A stretch of 64,000 nt of DNA from Candidatus Sulfurimonas marisnigri (GTDB lineage Bacteria > Campylobacterota > Campylobacteria > Campylobacterales > Sulfurimonadaceae). Where the stretch lies: contig NZ_CP054493.1 in the NCBI RefSeq assembly GCF_015265475.1, positions 806,001 to 870,000 of the forward strand, in the 5' to 3' direction. The translations under genes were made by a program, and so were the position numbers. Below, piece after piece: positions 1 through 64,000 of the stretch (positions within the stretch are counted from its first letter, which is position 1; each line of letters begins with the position of its first letter). The notes under the pieces are model-generated. The model was given only the letters and a program-made list of their open reading frames with translations, did no database searches and had not been told where the DNA came from.

Positions 1-143
1 TCTCTGGAAGCGGTTCAACATTTTTTTCAATGGTTTATGATGAGGACTCGGCAGTTATTGCAAGTAAATTAAAGCAAAAATTTCCAGATTTCATAGTTAA
101 AGAGTTAGATTTTGACAATGATGGTCTAATAATAGAGAGATAA
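1..143 (+). CDS. thrB: Homoserine kinase, C-terminal fragment (cut by window edge)
   Basis: Open from the window edge (reading frame begins at base 3) to TAA at 141-143, about 46 residues. The visible start [11 protein letters not shown] is the glycine/serine-rich motif near the C-terminus of GHMP kinases, where it helps shape the active site. Homoserine kinase (threonine synthesis, phosphorylates L-homoserine) is preferred over IspE because thrB sits directly upstream of ylxR-infB in Campylobacter. The fragment alone cannot separate the two families, so the name rests on gene order. It is 32 bases upstream of ylxR and probably in the same operon. Confidence 0.65.
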
Positions 144-175
144 GTTGTTAATATCTTCTATAAATCAAGGAACTT

Positions 176-448
176 TTGGATACAATGGCGAAAAAATTTA
201 ACCAACCTCTTCGAATGTGTATATCTTGTAGGCAGAGAGATACACAAAGTAATTTTCTTAGACTTCAGTGTGATGAAACACAACTCAGTCTTTTTAGGGG
301 AGCAGGTAGAAGTTTTTATTTATGTAAAATTTGTCTTGAAGACCAAAAAAGAGTCTTAAAAGCACTTATGCGACAGTGTAAAAGTGGAGATAAAGATAAA
401 TTTTCGAACATACTAAAGGAGATCATCACTGATGACAGAAAAAGTTAG
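176..448 (+). CDS. ylxR: YlxR-family (DUF448) RNA-binding protein
   Basis: A 90-residue basic protein with RMCISCRQR near residue 13, the family signature (R-M/R-C-x-x-C-R). YlxR proteins are small nucleic-acid-binding proteins encoded beside infB; RNA binding and roles in RNase P or transcription control are reported for some relatives. The start is uncertain: TTG at 176 lies 4 bases after an AGGA ribosome-binding site, while ATG at 185 lies 13 bases after it. The 3' end overlaps infB by 17 bases, suggesting translational coupling. Two further cysteines (about residues 50 and 53) could complete a metal site, which is inference. Confidence 0.85.
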
Positions 449-3050
449 AGTACACGAAATTGCAAAAGAGCTAGGAATAGCTTCCAAAGATGTAGTAAAA
501 AAAGCTTCAGATATGGGTATCGAAGTAAAATCAGCAAATAGTACAGTATCTATGCAAGAAGCTGAAGGCTTAATGAACTATATTCTTAATGGTGAAGTTG
601 CAGAGACTCCTGTATCAATAAATGCAGCACCTGCAAAAGTAGAAAGTGATACTCCTAGTATAAGCGAAACTCCTGTACATAATGAAGTAAAAAAAGAGAC
701 TTCTGATGTTAAAGAAGTAGTGTCTAATAAATTGAATGAAGAAGAGATACCTGTTGAGCAAGCTAGTTCTAAAAAAGAAGAAATAAAAGAAGAAATAAAA
801 GAAGAGAGTAAGGCAAAGTTAAGCGAAACAAATAATACTACACTCAACATAGTTGAACCTAAAAAAATGGTGATAAAAAGATCTGGACTTAAGATTGTAA
901 AAAAGAAAAAACCAAGAGTTGAAGAAAATTTTTCTATTCCTGAAAAGCAAGCGTCTATATCTTCATATGGAAAAATGAGTGCAGAAGCTTTGGAAGAGTT
1001 AGCTGGTAAGAAAAAATCTAAACAGCATACTGCAACAGCTAAAAAACAGACTCAAGGAACGAAAATAGATGTTTTTGGCGGTTCAATGGCAGACGTATCT
1101 ATGGATATGGATAATCAAGTTACGCTTCTAGACCTTAACTCCACAGAGCGTCGTGAAATGATGCCTGAACAACCAAGAAAACCAAGAGAACCAAAACCTA
1201 TAGGTAGAAATGCTAATAAAAAAGCAGCACCAAGAGGCAGAAAAGTTTCTCGTGACAAGAGAAAAACATACGCAAAAAGTAAACCTGAAGATTTAATCGT
1301 TACACATGTAGAGATTCCTGAAGATATTCGTGTTTATGAATTTGCAGAAAAATTAAATCGTCCTATATCAGATATTATTAAAGTTCTTTTTGATCTTGGT
1401 TTGATGATGACAAAAAATGATTTTTTAGGAAATGATGAGATTGAAATTCTTTCTGAAGAGTTTGATGTAGAAGTTACTATTGTTGATCCTAAAGATGAAT
1501 TTACTCATGACGAAGAGGATATAGAAGAAGATGTAGATGCTACACCGAGACCTCCTGTAATTACGATTATGGGTCACGTAGACCATGGTAAAACTTCACT
1601 TTTAGATGCTATTCGTGAGGCAAAAGTTACTGATGTAGAAGCTGGTGGCATAACACAACATATTGGGGCTTATACGATAGAGCAACACGGTAAACCAATT
1701 ACATTTATTGATACTCCTGGTCATGCTGCATTCTCTCATATGCGTCAACGTGGTACAGATGTTACAGATATAATTGTAATCGTGGTTGCGGCTGATGATG
1801 GTGTTAAACCTCAAACTCTTGAAGTTATTAAACTTGCTAAAGAGTCAGGCGCTCCAGTTATAGTTGCTCTAAATAAAATGGATAAAGAAACTGCTCAACC
1901 AGATATGGTTAAAGGTCAAATGGCAGAGCACGGTATGAATCCTACTGACTGGGGTGGAGATGTAGAATTTATTCCTGTTTCTGCAAAAAGTGGAATGGGA
2001 ATTGACGATTTACTTGAAAACATCCTTCTTACTGCTGATGTATTAGAACTTAAAGCTAATGAAAATGCTATGGCTAGAGCTGCTGTTGTTGAGTCATCAC
2101 TTGAAAAAGGTCGTGGTCCAGTTGCAACAGTTATTGTTCAAAATGGTACACTTAAAGTTGGTGACTATGTTGTTTGTGGTAGTGCTTATGGTCGTGTTAA
2201 AGCGCTGATTGATGAGAACAATAAACAAGTTAAAACTTTATTGCCAAGTCATACTGCTGTTGTAGCTGGTCTTAACGAAGTTCCATCTTCTGGTGAAATT
2301 ATGATGGCTATGGTTAATGAAAAAGAAGCAAAAGAGTATGCTCTAAAAAGACATGAGTATGATAGACATAAAGAGCTTTCTCACAGTACTAAATCATCAT
2401 TAGAAGATATGACTTCTATGATTGCAGAGGGTAAGCTTAAAACTCTTAAAGTTGTGCTTAAAACAGATGTGCACGGTTCACTTGAAGCAATTAAATCTTC
2501 ACTTAACGAACTTAGAAATGATGAAGTTAAAGTAAATGTAATTAGTTCTGGTGTTGGTGGAATCACTGAAAATGATGTTGAGTTGGTAAACAATAGTGAA
2601 AATTGTGTACTACTTGGTTTTAATGTTCGTCCAACAGGTAGTGTTAAAGCATCAGCAAAACAAAAAAATGTTGAAATTAAAACTTACTCAATTATCTATC
2701 AACTTCTTGATGATATTACGGGTATGCTGACTGGTATGATGTCTCCAAAATACACAGAAGAAAACACTGGACAAGCAGAAGTTAGGGATACATTCAAAAT
2801 ACCAAAAGGTATGGTTGCTGGTTGTGTTGTTGTTGATGGTAAGCTTGTGCGTGGTGGAATGGTTCGTGTTATCCGTGAAGGCGTTGTGATTTATGAGGGC
2901 AAACTTACATCACTAAAACGCTTTAAAGATGATGTTGAAGAGATTGGCAACGGTTATGAGTGTGGTGTCGTTATAAGTGGTTATGACGATATTATAGCTG
3001 GCGATGTTATTGAAACGTTTAAAAAAGTTGAGCAAAAAGTTTCTCTGTGA
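432..3050 (+). CDS. infB: Translation initiation factor IF-2
   Basis: 872 residues. IF-2 is the GTPase that places formylmethionyl-tRNA on the 30S subunit and promotes subunit joining. The N-terminal IF2_N segment ([10 protein letters not shown], near residue 7) is followed by a long charged, lysine/glutamate-rich low-complexity linker to about residue 290, a second IF2_N-like segment (about 290-350), and the G domain: G1 [11 protein letters not shown] at about 381, G3 DTPGHAAF near 427, G4 NKMD near 481 and G5 SAKSG. Beta-barrel and tRNA-binding domains fill the C-terminus, ending normally. ATG at 432 overlaps ylxR. Downstream rbfA begins inside the last codons (GTGA overlap), so infB-rbfA-rimP form a coupled operon. 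Length is usual for the family. Confidence 0.98.
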
Positions 3051-3397
3051 CAGAAGCTCAAATAAAACTAAAGAGAACAGAGTCACTTCTATTGGAGTTG
3101 ATTCCAGAAGCTCTTGGTAGTTTAAACGATAAGAGACTACATGTACTAAGTATAATTGATGTTAAATGTTCTCGTGGTAAAAGCGATGCTAAAGTTTATA
3201 TTGATCCTGCATCATATACTGAACAAGAAAAAAGAGATTATCTAAAACTACTTCGTAATGCTAGACCAATTGTTGAAACATTTTGTCTAAAAGATCAAGG
3301 TTGGTTTCGTTCTCCAAAATTAACATTTGAATTTGATGAACAACTAAAAAAGTCTCAAAATATAGAAGATCTTTTTAAAAAAATAGCTAAGGATTAA
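3047..3397 (+). CDS. rbfA: Ribosome-binding factor A
   Basis: 116 residues with the RbfA fold pattern: an N-terminal helix ([18 protein letters not shown]), then a central region with [20 protein letters not shown] resembling the KH-like core. RbfA helps mature the 5' end of 16S rRNA and the 30S subunit. It starts with GTG at 3047, whose last two bases plus one form the infB stop (GTGA), a typical coupled start. Two bases separate its stop from rimP. Identification is by pattern plus the conserved infB-rbfA-rimP order. Confidence 0.92.
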
Positions 3398-3399
3398 GG

Positions 3400-3861
3400 A
3401 TGGGTTTAGAGAGTGATATTAATTCATTAGTAAAGTCAGTAGATTTAGAACTTTATGACACGTCAATAGTTAGAGAAGGTGAAGATACAATCTATAGGGT
3501 TAGTGTTTTATCTACAGAGACAGAAAATGGGAAAAGAAAAGGTGTTAGTCTAGATTCATGTGTGGATTTGACTCATCTTATATCTCCACTTCTTGATGTT
3601 ACACCTCCGATTTCTGGAGACTATAGACTTGAAGTAGGTAGTCCAGGAATTGAGAGAAAAATATCTTCTATAAAACAGTTTGCAATGTGTATTGGAGAAA
3701 AAGTTTCTATTAATTTAAAAGCCGTAGATAAAATTAGAGATAAAATTAGAGGTGTGCTTACAAAAGTTGAAGACTCTAAAATTTTTGTAGAAATTGATGG
3801 TGAAGAGATCTCTATAGATTATGGAGAAATTTCAAAAGCTAGAACATATTTTGAATGGTAA
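3400..3861 (+). CDS. rimP: Ribosome maturation factor RimP
   Basis: 153 residues, required for 30S subunit maturation. The sequence shows the N-terminal alpha/beta domain with the family-type segment LEVGSPGIERKI (about residues 74-85), followed by a C-terminal SH3-like beta domain. It follows rbfA after 2 bases and overlaps the next gene, ribD, by 7 bases. The infB-rbfA-rimP arrangement is the usual bacterial grouping, here running against its common order as in other Campylobacterota. Confidence 0.93.
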   Translation: MGLESDINSLVKSVDLELYDTSIVREGEDTIYRVSVLSTETENGKRKGVSLDSCVDLTHLISPLLDVTPPISGDYRLEVGSPGIERKISSIKQFAMCIGEKVSINLKAVDKIRDKIRGVLTKVEDSKIFVEIDGEEISIDYGEISKARTYFEW

Positions 3862-4868
3862 TCAACAATAACTTTTATATGAGCCTAGCCATTAAAGAGG
3901 CTTGGAGATATCAAGGTTTAACTTATCCAAATCCAGCAGTTGGTTGTACGGTTGTTAGAGGTAGTGGCGAAATTCTTGCTGTGGAAGCTCACAAACGTGC
4001 AGGTGAGCCACACGCTGAAGTAGCGGCTCTTAAATCTGCCTATTTTAAACTCACAAATGATAAAAATATTATAGATATTACAACATCATCTGAAATACAC
4101 TTTTACCTTCTAAAAAATCATAAAAACTGTTTTGATAAAGTTTCACTTTATACAACTCTGGAGCCATGCGCACATATTGGAAAAACTCCATCATGCGCTA
4201 CACTTATATCTTCATTGGGAATAAAAACTATTTTTGTAGGTTCAAATGATACAAACGAAGAAGCTTCAGGCGGCAATGGAATTCTAAAAAAATCTGGGCT
4301 ACATGTAGAAAATAATATTCTAAAAGAGGAGTGTGATAACTTATTGAAGCCATTTAAGCTATGGACTCAAAAAAGCTTTGTTTTTTTTAAATGGGCACAA
4401 AGGCTAAATGGAACTACTGATGGTGGAATTATAAGCTCGCAAGAGTCTAGAATAAACGTGCACGCTATGAGAGACAAATGTGATTTATTGGTTATTGGCG
4501 GAAATACAGTTAGAGTTGACAGACCAACTTTAGATGCTCGGTTGGTTAATGATGGCAAGGCACCGGATGTTTTGATTGTATCAAGATGTAAAGAGTTTGA
4601 TATGAGCATACCTCTATTTAGTGTTCAAAATAGAAAAGTTATCATATCAGATGATTTCTCTAGATGTAGAAATTATAAAAATATAATGATAGAAGGAAGT
4701 TCAAAAATGTTTGAACTATCTCGTAATATTATTGATTATTATCTATGTTACTTGGCTCCAACAGTCGGAGGAAGTAACAGTTTTACTGAAATTGATGATA
4801 AGTTAGAGATTTTAAATATACAAGAAGAAGCACAAGATATAATTATGTGGATGAAAAGGGATGTGTAA
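3855..4868 (+). CDS. ribD: Bifunctional riboflavin biosynthesis deaminase/reductase RibD
   Basis: 337 residues. RibD deaminates the pyrimidinone formed from GTP by RibA and then reduces its ribose chain. The zinc-dependent deaminase domain shows HAE at 53-55 and the cysteine pair in TLEPCAHIGKTPSC (C105, C114); YPNPAVGC near 24 is also characteristic. The reductase domain follows (about 170-337), with a nucleotide-binding segment DLLVIGGNTVRVDRPTLDAR. Between HAE and PC there are about 50 residues instead of the roughly 25 common in other bacteria, so the deaminase carries a small insertion. It overlaps rimP by 7 bases. Confidence 0.93.
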   Translation: MVINNNFYMSLAIKEAWRYQGLTYPNPAVGCTVVRGSGEILAVEAHKRAGEPHAEVAALKSAYFKLTNDKNIIDITTSSEIHFYLLKNHKNCFDKVSLYTTLEPCAHIGKTPSCATLISSLGIKTIFVGSNDTNEEASGGNGILKKSGLHVENNILKEECDNLLKPFKLWTQKSFVFFKWAQRLNGTTDGGIISSQESRINVHAMRDKCDLLVIGGNTVRVDRPTLDARLVNDGKAPDVLIVSRCKEFDMSIPLFSVQNRKVIISDDFSRCRNYKNIMIEGSSKMFELSRNIIDYYLCYLAPTVGGSNSFTEIDDKLEILNIQEEAQDIIMWMKRDV

Positions 4869-4871
4869 ATA

Positions 4872-5591
4872 ATGGAAGAACAAGAAAAACAGAGTAAAAT
4901 AGTTTCAATGTTTGATAACATAGCTCCAACATACGATACAGCAAATCGTGTGATGAGTATGGGTGTGGACAAAAGCTGGAGACGCAAAGCTTGTGATTTG
5001 GCTTATGAGTTCTATGCTAAAGACTCTTTGGATAAAATTGTTGATGTTGCCTGTGGAACTGGTGATATGATGGACTTTTGGAAAAAAAGATCTGAAGTTA
5101 ATGGCATATCAATTGGTGAAATAGTTGGTGTTGATCCGTCAAATGGCATGGTTAATGTTGCAAGAGAAAAATATCCTAAGTTTAATTATCATATATCTAA
5201 GGCGACTGAAATCCCAATGCAAGATAGCGGTGCAGATATTTTAAGTATTACCTATGGTATCAGAAATGTTGTTGAAAGAGTAGAAGCACTAATAGAGTTC
5301 AATAGAGTTCTTAAAAAAGATGGACTTGTTGTTATATTGGAATTTATGAAAAATGAAAACCCTTCCATATTAGGAAAAATTAGAGATTTTTATATGAATA
5401 AAATATTGCCCAAGATTGGTGGATTTATATCTAAAAATCTAGAAGCATATGAGTATTTACCAAACTCAATAGAAGATTTTTCAACAGTTGAAAATATGAA
5501 AAAAGAGCTTGAAAATGCCGGTTTTGAAATGCTTTATGTGAAAAGTTTTTCAATGGATATTTCAACTCTTCTTATTGCAAGAAAAATATAA
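4872..5591 (+). CDS. ubiE: Demethylmenaquinone/ubiquinone methyltransferase
   Basis: 239 residues, class I SAM-dependent methyltransferase of the UbiE/MenG family, which performs the C-methylation that finishes menaquinone. The SAM motif VDVACGTGD is at about 57-65, the family signature YDTANRVMSMGVDKSWRR at about 21-38, and SITYGIRNV near 128 matches the second UbiE signature. A menaquinone role fits the aminofutalosine deaminase encoded at 9.6-10.8 kb. It begins 3 bases after ribD, so it is probably cotranscribed. Confidence 0.93.
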   Translation: MEEQEKQSKIVSMFDNIAPTYDTANRVMSMGVDKSWRRKACDLAYEFYAKDSLDKIVDVACGTGDMMDFWKKRSEVNGISIGEIVGVDPSNGMVNVAREKYPKFNYHISKATEIPMQDSGADILSITYGIRNVVERVEALIEFNRVLKKDGLVVILEFMKNENPSILGKIRDFYMNKILPKIGGFISKNLEAYEYLPNSIEDFSTVENMKKELENAGFEMLYVKSFSMDISTLLIARKI

Positions 5592-5612
5592 TTTTCCTAC
5601 AAAGATGAAGCT

Positions 5613-6863
5613 TTGAATATTTTAAATGTTTCATCGCTAAATGAGCAGATTAAAACTCTGCTTGAGAGTACCTTCTCTCGTGTTTTAGTCGATGGAGAAC
5701 TTTCCCGTATTACTTTTCATAATAGTGGACATATTTACTTCACGCTAAAAGATTCTACATCAACTATTAAAGCAGTAATGTTTAAAGGTAATGCTTCGAA
5801 ATTAAAGTTCCAACTTAAAGAGGGACTAAAAGTTATACTCGATGGTGCTGTGACCCTTTATAAACCACGTGGTGAGTATCAGATTAACTGCTTTAGTATT
5901 GAGCCCTCAGGACAAGGAGCTTTAGCCTTAGCCTATGAGCAACTAAAAAGTAAGTTGTCAGAACAAGGGTATTTTGATACGCAAAGAAAAAAACAACTTC
6001 CCAAATATCCTAATAAAATAGCACTTATTACTTCTGCAACTGGTGCAGCCTTGCAAGATATGCTAAGAGTAGCAAATACAAGATATAGAGCTTTGGAGAT
6101 AGGCATTTATGATGTTTTAGTACAAGGTGATAGTGCGGCTTTTACAATAGCAAATGCTATCGCCTTGAGTGATACTAAAGAGTATGATATTATTGTTATT
6201 GGTCGTGGCGGTGGAAGTATTGAGGATTTATGGGCTTTTAATGAAGAAATTGTGGCAGAGGCTATTTTTAAAGCTAAAACTCCTATAGTCTCTGCAGTCG
6301 GTCATGAAATAGACTGGGTAATAAGTGATTTTGTTTCAGATTTACGAGCACCAACACCAAGTGCCGCAATGCAAATGATTCTTCCAGACACCAATGAGCT
6401 CTACCAATATATTGACTCGCTGTCAACGCAGTATTCACAGATATTGTCACAAAAACTTTTTAACTCAAAACAAGAGCTTACGCACCTGATAAACTCATAC
6501 TCACAGCACTCGGTAGAGAGAAAAATTACACAAAAACTCTATGAGATAAAACAGCTAAAAGAGGTGTTTTACCAGACTGTATCATTTAAAATACAAAATT
6601 CCTTCAAAGAGATGCAAAGTGTAAATGAGAGCTTTCCTAATATGATTGATTCAAAAGTAAATATTGCTAAAAATCAGATTGTTACTCTGCAAAAGATGTT
6701 AGAGTCTAATCATCCAAAATTTAAGAGTAAAAAAGGTTTTGCTCAAATATCTAAAAACTCAAAAGTGATAGATATTTCATCTCTACATGTAGACGAGATT
6801 TTTGATGTTCAAAATGATAAAATCAGCATAAGCGCAAAAGTAATTAAAATAAGTAAAATTTAG
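5613..6863 (+). CDS. xseA: Exodeoxyribonuclease VII large subunit
   Basis: 416 residues. XseA with XseB digests single-stranded DNA to oligonucleotides. The N-terminal OB-fold domain (VDGELSRITFHNSGHIYFTL, about 24-43) precedes the catalytic region with IALITSATGAALQDML, VIGRGGGSIEDLWAFNEE and PIVSAVGHEIDW, all hallmark segments, then a long coiled-coil C-terminal part. TTG at 5613 is used as start because the alignment with the family begins there. xseB is not adjacent in this window. Confidence 0.95.
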   Translation: MNILNVSSLNEQIKTLLESTFSRVLVDGELSRITFHNSGHIYFTLKDSTSTIKAVMFKGNASKLKFQLKEGLKVILDGAVTLYKPRGEYQINCFSIEPSGQGALALAYEQLKSKLSEQGYFDTQRKKQLPKYPNKIALITSATGAALQDMLRVANTRYRALEIGIYDVLVQGDSAAFTIANAIALSDTKEYDIIVIGRGGGSIEDLWAFNEEIVAEAIFKAKTPIVSAVGHEIDWVISDFVSDLRAPTPSAAMQMILPDTNELYQYIDSLSTQYSQILSQKLFNSKQELTHLINSYSQHSVERKITQKLYEIKQLKEVFYQTVSFKIQNSFKEMQSVNESFPNMIDSKVNIAKNQIVTLQKMLESNHPKFKSKKGFAQISKNSKVIDISSLHVDEIFDVQNDKISISAKVIKISKI

Positions 6864-6871
6864 GAATATAT

Positions 6872-7471
6872 ATGAATTATCCAGAGTTTTTCAAGAGTTT
6901 AGAAGTTATTAAAGTTCTAGACCCGCTCTCAAATATTTTAGGTGCATTTGAGATGGGGATATATGAGTTTAATTATTTAGATGTTGTAAAATCGGCAGGT
7001 CATAGTTGCCCTACAGTTGCAGGTGCTTACCTTATTACCTCAGAGGCATTAAAAGTATTATACTCAAATGGACTGGCAGTTAGAGGAGAAATAAAAGTAG
7101 AGTTTAAAGAGGAATTACAAGATGGTGTTTCTGGTGTTATAAGCAATGTTGTTTCTCAAATTACCGGTGCAACTGACAAGAGTGGATTTAAAGGATTATC
7201 TGGAAAATTTGCCCGTCATTCATTAATGAGCTTTAACTCAAATATTAGTTCATCTGCAAGGTTTACAAGAGTAGATAACGGTAAAAGTGTGGATGTTTAT
7301 TATGACCCATCTTCAGTCGCTCCGAGTCCTAATATAAATCCATTAATGCAAAAAATAATGGGTGGCTTGGCCGACCCTAAAGAGATAAAAGAGTTTGGTG
7401 AACTTTGGCAAGATAGGGTAAAAAGAATTTTTGAGAATAGTTCTAGCGTAATCAGAGTTGTAGAGCTCTAA
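6872..7471 (+). CDS. FmdE-domain-like protein of unknown function
   Basis: 199 residues. Residues 43-52 (GHSCPTVAGA) match the G-H-x-C-P motif of FmdE-type domains, named from a protein encoded with molybdenum formylmethanofuran dehydrogenase in methanogens; relatives bind metal, often zinc, through the cysteine and histidine. There are no methanogenesis genes here, so the role is unknown. No signal peptide or membrane segment is seen. It follows xseA after 8 bases and ends 5 bases before the convergent sppA. Confidence 0.7.
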   Translation: MNYPEFFKSLEVIKVLDPLSNILGAFEMGIYEFNYLDVVKSAGHSCPTVAGAYLITSEALKVLYSNGLAVRGEIKVEFKEELQDGVSGVISNVVSQITGATDKSGFKGLSGKFARHSLMSFNSNISSSARFTRVDNGKSVDVYYDPSSVAPSPNINPLMQKIMGGLADPKEIKEFGELWQDRVKRIFENSSSVIRVVEL

Positions 7472-7476
7472 TTACA

Positions 7477-8346
7477 TTACTTTAATGTAAGGACTGGAAA
7501 ATAGGTATGAAGAGTAACAGCAGTATTTGCTGAGAGTTTTTTCATAAGTTTTTCGAGCTTATCTTCTTTGTTCCATATAGGATTAGTTACTCCGCTCAGT
7601 TCAGTAATTCTCTTTTTAGCATCATGGCTGACCCCAATACTGTCTATTAGACCAACTTCTTTGGCTTGGTGAGCTGTAAATATATGAGCATTGGCATATA
7701 TGTCTCTTTTTTTAATATCTAAGCCTCTTGCACTTGCTACATCAGCTGTAAATAAATCATAAGTTCCATTTATTACTTTGTTTAGCTCATTTATCTCATA
7801 AGGAGTCCAAGGTCTATCCCCTGTTCCTACTTTTTTATATTTTCCAGCTTGGACACTTTGGGATTTCACACCTATTTTGCTCATAAGTTCACTTAAATCA
7901 GCTCCTTGCATAATAACACCGATGCTTCCAACCATTGAACCAGGGTTTACTATGATCTCATTTGCCCAAATACTTGCATAGTAACTTCCACTTGCAATAG
8001 TTCCTCCCGCATAAGCAACAACCGGCTTTCTCTCTTTGAGTCTTTTAATGGCATATGCCACCTCTATAGATGGAGCAACCGCACCACCTGGAGAATCCAC
8101 TACTAGCAAAACACCTTTTATAGAGTCATTGTAAGTTGCATCATCAATCTGTTGCAAAACTTCAGACACCTCCATTATTGGCCCAACCAAGTTTATTTGC
8201 TGTAGGTTGTTTGGTGTATAGTCTTTTTCACTATCTGGAGCAAATAGTAGAAATAGGATAAGTACAAAAATCATAGCTTTGAAATGATTTTGAATGAAAC
8301 CTAAAGTTGCTGTTATTGGTGAAAATATTGTTTTAATAAACTGCAT
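7477..8346 (-). CDS. sppA: Signal peptide peptidase SppA (family S49)
   Basis: 289 residues. SppA degrades cleaved signal peptides in the membrane with a Ser-Lys dyad. A single membrane segment spans about 24-36 (MIFVLILFLLFAP). The catalytic serine is in TIASGSYYAS (S121) and the general-base lysine probably in AGKYKKVG (about K171). The segment GSMVGSIGV (136-144) is also conserved. The length fits the short single-domain SppA. It is convergent with the FmdE-like gene; in Campylobacter the same gene lies beside the amidohydrolase and aroQ. Confidence 0.93.
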   Translation of the reverse strand: MQFIKTIFSPITATLGFIQNHFKAMIFVLILFLLFAPDSEKDYTPNNLQQINLVGPIMEVSEVLQQIDDATYNDSIKGVLLVVDSPGGAVAPSIEVAYAIKRLKERKPVVAYAGGTIASGSYYASIWANEIIVNPGSMVGSIGVIMQGADLSELMSKIGVKSQSVQAGKYKKVGTGDRPWTPYEINELNKVINGTYDLFTADVASARGLDIKKRDIYANAHIFTAHQAKEVGLIDSIGVSHDAKKRITELSGVTNPIWNKEDKLEKLMKKLSANTAVTLHTYFPVLTLK

Positions 8347-8456
8347 AAAATTCCTTATTAATTATTAGTGAATTATATCTAAAGGGCGTTTATAATGAAA
8401 GGTATATTGCTTGTAGGTAATTACAGAGGCAATTAAGCCTCTAACGTATATGTTTA

Positions 8457-9530
8457 TTAAGGTTTTCTTACAGCATTTATAAGTTCTTCAAATGCTACTT
8501 CGCTTGAATTTTCAACATCTTTTATTCTATCTAATGAATCAGAAAGTTTATTGTTTTTAAACATTTCAATAGCTTCTTTTAAGCCAACATGTACATTAGT
8601 ATGATGCTTACTAACGCTATTTACAACTTGAGGATTATTTTTAAGTATACCTTTTGCTGCTTCGCCGAACCATTTCCCAAATGCACAACTATTTTCATCT
8701 ATAATATCTACTGATTCAGAATTTAAAATAGCCTTATAGCCTTCAAGTTTTAATGCAATATGGTCAATTTTTCCATTGTTGACATTAATTTCATTTGTTA
8801 GGTTCTGAGTTTTTTCTTTAATATTAGATGAGTTGTTCATTACATCTCCAATATTAGAATTGAAAGTATCTAATATGTCCATAACTGAGTCTGTTTCACT
8901 AATAAAAGTTTTACTGATTTCCATCATAGAGTTAGAGTTTTGTTTTAATCCATTGATATTTATCTCTACTTCTTGAGTTGCCTTTTGGGTACGTTCTGCT
9001 AGTTTTCTTACTTCATCTGCAACAACAGCAAAGCCACGACCATGTTCACCAGCACGAGCTGCTTCAATAGCAGCATTTAAGGCAAGAAGGTTTGTTTGGT
9101 CAGAGATGTCTTTAATAAGATTGATTATGTCAGCAATTGAAAGTACGCTATCATTTAGAGAGTTTGAATCATCACCAAGTTGGTTTGAATACTGTTGAAT
9201 TGTATCTATTTTTTCAGCTATAACAGAGGTTTCAGATTTAACATCAACCATACTAGTCTCTGATGTGGCATTTAAATGATTTATGTCAGTTAGCATTACT
9301 AGGTTTTCTTTTATATTTTTTTGTATAAAGTTGGCTCCACTAGTGTAGCTTTTTAGCAAAACATTTAAAAAACCACTATTGTCATCCTTCATATTTGCAA
9401 TTAATTCGGAATTTTGTGACTCCAATTCCTGAATTTTATTATTTAAATTTGCAATTTCAGACTCTTTCTCTGATATATGATGAGAGTGCTTTTTCTCTAA
9501 TTCCGTAATTTTCTTATTTGTTCCAAACAT
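8457..9530 (-). CDS. Soluble methyl-accepting chemotaxis protein with CZB zinc-binding domain
   Basis: 357 residues without a membrane segment, so cytoplasmic. An N-terminal coiled coil (1-50) leads to the signalling domain, whose tip ([20 protein letters not shown], about 143-162) is the invariant region that contacts CheA and CheW. The C-terminus matches a chemoreceptor zinc-binding (CZB) domain: CAFGKWF followed by HHTNVH, with an upstream histidine in IDHIALK, giving the 3His/1Cys set. CZB receptors in Campylobacterota (TlpD type) are linked to oxidative or hypochlorous acid sensing; that role is inferred here. It is monocistronic by appearance. Confidence 0.92.
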
Positions 9531-9584
9531 TATTGTCTCCTAATAATCTTTATTTATTAAATTATACTCTAGCTATTCTTAGTC

Positions 9585-10805
9585 TCAAGATTTTGTGATA
9601 ATATTACCATTAATGTATGTTTTACTGATGTTATATTTATGAAGTATTAGGTGTATAGCTAACTGATCGTTTGGCTCGTTATCCAAATCAAGTATAAGCA
9701 TATCGGCATTTTTACCTTCACTTATTTCGCCTGTGTTGAGCCCAAGTGCATCGGCAGCATCTTTTGTAACACTATTTATAAGTTTTTTTGCTAAATCTAA
9801 TAAAGGCAACTCTGAGTGCATAAAGAGTGCGGCCTTCATCTCTTCAAAGAGGTCAAGTTTATAGTTTGAACTTAGTCCGTCAGTTGCAGTAATCCATCTG
9901 ATATTAAGTTCATCAAGCTTTTTTAAATCTATGGCTCCATTGCCTAAAAGTCTGTTTGAAACTGGACAATGAATAACTGTATGTCCATTGGATGAGATAT
10001 TGTTTAGTTCTTTATCATCAGCTTTAACCGCATGTGTAAGCAGAGTCTTTTGTCCATTAAAATGTTCTAAAAACTCATGAGAATCACTCACCGCACTATT
10101 TTGTTTTAGTAAGTTTTCAAAAAAATCTTTAAAATCTCCATCACTGTTGTCAAGCCAATTCCTTTCAGCTTCACTCTCCATAAAATGAGCAGTAAGTTTT
10201 AATTTTTCACTCTTAACAATCCCAAGAGCTTTTTTAATTAAAACAGGATGCACAGAGTAGGGTGAATGAATTGCTACAGCTGGATAAAATCCTTCTCTTT
10301 GTACACTTTTAGAGGCATCTAAACGAGATAAAAAATCACCAAAAAGAGCATCAGCCATAGTTGCTTGAGAACCTATAAGTTCATTGAAAAATACAACATT
10401 CTGCTTCGCATTTGCACAAGCTTCTAAATCTATACCATGTGAACTGACAGCCCCAAAAGTTGTAATCCCAGACTCTAGCATTGAGTCTATTGCTTTTCTC
10501 ATACAGTCGTTTTCGCATCCGTTTATAAGATCTTCACGATTTTCAATTACGCTGTAAAGCCAGTTTATAAAGTCACCATAACTAAGATTTGTTTTATTAG
10601 CACTAAACTCTACATGTACATGCGCATTAATAAGTCCTGGCATCAAAAGTGAGTTTTCTTCTAAAATAGTTATATCTGCATCTGGAAACTCTTTTCTTAA
10701 CTCATTCAAAGGAGCAATTTTTTTTATTGTTTTATCAAATGCCACTGACATATTCGATAGCAGTTTATTTGGTGTTAAAATATAATTTGGAACTATAATT
10801 TGCAT
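9585..10805 (-). CDS. mqnX: Aminofutalosine deaminase-like amidohydrolase (menaquinone pathway)
   Basis: 406 residues, amidohydrolase superfamily. Metal ligands visible are HVH (62, 64), the histidine in LTAHFMES, a histidine in LLTHAVKAD and an aspartate in TATDGLSSN. Campylobacterota lack the classical Men route and deaminate 6-amino-6-deoxyfutalosine with an enzyme of this kind. The same gene lies beside aroQ and sppA in Campylobacter. The substrate assignment is from family and neighbourhood; a guanine- or chlorohydrolase-like deaminase is the alternative. It is divergent from aroQ. Confidence 0.82.
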   Translation of the reverse strand: MQIIVPNYILTPNKLLSNMSVAFDKTIKKIAPLNELRKEFPDADITILEENSLLMPGLINAHVHVEFSANKTNLSYGDFINWLYSVIENREDLINGCENDCMRKAIDSMLESGITTFGAVSSHGIDLEACANAKQNVVFFNELIGSQATMADALFGDFLSRLDASKSVQREGFYPAVAIHSPYSVHPVLIKKALGIVKSEKLKLTAHFMESEAERNWLDNSDGDFKDFFENLLKQNSAVSDSHEFLEHFNGQKTLLTHAVKADDKELNNISSNGHTVIHCPVSNRLLGNGAIDLKKLDELNIRWITATDGLSSNYKLDLFEEMKAALFMHSELPLLDLAKKLINSVTKDAADALGLNTGEISEGKNADMLILDLDNEPNDQLAIHLILHKYNISKTYINGNIITKS

Positions 10806-10910
10806 ATCTTCTCTTTAAAAGTTGAATTTTGTATAATTTAAAATAGATTATGCTTAATTTAGATAAAATAACTCCTTAAAAGTTTAAACAATTAAATAAA
10901 AAGGTAAAAG

Positions 10911-11390
10911 ATGAAGATAGCAGTAATTCAAGGGCCAAACTTAAATATGTTAGGTGTTAGAGAGCAACAAATTTATGGTCCAATGAAGTTAGAACAAATT
11001 CACGCTCAAATGAAAGACGTTGCAACACAAAACAATATAGAGATAGAGTTTTTTCAAAGTAACCTAGAGGGTGAAATAGTAGATAAAATTCAAGAGTGTT
11101 TTGGCGATGCACAAGGTATTATTATTAATGCTGCAGCGTATACTCACACATCTATTGCCATTCGTGATGCTATTTCTGCTGTTAATCTTCCAACTATTGA
11201 AGTTCATATATCTAATATTCACCGTCGTGAAGAGTTTAGAAAAGTCAACATGATTGCACCTGTATGTACATCATCAATCGTTGGTTTTGGCCCTTTTGGA
11301 TACCATTTGGCGATGGTAGGAATGACTCAGATTATGAATGAAATCCATGCAGCACAAGAAGCTCAAAAAGAAACTGCTCAAGCTAAATAG
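10911..11390 (+). CDS. aroQ: Type II 3-dehydroquinate dehydratase
   Basis: 159 residues. AroQ dehydrates 3-dehydroquinate to 3-dehydroshikimate in the shikimate pathway. Family segments are [17 protein letters not shown] near the start (the tyrosine in QIYG is the likely catalytic residue), [15 protein letters not shown] in the middle and [14 protein letters not shown] (histidine of the active site). ATG at 10911 follows an AAGG ribosome-binding site. Two bases separate it from folK, and the set continues into the flagellar genes. Confidence 0.96.
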
Positions 11391-11392
11391 TT

Positions 11393-11881
11393 ATGTATAT
11401 AAAGTGTAGACTTAGTGATAGTTTAACAACTTTTAAAGGTTTACATTTTGGTACTACATGTAGAGCTAAAAGTTCTCACCGCTACACATCAACTGTTGGT
11501 GTTGGCGGAAACATTGGAGATGTTAAACGAAGGTTTGAACACCTCTTTGTTTATTTGAAAAAAGACAAAAGAGTAGAGTTATTACAAACATCATTGATTT
11601 TGAAAAATCCTCCATTTGGTTTTAGCGACCAAGATGATTTTTTTAATTCAATAATTGTTTTGAAAACTAGTATGCAGCCTATAGTTTTTTTAGATTATCT
11701 AATGAGATTAGAGAAAAGATTTGCTCGCAAAAGAAGTTTTGCAAATGCTCCAAGGACACTAGATTTGGATATTATATTTTTTGACAACAGAATTATAAAT
11801 AAACTAAAACTACAGGTTCCACATGTGGATTGGTCTAAACGAGAAAGCGTGTTAATACCATTAATGGATATAAATAGATGA
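11393..11881 (+). CDS. folK: 2-amino-4-hydroxy-6-hydroxymethyldihydropteridine pyrophosphokinase
   Basis: 162 residues. HPPK transfers pyrophosphate from ATP to hydroxymethyldihydropterin in folate synthesis. GGNIGDVKRRFEHL (about 38-51) and RTLDLDIIFFD (about 122-132) are the defining motifs; the two aspartates of DLD bind magnesium. About 35 residues precede the usual HPPK start, an extension not explained by a signal peptide. It overlaps flhF by 4 bases (ATGA). Confidence 0.93.
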   Translation: MYIKCRLSDSLTTFKGLHFGTTCRAKSSHRYTSTVGVGGNIGDVKRRFEHLFVYLKKDKRVELLQTSLILKNPPFGFSDQDDFFNSIIVLKTSMQPIVFLDYLMRLEKRFARKRSFANAPRTLDLDIIFFDNRIINKLKLQVPHVDWSKRESVLIPLMDINR

Positions 11882-13149
11882 AGATACTGACTTTTACTGG
11901 TAGAACACCATCAGATGCTCTTAAAAAAGCAAGAATGGATGTCAACTACGATCATATGATTCACATTGACACTAAAGAGGTCCAAAAAAAATCATTAGGT
12001 AGAGAAGCTATGTATGAGATTGTTATGGGCATTGAGAACCAATCTGCACATAACACATACAATAATGCTAAAAAAATTAATGAAGACGAAAGACCTTTGA
12101 CTCAAAAAAGTGCAGATGTTTTATTTGATATTTCCAGTGCAGCACGACAAATTTCAAAAATAGCAGAAGTTAAAGACCCACTCTATGAATATCAAGAAAA
12201 GCCTCAAAACAGTTCACTTGAGCCAAAAGAGTTAAAGGCGATAAAGTTAGAAATTTCTAAACTCGGCGATAAAGTTAAAATTATTCAAAATATGTTTTGG
12301 GAAGAGAAATCTCCAGAACTTGAAAGTGCAATTCCATCTGAATTTGCAGAGATATACCGTCTTGCCTCTCAAAGCGGAATGAATAAAGAGCACCTAGACA
12401 GTATAATGAGAATGACACTCGAGCATATGCCATTCAAGATGAGAGAGAACTCATCTACAGTAAAGCGATATTTTCAAACCCTTTTGAGAAAGATGGTGCC
12501 AGTAAGAAGAGAGAGCAAAGCATCTGTTGGAAACAAAAAAGTTATTATGCTTGTTGGTCCAACAGGTGTTGGTAAAACAACGTCAGTTGCCAAACTTGCT
12601 GCAAGATACTCATATCTACTTGAAAAAAAGTATAAAGTTGGACTTGTAGTGCTAGATACTTACCGTATTGGTGCTGTTGAACAGTTAATGCAGTATGCAA
12701 GAATGATGAAGCTTGGCATTGAGATTGTTGTCGATCCTCCTGAATTTTCAAGCGCTCTTGATTCACTAAGATATTGTGACTATATTCTTATAGATACCAT
12801 GGGTTCAAGTCCGTACGATAAAGGTAAAATAAAAAAAATTTACGAGTGCCTTGAGGGAAACACTACATCATACAGTATAGATGTAGTTCTAGTAATGCCA
12901 AGTTCTATTAAATATGAAGATTTAAAAGCTACATATGATAACTTTGATTCATTAAACGTAGATACTTTGATGTTTACAAAATTAGATGAAACAAGAGGTT
13001 TCGGAAATATTTTTTCACTTGCGTATGAGACAAAAAAACCTATAAGTTACTTTTCTGTAGGACAGGAAGTTCCAGAGGATTTAGTAGTAGCAAGCAGTGA
13101 TTTCTTAATTGAATGTTTGCTGGATGGCTTTAATCGGAGTAAAGCATGA
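11878..13149 (+). CDS. flhF: Flagellar biosynthesis GTPase FlhF
   Basis: 423 residues. FlhF is an SRP-type GTPase that fixes the flagellar pole and, in Campylobacterota, is needed for sigma-54 flagellar gene expression. An N-terminal basic/variable domain (1-220) leads to the NG domain with P-loop GPTGVGKTT at about 226-234, DTYRIGAVEQL after it, and a TKLDE motif near 375. It starts inside folK (ATGA) and ends overlapping flhG by 4 bases, so the genes are coupled. Confidence 0.95.
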   Translation: MKILTFTGRTPSDALKKARMDVNYDHMIHIDTKEVQKKSLGREAMYEIVMGIENQSAHNTYNNAKKINEDERPLTQKSADVLFDISSAARQISKIAEVKDPLYEYQEKPQNSSLEPKELKAIKLEISKLGDKVKIIQNMFWEEKSPELESAIPSEFAEIYRLASQSGMNKEHLDSIMRMTLEHMPFKMRENSSTVKRYFQTLLRKMVPVRRESKASVGNKKVIMLVGPTGVGKTTSVAKLAARYSYLLEKKYKVGLVVLDTYRIGAVEQLMQYARMMKLGIEIVVDPPEFSSALDSLRYCDYILIDTMGSSPYDKGKIKKIYECLEGNTTSYSIDVVLVMPSSIKYEDLKATYDNFDSLNVDTLMFTKLDETRGFGNIFSLAYETKKPISYFSVGQEVPEDLVVASSDFLIECLLDGFNRSKA

Positions 13150-14021
13150 TGAATCATCAAGCTAAAAAACTCGAAGAGTTGGTTGCATCAAATAATAAAA
13201 ACAAATCAAAGAAGACTCGTTTTGTAGCTATTACTAGTGGAAAGGGCGGAGTTGGTAAAAGTACAATTAGTTCTAATTTAGCTTATGTTTTGTCTCAAAG
13301 CGGACTTAATGTGGGGATATTTGATGCTGATATAGGTCTAGCTAACTTAGATGTCATGTTTAATGTAAAAATTAAAAAAAATATTCTACATGTATTAAAA
13401 GGTGAAGCTACTGTCTCCGATATTCTCATTCCCATTACAAGAAATTTAATTTTAATTCCTGGAGAGAGTGGTGATGAGATACTTAAATATTCTAATCAAG
13501 CTCTTTTTGAGCGTTTTATGCAAGAAGCTGAAATTTTAGACAAACTAGATATTATGATAATAGATACGGGGGCTGGAATTGGTGAGCATATAAGAATGTT
13601 TATAGATGCTGCTGATGATGTAATTGTTGTTACAGTTCCTGACCCGGCAGCAATTACGGATGCATATGCAACCATAAAAACAATTGCCGCATTGCGTGAC
13701 GATATTGGTCTTATTATGAATCAGGTAAAAAGTGAAAAAGAAGCAGTAGCTGTGTATGAAAAGATAAAAAAAGTTGCACTTGCTAATATCGGTACTAATT
13801 TAGACCTAAAACTAATTGGTAAAATTAATAGTGATATAAAAGTTTCTTCTTCTGTAAAGCAAAGAGCTCTGTTTAGTGCAAGCTATCCATCTTCTGGCGT
13901 ACATAAGGATATAATAGCAATAGCTGATAATATAAGTAAAAATTTGGAACGTAATATGCTTGTCACTCCTAGTGAAAGCGGATTATCAGGGCTTTTCAAG
14001 CGTTTAGTAAAACATTTTTAA
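13146..14021 (+). CDS. flhG: Flagellar number regulator FlhG/FleN (MinD-like ATPase)
   Basis: 291 residues. FlhG limits flagellar number, stimulates FlhF GTPase and, in Campylobacter, also influences cell division. The deviant Walker A SGKGGVGKST is at 31-40; FDADIGLANLDVMF follows, and IIDTGAGIGEH is the Walker B region. The C-terminal amphipathic segment (SGLSGLFKRLVKHF) resembles the membrane-targeting helix of MinD-type ATPases. It is coupled to flhF by a 4-base overlap. Confidence 0.94.
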   Translation: MMNHQAKKLEELVASNNKNKSKKTRFVAITSGKGGVGKSTISSNLAYVLSQSGLNVGIFDADIGLANLDVMFNVKIKKNILHVLKGEATVSDILIPITRNLILIPGESGDEILKYSNQALFERFMQEAEILDKLDIMIIDTGAGIGEHIRMFIDAADDVIVVTVPDPAAITDAYATIKTIAALRDDIGLIMNQVKSEKEAVAVYEKIKKVALANIGTNLDLKLIGKINSDIKVSSSVKQRALFSASYPSSGVHKDIIAIADNISKNLERNMLVTPSESGLSGLFKRLVKHF

Positions 14022-14042
14022 ATAAATTTGAGGTAAATATAG

Positions 14043-14378
14043 ATGTTGGGTGAGAATTTTGTACATTTTTTTACTGTTCAGGGGTTTTTTATCGGAATTA
14101 TTTTCGGTATTTTAAAATCATTTGATGCAGAAGGCTTATTGTTCTACACATTTGTTATAACAATATTTTTCTATCTGTTTTCTCACATAATTATTGCATT
14201 TTATTATAGAACAACAACACTTAGAACGTACCTTTTTCCAAAAGATATACATGAAAGACAGTTGGATATATTTGTACGAGAAATAAACAAAAGAGAAAAA
14301 CTTATTGATTCAGCCATTAAAATTACAGATGTTGCAATAAAAATGAATGCAAATGATATGGAATTTAAAAATGCTTAG
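14043..14378 (+). CDS. Small membrane protein of the flhG-fliA interval
   Basis: 111 residues with two hydrophobic segments (about 11-26 and 32-53) followed by a charged cytoplasmic-type tail. Not recognised as a named family. A small integral membrane protein sits at the same place in Campylobacter (between fleN and fliA), so position is conserved. It starts 21 bases after flhG and its last codons overlap the start of fliA by 8 bases, so it should be translated with the flagellar genes. Function unknown. Confidence 0.8.
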   Translation: MLGENFVHFFTVQGFFIGIIFGILKSFDAEGLLFYTFVITIFFYLFSHIIIAFYYRTTTLRTYLFPKDIHERQLDIFVREINKREKLIDSAIKITDVAIKMNANDMEFKNA

Positions 14379-15054
14379 TGCATACACACAAGAAGTTAAG
14401 CATAAAGAAGATGAGCTTGCCTTGCAGTACCTACCTGCGGTTAAAGCAATGTCGTTTAGGCTCAAAGAGAGGCTCCCAAGCTCTGTTGATTATATGGACC
14501 TCTCAGCTATCGGAACAGAAGAACTTATAAAGTTAGCTAGAAGATATGATGAAAAATTAAATGATTCTTTTTGGGGCTATGCTAAAAAAAGAGTCTATGG
14601 GGCAATGCTTGATTATCTTAGAAGTTTAGATATAGTAAGTCGTGCCAGCAGAAAGCTTATTAAAGCCATTGATTATGCTGTAGAAGAGTATAGGCTTACT
14701 AATGATGAGGAGCCAACAGATGAAGAGTTGGCAACTATTTTGGACGAAAGCGTAGAAAAAATTCATGATGCTAGGATTGCCTCAACAATATATGCAGTTA
14801 TGCCTCTTCATGACCAACTTAATGTTGGTGATGAGGGTGCATCTATAGCAATGATAGAAAAAGAAGAACTTATTAACATTATTAAAACAGTTCTTGGTGC
14901 GTATAGCGAAAGAGAACAATTGATAATACAATTTTATTATTTTGAAGAGTTGACACTTAAAGAGATAAGTGAAATTTTAAATATTACAGAATCAAGAATT
15001 TCACAAATTCACAAATCAGTTATTCATAAAATTAAAGAAAGTGTAGGGGCATAG
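14371..15054 (+). CDS. fliA: Flagellar sigma factor FliA (sigma-28)
   Basis: 227 residues from ATG at 14371. Sigma-28 directs late flagellar genes (flagellin, chemotaxis). Region 2 is seen around YMDLSAIGTEELI and FWGYAKKRVYGAMLDYLRSLD (split), region 3 around DEEPTDEELA, and region 4 in the C-terminus (LKEISEILNITESRISQIHK, helix-turn-helix). An upstream in-frame ATG at 14347 would overlap the preceding gene more deeply and adds residues unlike the family start, so 14371 is preferred. Its stop is 2 bases before fliM. Confidence 0.94.
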   Translation: MLSAYTQEVKHKEDELALQYLPAVKAMSFRLKERLPSSVDYMDLSAIGTEELIKLARRYDEKLNDSFWGYAKKRVYGAMLDYLRSLDIVSRASRKLIKAIDYAVEEYRLTNDEEPTDEELATILDESVEKIHDARIASTIYAVMPLHDQLNVGDEGASIAMIEKEELINIIKTVLGAYSEREQLIIQFYYFEELTLKEISEILNITESRISQIHKSVIHKIKESVGA

Positions 15055-15056
15055 CA

Positions 15057-16157
15057 ATGGCAGATATACTTTCACAAGAGGAGATAGATGCTCTTTTAGA
15101 TGTAGTTGATGACGAAGGGGATGATGCCCTTGAGGGATCAGACGATGAGCTAGGCCACCAAAGACAAGTCACACTTTACGATTTTAAAAGACCAAATAGA
15201 GTCTCAAAAGAGCAGCTTCGTGCATTTCGTGGAGTGCATGATAAAATGGCAAGATCTTTAGCTTCGCAAATATCTGCAATTATGCGCTCAATTGTTGAAA
15301 TTCAGCTTCATTCAGTTGACCAAATGACATATGGCGAATTTTTGATGTCACTTCCAAATCCTACAAGTTTTAATGTTTTTTCAATTAAGCCGTTAGAAGG
15401 AAGTGGAATTATAGAGATAAATCCATCCATCGCTTTTCCAATGCTTGATCGTCTTCTCGGCGGCAAAGGTGAGCCATTTGATGCAAGTCGTGAGTTTTCT
15501 GATATAGAACTTAGTCTATTTGAAACTATACTTCGAGTAATGATGGCTACACTCAAGGAAGCTTGGGCTCCTGTTATGGATATATTTCCTGTCGTAGATT
15601 CTAAAGAGTCAAGTCCTAATGTTGTGCAAATTGTTGCTCAAAATGAGATAGTTGTAATGGTTGTAATGGAGATTATAATTGGACAAAGTTCTGGAATGAT
15701 GAATATATGTTATCCAGTTATTGCGCTTGAACCAATTTTACCAAAGCTAGCAAGTAGAGATTTGATGCTTAATGAAAGCACTAGTAGAAAAAAGAGCAGA
15801 AATACAGAGTTGCAAGTTCTTCTTGGTGGAGCAAAAGTTGAAGTACAAGCGATGCTTGGGAGAACTGAAATTAGTTTGAGAGAACTTTTAGAATTGCAAA
15901 ATGGTGACATTGTTAGACTTACAAGTTCTGCTGATGACATAGTGACTTTGAGTGTTGATGGTAAAGATAGGTTTAAAGGTCAAATAGGACTAAGAAGATT
16001 TAGAAAATCTATTCAAATCACAGAGATAATAGATACTGAAAAAGATGCAGTAAAGAGAGCTCTTGAGAATTTTGAGACATCAAGACAAGAAAAAATATCT
16101 GGTGTAAAAGCAATGATTGATAAAGATCAAGATGAAGAGAGAACATATGAGGAGTAG
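15057..16157 (+). CDS. fliM: Flagellar motor switch protein FliM
   Basis: 366 residues. FliM forms the C-ring and receives phosphorylated CheY. The N-terminal CheY-binding peptide ILSQEEIDALLD (about 4-15) is followed by the middle CheC-like domain (about 45-230, with GKGEPF) and the C-terminal SpoA domain (LGRTEISLRELLELQNGDI). It is 2 bases after fliA and 2 before fliY, one transcription unit. Confidence 0.96.
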   Translation: MADILSQEEIDALLDVVDDEGDDALEGSDDELGHQRQVTLYDFKRPNRVSKEQLRAFRGVHDKMARSLASQISAIMRSIVEIQLHSVDQMTYGEFLMSLPNPTSFNVFSIKPLEGSGIIEINPSIAFPMLDRLLGGKGEPFDASREFSDIELSLFETILRVMMATLKEAWAPVMDIFPVVDSKESSPNVVQIVAQNEIVVMVVMEIIIGQSSGMMNICYPVIALEPILPKLASRDLMLNESTSRKKSRNTELQVLLGGAKVEVQAMLGRTEISLRELLELQNGDIVRLTSSADDIVTLSVDGKDRFKGQIGLRRFRKSIQITEIIDTEKDAVKRALENFETSRQEKISGVKAMIDKDQDEERTYEE

Positions 16158-16159
16158 CA

Positions 16160-17023
16160 ATGAGTGATTTTATGAAACTGTTTGAAGATGAAACAGTTGG
16201 AACGGTTGAGGCATTAATTGGTCAAGCTCCTGCATTTACTTTAAAGGAGGAGCAAAAGCTTAGTATTGTCTCAAATATTATTCCTCCAATAGTACTTCTT
16301 AAAATCACTATTAGTGGTGATGTTTATGCTTCAGCAATGCTTGCTTTAACGCCAAATTTAGCAACTACACTCTCGGATATGATGATGGGTGAAGAAAATA
16401 GCGATAGAGAAGATGTAAGTGATGATGACTTAGATGCTGCAAAAGAGATAGCATCAAATATTTTTGGAGCTATCTCAAACAGTCTCTCAGCTCAAAAAGA
16501 GTTACCAGTATTGTCTTTTAGTATAGATAGTATTGAATTGATTCCAGAAGATACTGAAGTTTCTCTAGATAAATTTACTAAAATGTTTGTTTATAACTTC
16601 AGCATTGGAAATATGAAGTCTCTTTTTATGTTTATAATAGATGAAAGTTTGGAAAATTCTATATTTGGGTTAAAGGAAGCATTTAAAGAAGATAACTTAT
16701 CAAATGTTATAGACTCTACCCAAAGAGGTGGTTCAAATGTTTCTTTAGACAATGCTGAAATGAGTAATATATCATTGATAATGGATGTAAAACTTCCTGT
16801 TAAAGTGAGAATAGGAAAAAAGAAAATGCTTTTAAAAGATGTTCTTAATATGGATATCGGCTCAGTAATTGAGTTAAATCAATTAGCTAATGATCCTTTG
16901 GAAATATTAGTTGATGATCATGTTATTGCTGAGGGAGAAGTTGTTATTGTGGATGGTAATTTCGGTGTTCAAATAACCACTATTGGTACAAAAAAAGAGA
17001 TATTAAACCAACTAAAATCATAG
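16160..17023 (+). CDS. fliY: Flagellar motor switch protein FliY/FliN
   Basis: 287 residues. The C-terminal 75 residues form a SpoA domain (LLKDVLNMDIGSVIELNQL and VDGNFGVQIT), as in FliN. The longer N-terminal part resembles CheC/FliM middle domains and includes an acidic DDDLDAAKEIASNIFGA segment typical of FliY/CheX-type helices. FliY in Campylobacterota coexists with FliN and contributes to the switch complex. CheY-P phosphatase activity, known for Bacillus FliY, is not claimed here. Confidence 0.92.
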   Translation: MSDFMKLFEDETVGTVEALIGQAPAFTLKEEQKLSIVSNIIPPIVLLKITISGDVYASAMLALTPNLATTLSDMMMGEENSDREDVSDDDLDAAKEIASNIFGAISNSLSAQKELPVLSFSIDSIELIPEDTEVSLDKFTKMFVYNFSIGNMKSLFMFIIDESLENSIFGLKEAFKEDNLSNVIDSTQRGGSNVSLDNAEMSNISLIMDVKLPVKVRIGKKKMLLKDVLNMDIGSVIELNQLANDPLEILVDDHVIAEGEVVIVDGNFGVQITTIGTKKEILNQLKS

Positions 17024-17036
17024 GATTAAGATATAA

Positions 17037-17798
17037 ATGCAACATAATAAAAATGATCTAATAAAAAAGTATACGAAAGAGATAAAGTCAGGCGACGTTT
17101 GGAGTGTATTCAAAATAATTGCTGATTTTGTAAAAGGTTTTGATGAGCTTGGTGAACTAGGACCTTCAGTAACTGTTTTTGGTAGTGCAAGAACAGATAA
17201 AAATGATATATATTATAAAAAAGCACAGAAGCTTGGGTCACTTTTAGGCGCAAGAGGGTTTAATGTAATGACAGGTGGTGGACCTGGTATTATGGAGGCA
17301 GCTAACAGAGGTGCACATAAACATGAAGTAGAGTCAATTGGTTTAAACATAGATCTTCCTTTTGAGCAGGTTGCAAATCCATATACTTCAAAAGAGTTAA
17401 GTTTTGACTACTTTTTTTCAAGAAAAGTAATGTTGGTTAAGTACTCTATAGCATATGTTATTTTCCCCGGTGGTTATGGCACTTTAGATGAACTGTTCGA
17501 AGCATTAACTTTAATTCAGACTAGAAAAGTTACAGGCGTAAAAGTTTTTATTGTAGGAGTTGAATTTTATACACCACTAATGGATTTTATAAAAACAAAG
17601 TTGTTAGAAGCTGGTATGATTGATGAAGAAGACATAGATTTAATTAGCATGACTGATGACTTAGAATGTATTGCTAATGAGATTGAAGAGTCTTTATTAG
17701 AACAGATTCGTGTACTTAAAGAGGTTGGATTAGGTGATACTTCATATTATAAATCACTTTTAGAGTTCTCTTTAAACAAAAATATAAAAAGCAAATAG
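17037..17798 (+). CDS. LOG-family nucleotide phosphoribohydrolase-like protein
   Basis: 253 residues, TIGR00730/LOG type Rossmann protein, often misannotated as lysine decarboxylase. Motifs are TGGGPGIMEAANRGA (about 80-94) and PGGYGTLDELFEAL (about 142-155), where the conserved Arg and Glu of PGGxGTxxE act on nucleotide N-glycosidic bonds. Plant and bacterial members release cytokinins or ribose-phosphate from nucleoside monophosphates. The substrate in this organism is unknown. It follows fliY after 13 bases. Confidence 0.85.
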   Translation: MQHNKNDLIKKYTKEIKSGDVWSVFKIIADFVKGFDELGELGPSVTVFGSARTDKNDIYYKKAQKLGSLLGARGFNVMTGGGPGIMEAANRGAHKHEVESIGLNIDLPFEQVANPYTSKELSFDYFFSRKVMLVKYSIAYVIFPGGYGTLDELFEALTLIQTRKVTGVKVFIVGVEFYTPLMDFIKTKLLEAGMIDEEDIDLISMTDDLECIANEIEESLLEQIRVLKEVGLGDTSYYKSLLEFSLNKNIKSK

Positions 17799-17807
17799 AT
17801 ACTCATT

Positions 17808-18833
17808 ATGAAAAAGAGAGTATTAGTAGGGATGAGCGGTGGAGTTGACTCAACTGTCTCAGCATTACTTTTAAAAGATGAAGGTTATGAGTTGGAGGGA
17901 GTATATATGAAGCTCCACTCTAACTCAGGCTATCACGAAATCCATCAAGCACGAGCACAAAAAGCTGCTGATTTTGTAGGGATGAAACTACATATATTAG
18001 ATCTCCAAGAAACATTTAACGAAAAAGTATTTCAACCATTTATTAATACCTATGCTCAAGGTAAAACACCAAATCCTTGTGCTTTGTGCAATAGAAATTT
18101 AAAATTTGGTGAGATGGTTTCCTTCGCAGATAAAATTGGAGCTGACTTTATAGCAACAGGTCATTACATCAAAACAGATGGTGAATATTTTTATGAGGCT
18201 ATTGATGATACAAAAGATCAAAGCTATTTTCTATTTTATGTGCAAAAAGAGATTTTAACAAGATTGCTTTTTCCACTTGGAGATAGAAAAAAAAGTGATA
18301 TTAAAGAACTAGCCGCATCTATTATGGGATTAGAGTCATTTGCTTCTCAAGGGGAATCAAATGAAATTTGCTTTGTTGATACAACATATACTGATGTGTT
18401 AAAAGATTATGTTGATGTAGATAAGCTAGGTGAAGTTTTAGATATAGATGGTAATGTTGTAGGGGAACATAAAGGTTATATGCACTATACAATTGGAAAA
18501 AGAAAAGGTTTTACAGTTAAAGGTGCTCATGATCCTCATTATGTAGTTGATATAAGTGCTGATAAGAATCAAATAACTGTTGGCAAAAAAAATGATCTTC
18601 TTTGTAGTAGTGTAGTTTTAAGTAATCTTAATATGTTTACAAATAAAACTGAATTCGATACAACAGTAAAATTGCGCTTTAGAACAAAAGCGGTGCATTG
18701 CCATGTAGTTATAAAAGATGATAAAGCATATGTTGCATTAAAAGAGAGTGTTTTTGGTGTGGCAAAAGGTCAAGCGGCTGTATTTTATGACAAAAATAAA
18801 TTAATTGGCGGCGGCTGGATAGAGCAAAACTAA
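17808..18833 (+). CDS. mnmA: tRNA-specific 2-thiouridylase MnmA
   Basis: 341 residues. MnmA thiolates U34 of tRNA-Lys, -Glu and -Gln. The PP-loop SGGVDS is at 10-15. The catalytic cysteines are in TPNPCALCNRNLKF (C91; C94 also present) and NEICFVD (C188), matching the two-cysteine persulfide mechanism. ATGHY near 117 and the C-terminal beta domain complete the family pattern. It is the last gene before the rRNA operon and lies 10 bases after the LOG gene. Confidence 0.96.
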   Translation: MKKRVLVGMSGGVDSTVSALLLKDEGYELEGVYMKLHSNSGYHEIHQARAQKAADFVGMKLHILDLQETFNEKVFQPFINTYAQGKTPNPCALCNRNLKFGEMVSFADKIGADFIATGHYIKTDGEYFYEAIDDTKDQSYFLFYVQKEILTRLLFPLGDRKKSDIKELAASIMGLESFASQGESNEICFVDTTYTDVLKDYVDVDKLGEVLDIDGNVVGEHKGYMHYTIGKRKGFTVKGAHDPHYVVDISADKNQITVGKKNDLLCSSVVLSNLNMFTNKTEFDTTVKLRFRTKAVHCHVVIKDDKAYVALKESVFGVAKGQAAVFYDKNKLIGGGWIEQN

Positions 18834-19307
18834 GTAGATTAATCCTTCAAAAACAATACATCCAAAAAATACTTCCCATAACTTTCAAAGATTAAGAAAC
18901 AACTAAGCATTAGTTGCCTATAATTCCCATCCACAAACAATGAGACCTTAAGTTAAGGCCTAGAGAGACTTCGAGTAGAAGCTTTTGAATATGTTTGAGA
19001 TCATTGAAAACTAAGCAAGTAAATAGACGAGATAACTAATAACAAATTAGTTAATTAGTCACTATAAGTTTACTTAGAAATAACTAATATAACAACAACC
19101 GTCTATTCTATTTGGTCTATAGCAATATAGATACCCAATAGAAATAGATACTATACAAAACTAGGGGAACCGATTTTATCGCAAGATAAAAAGTTTCTTT
19201 AGAAAAAAGTCCACTAACTATTTATAGATAGTGGCAACAAAGCCAATGAATTTTAATTCTTGGGCAATGATCAGTAATTTCACAGCAATGTGATCTTTAC
19301 ATAATTT
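18834..19307 (+). promoter_or_regulatory. rRNA operon promoter and leader
   Basis: This 470-base stretch has no gene. A perfect TATAAT lies at 18919-18924 and is a good sigma-70 -10 box; no convincing -35 is visible, as usual in Campylobacterota. The segment 18999-19025 is the 5' arm of the 16S processing stem, so the transcript must begin upstream of it, consistent with that promoter. A boxA-like TGATCTTTACA at 19291-19301 is a weak antitermination candidate. The remainder is AT-rich leader. Confidence 0.65.
18999..19025 (+). other. 5' arm of the 16S rRNA processing stem
   Basis: These 27 bases pair with 20900-20926 along their whole length, with only two G-U wobbles, enclosing the 16S gene. 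Such a flanking helix is the expected RNase III substrate that releases pre-16S rRNA. The tRNA-Ala begins only 16 bases after the 3' arm. Confidence 0.85.
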
Positions 19308-20826
<1,519 letters not shown>

Positions 20827-20899
20827 AGAGTAAAGTCAATCATTCATTTGAATTGACATACAAAGAAAATCTCACGAGAGATGTTGTTAGTTATTAGTT

Positions 20900-20926
20900 T
20901 ATTTGCTTGCTTAGTTTTCAGTGATC
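20900..20926 (+). other. 3' arm of the 16S rRNA processing stem
   Basis: Complementary to 18999-19025 (27 pairs, two of them G-U). Located between the 16S 3' end and tRNA-Ala. Confidence 0.85.
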
Positions 20927-20942
20927 TATTTTCATTTGAAAT

Positions 20943-21018
20943 GGGGGGTTAGCTCAGCTGGGAGAGCGCCTGCCTTGCACGCAGGAGGTCAGCGGTTCGA
21001 TCCCGCTACTCTCCACCA
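20943..21018 (+). tRNA. tRNA-Ala (anticodon UGC)
   Basis: 76 bases with encoded CCA at 21016-21018. The acceptor stem GGGGGGT pairs with ACTCTCC (two G-U pairs). The D arm is GCTC/GAGC, the anticodon stem CCTGC/GCAGG encloses loop CTTGCAC with anticodon TGC at 20976-20978, and the T arm is AGCGG/CCGCT. It is the only tRNA in the 16S-23S spacer. Confidence 0.98.
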
Positions 21019-21243
21019 TTTCACACTTATCAATAGAAAAAGCTTAATCTAAGTTCTCAACAGAGAGTTTAGATTAGACTTCAAAGTCTATCGTTCATTA
21101 AATTATTATTGTCAAAGTCAACATATATAAAAGATAAAAGAATTTATTCAATTATTAATTATATTAACTAAATAACTACAATCAACAGTACACTGACTTA
21201 CTTAAAGTAGAGATACATTAAGTAAGGTAGTGAACGCAAATTA
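21019..21243 (+). other. tRNA-Ala to 23S spacer with 5' arm of the 23S processing stem
   Basis: The 18 bases 21219-21236 are perfectly complementary to 24165-24182, enclosing the 23S gene. Outer short complementary segments are also present (CAGTACAC near 21186 with GTGTACTG past the 23S 3' end), suggesting a long, interrupted helix. No tRNA-Ile or other tRNA could be folded from this spacer. Confidence 0.85.
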
Positions 21244-24140
<2,897 letters not shown>

Positions 24141-24164
24141 AGTTCTTTGAATAGAACACAACTT

Positions 24165-24182
24165 CGTTCACTACCTTACTTA
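24165..24182 (+). other. 3' arm of the 23S rRNA processing stem
   Basis: Perfect 18-base complement of 21219-21236, placed about 25 bases after the 23S 3' end; expected RNase III target. Confidence 0.88.
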
Positions 24183-24335
24183 GTGTAAACACACTATTTA
24201 ATGAACCGTGTACTGATACAGTTATTTAGAATAATGTTGACTTAAACAATAATGTATACTAGAAATAGTATAAACACTCACTCAATTGACTCTAACAGTC
24301 AAATGTAAGAACATTTAGATGTCTTTACACTTGAT

Positions 24336-24456
24336 TGTCTAGGTGGCTATAGAGAGAGGGAAACGCCTGGTCCCATTCCGAACCCAGAAGCTAAGCCTCT
24401 CATCGCTGATAATACTGCATCTTTCAGGTGTGGAAATGTAGGTCGCTGCCTAGTTG
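24336..24456 (+). rRNA. rrf: 5S ribosomal RNA
   Basis: About 120 bases. CTAGGTGGC near the 5' end pairs with GCTGCCTAG near the 3' end to form helix I. The internal segments GAAACGCCTGGTCCCATTCC and CCGAACCCAGAAGC match loop A-C regions of bacterial 5S RNA. Ends are approximate. The following 110 bases before ung are AT-rich and show no strong intrinsic terminator. Confidence 0.95.
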
Positions 24457-24565
24457 ATCAATTTACTCACACTCTTTTTACAATCATAACTATTTTCATT
24501 AACATTAACTTTTATGAAATAAGACTTTATATATAATTATTTTAATTTTATCACTTAGGTTATAT

Positions 24566-25249
24566 ATGCTACTAAATACTGAATGGTCATCTTTATTTGA
24601 TGATGAATTACACTCTAGTTATTTCAAAGAATTACAAAATTTTATAGATATAGAGTATAAAAACAAGATTATATTCCCAGAATATGAAAATATATTTAGA
24701 GCTTTTAATTTAATATCTCCTCAAAAAATAAAAGTTGTAATTATTGGACAGGACCCATATCATGGAGTTAATCAGGCTAATGGTTTGGCATTTTCTGTGT
24801 GTGATAAATGCAAAATTCCTCCATCACTAAAAAATATTTTTACAGAGTTGGTTGATGATATTCGCTGTGATACTCCTGCAAATGGAAATTTGACTAAATG
24901 GGCGAAAGAGGGAGTACTTCTTATAAATACTGTATTGACAGTAGAAAAAGCAAAGCCTAATTCTCATAAAAATATGGGATGGGAAATATTTACTAATAGT
25001 GTAATAAAAAAGTTATCGTATGAGTATGAAAATATAGTTTTTATACTCTGGGGCGGACCATCACAAAAAAAAGAGTCTTTAATCGATACTACAAAGCATT
25101 TTATTCTAAAAGCTCCACATCCTTCGCCTCTTTCATCATATAGAGGTTTCTTTGGCTCTAAGCCATTCTCTCAAGCTAATATTTATTTAAAAGCTAATGG
25201 CAGGAAAGAGATAGACTGGTGTCTTACTTCACAAAAAACTTTGCTATAA
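24566..25249 (+). CDS. ung: Uracil-DNA glycosylase (family 1)
   Basis: 227 residues. Ung removes uracil from DNA in base-excision repair. IIGQDPYHG at 59-67 holds the catalytic aspartate (D63), and APHPSPLSSYRGFFGSKPFS near 185 is the DNA-intercalation and catalytic histidine region. The length is typical. Its last 26 bases overlap the 3' end of the convergent EEP gene. Confidence 0.96.
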   Translation: MLLNTEWSSLFDDELHSSYFKELQNFIDIEYKNKIIFPEYENIFRAFNLISPQKIKVVIIGQDPYHGVNQANGLAFSVCDKCKIPPSLKNIFTELVDDIRCDTPANGNLTKWAKEGVLLINTVLTVEKAKPNSHKNMGWEIFTNSVIKKLSYEYENIVFILWGGPSQKKESLIDTTKHFILKAPHPSPLSSYRGFFGSKPFSQANIYLKANGRKEIDWCLTSQKTLL

Positions 25250-26228
25250 CTGGTAAGTGGTCTGAGTAGCCTGCACCTTTATGTTTTGGAATTTTTGCAC
25301 GACTTACCTGCCATCTATAAATACTTTTCTTTTTAAAGAGATATTTTTTATCAAAGTTTGTTATGCTGTCTTTAATATATGATATTCCTTCTTTATCTAA
25401 AAGTGATTGGGAGATCAATATATTATCAAGAGCCTCTTTTTTACCCTTAAATATATATGAGTAACTATCTTCTTTTTCTTCATCATACCAAAGGTTATAG
25501 AAGTTCTTCTTTTCATATCTTGTATCTGGTGATTTTTGAGTTTGTTTTAGAGTTCTAAGCACATGATTTATTCCTGTCTTTCCATTTGTATCGTTGTGTT
25601 TTCTTTTTCGTTTAAACAATATATATTCTTCATAGTGAGAGTTGAAGTCTCCAAGTAGGATGATATTTTTGTCATAGCCAATTTGACTAATTCTATTTCT
25701 CAAAGTTTTTGCAGATACTATCCTCATACTCTCTGGTCCGGCTTTTGATTTCCAATGATTTGTTAATATATACAACTCTTTATTATTTATTTTAAATTTT
25801 GTCTCTAGTATATTTCTGTATTTATAAGATGTTGTTACGCTGAGTTCCTTCGAGTATATAAAGGGAATTTTACTTAATATAGCTACTTTTATTGCTGTAT
25901 TTTTTTTATCTGCAATAGAGTAGTATTGGTAATATACGCCTTTTTGTTTTAGTGCAAACCTTAAATCTTTCAGTGCTTTAAGGGAATGAACTTCTTGAAG
26001 AGCAATTATATCGGCATCTATATCTTTGATTACATGTGATATATTTTGTAGTTTTATTTTGTAGTTTTTTTTATTCCAAAGAGATTTTCCATATGGTTTG
26101 TACTCTTTATATTTATATCCTTCTTTTTCCAAGTCAAAGAGATTCTCAATATTATATGTTGCTATTTTCAAAGTTGTACCTCCAAAGGCGAATGATATAA
26201 ATAAAAATAAAAAAGCAATAACGCGCAC
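25224..26228 (-). CDS. Secreted endonuclease/exonuclease/phosphatase-family protein
   Basis: 334 residues. A signal peptide is evident (hydrophobic MRVIAFLFLFISFAFGG), so the protein is exported. The EEP catalytic pattern is present: TYNIENLF, IALQEVHS (metal-binding Glu), LLGDFNSHYEEY (Asp/Asn) and SDHLPVIAKF (Asp-His pair) at the end. Related proteins are DNase I-like extracellular nucleases or phosphodiesterases; the substrate is not deducible. The start codon is one base inside the preceding peptidase stop region, suggesting coupling. Confidence 0.85.
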   Translation of the reverse strand: MRVIAFLFLFISFAFGGTTLKIATYNIENLFDLEKEGYKYKEYKPYGKSLWNKKNYKIKLQNISHVIKDIDADIIALQEVHSLKALKDLRFALKQKGVYYQYYSIADKKNTAIKVAILSKIPFIYSKELSVTTSYKYRNILETKFKINNKELYILTNHWKSKAGPESMRIVSAKTLRNRISQIGYDKNIILLGDFNSHYEEYILFKRKRKHNDTNGKTGINHVLRTLKQTQKSPDTRYEKKNFYNLWYDEEKEDSYSYIFKGKKEALDNILISQSLLDKEGISYIKDSITNFDKKYLFKKKSIYRWQVSRAKIPKHKGAGYSDHLPVIAKFFVK

Positions 26229-28177
26229 TATTTAATGCCATTGAGTCTTAGTAAATTGTCTGGATTTGGTTCTCGTCCCATAAGCTCTTTAAAGAGCTCG
26301 CTCATACTTTTTGCACCACCACCATTAAGAACTACATGTAGGTATTTTTTTGCGGTTTCAGAGTCAAATATCCCTTCGTCTACAACACTGAAAAATGCAT
26401 CAGCACTTAAAACTTCAGCCCATTTGTAGCTGTAGTAACCAGCTGCGTAACCACCTGCGAATATGTGTGAAAAGCCATTTTGGAACTTGTTGTAACTTGG
26501 TGTTTTGATTAGTGCTGTGTCTTCTCTAATGCTATCTAGTAAATATTGAACTTCTTCGCCTTGATAGATTTTAGAGTGAAGCTTAAAATCAAATATAGAA
26601 AACTCTAGCTGTCTAAGCATACCTGATGCAGAGAGAAAGTTTTTACTTCTAACTAGTTTATCAATCATCTCGTCTGGGATAACCTCTCCAGTTTCATGAT
26701 GGATAGCAAATAGTTTTAAAACATGAGGTTCATAGGCAAAGTTTTCTAAAAATTGTGATGGAAACTCAACCGCATCCCACTCAACACCATTTACACCGCT
26801 AACCTCATTTTCATTTACATTACTTAATAAATGATGAATTGTATGACCCATCTCATGAAATAGAGTAACTACATCATCATGTCTTAGTAGAGAAGGATTT
26901 TTATCACTAGATGGTGGAAAATTACATACTATAAATGCTGAGGCTAACTGCTCATCTCCATTTTCATCTAAGCAGTGGGTTTGGAAGTTGTGCATCCATG
27001 CACCACCTTTTTTACTCTCTCTTGCTTCTAAATCTAAATAGAGTCTAGCAACAAGCTTATCTTCTACATGTAGATTGTATGAGAATGCTTTTTTATCCCA
27101 TAACTCTTCATCTGTCTTTTCAAATTTAATTCCAAATAGTCTATTTAAAAATTCAAACATACCATTAACAACACTTTTTTGCTCAAAATATGGACGGTAC
27201 AACTCTTCATCCAAATCGTACTTTTCTTTTTTTAGGATTTCACTGTAGTAAGCTGTGTCAAAACTTTGCAGAGGTTCTTTGGCAATGCTTTGAAGCTCTT
27301 TTAGCTCCTCTTGTGCTTGAGATTTTGAATTTATAATAAGTGTTTGGAGAAAATCAACAACACTTTTTTCATCTTTTGCCATTTTACTGGCTAGGGAGTA
27401 GGAGGCATAGTTGTCAAAACCTAAAAGATTGCTCATCTCATTTTTTAAACTTAGCAGTTCATCGATAATCAAAGCATTTTCGGGTGATCTTGTTACATAG
27501 GCTTTATATAGTTCTTCTCTTATTTTTGCATTTTTACCATATGTCATATAGGCAATATATGATGGCATTTGAAGTGTAAACTTATATTTTATTATTCCAT
27601 CCTCTTCAAACTTTGCATTTTCTATATCGCTTTGAGGTAACCCTTCTATATCTTTTTCGTCAGTAATTATGTATTTATAGGCATTGGTGGCGTTTAAAAG
27701 ATTTTGAGAAAAATTATTTGAGAGCTCACTCTTTTTTATATGTATCTCCTGAAGCCTCTCTTTAGTCTTATCATCTAGGTGTGCACCACTTAGTTCTAAG
27801 TGTAAAATATTAAGTTCAATAACTCTTTTTTGCTCATAATTTAGTGTGTTTTTTTCATTTTCTTCTATCTCTTTATATGCTTTATAGATATCTATGTTTT
27901 GAGATAATTTTGTAGAGTACTCCGTAATAATTGGTAAAGAATCTGCATATATCTCTTGCGTTTTATCAGAGTTGTTTACTGAATTTATATGCGACAGCGG
28001 AGTGAAAAATTGTTCCAGATACTCTTCCATCATTTGCAATGGCTTTACGAAGTTTTTGTATGTTTTATATTCTATTTTTAAAAGTTTTTCTACATGTAGA
28101 TTATTAGCTTTAGTCTTTTTGTTTAAATCACTTATAAAGTCATCTAAATTAACTTTAACACTCGCAAACTTTGACAT
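26228..28177 (-). CDS. prlC: M3-family oligopeptidase (oligopeptidase A type)
   Basis: 649 residues, thimet-oligopeptidase family. The zinc motif LFHEMGHTIHH (HExxH near 442-446) with a downstream glutamate region defines the active site. Such cytoplasmic enzymes degrade short peptides, including signal-peptide fragments left after SppA. No signal peptide is seen. The gene heads a two-gene minus-strand unit with the EEP gene. Confidence 0.9.
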   Translation of the reverse strand: MSKFASVKVNLDDFISDLNKKTKANNLHVEKLLKIEYKTYKNFVKPLQMMEEYLEQFFTPLSHINSVNNSDKTQEIYADSLPIITEYSTKLSQNIDIYKAYKEIEENEKNTLNYEQKRVIELNILHLELSGAHLDDKTKERLQEIHIKKSELSNNFSQNLLNATNAYKYIITDEKDIEGLPQSDIENAKFEEDGIIKYKFTLQMPSYIAYMTYGKNAKIREELYKAYVTRSPENALIIDELLSLKNEMSNLLGFDNYASYSLASKMAKDEKSVVDFLQTLIINSKSQAQEELKELQSIAKEPLQSFDTAYYSEILKKEKYDLDEELYRPYFEQKSVVNGMFEFLNRLFGIKFEKTDEELWDKKAFSYNLHVEDKLVARLYLDLEARESKKGGAWMHNFQTHCLDENGDEQLASAFIVCNFPPSSDKNPSLLRHDDVVTLFHEMGHTIHHLLSNVNENEVSGVNGVEWDAVEFPSQFLENFAYEPHVLKLFAIHHETGEVIPDEMIDKLVRSKNFLSASGMLRQLEFSIFDFKLHSKIYQGEEVQYLLDSIREDTALIKTPSYNKFQNGFSHIFAGGYAAGYYSYKWAEVLSADAFFSVVDEGIFDSETAKKYLHVVLNGGGAKSMSELFKELMGREPNPDNLLRLNGIK

Positions 28178-28273
28178 TTCTCTTCCTTGATTACAATAAA
28201 TATTATAAATATTTTCAAGTAGTATAATACTTGTTTGAGTATTACAGTGTCCTGAATGTTTATTTAAATGTGA

Positions 28274-28279
28274 TATAAT
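28274..28279 (+). promoter_or_regulatory. Probable -10 box for the Sel1-repeat gene
   Basis: A perfect TATAAT lies 30 bases before the ATG, followed by an AAGAGGG ribosome-binding site at about 28295. No clear -35 box is seen, which is common in this phylum. Confidence 0.5.
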
Positions 28280-28308
28280 TATTATAAATAAAGTTAAGAG
28301 GGATTTTT

Positions 28309-29214
28309 ATGAATTTTTTGAATTTAAAATTAGTGATAATATTATTTGCAATAACATTTAATTTAATAGCATCAGATATAGAAAAAGGTACAAGAGCGTA
28401 TATTAATAAAGATTATAAAAATGCATTTATTTTACTTGAACCACTTGCAAGTAATGGTGATGAAAGAGCTCTTTATATGCTTGGTAATATGCATTATGCC
28501 GGTAAGGGGACAAATAAAGACAAGAAAAAAGCAGTTCTTTTTTGGCATAGAGCAGCAGAGGGTGGTTACCTGCGTTCAGAGTATAAACTTGGTAATGCTT
28601 ATTACAAAGGTGAAGGGGCTAAGTTAGATAAAGCAAAAGCCTTTGAGTGGTATAAAAAATCAGCAATTCATGGAAGCTCAAAATCACAAATGCTACTTGC
28701 ATCAATGTATGATTCTGGTGATGGAGTAAAGAAAAATCAAACTGAAGCTTTGCTTTGGTATGAAAAAGCTGCTAATGCTGGTAATTTAGGAGCGCAGTTT
28801 CTTTTAGCTATGAAATATGAAAAAGGTGAAGGTGTTACTAAGGACTTAAAAAAATCATTTTATTGGTACAAAAAAGCAGCTGATGCAGGTGATGCCGCCG
28901 CACAATCTTTTTTAGCAACAATGTATGAAAGTGGTAATGGCGCTATTAGTGATTTTAAAAAAGCATTTGATCTTTATGAAAAGTCTGCAACACAAGGTTA
29001 TCCAAGATCTGAACATAGACTTGGCATGATGTATTATGATGGTGTAGGTATGCCTCAGGATAAAGAAAAAGCACAGTTTTGGGTGAAAAAAGCTGCCGAT
29101 AAAGGGGATATGTTCGCACAATCTTCGCTTGGAGCAATTTATTGTAAAATAAATCAAGATCACAAGCACCCAGAGCAAGGGTATAAACACTCAGAGCATG
29201 AGGATAAACATTAA
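28309..29214 (+). CDS. Secreted Sel1-repeat (TPR-like) protein with histidine-rich tail
   Basis: 301 residues. A signal peptide (about 1-22) precedes seven or so Sel1 repeats of about 36 residues (for example ALYMLGNMHYAGKGTNKDKK and AQFLLAMKYEKGEGVTKD), an alpha-helical scaffold for protein interactions. Similar beta-lactamase-like/HcpA proteins are abundant and secreted in Helicobacter, usually with cysteine pairs; these repeats lack those cysteines. The last 20 residues are rich in His, Lys and Glu, possibly metal-binding. Convergent with the protease gene, sharing 4 bases. Confidence 0.85.
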   Translation: MNFLNLKLVIILFAITFNLIASDIEKGTRAYINKDYKNAFILLEPLASNGDERALYMLGNMHYAGKGTNKDKKKAVLFWHRAAEGGYLRSEYKLGNAYYKGEGAKLDKAKAFEWYKKSAIHGSSKSQMLLASMYDSGDGVKKNQTEALLWYEKAANAGNLGAQFLLAMKYEKGEGVTKDLKKSFYWYKKAADAGDAAAQSFLATMYESGNGAISDFKKAFDLYEKSATQGYPRSEHRLGMMYYDGVGMPQDKEKAQFWVKKAADKGDMFAQSSLGAIYCKINQDHKHPEQGYKHSEHEDKH

Positions 29215-30299
29215 TCCTCCTCGTCTCTTTTTTGCAGTATCGCTCCGTATTTATTAATTAAAATATCATCATATTTATTAGAATAATCAAATAACCTTTC
29301 AAGCGCTACTTTTCCCTCTTTGAGGGTTAAAGATGAGTCTATAATAAGGTATGATAGATATATGCTGTTCTCGTTTATAGAAAATCGCAGATATGAAAGT
29401 TTTTGATTTTCGTGAAGCATATAATCATATATCTCATCTATATTTTTATTTGGAATCGCACATAGTTTTGTTTCACCTATTATAATACCATTCTCATAAT
29501 AGCTTATTTCCACTCTCGCAGTTCCATTGTCTATTCTCCAAGATGCCTGGCTTCTTCTTGCTAAAGTTACATTTATATTTAATGAGGTAAGTATGTCTTC
29601 CATCATTTTTGTAGCACCTGTCGGAATATAGCCTTTTCTTCTTTGTTTTGCTACTTCAAGCTTGACTCCACATGCAGGGCAATAGTCATTGACAATATCC
29701 TCTTCATTTGTGAGATTTTTACATGATGGGCATTTGATAATATTTTCTTTGTTTACCTTTTTGAAATTTTCAAGTGCTTCTTTAACATAAAAATAGGGGA
29801 GTGAAAAACCTAAATTGTTTGCATTTTGAATAATAAAAGTATTTACACCTATTACATCTCCATCAACGTTAAGAAGTGGTCCACCGCTGTTTCCAGGATT
29901 TATCGCTGCATCTATCTGTATATACTCTAAATCACCTTGAAGTCTTGACGCTCTGGAGACTATTCCCTCTGTTGCAGTATAGTTAAGACCGTATGGGTGA
30001 CCGATTGCTATTGTAGTGTCTCCATTTCCCACTAAACTAGTTGTTAGTTTTAAAGGATTTTTTGGTGTTTCAAAGTCAAAACTGATAAAAGCTAAATCAT
30101 AGTATGGGTCATCATAAACAACTTTTGCAATAGTTCTGGGAACTTTTTTAGAACTAATTACAATCTCTTTTAGACCAGAAACTACATGTGAGTTTGTAAT
30201 AATTAAATCATCTATAATAAAACCGGTACCGGTTCCATAAGGCGTCATAATCTGTATGATATTTTCAATATATGTTTCGAGGATTACCTGAGTATTCAT
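29211..30299 (-). CDS. Trypsin-like serine protease with zinc ribbon and YbjN-like C-terminal domain
   Basis: 362 residues from ATG at 30299, preceded by a GAGGAG site; an earlier ATG at 30317 overlaps the upstream gene and has no such site. The HtrA-type protease domain has the triad TNSHVV (H38), YYDLAF (D68) and NPGNSGGP (S138). A four-cysteine zinc ribbon follows (C190, C193, C207, C210) in place of PDZ domains. Residues about 232-350 resemble YbjN/type III secretion chaperone-like domains (YDYMLHENQKLSYLRFSI). No signal peptide, so probably cytoplasmic. It is the last gene of the nrt operon. Confidence 0.82.
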   Translation of the reverse strand: MNTQVILETYIENIIQIMTPYGTGTGFIIDDLIITNSHVVSGLKEIVISSKKVPRTIAKVVYDDPYYDLAFISFDFETPKNPLKLTTSLVGNGDTTIAIGHPYGLNYTATEGIVSRASRLQGDLEYIQIDAAINPGNSGGPLLNVDGDVIGVNTFIIQNANNLGFSLPYFYVKEALENFKKVNKENIIKCPSCKNLTNEEDIVNDYCPACGVKLEVAKQRRKGYIPTGATKMMEDILTSLNINVTLARRSQASWRIDNGTARVEISYYENGIIIGETKLCAIPNKNIDEIYDYMLHENQKLSYLRFSINENSIYLSYLIIDSSLTLKEGKVALERLFDYSNKYDDILINKYGAILQKRDEED

Positions 30300-30303
30300 A
30301 ATT

Positions 30304-31617
30304 TTATATCTCCTCAAAGTTTAAATTTTGTAGTTGAAGGTAGAAGCTATTGTTAAATTCATTCATAGAATTGAAGTTAAGCTTATTGCCAAAAGGTTGC
30401 AACAGCTTAAATTGGTTCTGATAAGGGGTAATGGCATCCTCAATTTTTGAGATAATAGCCCTTTTAGAAAATGATTTATCCTCTTCATCATAGAGTGTAG
30501 CATAACCAAGTGCTTTGAAAAACTTAGGATACTGGATTGCAATAAGTGTGTGCAGTAGCTCTTTAATAGCGGGGTGAATACCATAGTTGTAAAGAATATA
30601 AAATGCTATATATCTGTAGATTGTAGGAATTATTTGTCTATATCTATTGTTTTTATACCATCTAACTTTTATTAGTGATTCATTTATAAAATTGTTAATC
30701 TCTTCATTGGATGCTCTTTCTGTTGGATTGAATGTGTACTTGGCATTATAGAAATTCTGACTAAACTCTTCAATACTCATCTCTTGGAGTACCTTTAAAT
30801 ACTGTTTTAACTCATCATTTTTAGATTCTGAAGAGATGTTTTCATCACTGAAATACTCTTGTACTTTTTTAGTTATAGTTTGATAAATATCATATTTTGG
30901 TACAAGAAGATAATCTATTTTAAACAAGGTAGTTAAGTATATAAATGATTGCATCCCTACGTTATCATTTGATGGAAGTGTTTTAACTTTTTCATCAAGT
31001 TCATCTATCCATTCTTTTAAAAAATCATATTTTATCTTTAGCTCATCTCCGCTTAGCTCTTCTAAGTGCGCGATGTCTTCCAATTCTATATCAGGAAATT
31101 CTGATCTAATATACTCTTTGTCAAAATCTGCATTTAGAGCTAACTCTCTTAGTGGAAAAAATATTTTTTGAGGGCTCATAGTTATGTTATCATGAAAAAG
31201 TTTTAGTTTTATATACTCTTCATCAGTAAAGTAGCTAGCATATGTTAATTGATAGTTTCTCTCTAATATGCGTCTTTTTAGAGCAACATTTGCTTTGTCT
31301 TTTTTTACAATAATCACTTCTGCGTAAAGCTTCTCATTGGTTATAGTACCCGTGATTATAGCACTACCTTGATAGATTTCAAACTCTAACTTATCATCTT
31401 GTATTTTAATAACAATATTTTTATTGGAGATATCGTTTGTATAGTTTTCAAGTGATTCAAAGAAGTATTTGTACGCATTTATAATATCTTTTTTTTCAAA
31501 TGCTTCATAAGATTTGTTAAACAGTTCTTCTTCGTTAGGATGCAGTTTTGAATTTATACCTCTTCCAAAAGGGTGTCTATATTGAGTGCTTTGCTCAAAA
31601 AAATTAAGCCAGTTCAT
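30304..31617 (-). CDS. 437-residue protein of the nrt signalling operon, possible YbjN-like part
   Basis: Not recognised as a named family. The N-terminal 50 residues are charged. Residues about 65-170 (LEFEIYQGSAIITGTIT and ALKRRILERNYQLTYASYFT) have the strand pattern and the R-x-L-L-x-N-like segment of YbjN-like domains, as does the neighbouring protease; this is a weak resemblance. The C-terminal half is helical with YRYIAFYILYNYGIHPAIKE as a hydrophobic segment. No signal peptide. It lies 23 bases after the kinase pseudogene stop and ends 4 bases before the protease ATG, so it is tightly linked to both. Confidence 0.6.
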   Translation of the reverse strand: MNWLNFFEQSTQYRHPFGRGINSKLHPNEEELFNKSYEAFEKKDIINAYKYFFESLENYTNDISNKNIVIKIQDDKLEFEIYQGSAIITGTITNEKLYAEVIIVKKDKANVALKRRILERNYQLTYASYFTDEEYIKLKLFHDNITMSPQKIFFPLRELALNADFDKEYIRSEFPDIELEDIAHLEELSGDELKIKYDFLKEWIDELDEKVKTLPSNDNVGMQSFIYLTTLFKIDYLLVPKYDIYQTITKKVQEYFSDENISSESKNDELKQYLKVLQEMSIEEFSQNFYNAKYTFNPTERASNEEINNFINESLIKVRWYKNNRYRQIIPTIYRYIAFYILYNYGIHPAIKELLHTLIAIQYPKFFKALGYATLYDEEDKSFSKRAIISKIEDAITPYQNQFKLLQPFGNKLNFNSMNEFNNSFYLQLQNLNFEEI

Positions 31618-31640
31618 GTGCCTACTTTATAATATTTAAT

Positions 31641-33075
31641 TTATGAATTCATCCATGTTAATAGTATGAAATTTATAAGTGTCATTATAATAAAACCACC
31701 CTTATAAAACGCCAATGGTGAGCGTTCTATGAGTGAAGCATTTTTAGAAAAAAACGGTTTTACATTTTGAGGGGACAATAACTCATAACTCATCTCAGAG
31801 TAGTGTTTATATCGTAAATCTTTGTCGATGGATATTGCACGCATAATTACACTCTCAAGCCAGTCAGGTATGTTTTTATTATATGTACTTGGTTTTTTAG
31901 TATCTTTGAATGTAGGAGATTGGAAAGGTTCAATCTCTCCATAAGGATATTTACCTGTTAAAGCAAGATATAGCGTAACACCTATAGAGAATATTTCACT
32001 TGATTCACTTATCGCTTCATTTTGAAACCTCTAAGGAGAGGGGAAGCTTGGAGTTCCTGCTTTTGTGGAGTTTAAATCTTCGCCATGAATTAGCTGCATT
32101 ACATAGTATCTTTGAGTTCTGTTCTTTGGTATAACCGCTTTTGGAAAAAAGAGTGCTTTTAATCTCTTTCCATTCCAAGCTTCTTTTACAAATAAATCTA
32201 ATAATTTTTCATTCTCTAAAGCTTCAAGAGGGGCAAATTTAAGTACATACTGTTTGTTGTTTTTCAAACTCAGCCATGTTCGGTTGTTCTGAATAAGTGG
32301 TTTTTGCAGAGTATATCCATCTACTGTTTGTCCCTTTTTCAGCCTCTCTGATATAAGAAGATTTTGTTTTTTTAGAATTTCTAGTTCATTAGCTTCCAAT
32401 ATTTCAAGAACTACTGCCGTTGTATCATATGGAAGGTTGTCATCCATAAGTTTACTAGCTTTTCTGACTAAGGAGTGAGCTGTAAAGTTTATCTCACTTT
32501 CAATTGTGTTTTCACTTAAAATATTATATAGCCCATCACTGCAAAGTAAAATTTTGTCATTTTTTTGCACTATGTTTTCAAAATAGTATGTAGCTACTTC
32601 ACTATCTATTCCTATGGCTTGTGTTAAAATATTCTCATATCCAGACTCATCCATAGAGTGGTCAAATGAGAGCAGATTAATATTCTTATCTCTTAGTAGA
32701 TAAACTCTACTGTCACCAACATTTGCTCCATACAGTCTATTACCTTCTATTACAACTATTGTTAGTGTTGTAACAAGTTCAGCTCTTTCATAATTTACCA
32801 TAGACTCTTGATATAAAATTGAGTTAATTGATGTTATAAAGCTTATGATAGATTTTTCAATATTCCAGCTTTTAGGGCGTATTTTGAAGTTGTTTATTAG
32901 ATATGAAGTAACTCTTGAAGCTGCCTCAGCTCCTGCATCAGCACTTGCTACTCCATCACAAACTATGGCAACTGTTAAATTTCCTATAGTCCTTACATCG
33001 TAAAAGTCATCTCCGGTTAATTTTTTACCTTTTGCAAGAGAAAAACCAGAAGTTTTGATGTTGTTTTTTTGACAT
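31641..33075 (-). pseudogene. Bifunctional PP2C phosphatase/Ser-Thr kinase, broken gene
   Basis: Three lesions are visible. ATG at 33073-33075 opens MSKK and runs off-frame into a stop; removing one A from the seven-A run (33064-33070) gives MSKNNIKTSGFSLAK, the proper N-terminus of a PP2C domain (DDFYDVRTIG, CDGVASADAG, NVGDSRVYLL, LLCSDGLYN). The kinase N-lobe follows (YVLKFAP, RYYVMQLIHGEDL), but HRD and DFG motifs are absent: the text passes straight to AGTPSF. An in-frame TAG at 32031-32033 falls where APE is expected. Downstream the C-lobe continues in frame (FSIGVTLYLALTGKYPYGEI) and ends with a membrane segment. Comparable phosphatase/kinase fusions accompany nitrate assimilation operons in other Proteobacteria. 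Confidence 0.85.
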
Positions 33076-33076
33076 A

Positions 33077-33937
33077 TTAAATTTTCTTTTTTGTAAAATA
33101 TATAAATGATCCCAATGCCATAATTAAGAGAGATACTCCGCCTATGAGATAAAATGCATGAACCATATGTGAATAATCATCTATAGCAATTTTAAATACT
33201 ACCATAAGAGATTCTATAAGTAAAGCTATAATAATTGTAATGGAGAATTTTGTTAAAACTTTATACTCTGCATTAGAGTTTTTAGAATAGCTTTTAAATA
33301 CCACCTCTTGTGCAAATACTGTTTTTGCAAGGTCAAAGATTGCCAATCCAAGCGTTAGCGCAATAACAGGTTTAAATATCAACTCTATTGTTAAGCCATC
33401 TTTAAAAAAAAGAGAATTTATAAATTCATACATTGCATAACCGATTGTAAAGAGTGCTAAAGCCATCATAATAGTTGCAGTAAGAAAGTAAAAACTTTTA
33501 CTTACAAGGTTAAAACCATTATGTATTTCAATAAGTCCAAGTCTTTGAAGGAGGGCTGGAATGTTAAAATCAAAAAAGTATATTTTGCCATTCTCTTTTT
33601 TTGCTATTGTAACACAAGTCTCACCTGTAGCACTGCTAATATATGCTTTAGAGATTGCTATATTTGTAGAGTCAAATTGCACTTTTTCAAGCAAGTAGTT
33701 TCTATCTCTACCTAAGGTAATATCACTTGTTTTATTTCTGTAAATATTTTCAGATAATTGAAGCATACTCTCTTCATCACAAACGTACATGAGTTCCAAA
33801 GATGGAAAAACTTTAAAAATATTGCTAAACTTTTTACCTTCTCTCTCACTTAGATTACCAATATTAAAAATAGTTTCCATTAAAAAATTTTCTATATTAT
33901 TGATATTGTTTTTATATATATCCATAAACTCTTGCAT
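33077..33937 (-). CDS. Membrane protein with N-terminal sensor-like domain, nrt operon
   Basis: 286 residues. The first 150 or so are soluble and resemble a small PAS/Cache-type sensor (FPSLELMYVCDEES, SSATGETCVTIAKKENGKIYF), though the family is not certain. Four hydrophobic segments follow (about 152-172, 184-202, 233-250 and 260-280). The gene starts 20 bases after nrtD with an AAGGA site and its stop TAA is one base before the ATG of the PP2C/kinase gene, so the two were probably translated together. A role in sensing for the kinase/phosphatase is inference. Confidence 0.65.
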   Translation of the reverse strand: MQEFMDIYKNNINNIENFLMETIFNIGNLSEREGKKFSNIFKVFPSLELMYVCDEESMLQLSENIYRNKTSDITLGRDRNYLLEKVQFDSTNIAISKAYISSATGETCVTIAKKENGKIYFFDFNIPALLQRLGLIEIHNGFNLVSKSFYFLTATIMMALALFTIGYAMYEFINSLFFKDGLTIELIFKPVIALTLGLAIFDLAKTVFAQEVVFKSYSKNSNAEYKVLTKFSITIIIALLIESLMVVFKIAIDDYSHMVHAFYLIGGVSLLIMALGSFIYFTKKKI

Positions 33938-33957
33938 TCTATTCCTTGTTTATTAAA

Positions 33958-34752
33958 CTACTCGTCATCTTTTGCAAACTTTTCATATAAAAAGCTTAAA
34001 ATAGCTTCTCTACATCTGATATACTCTGGGTCACTTTGAAGCTCGACTCTATTTCTTGGACGCGCTAGATTTACTTCTAGAATCTCGCCTATTGTTGCAT
34101 CAGGCCCATTTGTCATCATTATAACTCTGTCACTTAGTAAAACTGCTTCGTCGATATCATGTGTGATAACTATAACAGTGTTTTTTACTTTTTGTTGAAT
34201 TCTCATTAAATGCTCTTGCAAATTGGCTCTGGTTAGAGAGTCAAGTGCACCAAATGGCTCATCCATAAGCAGTACTTTTGGTTTAATAGCTAGTGCTCTG
34301 GCTATTCCGACTCTTTGCTTCATTCCGCCGCTTATCTCATCAGGCAGCTTGTCTTTTGCATGATCTAGATTTACCATACTTACAAACTTTTCAACTCTCT
34401 GTCTTAATTCAGAAGAATTTAACTCAGGCATAACTTTTTTTACCGCCATCTCTATATTTTGGTAGACTGTAAGCCACGGAAGCAAAGAGTGGTTTTGAAA
34501 AACAACTGCACGTTCAGGTCCTGGACCCATTACATGTTTGTTCTCAAGCAAAATTGTACCTTGAGTTTGTGAGTCAAGACCGGAAATCATGTTAAGAAGT
34601 GTACTTTTGCCACACCCGCTATGGCCAATTATAGAGATAATTTCATTCTCTTTAATTTCCAGATTTACATCAGTAACAGCAACATAGTCATCTTTGCCAG
34701 GAATTGGAAATCTTTTTTCAATGTTATTTAAACTTAAAAACTTTGTTCTCAT
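33958..34752 (-). CDS. nrtD: Nitrate ABC transporter ATP-binding protein (NrtD type)
   Basis: 264 residues. Walker A GHSGCGKST (about 43-51), ABC signature SGGMKQR (about 141), Walker B LLMDEPFGALD (about 160) and the switch histidine in VITHDIDEA are all present. The protein is a single ATPase domain without the NrtA-like fusion of cyanobacterial NrtC, so it corresponds to NrtD/NasD. It starts inside the nrtB stop. With nrtA-nrtB it imports nitrate or nitrite; bicarbonate (CmpABCD) or taurine-type substrates are alternatives, made unlikely by the neighbouring narB. Confidence 0.92.
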   Translation of the reverse strand: MRTKFLSLNNIEKRFPIPGKDDYVAVTDVNLEIKENEIISIIGHSGCGKSTLLNMISGLDSQTQGTILLENKHVMGPGPERAVVFQNHSLLPWLTVYQNIEMAVKKVMPELNSSELRQRVEKFVSMVNLDHAKDKLPDEISGGMKQRVGIARALAIKPKVLLMDEPFGALDSLTRANLQEHLMRIQQKVKNTVIVITHDIDEAVLLSDRVIMMTNGPDATIGEILEVNLARPRNRVELQSDPEYIRCREAILSFLYEKFAKDDE

Positions 34753-35567
34753 TATGCTCTACCTCTCTTTGTATAATCAAAATAATCTGCAATTTTGCCC
34801 ATTATCAAGTCTAAAAGGTAACCGATTAGACCAACTACAATAATACCTATGATAATATTGTGATAGTTGAGGTTATTATACTCATCCCAAATCCAAAAAC
34901 CTATACCAATACCACCAGTTAACATCTCAGCTGCAACAATAACCAGCCAAGCAATACCAAGGGAGAGCCTCATCCCTGTAAATATATATGGGACAGACAC
35001 CGGTAAAATAATCTGAACTATTTTCTCCATTGGTGAAAACCTTAAAACTTTCGCAACATTCATATAGTCCTCACTAACACTTTTTACTCCAAGAGCCGTA
35101 TTTATAATAATAGGCCAGATAGAAGTAATAAAGATGGTTGAAATAGCTGTCATATTTATATCTTGAAATATAAATAGAAGCAAAGGCAACCATGCTAAAG
35201 GAGATACGGGTTTAAATATCTGTATAAATGGATCAAATGCATATTGGGCACTTTTGCTCATTCCAACAAGCAGACCAAGAGGTACACCAACTAAAATTGC
35301 TAGCACAAACCCTGCAAAAACTCTTTTTAGGGAAGCCATGATTTGCCAAAATATACCTTTGTCATCTTGATTGTTTACATAAAAAGGGTCAGATAAAACA
35401 CCAGTAATCTCATCTCCATCTTCATTAGTACCACCAAAGGCTGCTACATAAGTATCACTTGGTGTAGGAAATTCCTCAACCACATTTGATAGTCCAGACC
35501 AAAACTGGATTATAAATAGTAGTACTAACAGTGGTAATACTATTTTTTTAATTGTCTCTTTATTCAT
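34752..35567 (-). CDS. nrtB: Nitrate ABC transporter permease
   Basis: 271 residues with about six membrane segments. The cytoplasmic EAA-type loop that docks the ATPase is visible around FSPMEKIVQIILPVSVPYIF. Residues 20-80 contain a periplasmic loop rich in Asp and Gly (GGTNEDGDEITG). The family is the NrtB/SsuC-type permeases. It overlaps nrtD by one base (TAATG-type) and lies 155 bases after nrtA, an interval that holds two inverted repeats. Confidence 0.92.
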   Translation of the reverse strand: MNKETIKKIVLPLLVLLFIIQFWSGLSNVVEEFPTPSDTYVAAFGGTNEDGDEITGVLSDPFYVNNQDDKGIFWQIMASLKRVFAGFVLAILVGVPLGLLVGMSKSAQYAFDPFIQIFKPVSPLAWLPLLLFIFQDINMTAISTIFITSIWPIIINTALGVKSVSEDYMNVAKVLRFSPMEKIVQIILPVSVPYIFTGMRLSLGIAWLVIVAAEMLTGGIGIGFWIWDEYNNLNYHNIIIGIIVVGLIGYLLDLIMGKIADYFDYTKRGRA

Positions 35568-35605
35568 TTAAACTTCCTTATGTAAATTATTTACTTGTAA
35601 CTTAG

Positions 35606-35682
35606 ATTTGCACATGTAAGTACTTAGTATGTTAACGGACTGAAAACATATATAAAATTTCTAGGTACTTACATCTGCAAAT
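35606..35682 (-). repeat. Imperfect inverted repeat in the nrtA-nrtB gap
   Basis: Arms 35606-35623 and 35665-35682 (18 bases each, one mismatch) read ATTTGCACATGTAAGTAC and its near complement. They enclose about 41 bases. In the nrt transcript this would fold into a long stem; it lacks a following U-run, so it is not a plain intrinsic terminator on this strand. Confidence 0.7.
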
Positions 35683-35689
35683 ATTGAGT

Positions 35690-35714
35690 GACATAAAGGG
35701 TAATCCTTTATGTC
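35690..35714 (-). terminator. Hairpin directly after nrtA
   Basis: A perfect 10-base-pair stem (GACATAAAGG with loop GTAAT on the plus strand) lies 7 bases past the nrtA stop. It may protect nrtA mRNA or partly stop transcription, a common way to make more binding protein than permease. On the nrt strand no T-run follows. Confidence 0.55.
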
Positions 35715-35721
35715 GTTATCT

Positions 35722-37101
35722 TTATTTTATTACAAACTTAGGGTCTGCACATCCAGCAGGTCCATAAGGACATACATAGTTTGGTTGCTCAGTTTTAACA
35801 CTCCATTTATTAACTTTTAAAAGTTCTTCTTTAGATACTTTTGACTCATCAATCCCTGTAGAGAAGATATACTCAACAGCTTTATTAGGATCCCAAACTT
35901 TTCCATCCATAAACATGTTGTACTTGTCTACACCATCTTTTTTCCATGCACTTGGTGGTAGGCTGTACCCAATCTCTTTTGCTACTTCTGCAAAAAGGTC
36001 TGGTCTATAAACAGACTCTATAACTTTTTTCATATCTACAGCTTTGTCAATTTGACCCCATCTATACATTTGAGTTATAAACCACATTCCATGTGAATAG
36101 TATGGATATGCTGCATAGTAGTTAGCAAAAACATTAAACATTGGGTTTGCTTCAGACTTTTGACCTTTTAAGTACTGAAATGTACCAGTCATTGATTTTT
36201 CAAGAACACTTACAGGAGCATTTACATAGTTCTTTTTACTTAAAATCTTAGCTGCTTCTTTACGATTTTCCCATGATGTATCAAGCCAAATTTGAGCTTC
36301 TAAAATCGCTTTCATTACAGCTTTTGTAGTCTCTGGATTTTTCTTGATAAAATCAGCTCTCGTTTGAAGAACTTTTTCAGGGTTGTTATTCCAGATATCG
36401 TAGTTTGTTACAAGTGTAGAACCTTTTTTCTTTAAAACAATTCTCTCATTCCAAGGCTCACCAACACAGTAACCTTCAATATTACCAGCGATTAAGTTAG
36501 AAGGCATTGTGGGTGGCGGAAAAGGTTTGATAGTAGTATCACGGTCAGGAACTATCCCAGAAGATGCCATCCAATATCTTAACTCGTAGTTATGAGTAGA
36601 AACAGGGTGAACCATACCAAATGAAAGAGGTTGATAATTTGAACCCTCTGCTTTATGTTTTGCATCTATATATTTTTTAAGTGACTCTGATGTTAATGGA
36701 CGAGAAGTTTTATCCATACCGTACTTTTCCATGCTTTTAATGATTTTATTACCAAAAGTGATGCCATTACCATTAAAATCAAGACTAAGAACAGCTTGAA
36801 GATTAGCATTTCCATTTATTCCAAGAGTTGCGGCAATGGGCATACCCGCTAGTGCGTGAGAAAAATCATACTCTCCACTAATAACCTTTTGTTGAATCCC
36901 CGGCCAGCCGCCACCCTCTTTAACTACATGTACATCTAAACCATATTTATCAAAGAAACCTTTTTCTTCAGCAATTACAATAGGTGCACAGTCAGTCAGT
37001 GCTATAAAACCTATAGTTAATTTTGTTTTCTCCGGTGCTGCCATCATTGAAGCAGTTACAACTGAAAGACCTAATCCGATTCTTACTATTTTAGCTAACA
37101 T
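35722..37101 (-). CDS. nrtA: Nitrate ABC transporter substrate-binding protein
   Basis: 459 residues, NrtA/CmpA family. A signal peptide is present (hydrophobic 5-20, cleavage probably after MMAAP region), with no lipobox cysteine. Family segments: IGFIALTDCAPIVIAEEKGF (about 29-48), WPGIQQKVISGEYDFSHALA, and YCVGEPWNERIV. CmpA binds bicarbonate and NrtA nitrate with very similar folds; nitrate is preferred because narB lies divergently next door. It is the first gene of the seven-gene minus-strand operon. Confidence 0.92.
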   Translation of the reverse strand: MLAKIVRIGLGLSVVTASMMAAPEKTKLTIGFIALTDCAPIVIAEEKGFFDKYGLDVHVVKEGGGWPGIQQKVISGEYDFSHALAGMPIAATLGINGNANLQAVLSLDFNGNGITFGNKIIKSMEKYGMDKTSRPLTSESLKKYIDAKHKAEGSNYQPLSFGMVHPVSTHNYELRYWMASSGIVPDRDTTIKPFPPPTMPSNLIAGNIEGYCVGEPWNERIVLKKKGSTLVTNYDIWNNNPEKVLQTRADFIKKNPETTKAVMKAILEAQIWLDTSWENRKEAAKILSKKNYVNAPVSVLEKSMTGTFQYLKGQKSEANPMFNVFANYYAAYPYYSHGMWFITQMYRWGQIDKAVDMKKVIESVYRPDLFAEVAKEIGYSLPPSAWKKDGVDKYNMFMDGKVWDPNKAVEYIFSTGIDESKVSKEELLKVNKWSVKTEQPNYVCPYGPAGCADPKFVIK

Positions 37102-37267
37102 ATATTCTCCTTAAATCTACATTTAAAAAATGTCGTTGAGAAATTATACGATTAAATATATAGTTAATAAGCAATATTTTGATTAATTTTTATACAATAT
37201 ATCTTAATTCTACATTAAACTTATGTTATTATAATAGTATTAATTTAATTGAAATAGGTTCTATATA
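37102..37267. promoter_or_regulatory. Divergent nrtA/narB control region
   Basis: 166 AT-rich bases between divergent genes. A TATAAT at 37230-37235 lies 33 bases before narB and is a likely -10 box for it. TATACAAT-like sequences near 37190 could serve either direction. No recognisable NtrC, Crp/Fnr or riboswitch signature was found. Confidence 0.45.
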
Positions 37268-39247
37268 ATGATAAAGTCAGTGTGTGGGTATTGTGGTGTT
37301 GGTTGTGGATTGGAGTATGACGAGAGTAAGCTTATTGGAGATGTTGCATATCCTATTAATGAGGGCAAGTTATGTTCTAAAGGTATATCAGAACTTGTAA
37401 GTATTGATACATCCACAAGACTGCTAAGACCGCAGATGAGAGATAATATAAGTGATGAGTATAAGGTAAGTTCTTGGGATGAGTCTATAAGAGTTATTGC
37501 TGATAAAGTAAAAAAAACAAAACCTAAAAAGATAGGTTTCTATCTCTCTGGGCAACTTTTAACGGAAGACTACTATATTGCAAACAAGTTGGGAAAAGGT
37601 TTTATTGGCACAAATAATGTAGATACAAACTCTCGTACATGTATGTCAAGTGCGGTTGTTGCTTATAAAAAATCTATCGGTGCTGATTTTGTTCCCCTTA
37701 GAATGGAAGATATTTTCAGCAGTGACCTGCTTATACTAACTGGTGCCAATACCGCTGAAGCACATGTAGTGTTTCATAACCAGATAAAAAAGGCTAAAAA
37801 GCAAGGGCTAAAAGTAATTGTAATAGACCCAAGATATACAGAAACGGCAAAAATTGCTGATTTGTATCTACCTATAAAAGCTGGTGGTGATATAGACTTT
37901 TTCAATCTAATTTCAAAACGTTTAATCGATGAAGCGTTATATGACAAAGAGTTTGTAGATTTACATGTAAACAATTTTGAACTCTTACAAAACAAGTTTA
38001 AAAGAGTTCCTGTAACTAAAATGTTAAAAAGAACTGGATTGACTAAAGAGCAGTTTGAATGGTTTTGGATGTTTTATAAAAACAGTAAAAATATTATAAC
38101 GGCTTGGACTATGGGACTTAACCAATCTGTTCAGGGTGTTGATAAAAATTTAGCACTCATAAATACTCATCTTTTAACAGGAAGGATATTTAAGCCTGGA
38201 AATGGACCACTTAGTCTTACCGGTCAGCCTAATGCTATGGGCGGCAGAGAAGTTGGAGGTTTGTCTACTGTGTTAGCTGTTCATTTGGGTTTTGATGTAA
38301 AGTCTATTAATAAGGTATCAAAGTTTTGGGGTACGAATAAAATTTATAACAAACCTGGACTTACTGCAACGCAGATGCTTGAAGCGGACCTGGATCTGCT
38401 GATAATTTGCCACACTGACCCAATCTATCATCTTCCAAACAGACATAAGATGGAGAAGTTAATTCAAAAAATACCTATGGTTGTAGAGATAAATGCATAT
38501 GAGAATAGTGAGACTTCTAAGTTTGCCCATATAAGATTACCTGCAGCTCCATGGGGAGAAAAAGAGGGTACTCAGACAAACCTAGATAGAAGTATTACAA
38601 AGCAGGAGAAGCTGTCACGCACATCAATTGATTGCAAGGCTGATTGGCAAATATTTCAACTTTTGGCATTGGAATTGGGTTTTGAAAAAGAGTTTAGTTA
38701 TAAAAATACAAAAGAGATTTTTCAAGAGTATCAGGAGATGACAAAGTTAAACGATCATATGGATATTCATTTGGCTAATTATGATGAATTGTCAGATAAA
38801 CCTTTTGTGTGGGGTGAAAATATTAAAGGCTTTTTAACAAAAGATAAAAAAGCCAACCTTTATTTTCTAGAAAACAAACTGCTTAGTGAAAAAACAAACC
38901 TGATATATCCGTTTGTCCTCTTGACCGGTCGTACAAGAGACCAGTGGCATAGCGGCACAAAAACAAATCTGCCAAAAACACTATTAAAGTATAAAGCACT
39001 TGAATTTGTAGAGATAAATAGCGAAGATGCAAAATTATTAAATATAAAAAGTGATGATATAGTAGCTGTCACATCGCTCCGAGGAACAATAACTACAGTA
39101 GCTATAGTAACTGATAATATAAATAGAAAAACTATTTTTATGCCAATTAGTAATAGGGATATAAACTATTTAACTAACGATTTACTAGACAGTGAGTCTT
39201 TTGAGCCTGACTATAACTACAGTGCAGTAAAAATTACTAAGGTATAA
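37268..39247 (+). CDS. narB: Assimilatory nitrate reductase catalytic subunit (NarB type)
   Basis: 659 residues. N-terminal [4Fe-4S] ligands are C6, C9, C13 and C36 (CGYCGVGC then KLCSKG). The molybdenum ligand is the cysteine in NSRTCMSS (C125). Further molybdopterin-binding stretches include GPLSLTGQPNAMGGREVGG and LTGRTRDQWHSGTKT. It lacks the C-terminal [2Fe-2S] or flavin domain of NasA, so it is the ferredoxin/flavodoxin-type NarB. No Tat signal is present, arguing for a cytoplasmic assimilatory enzyme rather than NapA. Nitrite reductase is not in the window. Confidence 0.88.
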   Translation: MIKSVCGYCGVGCGLEYDESKLIGDVAYPINEGKLCSKGISELVSIDTSTRLLRPQMRDNISDEYKVSSWDESIRVIADKVKKTKPKKIGFYLSGQLLTEDYYIANKLGKGFIGTNNVDTNSRTCMSSAVVAYKKSIGADFVPLRMEDIFSSDLLILTGANTAEAHVVFHNQIKKAKKQGLKVIVIDPRYTETAKIADLYLPIKAGGDIDFFNLISKRLIDEALYDKEFVDLHVNNFELLQNKFKRVPVTKMLKRTGLTKEQFEWFWMFYKNSKNIITAWTMGLNQSVQGVDKNLALINTHLLTGRIFKPGNGPLSLTGQPNAMGGREVGGLSTVLAVHLGFDVKSINKVSKFWGTNKIYNKPGLTATQMLEADLDLLIICHTDPIYHLPNRHKMEKLIQKIPMVVEINAYENSETSKFAHIRLPAAPWGEKEGTQTNLDRSITKQEKLSRTSIDCKADWQIFQLLALELGFEKEFSYKNTKEIFQEYQEMTKLNDHMDIHLANYDELSDKPFVWGENIKGFLTKDKKANLYFLENKLLSEKTNLIYPFVLLTGRTRDQWHSGTKTNLPKTLLKYKALEFVEINSEDAKLLNIKSDDIVAVTSLRGTITTVAIVTDNINRKTIFMPISNRDINYLTNDLLDSESFEPDYNYSAVKITKV

Positions 39248-39275
39248 GAAGTTGTGGTTTAATTTTACAGGCTCT

Positions 39276-39521
39276 TTATTTTACATCTTTACCATTGATA
39301 ATATTAACTATTTCTTCTATACTTAAGAGTTTACCTGTACTTATAACCTCACCATCTATAACTAATGATGGTGTGCTTATAACTCCATAGTCCATAATTT
39401 TTTGTATATCTTCAACTTTTTCTACACTATGGAATCCGCCAATTTTAGCTACTGCTTGTTTTGCAGCTTCTTCTAATGTTTTACACTTTGTACAGCCTGT
39501 GCCAAGTATCTCTATCTTCAT
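39276..39521 (-). CDS. Small thioredoxin-fold protein (redox-active disulfide type)
   Basis: 81 residues. LGTGCTKCKTLEEA places the redox pair at C10 and C13, and the cis-proline region is VISTPSLVIDG. Such mini-thioredoxins are often encoded beside ArsP/DUF318 permeases, as here (45 bases downstream of the permease). The partner and substrate are unknown. Confidence 0.88.
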   Translation of the reverse strand: MKIEILGTGCTKCKTLEEAAKQAVAKIGGFHSVEKVEDIQKIMDYGVISTPSLVIDGEVISTGKLLSIEEIVNIINGKDVK

Positions 39522-39566
39522 TTTAATTTTTCCTTTTTATATTCTTCTTGAACTTACTTTGCAAGT

Positions 39567-40514
39567 TTATAATATCAAATTAAATAGATAACCTATAGCG
39601 ATTATCCCAAAACCAACAATCCCAAAAAATAGAACAATCAACTTAGTGTGTATTATTCTTTTAAGTATCAAAGCCTCAGGAAGGCTCAGAGCAGTTACCG
39701 CCATCATAAAGCTTAGAGCGGTTCCAAGTAGCATTCCTTTGCTGACAAGTACTTCAACTAGTGGCATTACTCCAGCTGCGTTACTATACATCGGTATTCC
39801 CATTAAAACAGCAACTAAAACAGCAAAAGGATTATCTGCTCCTGCATATTTTGCTATAAAGTCTGCTGGAATATAGCCATGTATGAATGCTCCAACTCCA
39901 ACACCGATAAGCACATAGAGATATATTTTTTTAAATATATCAAGCGTATACTCAGATGCTTCTTTTACTCGCTCTTTAAATGTAAGTTTTATTTTAAGTT
40001 TATCTAATTCTCCATCCATTGGTGTCACATCAAGTAAAATATATTTCTCCATCTTCATTCGACCTATGAAGTATCCACCAAGTGTTGAAACTAATAATCC
40101 AAATCCAATATATACAGCCGTAATTTTCCAACCAAATATACCAAACAGAAGTGCTATAGCTATCTCATTGTTTAAAGGAGAGCTAATAAGAAATGAGAAA
40201 GTTACGCCAAGAGGAATACGAGCTTGAATAAAACCTAAGAACAGAGGAATGGCACTACAGCTGCAAAATGGTGTGATAATACCAAAAAGTGAAGCTAAAA
40301 CATTGCCGAAAAATGGTGATTTACCTTGAAGGTAAGCTCTTACATACTCCGTGTTAAAGTGAGTTCTTAAGTATGAGACAATAAAGATAATTGTAATAAG
40401 TAAAAACCAGATTTTTATGGTGTCATAGATAAAAAAGTTAATTGCATCAGCTAAATTACCTTGCATATTTAAAAGATTATATATAAAATAATCAACGCTC
40501 TCTTTCCACATCAT
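39567..40514 (-). CDS. ArsP-type permease (UPF0718/DUF318 family)
   Basis: 315 residues with about eight membrane segments. The cysteine motif ITPFCSCSAIPLF and SFLISSPLNNEIAI are family hallmarks. In Campylobacter, ArsP exports trivalent organoarsenicals using such cysteines; many other members have unknown substrates. The ATG overlaps the stop of the methyltransferase remnant and its GGAGG site lies inside that remnant. It precedes the mini-thioredoxin. Confidence 0.85.
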   Translation of the reverse strand: MMWKESVDYFIYNLLNMQGNLADAINFFIYDTIKIWFLLITIIFIVSYLRTHFNTEYVRAYLQGKSPFFGNVLASLFGIITPFCSCSAIPLFLGFIQARIPLGVTFSFLISSPLNNEIAIALLFGIFGWKITAVYIGFGLLVSTLGGYFIGRMKMEKYILLDVTPMDGELDKLKIKLTFKERVKEASEYTLDIFKKIYLYVLIGVGVGAFIHGYIPADFIAKYAGADNPFAVLVAVLMGIPMYSNAAGVMPLVEVLVSKGMLLGTALSFMMAVTALSLPEALILKRIIHTKLIVLFFGIVGFGIIAIGYLFNLIL

Positions 40515-40693
40515 TTGCCTCCATCTTTATTTAAATTCCACTCAATAGTTTGAAGGTTTTTCCAACTTTTCTGAGGTGTTTTAACTTCAAATGAGTAGAA
40601 TAAATCACTGTCAAAGCTTACATTTGTAAAAATCGAAGCATATTCTAAAACAACATTTCCAGTGCTGCATGCTACATCTAAAACATCACTCAT
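40511..40693 (-). pseudogene. Collapsed SAM-methyltransferase copy
   Basis: 60 residues in two pieces. MSDVLDVACSTGNVVLEYAS matches residues around the SAM motif of the intact methyltransferase at 44622-45437, and SFEVKTPQKSWKNLQT matches a region about 100 residues later; everything between, the N-terminus and the C-terminus are missing. The Gly of DVACGTG is Ser here. It is still coupled by ATGA overlaps to the HugZ-like gene before it and the permease after it, so it may survive as a translational bridge. Confidence 0.85.
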
Positions 40694-41175
40694 TTATTTC
40701 CTCCGTGATGTCCACTTCCACCTGTTCGAGCTACTAATTCATTCATATTTTCTCCACCGATTAAGTAAGCTTCACCAAAACCAAATGTAGCTTCACCAGC
40801 TTTTACTTCCAACTCAAACAGATTAAAATCTTTCATCTTTTTAAGCATTTCAACCATAGAAGTATCAAACTTTTCATTATAAAGAGCAAACACCTCTTCA
40901 AAACGCTCCGCATCTCTTTGTATTATACTTGATTTGCACTGTAGAGATATACGTTTTCTTGCAAAAAGATTTTCTGTCTTGCTTTCATCTTCAATAAAAA
41001 ACAGAGATGCATTTGGGTTTGCCTGTATGTTTTTGGCATGTGTTGCTATGTTTGATATATAGATGTAAAAATGATTGTTATCATAAATATAAGGAGCGTA
41101 TGACGAAAAAGGATTGTTGTTACTATCTATGGTTGCTATAACTGCTGTTTTAATATTTGAAATAAAGTTTTTCAT
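40690..41175 (-). CDS. HugZ-like haem/FMN-binding split-barrel protein
   Basis: 161 residues from ATG at 41175, which follows an AGAGAG site; upstream in-frame starts read through an AT-rich leader. The pyridoxamine-phosphate-oxidase-like split barrel is seen in TAVIATIDSNNNPFSSYAPY and ANPNASLFFIEDE. The C-terminal tail TGGSGHHGGNK is histidine-rich as in the HugZ haem oxygenases of Helicobacter and Campylobacter, where it supplies a haem ligand. Haem degradation is inferred, not shown. It is the first gene of the permease operon. Confidence 0.75.
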   Translation of the reverse strand: MKNFISNIKTAVIATIDSNNNPFSSYAPYIYDNNHFYIYISNIATHAKNIQANPNASLFFIEDESKTENLFARKRISLQCKSSIIQRDAERFEEVFALYNEKFDTSMVEMLKKMKDFNLFELEVKAGEATFGFGEAYLIGGENMNELVARTGGSGHHGGNK

Positions 41176-41234
41176 CAATTCTCTCTTTTTTAGTAAGTTT
41201 AGCATAATCAACTTCAAAATATTAAAAAAAGATG

Positions 41235-41348
41235 TATAATTTCGCACTCAAATTATAGGTTCACTTTAGCAGAACCTTTGGGTCAAAAGAAATACCACTC
41301 AGTGGTATTTTAGGTTTTTTTGGCTGTGTTTGATAATGTTTATCAAAC
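41235..41348 (+). ncRNA. Hairpin-rich leader: candidate small RNA or attenuator
   Basis: TATAAT at 41235-41240 is a possible -10 box. Downstream lie three stems: AGGTTC/GAACCT (41257-41277), AAATACCA/TGGTATTT (41290-41310) followed by a seven-T run at 41315-41321, and GTTTGATA/TATCAAAC (41328-41348). The second stem plus T-run is a good intrinsic terminator, yet no protein gene on this strand precedes it. It could end a transcript of about 75 bases or attenuate the operon starting at 41387. The same DNA also holds possible promoters for the divergent HugZ-like gene. Confidence 0.5.
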
Positions 41349-41386
41349 GGTGATCTCACGTAGAATTATTTATTTATGAGGGCGTA

Positions 41387-41635
41387 ATGAACGTTTCTGA
41401 TGTAGTGTTTGAAATGGAACTTGGTGGCGTTGATGAAGCAGATATTGCTGATATCGTTTTACTTTGCGAGGACAAAGGATTTAATCGTAATTTTATAGAT
41501 GAAGAACTAGTTAAGCTAGGTTATCCAAAACTTTTTACTATAGATTATGATGCATATAATGAATACGATGGTTGGGAAGATGATGAGTATGACTCAGTTC
41601 AAAAATTTCCACATAAACGTAGTTATACTGACTAG
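41387..41635 (+). CDS. Small acidic protein of unknown function
   Basis: 82 residues, strongly acidic toward the C-terminus (YDAYNEYDGWEDDEYDS). The N-terminal half (VDEADIADIVLLCEDKGF, FIDEELVKLGYPKLFTIDYD) looks helical. Not recognised as a named family. A GAGGGCG site precedes the ATG. It is 12 bases before the SnoaL-like gene and probably opens the glutaminase operon. Confidence 0.65.
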   Translation: MNVSDVVFEMELGGVDEADIADIVLLCEDKGFNRNFIDEELVKLGYPKLFTIDYDAYNEYDGWEDDEYDSVQKFPHKRSYTD

Positions 41636-41647
41636 AAAGAAACAAAT

Positions 41648-42043
41648 ATGACAAACAAAGAACTAATTAGTGCTTATTACCAAATGTGGAATGATAAGGA
41701 CTTTGACAAAGCAAATATGATTTGTGACAAAGATATTCGCTTTAGAGGCTCACTCGATATTACAGCGAATGGGATAGATGGTTTTAAAGAGTATGCACAA
41801 ATGTTAATTGGTGTATTTCCAAACCTTTATCATGCTGTAGAGATGTCGGTGTATGAAAATAATATGGTGGCAATTTATGTTACTTATACAGGGACTCATG
41901 ATGGTACACTGTTTGAATATGCACCAACTGGCAGACGAATATGTTATTCTGGCGCTTCTTTTTTCCAAATTAGAGATGGTAAGATTGTAAGTATAAATAT
42001 ATTAGGTGATTTAAACTCACTTCATAAACAACTAAGCGAGTAA
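41648..42043 (+). CDS. SnoaL-like/ester-cyclase-type protein
   Basis: 131 residues with the NTF2-like fold pattern: N-terminal helices (NKELISAYYQMWNDKDFDKA), AQMLIGVFPNLYHAVEM and the segment GTLFEYAPTGRRICYSGASF, characteristic of SnoaL-type ester cyclases and related proteins. Enzymatic activity cannot be inferred from the fold. It sits between the acidic small protein and glutaminase on the same strand with short gaps. Confidence 0.75.
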   Translation: MTNKELISAYYQMWNDKDFDKANMICDKDIRFRGSLDITANGIDGFKEYAQMLIGVFPNLYHAVEMSVYENNMVAIYVTYTGTHDGTLFEYAPTGRRICYSGASFFQIRDGKIVSINILGDLNSLHKQLSE

Positions 42044-42058
42044 ATAAAGGCAGTTATA

Positions 42059-42982
42059 ATGGATTACCAATCAATAATAGACGAAATTTCAAATGAGATT
42101 ACCCCTTTGTTTGGTACCGGTAAAGTTGCAAACTACATACCGGCCTTAGCCGGAGTAAATCCAAAACAATTTGCTATGACTCTAACACTGTTTGATGGAA
42201 CTCAGTACAGTGTAGGTCAAGCGGATACACTTTTTTCGGTTCAAAGTATTTCAAAGGTTTTTACTTTTACATTGGCACTAAAGTTTTACTCAAAAGATCT
42301 ATATAGCCGCATTGGTCATGAACCATCTGGAAATCCATTTAACTCTCTTGTTCAGCTGGAATACGAAAATGGTAAACCAAGAAACCCATTTATAAATGCC
42401 GGAGCTATTAATATTACAGATGCATTGATGAACCATTATGGTAGTTGTGAAGCCGCATATAATGAAGTTTTAGAGTTTATAAAATCAATTTCTGATGACT
42501 ACTCTATTGATTCAAATGATGTAGTCGCGGCCTCTGAAATGCAATATGGACACAGAAATCTTGCCCTAGCAAACTTGATGAAAAGTTTTAACAATCTTGA
42601 CAACGAAGTTGAAGATGTAGTCGGTATATACTTTAAACATTGTGCTCTGGAGATGAATACTAAAATGCTCTCAAGAGCTATGCTTTACCTTGCAAATCAC
42701 GGAGTTGATCCAATAACCGACAAGTGCTACATAACTCCATCGCAAGCAAAACGGATAAATGCGGTTATGCTTACATGTGGGCACTATGATGCTTCCGGAG
42801 ACTTTGCCTTTCATGTAGGTCTGCCTGGAAAAAGTGGAGTAGGCGGAGGCATTGTCGCTGTCGTTCCCAAGACTATGGGCATTTGTGTATGGTCACCTGA
42901 ACTTAACGCTCAAGGAAACTCTCTTATAGGAACTAAAGCATTGGAGCTGTTTACAGACAAAACAGGTCTCTCTATCTTTTAG
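42059..42982 (+). CDS. glsA: Glutaminase (serine-dependent)
   Basis: 307 residues. Glutaminase hydrolyses glutamine to glutamate and ammonia. The S-x-x-K pair is in FSVQSISKVF (S63, K66), NPFINAGAI follows near 105, and GLPGKSGVGGGI near 260 is the conserved C-terminal loop. The length is typical of GlsA. It is 15 bases after the SnoaL-like gene. Roles in nitrogen or acid balance are known in other bacteria; here none is shown. Confidence 0.95.
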   Translation: MDYQSIIDEISNEITPLFGTGKVANYIPALAGVNPKQFAMTLTLFDGTQYSVGQADTLFSVQSISKVFTFTLALKFYSKDLYSRIGHEPSGNPFNSLVQLEYENGKPRNPFINAGAINITDALMNHYGSCEAAYNEVLEFIKSISDDYSIDSNDVVAASEMQYGHRNLALANLMKSFNNLDNEVEDVVGIYFKHCALEMNTKMLSRAMLYLANHGVDPITDKCYITPSQAKRINAVMLTCGHYDASGDFAFHVGLPGKSGVGGGIVAVVPKTMGICVWSPELNAQGNSLIGTKALELFTDKTGLSIF

Positions 42983-43179
42983 TCTTCTCTTTCCACTAAG
43001 AATAGAGTTTACATCTACCTCTTTTTACCAATATTAAAATCAACCAATATGCAACTTTTATTAACACATGATTCATCTTTTTTATAATATATTGTTATTT
43101 GTTGTCAAATAAAAATTAAAAATGTAAACTTGTTTAAATTTATAAATATTGTAATTGAGACTTGTAAATAATTCATAAA
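42983..43179. other. AT-rich gene-free stretch after glsA
   Basis: About 200 bases without an open frame of interest, ribosome-binding site or strong hairpin. It leads into the palindromic repeat pair. Confidence 0.6.
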
Positions 43180-43313
43180 CTAGATTCCAAGTCAAGCTTG
43201 GAATGACGATATGCCGTTAATTTGAATAAGTGGTCATTGAAAACACGTCCATTATTGGAAAAACGCTGTCATTGACGACACACCCGTCATTCTGGACTTG
43301 ATCCAGAATCTAG
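43180..43313. repeat. Inverted pair of palindromic intergenic repeats
   Basis: Two 29-base units at 43180-43208 and 43285-43313 face each other. Both share CTAGATTC, TCAAG and GAATGACG, while the variable parts covary within each unit: CCAAG with CTTGG, and CTGGA with TCCAG. Each can form its own hairpin. The motif is of the widely dispersed type TCATTC(C/T)GGACTTGATCC found in many bacterial genomes. About 75 bases separate the two. Confidence 0.75.
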
Positions 43314-43511
43314 TTGCTATTTATATATCTTTACAAACTAAGGCATAAAATTGACAAATATACTTAAAGTACTAATAACTGACAAATCATATTTTAGAGA
43401 CAACTCTACATGTAATAAAACTTTTACATGCAGAGAGTTAAAAGTAGCAAATAATATATCTACATGTAGCTTACATGTAGAGCAAAATAAAGAAGAAAGA
43501 GAGATAGCATA
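43314..43511. other. Leader of the orphan gene, ACATGT palindromes
   Basis: AT-rich, with CTACATGTAA near 43406, CTACATGTAG at 43460-43469 and TTACATGTAG at 43471-43480. An AAGAGAGA sequence before the ATG at 43512 could be the ribosome-binding site. No clear promoter box was chosen. Confidence 0.5.
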
Positions 43512-44471
43512 ATGGGCTTAATAATATTAATCGTACCACTAATAATATACTATGTAATTATAGTTCCGATAATAAAAAAGAAACTAATTAATAAAAAGAT
43601 TACTAATCCAAAACTAAGGAACTTAGCTTTTATACTTTTACTACTTTTTCCTATAGGTGACCATATAATAGGATATGGGGTATATAAAGCTCTATGTTAT
43701 ACAAACGGTGGAGTAAAGATATATAAGACTGTAACTGATGAACAGGAGCAGAGGGATTATTGGATAGATACTTATAAACAAAAAAGACCTCTTGCTAGTA
43801 AAGGTGAGAGATATGGAATTGAGGGAAGAATATATTTAGCAAATGATTTAAAATATCATAAAACTGTTTACATCAATAATTGTAAAACTAAAAGATGGAA
43901 AAGTTATGATTGTAAAAAAGCTGAAGAATATATCAAAAATAATAATATAGATATATATTCTTATATAAAAGAAGAAGATTATTTCCCAAGAAATAAAAAA
44001 TATACAGACCATTTAGAAGAAGCTAATATTGAAGTTATTAGCTTAATAAATGAAAAAGATTTTACCTTGGAAAGAGCTTATTTTAATAAATGCAACAATA
44101 AATACAACACCCTCTCAAAAACAGACCCAAACTATAAAAAATCATGCACAAATGCAGATGAAATCATAAAAAAATACAATCTAAAAAATGTGATTAAGGT
44201 TCCTGCGAGTTCGTATATTTTTTATAATAGTACTTTTGATAAAAGTTATAACTATAATATAGTTCCTTTTTTAGAAGTCACTTTAGCTACACAGATGATT
44301 AAAGATTATAAAACAAATGAAATATTAGCAATCAATAAAGAATATGCTTTTGGTGGTGGCTGGTATGTAAATCTTGTAAGCCCATACCCTTTTGGAATAG
44401 GATGTAGTAAAAATAATTTATATGATTTTCATACACAAATTATCCCAAATCCATACAAAAATAAAAAATAA
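43512..44471 (+). CDS. Orphan membrane-anchored protein flanked by repeats
   Basis: 319 residues. Two N-terminal hydrophobic segments (about 2-20 and 36-50) are followed by a long Lys/Asn/Tyr-rich soluble part with cysteines. The stretch FPIGDHIIGYGVYKALCYTN followed by GGVKIYKTV resembles a conserved pattern I associate with uncharacterised proteobacterial proteins (P-I-G-D-E-x-I-G-x-x-x-x-x-x-L-C). Function unknown. The gene is more AT-rich than its neighbours and lies between related palindromic repeats, which suggests separate acquisition. Confidence 0.6.
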   Translation: MGLIILIVPLIIYYVIIVPIIKKKLINKKITNPKLRNLAFILLLLFPIGDHIIGYGVYKALCYTNGGVKIYKTVTDEQEQRDYWIDTYKQKRPLASKGERYGIEGRIYLANDLKYHKTVYINNCKTKRWKSYDCKKAEEYIKNNNIDIYSYIKEEDYFPRNKKYTDHLEEANIEVISLINEKDFTLERAYFNKCNNKYNTLSKTDPNYKKSCTNADEIIKKYNLKNVIKVPASSYIFYNSTFDKSYNYNIVPFLEVTLATQMIKDYKTNEILAINKEYAFGGGWYVNLVSPYPFGIGCSKNNLYDFHTQIIPNPYKNKK

Positions 44472-44569
44472 TAAAAGGAATTTCCTCGTTGGGAATGCAT
44501 ACATGTAGAACAAAACAAAAAAACTGACATATATACTTCCAGGCACAGCATTGGAGTGAGATAAGTAAA

Positions 44570-44618
44570 GCTAGGAATGACGATATACCAGTGATTCCGG
44601 ACTTGAACCAGAATTTAG
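44570..44618. repeat. Decayed copy of the palindromic repeat
   Basis: GGAATGACGATATACC at 44574-44589 and GGACTTGAACCAGAATTTAG at 44599-44618 repeat parts of the pair at 43180-43313, including the bases following the unit (TTACTATTTG versus TTGCTATTTA). Several substitutions break the symmetry. Confidence 0.65.
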
Positions 44619-44621
44619 TTA

Positions 44622-45437
44622 CTATTTGTTAGTCTCTTTTCTAATAATGGTATAAAAAGTGTCTGCATTTAGTTCTACCATTCTTGATTCATCTTCATGC
44701 CACTGCATAGCCTCAAAGTACATCTCTTTAACTGATTCATAATCATCCAAAGAGAGCTGCAGCAAAATACCTCTGTGAGCTGTGTCATTGTTTAAACTCC
44801 ACCACTCGGGCAGACTCAGTGGGTAGCGTATAGCTTTTTCATGAATATCAAAATCTTTTATGTCGGCTTGGTTGCAAAGATAGGTTATCTCTTGAGTAGT
44901 TTGAAGAGTTTTCCAGCTTTTTTGCGGTGTTTTAACCTCAAATGATTCAAACAAATCACCAAGTATTTTAGATGAGGGAGAAAAAGCATTTTGTGTAAAA
45001 GATGTAAAGATGAGCGTTCCACCTGTTTTTACATGTGCATAAAGTATTTTAAGAGTCTCTATGGGGTTTGGTAAAAAAAACAGAGCGTATGAACATGTAA
45101 CTATGTCATACTGCTTTTGCATGTCGAGAGTTTCAATATCACAGCAGTGAAAAGTGATATTTGTTATGTTTTGCTCTTTGGCTTTTTCTTTTGCACACTT
45201 GAGCATCTGTGTTGAGATATCAACTGCGTCAAAGTTGGCATCTGCAAAAGTTGAAGCATACTCCAAGACAACATTGCCGGTGCCGCATGCTACATCTAAA
45301 ACATTACTCACACCTTCACACGGGAGTAAATCAGCTATATTTTTAGCTGAAATCTTAAAAAAGTCTATATTTTCATATCTGGTTGCAACTTCATCAAACG
45401 TATTTTTAATATTGTTTTTTATATCTTCATCACTCAT
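44622..45437 (-). CDS. Class I SAM-dependent methyltransferase
   Basis: 271 residues. Motif I is VLDVACGTGNVVLEYA (about 41-56), motif II region DAVDIST, and YDIVTCSYALFFLPNP is motif IV. It resembles UbiE/COQ5-like methyltransferases, but the acceptor is unknown. A fragmentary second copy lies at 40511-40693 inside the permease operon. No partner gene adjoins it; the next gene is divergent. Confidence 0.82.
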   Translation of the reverse strand: MSDEDIKNNIKNTFDEVATRYENIDFFKISAKNIADLLPCEGVSNVLDVACGTGNVVLEYASTFADANFDAVDISTQMLKCAKEKAKEQNITNITFHCCDIETLDMQKQYDIVTCSYALFFLPNPIETLKILYAHVKTGGTLIFTSFTQNAFSPSSKILGDLFESFEVKTPQKSWKTLQTTQEITYLCNQADIKDFDIHEKAIRYPLSLPEWWSLNNDTAHRGILLQLSLDDYESVKEMYFEAMQWHEDESRMVELNADTFYTIIRKETNK

Positions 45438-45543
45438 TTTTTCTCTCCATGATGTTTACATTCTAATAATTCTATCATAATGAACTTCAAAACCTTAAAA
45501 CACAATTCATATTTATACTATAATTGCACCAAGGAAAAACAAC

Positions 45544-46743
45544 ATGTATAAAGAGATTGAGCTAACTGTAAAACCCGAATATATTGATGAATACAAAGAT
45601 GGATACCCACTGATTTGTAAAGAGTCTATTGCAGATTTGAGTAGATTGACAAAAGAGGGGACAATAGTAAATCTAATGGACAGTAAAAAAAAGTTCATTG
45701 CTAAAGGTTACTACGGTATTCAAAACAAGGGTTACGGTTGGGTACTCTCGTCAAACAAAGATGAACAAATAGATGCAGAGTACTTTGCAAAGAGAATAAA
45801 ATCTGCCATAGAGTACAGAGAAGAGTTTTTTAACGACAAAGAGACGACGGCGTTTAGGGTTTTTAACGGCGAGGGTGACGGAGTAGGCGGTTTGACCATA
45901 GACTATTTTGATGGTTTTTATATGGTAACATGGTACAGCATTGGTATATATGAACTTAAAGATGAGGTTTTAAAAGCGCTTAAATCTTCAGTAGAGTACA
46001 AGGGGATGTACCAAAAGAAAAGGTTTGACGCAAAAGGTCAGTACTTGGACGATGCGGATGATTTTGTTTGCGGAACTAAAGCGGATGCTCCCATCATAGT
46101 AAAAGAAAACGGTGTAAATTTTGCCATCTACTTGGACGATGGACCAATGGTCGGCGTGTTTTTGGACCAAAGAGAAGTGCGAAAAACAATACGTGACAAA
46201 TACGCAAAAGGAAAAACAGTTCTTAATACCTTCTCGTACACGGGGGCATTTTCAGTTTTTGCAGCTCTTGGCGGTTCGAGCAAAACTACAAGCGTTGACT
46301 TGGCAAACAGAAGCCGCAGTAAAACAGAAGAACACTTTAGTATAAACGGCATACATGTAGAGAGTCAAGAGATTATAGTTGAAGATGTCTTTAACTACTT
46401 CAAGTATGCCGTAAAAAAGAACTTATTGTTTGATTTGGTAGTGCTTGACCCGCCTAGTTTTGCAAGGTCTAAAAAAGTTACATTCTCTGTAGCAAAAGAC
46501 TATGTAAAACTTCTTAAAGAGGCTATACAGATAACAAACAGAGGCGGTGTCATAGTCGCCTCTACAAACTACGCCAACTTTGGGATGATGACGTTTAGAG
46601 ACTTTATATTTAAAGCATTTAAAGAGCTTGGTGGGAAATACACAGTTGAAGAGAGTTTCACTCTGCCAAAAGATTTCAGGGTTGCAGAGAAGTTCAAAGA
46701 GGGAGATTACCTTAAAGTGGTGTTTATTAAAAAGGTTAAGTAA
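45544..46743 (+). CDS. RlmI-like rRNA cytosine methyltransferase
   Basis: 399 residues. An N-terminal PUA domain (to about 75) is followed by an EEHEA-like middle and a SAM-binding domain: MVGVFLDQREVRKTIRDK, NTFSYTGAFSVFAAL, VDLANRSRSKTEEHF and LVVLDPPSFARSKK. This is the RlmI/YccW family (5-methylcytosine in 23S rRNA); the exact target is inferred. It abuts the HAD gene, whose TTG start follows the stop directly. Confidence 0.85.
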   Translation: MYKEIELTVKPEYIDEYKDGYPLICKESIADLSRLTKEGTIVNLMDSKKKFIAKGYYGIQNKGYGWVLSSNKDEQIDAEYFAKRIKSAIEYREEFFNDKETTAFRVFNGEGDGVGGLTIDYFDGFYMVTWYSIGIYELKDEVLKALKSSVEYKGMYQKKRFDAKGQYLDDADDFVCGTKADAPIIVKENGVNFAIYLDDGPMVGVFLDQREVRKTIRDKYAKGKTVLNTFSYTGAFSVFAALGGSSKTTSVDLANRSRSKTEEHFSINGIHVESQEIIVEDVFNYFKYAVKKNLLFDLVVLDPPSFARSKKVTFSVAKDYVKLLKEAIQITNRGGVIVASTNYANFGMMTFRDFIFKAFKELGGKYTVEESFTLPKDFRVAEKFKEGDYLKVVFIKKVK

Positions 46744-47388
46744 TTGAAAAAGTATCTTCTATTTGACAATGACGGCGTTTTAGTTGAGACTGAACAATGG
46801 TACTACGAAGCAAATAAAAAATCTTTAAATGAGATAGATGTAGAACTTCCGTTTGATGTCTATATGGAGATAATGGCAAGAGGTGGGACAGCATGGGAAG
46901 TGGCAAAGAAGCATGGACACACTCAAAAAACAGTTGATGAGCAGAGAAGACGAAGAGATATCTACTACCGAGAGTTTATCTCATCTGAGCATATAGAGAT
47001 AGATGGTGTAGTTGATGTTCTTGAAGAGTTGTCCAAAGAGTACAGTTTTGGGATAGTAACTACTTCAAGAAGAGTTGATTTTGACCTGATACACTCACAA
47101 AGAGAGATAGTAAAGTATATGGATTTTACACTCTGTGTTGAAGAGTATCCCCGTGCTAAGCCACATGCGGACCCATATCTTGCAGGTATGAAAAAGTTTA
47201 ACGCTCTAAAAGATGAGTGTTTAGTAATAGAAGACTCACAAAGAGGGCTTAGTTCGGCTGTAAATGCAGGGATAGATTGCGCAGTCGTAGAGAATACATT
47301 TACAGCTTCTCATGACTTCAGCAGTGCAACTTACAAGATTAAAACACTAAGAGAGTTGCCAACACTGCTCAAATCGTTGAAGCGGTAA
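46744..47388 (+). CDS. HAD-family phosphatase
   Basis: 214 residues. LFDNDGVLVETE near the start is motif I (nucleophile D8, acid D10), VTTSRRVD holds the motif II threonine, KPHADPYLAGM the motif III lysine, and IEDSQRGLSSAVNAG motif IV. The architecture fits phosphoglycolate phosphatase/beta-phosphoglucomutase-type HADs. The start is TTG at 46744, immediately after the RlmI-like stop. Substrate unknown. Confidence 0.83.
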   Translation: MKKYLLFDNDGVLVETEQWYYEANKKSLNEIDVELPFDVYMEIMARGGTAWEVAKKHGHTQKTVDEQRRRRDIYYREFISSEHIEIDGVVDVLEELSKEYSFGIVTTSRRVDFDLIHSQREIVKYMDFTLCVEEYPRAKPHADPYLAGMKKFNALKDECLVIEDSQRGLSSAVNAGIDCAVVENTFTASHDFSSATYKIKTLRELPTLLKSLKR

Positions 47389-47429
47389 AAATCAGCTATA
47401 ATTCGCTCAAATATTAAGGAAATAACTAC

Positions 47430-48068
47430 ATGTCAGAAGAGAAAACTAAAAAACCTAGCAAAAAAAAATACTATGACAATGTAAGTGTCGGAAAACGCAC
47501 TAAACAAGTAGCTTATTTAGTAGAAGATGGTGACAAAGCTTCTATGTTTGAGTACTTTATTAAAAACAGTGACAAGAAACAGAGTATCGTTGTTGCAAGA
47601 AGTAAACGCAGAGCAGATGAGCTCAAGGAATATCTAAAAACTAAAGATATTTCAGCTGCTTCAATTCATGGAAATCACAGAGTCGAGCAGCACGAAGAGG
47701 CAGCTAAATCCTTTAACTCAGGTGAATTAAATATCCTTATAACTACCGATATGATTTTGCAAACCTTAGAGTTAAACAATATACAAACTATCCTAAACTA
47801 TGACCTTCCTCCACAGCATGAGGACTATTTTAATCGCCTTATTCTTGTTGACGGAGTAGGGGAATCTATCTGTTTTGTCTCTCCCGAAGAAGAGGGACTG
47901 TTAAGCATTTTAGAGTTGAGGTTGAAAAATGAAATGCCACAAGAAGAGCTAGAAGGCTTCACTCCAGAAGTATCTGATGAGGTAGCTCACGTTGTTAAAG
48001 ATAAGAAAAAGAAACCTCGTCACCGCTCACAGGTTGTAAAAAAAGTTAAAAAGAAAAAAGCGGAGTAG
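47430..48068 (+). CDS. Stand-alone helicase C-terminal (RecA2-like) domain protein
   Basis: 212 residues equal to the second half of a DEAD-box RNA helicase. Motif IV-V features are seen: SIVVARSKRRADELKEYL, SIHGNHRVEQHEEAAKSFNS, NILITTDMILQTLELNNI and ILNYDLPPQHEDYF. Motif VI (HRIGRTGR) is replaced by NRLILVDGVGES. The ATPase half, with Walker A and DEAD, is absent, and upstream DNA holds no remnant of it. A very basic tail (KKKKPRHRSQVVKKVKKKK) suggests RNA or ribosome binding. ATPase activity is not expected. Confidence 0.78.
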   Translation: MSEEKTKKPSKKKYYDNVSVGKRTKQVAYLVEDGDKASMFEYFIKNSDKKQSIVVARSKRRADELKEYLKTKDISAASIHGNHRVEQHEEAAKSFNSGELNILITTDMILQTLELNNIQTILNYDLPPQHEDYFNRLILVDGVGESICFVSPEEEGLLSILELRLKNEMPQEELEGFTPEVSDEVAHVVKDKKKKPRHRSQVVKKVKKKKAE

Positions 48069-48249
48069 GGCTTAGAAGTTTCTATATATAACGATTTCAA
48101 GAGCAAATATATTTTATAAGACTCTAAGTACTGCTGACAATTTTATCAATATGACATGGTTTTAAAGTATCTAAAACTTTTTCTTTATCACGTTCAAATT
48201 TATAACAAACTTCACGATTGTTTTGAACACTCTTAGAATAATAATAAGA

Positions 48250-48255
48250 TATAAT
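48250..48255 (+). promoter_or_regulatory. Probable -10 box upstream of the nucleotidyltransferase-fold gene
   Basis: A perfect TATAAT lies 33 bases before the chosen ATG at 48289 and overlaps the longer open frame, which supports the shorter start. Confidence 0.5.
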
Positions 48256-48288
48256 ATCTCGATTAACTATTTTAAATTTGGAGTATTT

Positions 48289-49023
48289 ATGGTTTACAAA
48301 TTTTGGAAAGATTATGAAGAGTTGCTTTCATATGAACAGGCATCTCTTCTAGACTATCGACTAGACAATATAGCAATCAAGTTAAATAGTTTTTTTCAAA
48401 GATTAATCATACATAATATAGAAAAAATTGATATTAAATTTTTTCTAGCAGGTTCGTGTTTAAAAGCTGATACTTTTCGGGACTTAGATATGTTCTTTCC
48501 TTCAAATGAAGACAGAGAACTTGTAAATAGTGCTATGAACCAAGACTTTTTTGAATATGAGAACAACTCATATACGTACAGATATAAAAGTGATATTTAC
48601 CAACTTGTTTTTAGAGAAAGATTTAAAAATGCTTCTTTGAAAGAACTTGTAGATGGATTTGATTTTGATTCTACAAAGATAGCTTTTGAGTGTAGTTACA
48701 ATACAAAGAAGAGACTCTTTAGCATTGTAAAATGTGATATGAGAATGGAGTTTGTAAACTATATCAATACAAGAACCAACAATCTCTCAAAAGTTAGTGT
48801 CAATCCGTTTGTATCACTTCAAAGAGCAATCTATTTTTTAAAACGAGGGGATGATGTTCCTTATGATGTCTTTCTTCAAGTATGCTCAAAAATTGCAGAT
48901 TTAAAAATAGAGAATAATGAAGATGCATCTGTATACTTTAATAACTTACAAGGAAATCCAAATAAGTTGAGTAATATCAAAGATGCTATCACACATTATA
49001 TTGATAATCATAAAGATAAATAA
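48289..49023 (+). CDS. Nucleotidyltransferase-fold protein
   Basis: 244 residues from ATG at 48289, with a GGAG site 7 bases upstream; the frame is open to 48223 but would span the -10 box. FFLAGSCLKADTFRDLDMFF (about 47-66) has the G-S then D-x-D arrangement of the polymerase-beta nucleotidyltransferase superfamily. The C-terminal half is helical. No toxin/antitoxin partner or CCA-enzyme domain is seen. It may add nucleotides to RNA or protein, but the substrate is unknown. Confidence 0.6.
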   Translation: MVYKFWKDYEELLSYEQASLLDYRLDNIAIKLNSFFQRLIIHNIEKIDIKFFLAGSCLKADTFRDLDMFFPSNEDRELVNSAMNQDFFEYENNSYTYRYKSDIYQLVFRERFKNASLKELVDGFDFDSTKIAFECSYNTKKRLFSIVKCDMRMEFVNYINTRTNNLSKVSVNPFVSLQRAIYFLKRGDDVPYDVFLQVCSKIADLKIENNEDASVYFNNLQGNPNKLSNIKDAITHYIDNHKDK

Positions 49024-49109
49024 CCACTATAAACTAGGCATATTTTAGTTCAGTAAATGAATATTATAATTATAAAAATAAAGTTTAAATACATTTAGAA
49101 CTTGTTGTC

Positions 49110-49133
49110 CTACATCACATATAAGAGATGTAG
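49110..49133 (+). terminator. Possible terminator after the nucleotidyltransferase-fold gene
   Basis: CTACATC and GATGTAG form a 7-base-pair stem around a 10-base loop, followed by a short T-rich stretch (AGTTTTG). It also precedes the end of the convergent cyclase gene. Stability is modest. Confidence 0.4.
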
Positions 49134-49141
49134 AGTTTTGC

Positions 49142-51400
49142 TTAATATTCCTCTGCTTCTACTCTATCTCTACCACTTTTTTTTGCGCGATATAAAGCTT
49201 CATCGGCTCTTTTTACCATGGTTTTTTCATCATCGCCAGCATGGTATGAACTCACTCCGAAACTTGCAGTTGTGTGTCCTGTAAATGAAAATTGGAATAA
49301 AGAGACTATCTCTCTTAATTTTTCAGATAATTTAATAGCACTATCAAGGTCTGTGTCTGATGATAGTATTAAAAATTCTTCACCTCCCCATCTGCCAACA
49401 ATATCTGTTTCTCTAACATTGTCTTTTATAATTGACGAAAACTCTTTTAAAACATCATCGCCTGCTTGGTGTCCCCAAGTATCGTTTACAAGCTTAAAGT
49501 AATCAATGTCAATAATTATTACAGAAAAAGGTGTATTGTACCTTCCTGAAGTTGCTAGTTTCATGGCAAAAATCTCGTCTAACTTTAGACGATTATAAAG
49601 TTGAGTCAGTCTGTCTATGACAGAAAGTTCCTCAATACGCTTTTTATCTGTTATATCATGTCGAATAGCCGTATAGCCAATGGTTTTATTTTTTTCATTC
49701 TTAACTGGATATATAGTCATATCTACCCAATAAGCCGAACCATCTTTATGCATGTTTTTAATTTCGCCTCGCCATATATTATCCATTTTTATTGTTTTCC
49801 AAAGCTCTTGATAGATAGTATCTGTCATATCTGGATGTTTTACAATATTGTGATTTTTACCAAATGCTTCATCTTTACTGTAACCTGAGTTATCACAAAA
49901 TGCTTGTGAGACTTTAGTAATCTGTCCATATAAATCAGTTGTTGAAGAATTTACATTTTTGTCAATTATTCGTATGTATTCTTGTAACTTCAATTGAGAC
50001 TGTTTACGCTCAGAAATATCGCTATGAGAGCCAACCATTCGTATTGGACTCCCATCAATACCACGATGAACTATATGACCTCGATCAAGTACCCATAAGA
50101 AAGAATCATCTTTACACTTGACTCTATGCTCATTTATATAAGTATCACTTTTACCTTCAATATGTGCTTTTATATCTGCATTGACTTGTTCAAGATCTTC
50201 TGGATGAACTCTATTTTTCCACTCTTCTAAAGTATTTGATATCTCATGTTCTTCATACCCTAGCATCTCTTTCCATCGTTTAGAAAAAAAGATCTCATTT
50301 GTTTTGAGATTCCAGTCCCATAAGCCATCTCCAGCACCTTCTAATGCAAATCTAAGTCTTTCTTCTGAGGTATGCAACCTTTGGGTAGCTTTTTTCGCAA
50401 TTAGTAGCGCATTTTCTTTTCTCCTAATCAATGAGCTTAGCAATAAGTATAGCAGTAAAGTTAGTATCAGGGTAAAGCTTGGAATAAGAAAAATAATGTA
50501 AATATTTTCACTTTTTAAGATGCCACTTGTTCTAAATACAAGTGTCCATATATGCCCGTTTATTGTAATATTTGTTTTTTTGTATACTTGAGCAAACTCA
50601 TCATTCTTATTTGAGTCAAAGAGAATATTTTCTCTTATAGTTTGATTACCATCGAAAATTTCAAAATGTATGTTAGGAAACATAGTTCCCAAAAGGCCAC
50701 TCATAAGGTCATTTACTCGGAATGGCGCGTATACAAATCCTTGAGTAGCTATAACTCTATCTTGAACTGTGTCTAGCTTGGAACCTTTTTTGTATACTGG
50801 CAAATAGACCAAAAAGCCAGCCTGAATATTCTTGTTATATTCTTGAACAAGTTTAATTTTACCTGAGAGAATTGCTTCACCGCTTTGCATTGCTTTTGTC
50901 ATAGCTTCTCTACGTACTTCCTCAGAGAACATGTCATAGCCGAAGGCTCTTATATTACGCTTGTCAAAAGGTTCTAGATATATTATGGAAGTATATAGCT
51001 CCCTTTGCCCATCTGGATGTATTTTGAAATCAGAAAACCCCTCTTTTCTTATACGTTCTTCATGTCTTTTTTTGTTCTGTGGCAAAACTACTTCAGAATA
51101 ACCAAATCCCTGAATTCCATTGAAATTCTCATTTAGTTTGTGCTCACTTACAAATATTGCCCATTCATTGCGAGTTACATTATCCGAAGCATTAAATAAA
51201 CCAACACCGCTTCTTAGAACTTGTTCATATGTGGACATACGGTTTTTTACGCGGATAACTATTTCATTGGTTGCAAGTTCTAAGCGTAAGTGTTCTTTCT
51301 CCTCATAGTATTTATAGGCGAACCACCCCACTAAGATACTTATTGAAAACCCAATAAAAATTGTAATATATAACCATAATTTATTAAATCTAAGAGACAT
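49142..51400 (-). CDS. Diguanylate cyclase with CHASE and two PAS domains
   Basis: 752 residues. A membrane segment at about 10-29, a periplasmic CHASE-type sensor (with RNEWAIFVSEHKLNENFNGI and FDKRNIRAFGYDMFSEEVRR), and a second segment near 300-320 come first. Two PAS/PAC units follow (about 345-460 and 470-580), then a GGDEF domain (about 585-750) with GGEEF at 672-676. The RETD inhibition site lies five residues before GGEEF, so feedback control by c-di-GMP is possible. No EAL domain. The signal is unknown. Confidence 0.92.
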   Translation of the reverse strand: MSLRFNKLWLYITIFIGFSISILVGWFAYKYYEEKEHLRLELATNEIVIRVKNRMSTYEQVLRSGVGLFNASDNVTRNEWAIFVSEHKLNENFNGIQGFGYSEVVLPQNKKRHEERIRKEGFSDFKIHPDGQRELYTSIIYLEPFDKRNIRAFGYDMFSEEVRREAMTKAMQSGEAILSGKIKLVQEYNKNIQAGFLVYLPVYKKGSKLDTVQDRVIATQGFVYAPFRVNDLMSGLLGTMFPNIHFEIFDGNQTIRENILFDSNKNDEFAQVYKKTNITINGHIWTLVFRTSGILKSENIYIIFLIPSFTLILTLLLYLLLSSLIRRKENALLIAKKATQRLHTSEERLRFALEGAGDGLWDWNLKTNEIFFSKRWKEMLGYEEHEISNTLEEWKNRVHPEDLEQVNADIKAHIEGKSDTYINEHRVKCKDDSFLWVLDRGHIVHRGIDGSPIRMVGSHSDISERKQSQLKLQEYIRIIDKNVNSSTTDLYGQITKVSQAFCDNSGYSKDEAFGKNHNIVKHPDMTDTIYQELWKTIKMDNIWRGEIKNMHKDGSAYWVDMTIYPVKNEKNKTIGYTAIRHDITDKKRIEELSVIDRLTQLYNRLKLDEIFAMKLATSGRYNTPFSVIIIDIDYFKLVNDTWGHQAGDDVLKEFSSIIKDNVRETDIVGRWGGEEFLILSSDTDLDSAIKLSEKLREIVSLFQFSFTGHTTASFGVSSYHAGDDEKTMVKRADEALYRAKKSGRDRVEAEEY

Positions 51401-51515
51401 GAAAAACCTTTTAACTTTCTTTGATACAAGTATTATACTATACTATGTTTATAGTATTTTAATTTAATTTTTACATATAGTTTTAGTACACCCAAAACTC
51501 TCTTAAGGTTTATAA

Positions 51516-53426
51516 GTGATAAGAAAAGTAGCTATTGCATACAACAATGAGATAGAAGTTCCACCAGAGTTACAAAGCATAATTGAACATATTAAAACTC
51601 AATACGAAGTTGATATTGAAATAGTTGATTATAGAGAAACAGTTTATGAAGTAAGTGAGTTTACACTTACTCTATTATATTTAGATGATATAAAAATAAA
51701 AACATTTCTCAAAAATCATTTAAACACTGCAATAAAGATAGGTTTTATTCCTAATGATCATTGCATAAGAGCTATGGGCAGTTATGGAATTTCAAAAGAT
51801 GTTTATATAGCAATCGAAGAAGCAATGAATGAAAATAACATTAGCTGTGTTGATGTTTTAACATGTAATTGTGAAGTAGTTTTTACAAATGTTGTAATTG
51901 GCGATGTACACGGACTCAACTATAAAAATATAGAGAATCAAAGCATCTTTGCAAAAATGAAAAATTTTTATTTAAACCTCAAAAATCTAGGATTTAAAGA
52001 TTATACCCTTACTACTGCAAAAGGGCAGAGCGTTCAAACTGCTGCAACTGGTGTGATGATTGTAGAACATAACGCAACATCTGGAAAATATAATATTATT
52101 AATGAGGAACTGTCTCTGCATGATGGGAAGCTGAATGCCTTCATTATATCACCTACGAGCATCTTCTCTTATATCTACTATCTTTTAGTGGTCACATTTT
52201 ATGCGAAATTAAATCCAAACACTTTACCAAAAACCCTTGGTTTTATTAAAACTTCAAAGCTCGATATAGGAAGCTCAAAACCTATGGATTTTATGATTGA
52301 TGGTATATTAATGAGCTCAAAAGAGATTGCTTTAGAAGTATTTAAAGATACGTTAACTTTATCTATCGGAACAAGTGTCATACAAAGCCTACAAGATAAT
52401 ACAAAATTAGAAGAGGATAAAGAGATAATAAAAACAAAACATCTTCCAAAAGGGGAAGTAGGAGCTTTACTTTTAAAAGAAGCTGTGCCACTCTTTAAAA
52501 AAGCAAATGAGGATGATTTTAAAGAGCTGTTTATATCGCTTAAAGACAATTCACAGCACAGCTCAATTTTTATTGTTCTAATGATTTTAAGTACCCTTCT
52601 TGCCACTACAGGTCTGTTTCAAAATTCGGCTCCTGTAATAATTGGTGCTATGATTCTAGCACCACTAATGTCTCCAATTATCTCCTTGTCAATGGGTGTA
52701 GTAAGGGGTGAGAGCTTTTTAATTACAAATAGTTTAAAAACGCTAATGTTTGGAATAATTACAGCTCTGATATTCTCATCTGTATATACATACTTAATAC
52801 CGTTAAATGTTTTAACTGATGAGATGAGAGGCAGACTAAACCCTAATTTATTAGACTTGATGGTAGCAATTATTTCAGGTATTGCCGGTGCTTATGCGAA
52901 CTCGAAAAGTGAAATAGCTAAAAGTTTGGCTGGAGTTGCCATTGCTGTGGCTCTTGTTCCTCCACTGAGTGTAGCAGGGATTGGACTTGGATGGGGAGAT
53001 TTTGATGTTACCTATGGCTCGTTTTTACTTTTTTCTACAAACCTTGTAGGAATCACTTTATCAGCTGCAATCACTTTTTTGGTTTTAGGGTATTCACCAA
53101 TTCGTAGAGCAAAAAAAGGTATTATTTACACCTCCGCTATTTTAGTACTGGTTTCTATTCCACTTGTTATCTCTTTTAGTAAAGCAATTAATCAAAACAA
53201 TATTACTAGAAAACTCAACAACTACGCATTTATGGAAAATAGTAAAACAATCACTATACATGTATTGCATGTTGACCTGAGCAAGAATAAACCTGAAATA
53301 TTTCTGCAAACAAGTTCAAATGATGTTTTAGATAAATTAGACTTAAATTTACTTAAACAAGATATTGAAGATAGGCTCAAACAAAGTGTTGTATTGAATA
53401 TATCAACAAACACAATTATTCAATAA
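51516..53426 (+). CDS. DUF389 membrane protein with N-terminal lipid-kinase-like domain
   Basis: 636 residues from GTG at 51516. The C-terminal part (about 345-570) is a DUF389/TIGR00341 membrane domain with several segments (APVIIGAMILAPLMSPIISL, VAIISGIAGAYANSKSE). The N-terminal 300 residues resemble the C-terminal lobe of diacylglycerol/sphingosine kinases (LHDGKLNAFIISPTSIFS, SKPMDFMIDGILM). A conserved kinase nucleotide loop was not found, so catalytic activity is doubtful. The truncated gene at 53451 starts 24 bases later on the same strand. Confidence 0.75.
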   Translation: MIRKVAIAYNNEIEVPPELQSIIEHIKTQYEVDIEIVDYRETVYEVSEFTLTLLYLDDIKIKTFLKNHLNTAIKIGFIPNDHCIRAMGSYGISKDVYIAIEEAMNENNISCVDVLTCNCEVVFTNVVIGDVHGLNYKNIENQSIFAKMKNFYLNLKNLGFKDYTLTTAKGQSVQTAATGVMIVEHNATSGKYNIINEELSLHDGKLNAFIISPTSIFSYIYYLLVVTFYAKLNPNTLPKTLGFIKTSKLDIGSSKPMDFMIDGILMSSKEIALEVFKDTLTLSIGTSVIQSLQDNTKLEEDKEIIKTKHLPKGEVGALLLKEAVPLFKKANEDDFKELFISLKDNSQHSSIFIVLMILSTLLATTGLFQNSAPVIIGAMILAPLMSPIISLSMGVVRGESFLITNSLKTLMFGIITALIFSSVYTYLIPLNVLTDEMRGRLNPNLLDLMVAIISGIAGAYANSKSEIAKSLAGVAIAVALVPPLSVAGIGLGWGDFDVTYGSFLLFSTNLVGITLSAAITFLVLGYSPIRRAKKGIIYTSAILVLVSIPLVISFSKAINQNNITRKLNNYAFMENSKTITIHVLHVDLSKNKPEIFLQTSSNDVLDKLDLNLLKQDIEDRLKQSVVLNISTNTIIQ

Positions 53427-53450
53427 TATATCAACAGGTTGGGGAGCATA

Positions 53451-53855
53451 GTGAAAAATAAGTTTATTTTTTTTATTTTCAGCTCACTTTTATTTGTAGA
53501 GACGCTTCCACTTTTTTTTCAAGGCAATCATAAAATTGATGAGCGTGATTTGTATGGCGTAATTAATCTTTATAAGCCATATTTCTATGAATTTTACAAA
53601 GAAAAACCTGCAGCAGAGCCAAAAACAGCGATGTTGCTTGTTCAAACTATTAAAAACTACTACAAAAGCAGAGGCTTTTTTCACACTGTTGTTACCTATG
53701 AAGAAAGCAAAGAGTCTTTGTATATAAGTATTAGTGAAAAACTTCCTATTGTGGTAGCCGATGTCGCAGTAGTATCAAAGCTTGATATTAGTTCAAAAAT
53801 ACCATTTAATCAGGGTGATATTTTTGAGAGTAGTAAGTTTTCAAAGAGGACTTAA
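53451..53855 (+). pseudogene. Truncated outer-membrane assembly protein (TamA/BamA-like N-terminus)
   Basis: 134 residues from GTG at 53451 with a GGGGAG site. A signal peptide-like start (FIFFIFSSLLFVETLPLFF) precedes POTRA-type sequence: NYYKSRGFFHTVVTYEES and IPFNQGDIFESSKF, a pattern of TamA/BamA proteins. The frame stops 10 bases before an IS-like element, and no beta-barrel half is found beyond the element, so the gene has been cut and the 3' part lost or moved. Confidence 0.75.
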
Positions 53856-53865
53856 TAGTAAATAC

Positions 53866-54788
53866 GGGTGCTTAAAACACCCTTCAAACTATGGTATAGT
53901 AGGAGTAAACAAAGGTTTATTTACAAATGGTTGTAAAAAAGCTCTAAAACTTGTCCAAAATGTAATTCTAAAAATACTATTTCTAAAGGTTTAAGAAGAG
54001 GGATTAAGAGATATTATTGTCATGAATGCAACAGTTGGTTTAGTTCAAAAAGAAGACCTAAAAATTTACAAGAAATCATCTTTAAAAAGTATGTTTATAG
54101 AAGGCAAATTTTAATTCACTTAGCTGAAGATTATCATCGCAGCATTCCATGGATAAGAAAGCAAATATTTGATTATGAACTTTCTCTAAAGGTTCATAAT
54201 CCTAGAGCAGTAGTTATTGTCTGTAATGCTACTTTTTACGGAAAGAAAAAAGACAAGCTAGGTACACTAGTTTTTAAAGATATTTTAATTGATGGAAAAA
54301 GAGGCTTATACAAGGCTTTTAAAGATTATCCAGTACAAATGTGTCACTTTCATCAAAAGAAAGTTATACAAAGATATATCACAATGCATCCAAGACTAGA
54401 AGCCGGTAAAGATCTTCAAAAAATTATGTACAACCTGACATCAACAACTCAAACTATTTTTACAAAAAAACTTAATGAATGGTATGAAAAGCATAGAGAT
54501 TTTTTAGCAGAGAAAACTGTTAAACCTGAAACTTTAAAAGAATCATTTACTCATCAAAAACTTGTATCAGCATACAAAAAGCTTAACAACACATCTTCCA
54601 TAACTTTTTACGTATAAGAATGAAAAAAATATAGTTATTAACAACACTACAAATGCATTAGATGGCGGAGTGTTTTCTCCTATGAAAAAACTTTTAAAAA
54701 TACACAATGGATTTAGTAAGAGTTTGAAACTTAAAATAGTAGATGACTACCTGGTAAATTATAAGAATAAATAATTATTTAGGAGCCC
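53866..54788 (+). mobile_element. Decayed IS256-type (zinc-binding variant) insertion sequence
   Basis: About 0.92 kb. Probable imperfect terminal repeats are GGGTGCTTAAA at 53866-53876 and TTTAGGAGCCC at 54778-54788 (8 of 11 match when inverted). No target-site duplication is seen. The element contains one broken transposase gene and adjoins the truncated TamA-like gene. The left boundary is less certain than the right. Confidence 0.65.
53927..54774 (+). pseudogene. IS256-like transposase, variant zinc-binding type, broken
   Basis: Starts at ATG 53927 and needs a one-base shift near 53945 to enter TCPKCNSKNTISKGLRRGIK, an N-terminal zinc ribbon (CPKC, CHEC). The catalytic region begins with VIVCNATFYGKKKDKLG (Asp replaced by Asn), then jumps from VFKDI to IDGKRGL, missing about 40 residues. 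PVQMCHFHQKKVIQRYI follows. A second frameshift near 54610 precedes the in-frame C-terminus NALDGGVFSPMKKLL. It cannot make an active enzyme. Confidence 0.8.
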
Positions 54789-54826
54789 AAATTTTTCATT
54801 AAGCCTTACATGTAGAAGTGTTGAAA

Positions 54827-55843
54827 CTATTTAACTATCCAAAAATGGCTGTGCCAATACCATTTTTCATCTTTGGCTTGAGCTGTACATGTATACTTAT
54901 CTCTAGGCGGTTTTAGCTCTTTATCTGCACTGATTTCAAACTCTGTTTTTGAAATCAAATTTACTTTTATGGCTTCTCCGTTGGATGTGTAGCACCCTAT
55001 ATTTTTAACTTCTTCTTTTAACTTTATACGTAATTTTGGTGGGTTCTCTTTTATAAATGGCTCTCTTGGCTTAATAGTTTCTATTGGCATAGGCACTGTG
55101 TTTAACTTGGTTTTAAAACCATCTGAGGTAGCAAATGCCTCTGCCATTGGAAATCTTGTTATTGCCATTAAGTCACTCTCCTCACCAACTGGACCTGATG
55201 TTTGGGTGATTCCAATGTAGCCTAGTTCTCTCACCAACTCTGCGGTTTGCATTGTGTATTCCCCAAAAGGGTAAGAGAATAGTTTTTGGTTGTTCACATC
55301 TGCTCCTAGTTCCTCTTTAAGCCGTTGTTCTGCTCCCTGTATCTCAGCAGAAATCCACTTTTTCCAAGACTCGTCCGACTCATTTTCTTTAGGGAGAAGA
55401 AACTCATGACTTAGTGAGTGGTTAGCAAACTCAGAACCATTTTTTTGCATCTCTCTCATCTGCTCCCATGACATGTAAGAGTCAGATTTGCTGTCAACCT
55501 GGTTCGTGCTAACAAAAACAGTAAATGGAAAACTTTTGCTTTTTAGCATAGAGTAAGCTTTTGTGAAAGTGCTTATATAGGCGTCATCTATTGTAAGAGA
55601 AACTGTTTTTGGAGGGAGAGTTTTTTTGTTTTTTATATAGCTTATTACTTTTGATAGCGGCCAGACATTGTAGTGGTTTTTTTGTAGGTAATTTAGCTGA
55701 TACTTGAATTGCTCAATGGTAATGTTGGTGGATGGGTATTTCGACTCACCAAAACGATGGTACATAAACACAACGGCACTATTGGCAAATAGAGGTATGG
55801 TAAGAAAAAAAAGTAATATAAACAGTGTGATTTTTAAATTCAT
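54827..55843 (-). CDS. Secreted polysaccharide deacetylase-family protein
   Basis: 338 residues. Signal peptide at 1-20. The NodB-type domain shows VVFMYHRFG, SLTIDDAYIS (catalytic and metal Asp) and FANHSLSHEF (HSxxH zinc motif). Such enzymes remove N-acetyl groups from peptidoglycan or exopolysaccharide. About 100 C-terminal residues form an extra domain of unknown role. No sugar-polymer genes are adjacent. Confidence 0.88.
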   Translation of the reverse strand: MNLKITLFILLFFLTIPLFANSAVVFMYHRFGESKYPSTNITIEQFKYQLNYLQKNHYNVWPLSKVISYIKNKKTLPPKTVSLTIDDAYISTFTKAYSMLKSKSFPFTVFVSTNQVDSKSDSYMSWEQMREMQKNGSEFANHSLSHEFLLPKENESDESWKKWISAEIQGAEQRLKEELGADVNNQKLFSYPFGEYTMQTAELVRELGYIGITQTSGPVGEESDLMAITRFPMAEAFATSDGFKTKLNTVPMPIETIKPREPFIKENPPKLRIKLKEEVKNIGCYTSNGEAIKVNLISKTEFEISADKELKPPRDKYTCTAQAKDEKWYWHSHFWIVK

Positions 55844-55980
55844 AAACTCTCCATATTGCTATTAAGTTGCAGTTAAAACAGGACATTATATTTTCATTAG
55901 CCTTAAACAACTATTGGCATTAAAAGCATATAATGATAGTATATGAAAAATTATATATCTTAAAGCATAGGAGTGAGAAA

Positions 55981-56679
55981 ATGATAAAACACATACCATT
56001 TAACTTATTGTATTTAGCAGACCATGGATGGCTAAAAAGCCGTTTTCATTTCTCATTTGCTGAATATAGAGATTTTGACAACATTCACTATGGTCCTCTT
56101 CGTGTTATGAATGATGACCTTATAAAAGGAAATGAGGGGTTTGGAGAACACCCTCACAATGATATGGAGATTATTACCTATGTATTAAGAGGTGAACTGA
56201 CACATCAGGACTCCATGGGGCATATGGAGAGTCTAAGTAGAGGCTCTGTTCAGTATATGAGTGCCGGAACAGGCATCACCCATTCTGAGATAAATGCAGC
56301 AGAGGAAGAGCTTCATCTTATTCAGACATGGATTATTCCAAATGAAAAAGGTCTGAAACCGCAATATGGTTCTAGAGAATTTGAACTAGAAGATAGACAT
56401 AACAAGTGGCTACATGTAGTTGGACCTGAGGGGAGTGGTGCAAAAATAAAAATCTACCAAGATGCCTCGATGTATGCATCAGAAATGGATGATGGAAAAA
56501 ATCTGGAGTTTAAGCTTTTAGAGGGGCGAGCACTTTATGTAAAAGTTATGGAAGGGAGTGCGAAAATAAATGGGATAATTTTCGCACAAGGTGATGCGGC
56601 TAAAGTAGAAGATGAGAGTCTACACGTACAAGCAATAAAAAATGCTCATCTGCTTTTAGTTGAGTTGGCAAAAGGGTAA
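55981..56679 (+). CDS. Pirin-family protein (cupin)
   Basis: 232 residues from ATG at 55981, preceded by AGGAG; an earlier in-frame ATG at 55933 lacks a site. The metal-binding cupin is seen in GEHPHNDMEIITYVLRG and THSEINAAEEELHLIQ (three His and one Glu). Bacterial pirins such as YhhW have quercetinase activity, while others act as regulators. The 3' end overlaps the convergent ene-reductase gene by 34 bases. Confidence 0.9.
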   Translation: MIKHIPFNLLYLADHGWLKSRFHFSFAEYRDFDNIHYGPLRVMNDDLIKGNEGFGEHPHNDMEIITYVLRGELTHQDSMGHMESLSRGSVQYMSAGTGITHSEINAAEEELHLIQTWIIPNEKGLKPQYGSREFELEDRHNKWLHVVGPEGSGAKIKIYQDASMYASEMDDGKNLEFKLLEGRALYVKVMEGSAKINGIIFAQGDAAKVEDESLHVQAIKNAHLLLVELAKG

Positions 56680-57731
56680 TCAGTATAACCTTTTTCGTCT
56701 TGTGTGTAGAATGTACTGGTATCTGCCTCATTTAATTTAGCGTCCGTTTTAAAACGCTCAGGCAAGTCAGGATTGGAGATAAAAAGTGCTCCAAATGCTA
56801 CAGCGTCAGCCAAATTATTTTCTATAGTTTTGTTACCTCTCTCTTTATCATATGCACCATTTGTAATTAATACACCTTTATAGGCATCTCTTAAAATAGA
56901 GAGTTCTACGACACTTGCTCCATGTTTTATATCAGCATCAAGAGCATCTATAATATGAAGATAAGCAAGATTGAAATCATTTAGTTTTTCACAGACATAG
57001 GTAAAATGCTCTTGTGGGTTGGAGTCTGTCATATCATTAAAAGTACCGCTTGGAGAGAGTCTTAACCCAGTTCTGTCTGAACCAATCTCTTTTGTTACTG
57101 CTTCAATGACCTCAAAAAGAAAACGGCTTCTATTCTCTATACTCATTCCATATTCATCTTCTCTTATGTTTGTCCCGTCACGCAAGAACTGATCTAGTAA
57201 GTAACCATTTGCACTATGTATCTCAACACCGTCAAAACCAGCCTCAATGGCATTTCTAGCTCCGTTTGCATACTCTTTAACAATCTCTTTTATCTCATTT
57301 ACGTTAAGAGCTCGTGGAGTTTCAAACTCCTTCATTCCATCAAAGGTATAGACTTGACCGGAGGGTTTTATAGCTGAAGGAGCTACTGGGAGCTCTCCGT
57401 TATGATAAGCAGAATGAGAGATTCTACCTACATGCCACAGTTGTAAAAATATCTTTCCATCTTTGTCACGTACAGCTTTAGTCACTTTTTTCCACCCTTG
57501 AACTTGCTCGCGTGTATGAATTCCAGGAGTACATGGATAGCCAATTCCCTGCGTTGAGATTTGCGTTGCTTCTGATATTATCAGTCCGGCTGAAGCTCTT
57601 TGAGCATAGTAAGTAGCCATCATTTCATTTGGCACATTGTTTTCAATACTTCGGCATCGTGTCATTGGAGCCATAAAAATCCTGTTTTTAAAAGTGCTTG
57701 TTCCGATTTTAATAGGTGAGAAAAGATTCAT
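56646..57731 (-). CDS. Old yellow enzyme-type ene-reductase
   Basis: 361 residues, FMN-dependent TIM barrel. FMAPMTRCRS (about 19-28) is the N-terminal signature, LQLWHVGRISH near 97 holds residues at the flavin, and VEIHSANGYLLDQFLRDGTN near 167 is the conserved loop. NemA-like enzymes reduce electrophilic alkenes, nitrate esters or N-ethylmaleimide. The physiological substrate is unknown. It is convergent with the pirin gene. Confidence 0.92.
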   Translation of the reverse strand: MNLFSPIKIGTSTFKNRIFMAPMTRCRSIENNVPNEMMATYYAQRASAGLIISEATQISTQGIGYPCTPGIHTREQVQGWKKVTKAVRDKDGKIFLQLWHVGRISHSAYHNGELPVAPSAIKPSGQVYTFDGMKEFETPRALNVNEIKEIVKEYANGARNAIEAGFDGVEIHSANGYLLDQFLRDGTNIREDEYGMSIENRSRFLFEVIEAVTKEIGSDRTGLRLSPSGTFNDMTDSNPQEHFTYVCEKLNDFNLAYLHIIDALDADIKHGASVVELSILRDAYKGVLITNGAYDKERGNKTIENNLADAVAFGALFISNPDLPERFKTDAKLNEADTSTFYTQDEKGYTDYPFANSTKSR

Positions 57732-57803
57732 AATTAACTCCTGTGAAATTATAGAAGTTATTATCTCACAAAATTAATTATTTTTACATTATAAATTAAT
57801 ATT

Positions 57804-58382
57804 TTACTTGACCTTTATATTAAAAACTTCATCAAGTAAAATAAGCAGCTCTTTTTTAGCAGAACCAGCAAAAGAGTTCTCTAAAAAGTGGTTTAGCCCT
57901 TTTCCTGCATGTTGGACTAAAGGGATAATCTTTATCCCTGTTATCTCAGATAAAAAGTGGGACTTATCACCCTCTTCGTAAGCATGAAGCAAAATGGAAC
58001 GTGAAAAGTTGTTAAGTATGTGGTAGTAGATATGCAAAAACTCAGCTTCTAGAACTTCAAGTCCGTAAAGATGAGTGGCTATCTTCCACTCGTGTGAGGC
58101 AATAGGGCGGACTTTGTCTGGCTTTACATTTATCCCTATCTCCTCTTTGACCTCTCTTACAAGTGCATCTAAAAGCTCTTCGCCCTCATCAACAGTTCCA
58201 CCAGGAAAGCCCATTCGTCCATCCCATCTGTCTATCATGATTATTGCCGGACATCTCATGCTTTTAATCTCATCGTTAAAGTACTTCCACGGCGAGATTT
58301 CATTTACATATATAACTAAGAATACAGCATTCTTTTTATCTCTGTAGTGGTCACCGAACTCTACTCTTTTCATTTCGCTCAT
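57804..58382 (-). CDS. Nudix hydrolase
   Basis: 192 residues. The Nudix box runs from GGTVDEGEE to REVKEEIG (about residues 62-82), with the expected G-x5-E-x7-R-E-x2-E-E pattern. The preceding IIMIDRWDGRMGFPGGTV recalls eukaryotic NUDT16-type nucleases more than MutT. Substrate (nucleoside diphosphate derivative) cannot be named. Stand-alone gene upstream of the nor cluster. Confidence 0.85.
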   Translation of the reverse strand: MSEMKRVEFGDHYRDKKNAVFLVIYVNEISPWKYFNDEIKSMRCPAIIMIDRWDGRMGFPGGTVDEGEELLDALVREVKEEIGINVKPDKVRPIASHEWKIATHLYGLEVLEAEFLHIYYHILNNFSRSILLHAYEEGDKSHFLSEITGIKIIPLVQHAGKGLNHFLENSFAGSAKKELLILLDEVFNIKVK

Positions 58383-58461
58383 ATTTGCTCATTATAAAAT
58401 TTTATAGAATTTTACATCAAATAAGGGTACTTTAGTATTAATTGAAACAAGAATTTGAGTT

Positions 58462-59253
58462 TTAGATTAAATCTTTTTTTGTGAAGTGAAGTCCTATTAA
58501 TTTTTCCAGTACTTCTATTACTTCATCTTCATCACTTAATGATTCAACTATAGAGTGAATACATGCGTCATAAGAGTTAAAACCTTTTGTTATAAGCTTG
58601 GCAGCATAGATTAAAAGTCTTGTTGAAACTGCTTCTTGAATCTCGTTATCACTAAGTTGTCTAATCTCTCCTGCTATATTTACAAGCTTTTGCGCCACGT
58701 CTTCATCTACACCGCTCTCTTTGATGATTATCTCTTTTTCAATATCAGCTTTAGGGTAATCAAAACTAAGTGAGATAAAACGCTGTTTTGTGCTTGGCTT
58801 CATCCCTTTTAGAACATTCTGATAACCTGGATTATATGAAACAACTAGCATAAAGTCAGGGTGAGCTTCAATCATCTCTCCGGTTCTGTCTATTGGTAAA
58901 ACTCTTCTGTAATCAGCAAGAGAGTGAAGAACGACTGTAGTATCTTTTCTTGCCTCGATTATCTCATCAAGATAGCAAATTCCACCTTCTCGAACTGCTT
59001 TTGTAAGAGGTCCGTCTTGCCAGTAAGTTCCATTTTCATCTATAAGATGGCGACCAACTAAATCAGCAGCACTTAAGTCATCATGACAAACTACTGTATA
59101 TACTTTGCGACCTAGTTTTTCACCCATAGACTCTATAAATCTTGTCTTGCCACATCCTGTAGGTCCTTTGATAAGTATAGGCAAGTTCATTTCGCACGCT
59201 GCTTCAAAAAGTTCAACTTCATTTGCCTGTGATAAATAATATATATTTGACAT
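58462..59253 (-). CDS. norQ: MoxR/NorQ-type AAA+ ATPase
   Basis: 263 residues. Walker A GPTGCGKT is at 30-37 and Walker B ICYLDE at 92-97; VSTRLLIYAAKLI is the family C-terminal part. NorQ with NorD inserts or activates the non-haem iron of nitric oxide reductase. It lies 8 bases after norD and ends the cluster. The closely related CbbQ is excluded by the norCB neighbours. Confidence 0.92.
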   Translation of the reverse strand: MSNIYYLSQANEVELFEAACEMNLPILIKGPTGCGKTRFIESMGEKLGRKVYTVVCHDDLSAADLVGRHLIDENGTYWQDGPLTKAVREGGICYLDEIIEARKDTTVVLHSLADYRRVLPIDRTGEMIEAHPDFMLVVSYNPGYQNVLKGMKPSTKQRFISLSFDYPKADIEKEIIIKESGVDEDVAQKLVNIAGEIRQLSDNEIQEAVSTRLLIYAAKLITKGFNSYDACIHSIVESLSDEDEVIEVLEKLIGLHFTKKDLI

Positions 59254-59261
59254 TTTTTTCC

Positions 59262-60986
59262 TTATTTTGTTAGGTTCATATAAATTTCTGGTAGTACTTT
59301 TGGTAGTTTTTTGCTATCTCTGACTACAACATAACCATTTTTTCCAAAGAGATATGAGAGGTAATCTTTCGCCTCTAAATCAATAGTGATACAAAAAGGT
59401 GTTATGCCCAGTTTTTTAACCTCTTGTATGGCTTTTTTGGTGTCTTCTATCCCATATCTTCCATCATATCTATCTACATCATTTGGCTTGCCGTCACTTA
59501 TGATAAGCAGAAGTTTGTTTTGACTCTGTTGTTTGTTTAAAATTTTCCCACTCTCTCTGATTGCTGCACCCAATCTTGTGTAGTAGCCGGGCTTAATGCT
59601 GTCTATTCTTCCACGTATTAAATTAGAGTATTTCTCTTTAAAATTTTTTATAATATGAAAACGCACATTTTTATTTTTAATTGATGAAAAGGCATATATA
59701 GCAAACCTGTCCTGCAATCTCTCTAGTGACTCCGAAAAAACCATTAATCCATCTTTAATCATGTCAATAATACGAATCTCTTGAGTTATTCCAGCTTCAG
59801 TAGAGAGTGAAATATCTGCTAAAATCAGAGTTGACATGTCACGAGTTTTTCTAATAAAACTCTCATAGAACTTCTGATGGTGCCCAGATTTGTTTTGATG
59901 ACCTTTATAGTCAATCCATGTATCTATATTTATCTCATCACCATAAGGCAGTTTATTGTTTTTAATACGCTCTAGTTCCATTAAATCAAGTTCGCTTTGA
60001 ATCTTTTTTACCATGTTTTGTAGACGCTTAGGTAAAGGAATAGGCTCTGTATTTGGAGTGATTATAGGTTTTATACATACATAATTTTTTAGATAAACCT
60101 CTTTAGAGTAGTCCCATTCGTCAATATAATGACCTTTACCAAGAGGGTACTCTTCACTGCTGTTTGTCGTTAAATCAAGGTCCATCTTTAGTCTTGCAGA
60201 GAGGTTCGCTTTTTTTCTACCTAAAGTTATTTCATCTAAATCTTCGGCATTGTAAAGAGCATCTTCATCAAAACTGTCATCTTCGCTTCTATCTACATTT
60301 ACCTGCTCCATTATGCTCATAAGTGAATCAGGAAGAAAAGCTAAAAGACCGTCTGTCTCTTTTTTGTCATCTATCTGATTTGCCTGTTTTTTCATCTTTA
60401 GAGTATCTGTCTTATTTGGCTTCTCTTCACCTCTGACAGCTTCTTCCTCATCCTCAAAATCACTGTATTTGTTTTTGCCGGACAAAGATGGGTATATCCA
60501 CATCGGAGATGGATAAGTTTCACCATATTTCAGGTTGAGATAATCTGTAGCTGTCTCATAAAAGTTTTTAAAACCGGGGTATGTTTTTAGCAAAATTTGA
60601 GATGCAATTAAATTTTTATCTTCATGGGAGCCTCTGTTTGCATCTACTTTTGTAGCCTGAGCAATTAGCCAAAAATAAAGCATCTCATTTTGCTCTTTTG
60701 TCGGAAAATAGGCAAGTGATGCAGGGAGGTAAACACCCTTTTCATCTTGGTTGGCAAGAAAAAAAGTGTCACCAGCGCCCGATATTTTCTCTAAAAATGA
60801 ACGAGAGGTATCTATAAAACGCTTATCGGTAACTTGCAACTCTTTGCCTTTTTCACCACCTAAAAGGTGATAAAAAATCTTTAGAGATTTACTTTTATCT
60901 GTAAAAAAAACTTGGCTCTCATTGTGAGACTTACTTGTTTTTTTATTTAAAAATTTGTTCCAAACCTTACCAATGCTCTCTTCCAT
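59262..60986 (-). CDS. norD: NorD protein with von Willebrand A domain
   Basis: 574 residues. The MIDAS motif DISLS (in LILADISLSTEAG, near 385) opens the C-terminal VWA domain, which ends with a typical SDGKPNDVD segment. The long N-terminal half is charged. NorD cooperates with the AAA+ protein NorQ in maturing NO reductase. It is 8 bases from norQ and 9 from norB. Confidence 0.9.
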   Translation of the reverse strand: MEESIGKVWNKFLNKKTSKSHNESQVFFTDKSKSLKIFYHLLGGEKGKELQVTDKRFIDTSRSFLEKISGAGDTFFLANQDEKGVYLPASLAYFPTKEQNEMLYFWLIAQATKVDANRGSHEDKNLIASQILLKTYPGFKNFYETATDYLNLKYGETYPSPMWIYPSLSGKNKYSDFEDEEEAVRGEEKPNKTDTLKMKKQANQIDDKKETDGLLAFLPDSLMSIMEQVNVDRSEDDSFDEDALYNAEDLDEITLGRKKANLSARLKMDLDLTTNSSEEYPLGKGHYIDEWDYSKEVYLKNYVCIKPIITPNTEPIPLPKRLQNMVKKIQSELDLMELERIKNNKLPYGDEINIDTWIDYKGHQNKSGHHQKFYESFIRKTRDMSTLILADISLSTEAGITQEIRIIDMIKDGLMVFSESLERLQDRFAIYAFSSIKNKNVRFHIIKNFKEKYSNLIRGRIDSIKPGYYTRLGAAIRESGKILNKQQSQNKLLLIISDGKPNDVDRYDGRYGIEDTKKAIQEVKKLGITPFCITIDLEAKDYLSYLFGKNGYVVVRDSKKLPKVLPEIYMNLTK

Positions 60987-60995
60987 ATGTTTTTC

Positions 60996-62384
<1,389 letters not shown>

Positions 62385-62831
62385 TTATCCTTCAATGTTT
62401 GGCGGCCATTCGTTATCGTCAATACGAGATGTCCAGATTAAAAAGTCAGAAATATTATTTACTTCTTCTTCACTTAAGTTAAATTGAGGCATTTTTCTTC
62501 TGCCTGGCTCACTTAGCGGCTGTGCAGCCATCCAGCCAATCATATATGATTTAAAAAACTCTTCATTTTTTAGACCTCTTCTGTCAAACACATTAGCTAG
62601 TTCCGGTGCATAGTAAGCGCCTTCTCCCATAATTGTATGACATCCCACACAGTTGTTAACTTCCCACAAGTTTTTTCCTCGGGCAACAGACTCGGTGATT
62701 TTGTCACTGTTAGTCAGTTTTGGAATCTTTTGCACAGTATCCATAGTTAGACCGGCAAATAGTAAAATGGCAAAAAGACTTCCGCCAAAGTAAATATTTC
62801 TAGCCATATTTTTAGTAATACGTTCACTCAT
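62385..62831 (-). CDS. norC: Nitric oxide reductase cytochrome c subunit
   Basis: 148 residues from ATG at 62831, which has an AAGGAG site. A start at 62858 is open but lies inside the operator-like repeat. One membrane anchor (about 13-30) is followed by the haem-c motif CVGCH (C61, C64, H65) and a probable axial methionine in RRKMPQF (M114). NorC passes electrons to NorB. Confidence 0.93.
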   Translation of the reverse strand: MSERITKNMARNIYFGGSLFAILLFAGLTMDTVQKIPKLTNSDKITESVARGKNLWEVNNCVGCHTIMGEGAYYAPELANVFDRRGLKNEEFFKSYMIGWMAAQPLSEPGRRKMPQFNLSEEEVNNISDFLIWTSRIDDNEWPPNIEG

Positions 62832-62846
62832 AATAACTCTCCTTAT

Positions 62847-62915
62847 AAATTCTACCACTAAGTAGTATTTGAAATTGTAGCAAGAAAATATTAATTCTAC
62901 CTTTTAGTAGTATTT
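62847..62915. promoter_or_regulatory. Two operator-like palindromes between norC and the Rrf2 gene
   Basis: Near-identical 23-base units at 62848-62870 and 62893-62915 read ATTCTACC then AGTAGTATTT, a dyad of CTAC/GTAG halves. They are 45 bases apart start to start. On the minus strand a TACAAT at about 62875-62880 would be the norC -10 box, placing one unit over the transcription start and the other near -35. This suits a repressor. NsrR-type Rrf2 proteins commonly bind AT-rich palindromes; the match to this regulator is inferred. Confidence 0.7.
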
Positions 62916-62967
62916 AAATTATATTATTAGATATTTAGTATATAATGTTCAAATCAAAGGGGAAAAT

Positions 62968-63381
62968 ATGCAATTAAATAATACATCTCAATATGCGATA
63001 CGAATTTTGAGTTATATTGCTAATACCAATGACAACAAACTTTGCAATGCAAAAGAGTTGTCAGAAATACTGGATATTCCCTATAAATTTTTAACAAAGA
63101 TTATGACTCACTTGGTAAAAGCAGAATTTGTAATATCTATACAGGGGAGAGAGGGTGGTTATAAGTTGGCTAAACCTGCTTCGGGCATAACTGTCATGGA
63201 TGTTTTAAATGAATTTAATGAACCAATTAATCATCAACAATGTTTATTGGGCATAGGTACATGTGATGGAAAAAATAAATGTTCTTTGCATGATCAGTGG
63301 GCAGAGCCTAAGAGTCTTATTAAAAAAATGTTTGAAGAGACTACATTAGAAAATATAGAAGGTAAAAATTTCAAATCATGA
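62968..63381 (+). CDS. Rrf2-family transcriptional regulator (NsrR-like)
   Basis: 137 residues. The winged helix-turn-helix occupies about 1-75 (KELSEILDIPYKFLTKIM). Three cysteines, C92, C99 and C105, have the spacing of NsrR/IscR iron-sulfur sensors. NsrR senses NO through the cluster and releases genes for NO removal. Divergent from norCBQD with the paired operators between, so it probably controls both. Confidence 0.88.
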   Translation: MQLNNTSQYAIRILSYIANTNDNKLCNAKELSEILDIPYKFLTKIMTHLVKAEFVISIQGREGGYKLAKPASGITVMDVLNEFNEPINHQQCLLGIGTCDGKNKCSLHDQWAEPKSLIKKMFEETTLENIEGKNFKS

Positions 63382-63394
63382 TAATAACAATAGC

Positions 63395-63526
63395 TTAAAG
63401 TTTATTGTCTATACATATGCCAATAATACGTGGAAATAAAGTTATTTCATCACCTTGTTGTTTATCAGGGTAACCCATACCATTTTTAATTGCAATCTCG
63501 TGCCCAAGAGCTGGGTGTGATTTCAT
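63395..63526 (-). pseudogene. HD-GYP phosphodiesterase remnant
   Basis: A 43-residue frame. HPALGHEI and NGMGYPDKQQGDEITLFPRI match the HD-GYP region H-P-x-x-G then G-x-G-Y-P-D-x-x-x-G-x-x-I-x-x-x-x-R-I, but the segment between is deleted and neither end of the protein remains. It ends near the 3' end of the Rrf2 gene. Probably the residue of a c-di-GMP phosphodiesterase gene. Confidence 0.65.
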
Positions 63527-63560
63527 AATGCTTTAGCATTATTTTATCTAAATTACTGAA

Positions 63561-63806
63561 TTAAATAATGTCTAGTTTATAGGGGACATTCCATAATAGT
63601 GAAACACAATCACTGATATCAATGATTGTATCACTATGTAAAAAAAGTGACATTCTTGATAATGAGTTATGAAAAAAAAGATTAAAATTTAGTGAATCTC
63701 CAAGATTAAACAGAAGCTTATTGATTGGGGTATAGGAGCGAGCTGTATTTGCCGGTTTTTTGGCAAGGTGATTCATAGTAGTTTGAAGTGTTCTTGTGCG
63801 TTTCAC
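63561..63806 (-). CDS. Uncertain 81-residue open frame
   Basis: Opens with GTG overlapping the stop of the hemerythrin-like gene (GTGA). The protein is not recognised and has no signal or membrane segment of note. AT-rich sequence and a nearby inverted repeat (63599-63635) make this a possible degraded or non-coding frame. Listed because of the coupled start only. Confidence 0.25.
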   Translation of the reverse strand: MKRTRTLQTTMNHLAKKPANTARSYTPINKLLFNLGDSLNFNLFFHNSLSRMSLFLHSDTIIDISDCVSLLWNVPYKLDII

Positions 63807-64000
63807 TGAAGTAAATGTTTTTTTTCTTTAAATAGTTTTATTTTTACATCTTCATTGGATATATGATCAATAAGAGCACGTTTTGCAAATACTCGCATTT
63901 TTGTCTTGATAATATCAAGTTTTGCAGGAGTATGAATAATATCAGATAATAGTTTTCTAAAGCTTTCATGCATTTCTTTTTGCTGTTCTAACTCTGGATA
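63803..64000 (-). CDS. Hemerythrin-like protein, C-terminal part (cut by window edge)
   Basis: 65 residues continuing past base 64000. ALIDHISNEDVKIKLF carries the H-x4-D pair of bacteriohemerythrins, and KEMHESFRKLL fits the preceding H helix. The first histidine of the H-x3-H pair is Gln in EQQKEMHE, so the di-iron site may be altered. Such proteins bind oxygen or NO. Identification is tentative because the N-terminus is outside the window. Confidence 0.55.
   Translation of the reverse strand, partial: YPELEQQKEMHESFRKLLSDIIHTPAKLDIIKTKMRVFAKRALIDHISNEDVKIKLFKEKKHLLQ

Follow-up and report, generated by a model that had tools for sequence, protein, structure and literature searches.

DEAD-box RNA helicases of the RhlE/CshA type are the described proteins that most resemble the one reported here, a stand-alone degenerate RecA2 protein that we call SA. 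They share the RecA2 fold with SA at approximately 25–33% identity over that half, whereas SA lacks RecA1 and motif VI, has a degenerate motif V, and carries a tail and N-terminal signatures of its own. Few cofactors of DEAD-box proteins are, to our knowledge, known in bacteria. Among DEAD-box pseudohelicases, the closest precedent is Utp25 of the yeast small-subunit processome (PMC9539457), which resembles SA in combining a dead DEAD-box-like fold with a non-ATPase role, but is eukaryotic and contains two RecA-like domains, whereas SA is bacterial and contains one. The same paper notes that DEAD-box helicases by themselves show little specificity for RNA. The job suggested below for SA, that of a trans-acting modulator of a bacterial DEAD-box ATPase, is performed by RraA (PMC3814787); RraA, however, is not a helicase domain, whereas SA is itself a RecA2. 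In a further paper, four to five helicases are given for free-living members with larger genomes, together with three partial sequences that are called annotation errors. The literature on stand-alone or isolated RecA2 proteins, on degenerate helicases and on this DEAD-box group contained no description of the SA family among the matches listed. We regard the family as a variant of the known pseudohelicase kind, and its association with one particular helicase as a new observation.

The window, that is, the whole 64,000-nt stretch of Candidatus Sulfurimonas marisnigri DNA that was analysed, encodes SA on the forward strand at 47430..48068. The gene starts with ATG, specifies 212 amino acids plus a stop, and has a Shine–Dalgarno-like AAGGA, read directly from the letters, 9 nt 5' of the ATG (47416..47420, forward strand). 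Helicase_C was the sole Pfam match above cut-off (residues 36–134, 60 bits versus 23.5, E 3e-16), and the DEAD/RecA1 domain that holds motifs Q, I and II was absent from the Pfam matches. The best NCBIfam matches were RhlE-type RNA helicases, covered in their C-terminal part alone, and the best PDB sequence matches were the RecA2 regions of Vasa, DDX53 and DDX3X. The AlphaFold model has low confidence (mean pLDDT 56; approximately 74–83 over residues 51–110), because the alignment behind it held four sequences only. Weak as it is, the model still finds its best matches among solved DEAD-box RecA2 domains, where single-domain entries reach target TM-scores of about 0.7. The Pfam, PDB and model matches together delimit a RecA2 core at 47502..47960 (forward strand, residues 25–177) with the DEAD-box RecA2 fold; SA is thus one half of such a helicase, the second. 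It falls outside the Utp25 family: only the C-terminal domain model (Utp25_C) gives a match, which at 20.9 bits (E 3e-4) stays below the curated threshold of 32.8, and there is no evidence of shared descent with Utp25 beyond the common superfamily.

The conserved motifs were compared between 25 of the 34 SA sequences and 41 full-length helicase rows. Departures were found in QxxR and in motifs V and VI, which have ATP and RNA contact roles in DEAD-box proteins. The glutamine of QxxR (47682..47693, forward strand, residues 85–88) occurs in 1/25 SA rows versus 40/41 full-length rows, and its arginine, which contacts RNA in DEAD-box proteins, in none versus all 41. Motif V of the window protein, ITTDMILQTLEL (47739..47774, forward strand, residues 104–115), reads TDMILQTLEL in place of TDIAARGLDI and departs from the TDxxARGxD consensus. 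Its first two residues are retained (Thr106 in 25/25 and Asp107 in 23/25 SA rows), the alanine is missing from all 25, Arg111 and Gly112 are each found in 0/25 versus 41/41, and the second aspartate (position 114) in 1/25 versus 39/41. At the position of motif VI, YFNRLILVDGVG (47826..47861, forward strand, residues 133–144), HRIGRTGR is replaced by NRLILVDG: the histidine (135) and the two later arginines (139 and 142) occur in 0/25 SA rows and in 41/41 full-length rows each, so that the arginine fingers of HRxGRxGR are gone. The first arginine (136) is kept in 22 of the 25 rows and the first glycine (138) in four, and an alignment gap shows the loop to be three residues shorter than in full-length helicases. 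The core residues of the RecA2 fold are, by contrast with these losses, kept in the 25 SA rows. A helicase fold from which the catalytic motifs have gone is one mark of a pseudohelicase, and SA has this constitution; the residues through which ATP and RNA are coupled are missing from its sequence. The initial annotation of the locus had described a lone RecA2-like domain without the ATPase half, with motif VI replaced, that cannot act as a DEAD-box helicase. These statements hold, since motifs required for ATP-driven activity are missing; the degeneration of motif V was absent from that description.

The SA proteins have also acquired motifs of their own. A 29-row alignment, which leaves out L012 at a contig edge, the interrupted L037, and L041, whose contig is that of L011, reveals an N-terminal family signature, KKYYDNVSVGKRTKQ in the window (47463..47507, forward strand, residues 12–26), in which Lys12, Asp16, Arg23 and Gln26 are invariant. 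Of these, Gln26 is common in full-length helicases too, while Asp16 (25/25 SA rows versus 6/41) and Arg23 (25/25 versus 3/41) are characteristic of SA, as are Tyr14 (22/25 versus 0/41; Tyr or Phe in 25/25), Ser19 (23/25 versus 2/41) and Thr24 (24/25 versus 0/41). Asp35, also new, is present in all 25 rows. At the opposite end, a basic tail claimed from the first inspection is borne out: residues 185–212 contain 13 lysines and arginines versus two aspartates and glutamates. The tail includes a KKPRH motif (48009..48023, forward strand, residues 194–198), of which Lys195, Arg197 and His198 are invariant over the 29 rows. In the wider table, His198 occurs in 24/25 SA rows versus 0/41 full-length rows and Pro196 in 23/25 SA rows; the motif deviates to KKPRN in G332 and to KKPQR in G340, two genomes from other families.

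A search of the taxonomic family of the window recovered SA homologues of approximately 190–250 residues, all without RecA1, in 29/121 genomes at E 1e-34 or better, and full-length helicases ranked after them, from E 1e-26 down. The distribution is patchy even within the genus, where 12 of the 35 sampled genomes carry SA. Across the order it was found in 8/298 genomes, three of them from other families (G332, G334 and G340), and the profile search separated SA members, with at least 256 bits, from the best full helicase at 142. Draws of 397 genomes from the class and 377 from the phylum, which overlap with the genomes drawn earlier for the family and the order, gave 14 SA proteins each, the same 14 and none new. 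Named records with close homologues were Sulfurimonas. The plasmid and phage searches with SA returned 33 and 20 records, respectively, all below 60% identity, with the best 15 of the 33 and the best 10 of the 20 at approximately 24–34%.

Twenty-seven of the 29 copies in the family are complete. The two others are the SA of G097, truncated where its contig stops, and that of G006 (L037 / L069), which has two internal stops and is the sole interrupted copy. Eight close pairs gave dN/dS values of 0.08–0.23 (Nei–Gojobori), several of the pairs being near saturation at synonymous sites. These values show purifying selection, which maintains SA as a distinct family with novel motifs at both termini; together with the 29 stand-alone copies they place the observation far beyond chance. 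The conserved stand-alone family for which the initial annotation suggested a search is thus present. Of a function that persists without catalysis, the second mark of a pseudohelicase, this selection is the sign observed. The idea that the window gene is a pseudogene, a truncation or an assembly error, under which the initial annotation would have fallen, can draw on the interrupted copy of G006, one in 29, but is refuted by the 27 complete stand-alone homologues, the dN/dS of the eight pairs and the window genome being a single contig. It is also very improbable that SA belongs to a split helicase, completed by a separate protein that consists of RecA1. SA does contain RecA2 only, as this would demand; however, 16 of the 17 PF00270 matches in the genome lie in frames of at least 426 residues, the remaining one is an 89-residue frame that reads like a UvrB fragment, and SA has lost the arginine fingers on which ATP hydrolysis depends.

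In a tree of 66 RecA2 domains, 25 SA rows formed one clade (100/100), separate from the full-length rows included, and the long branches blur which full-length helicase is its nearest relative. The SA proteins of G332 and G334 group with those of the window's family, a placement suggestive of inter-family transfer. Full-length DEAD-box helicases of one orthologous group, here called H5, recur in the flanks of SA genes; members of the group, like the copy in the window's genome, end in a KGKGKSKKDK-type tail. An origin of SA by recent truncation of H5 is unsupported, as the SA clade lies outside the H5 clade of the same tree.

The distribution of H5 (presence threshold E 1e-110 or better) reveals a marked association with SA. 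H5 occurs in 71/121 genomes of the family: in 28/29 of those with SA versus 43/92 of those without (Fisher 6e-7). The sole exception, G055, is 89% complete in approximately 420 contigs. Within the genus the figures are 12/12 SA genomes versus 9/23 others (Fisher 6e-4), and across the order H5 is present in 60/298 genomes and in 8/8 with SA, so that the three SA genomes outside the window's family carry it as well. H5 does not need SA, because 43 genomes of the family carry it alone. The two genes are sometimes neighbours. In G011, H5 lies 30 nt upstream of SA; the distance is 1.3 kb in G053, G058 and G063, 2.8 kb in G046, and 6.7 kb in G340, which belongs to another family. The two genes are thus within 7 kb in 6/31 genomes, which come from a second family as well as from three genera of the window's own, three of the six being from one genus (g16). 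They share a contig in 12/31 genomes, at least 135 kb apart in six of these, and lie on different contigs in 19/31. In the window's genome H5 is encoded at 1,269,584–1,270,816, 416 kb from SA. SA is therefore found almost only where H5 is present, as the statistics show, with the genes adjacent in some genomes.

Shared ancestry was taken into account with a Pagel-type test on a midpoint-rooted, single-gene (RhlE) tree of 46 genomes, which is without G013, a carrier of both genes. On this tree there are at least 14 changes in SA and 11 in H5. Making the gain and loss of SA depend on H5 gives a better model than independence (LRT 20.3, 2 df, p 4e-5), as is full dependence (LRT 21.5, 4 df, p 2.5e-4), some rates of these models being at their bounds. 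The conservative independent-pairs test is not significant in either direction, because the median p is 0.125 (a mean of 3.6/8 pairs agree, 4.3/8 when reversed, and none are opposed). Two other patchy genes served as controls in the same model: a DUF389 neighbour gave p 0.17, and an RNase-T-like exonuclease, present in 15/29 SA versus 23/92 non-SA genomes, gave p 0.01. The association of SA with H5 is stronger than with either. RhlE (L004; 103/121 genomes, some matches being paralogues) and DbpA (L003; 41/46 genomes) are housekeeping helicases, nearly universal and for this reason uninformative as presence controls; they were used as divergence controls instead.

The divergence of SA was compared with that of H5 in 15 genomes with both genes, among them G097 with its cut copy. 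The distances of SA and H5 correlate (r 0.43, permutation p 0.001), those of SA and RhlE (r 0.29, p 0.03) and of SA and DbpA (r 0.29, p 0.04) less so. With RhlE and DbpA held constant, SA and H5 retain a partial correlation of 0.45 (p 0.0007); for the 12 genomes of the genus the value is 0.37 (p 0.005), and there H5 also follows DbpA (r 0.58).

The presence of SA almost only in genomes with H5 and its maintenance by selection indicate that it is probably a helper of H5 and not a broken gene. The reading that we favour, at a probability of about 40%, is that SA is a single-domain pseudohelicase that serves H5 as an accessory protein and binds RNA independently of ATP. Its preserved RecA2 fold and its lysine- and arginine-rich KPRH tail would attach to structured RNA, most likely ribosomal RNA or its precursors, and SA would deliver this RNA to H5, or steady H5 on its substrate, while H5 would supply the ATPase. 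The initial annotation had proposed a new role in RNA or ribosome binding, perhaps as partner or inhibitor of a full helicase, and as a whole it is partly supported: the partnership is favoured, indirectly, by the co-occurrence with H5, by the nearness of the genes in six genomes and by their shared divergence. A comparably tentative but further-reaching reading is that these proteins may form a bacterial family of single-domain pseudohelicases, each a trans-acting cofactor dedicated to a single DEAD-box helicase, with the basic-tailed RecA2 giving its partner specificity for RNA or the ribosome and spreading between lineages only where that partner is already present. If so, nature would have found in a conserved, dead RecA2 that accompanies one helicase a simple route to a cofactor derived from the enzyme itself, and SA would provide a clean bacterial case of what a RecA2 domain does once it is freed from ATP.

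The same features could be read the opposite way, with SA as a competitive inhibitor or buffer of H5 that sits on the RNA, or binds to the RecA1 domain of H5 and keeps it open. The loss of the later arginines of motif VI from all 25 rows, with the core of the fold kept, is consistent with such a role, and the unrelated RraA binds the RecA2 of SrmB and lowers its ATPase (PMC3814787). Against inhibition, H5 is common whereas SA is patchy, and the single locus with SA 30 nt after H5 fits a cofactor equally well; we consider inhibition unlikely.

Other neighbours of SA bear on whether the link to H5 is specific. A HAD-type phosphatase gene (46744..47388, forward strand) ends 41 nt upstream of SA in the window, in the same direction, and a HAD phosphatase likewise adjoins SA in L039. 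Two genes upstream of SA lies an RlmI-like 23S rRNA cytosine methyltransferase (45544..46743, forward strand), assigned below curated cut-offs, and the same gene cluster directly precedes SA in L049 and L055. Annotation of about 25 chosen neighbours revealed further genes that are close to SA and co-directional with it, namely an RlmI-like gene (G083 and G077), EF-P (G101), Tex (G053) and an ABC-F ATPase (G119), and the RNase-T-like exonuclease adjoins SA in the same direction in G103, G025, G007, G035 and G049. Genes for RNA and translation thus recur beside SA in an informal tally with no formal background, a recurrence in line with the favoured reading. The recurrence of ABC-F counts for little, because the two typed copies are of different subfamilies (Uup-like in G119, nearer to PRK10636 in G035). 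These loci leave room for SA to be an RNA- or ribosome-binding accessory in its own right, whose link to H5 mirrors a similar ecology of genomes rich in accessory RNA genes: several have translation or RNA neighbours other than H5, and the patchy exonuclease is itself associated with SA. This account is possible, but less probable than an accessory of H5; under the same model the p value for H5 (4e-5) is far below those for the exonuclease and DUF389, and chromosomal closeness and shared divergence also point to H5.

The neighbours of SA are not conserved across genera, and some are unrelated (a citrate transporter, a glycosyltransferase, abhydrolases and a GmrSD nuclease), which weighs against the favoured reading. 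Neighbours that vary in this way, some of them metabolic, together with the loss of the QxxR arginine from all 25 rows, could indicate that the RecA2 domain was recruited for a non-RNA job, such as a protein–protein scaffold. We consider this more doubtful still than inhibition, as the basic tail is conserved, the Thr-Asp pair of motif V is kept and the association is with an RNA helicase.

Several minor features were noted around these loci. The exonuclease gene, which encodes a 174-residue RNase-T/DnaQ-like protein (L042:5893–6417 and relatives), stands directly behind SA in five genomes with gaps of −4 to 6 nt, and is found in 38/121 genomes of the family at 65–89% identity to the query copy. 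It had appeared to be an obligate partner of SA when all four carriers among the 46 genomes had SA, but the wider search, with 23 carriers among the 92 non-SA genomes, led us to reject this. In G332, a GmrSD-type restriction nuclease gene (L168:177–2252) follows 63 nt after SA. Just downstream of SA in the window, a 266-residue open reading frame at 48223–49023 matches nothing in Pfam or NCBIfam at E values of up to 1; it contains AGSCLKADTFRDLDMF, which resembles the GS...DxD motif of nucleotidyltransferases. Finally, a short orphan fragment, VSYYDYYQPEAY, lies at L228:1501–1683 (G000:C1, approximately 2,016,961–2,017,182) and, recognised from its letters, is presumably the start of a UvrB.
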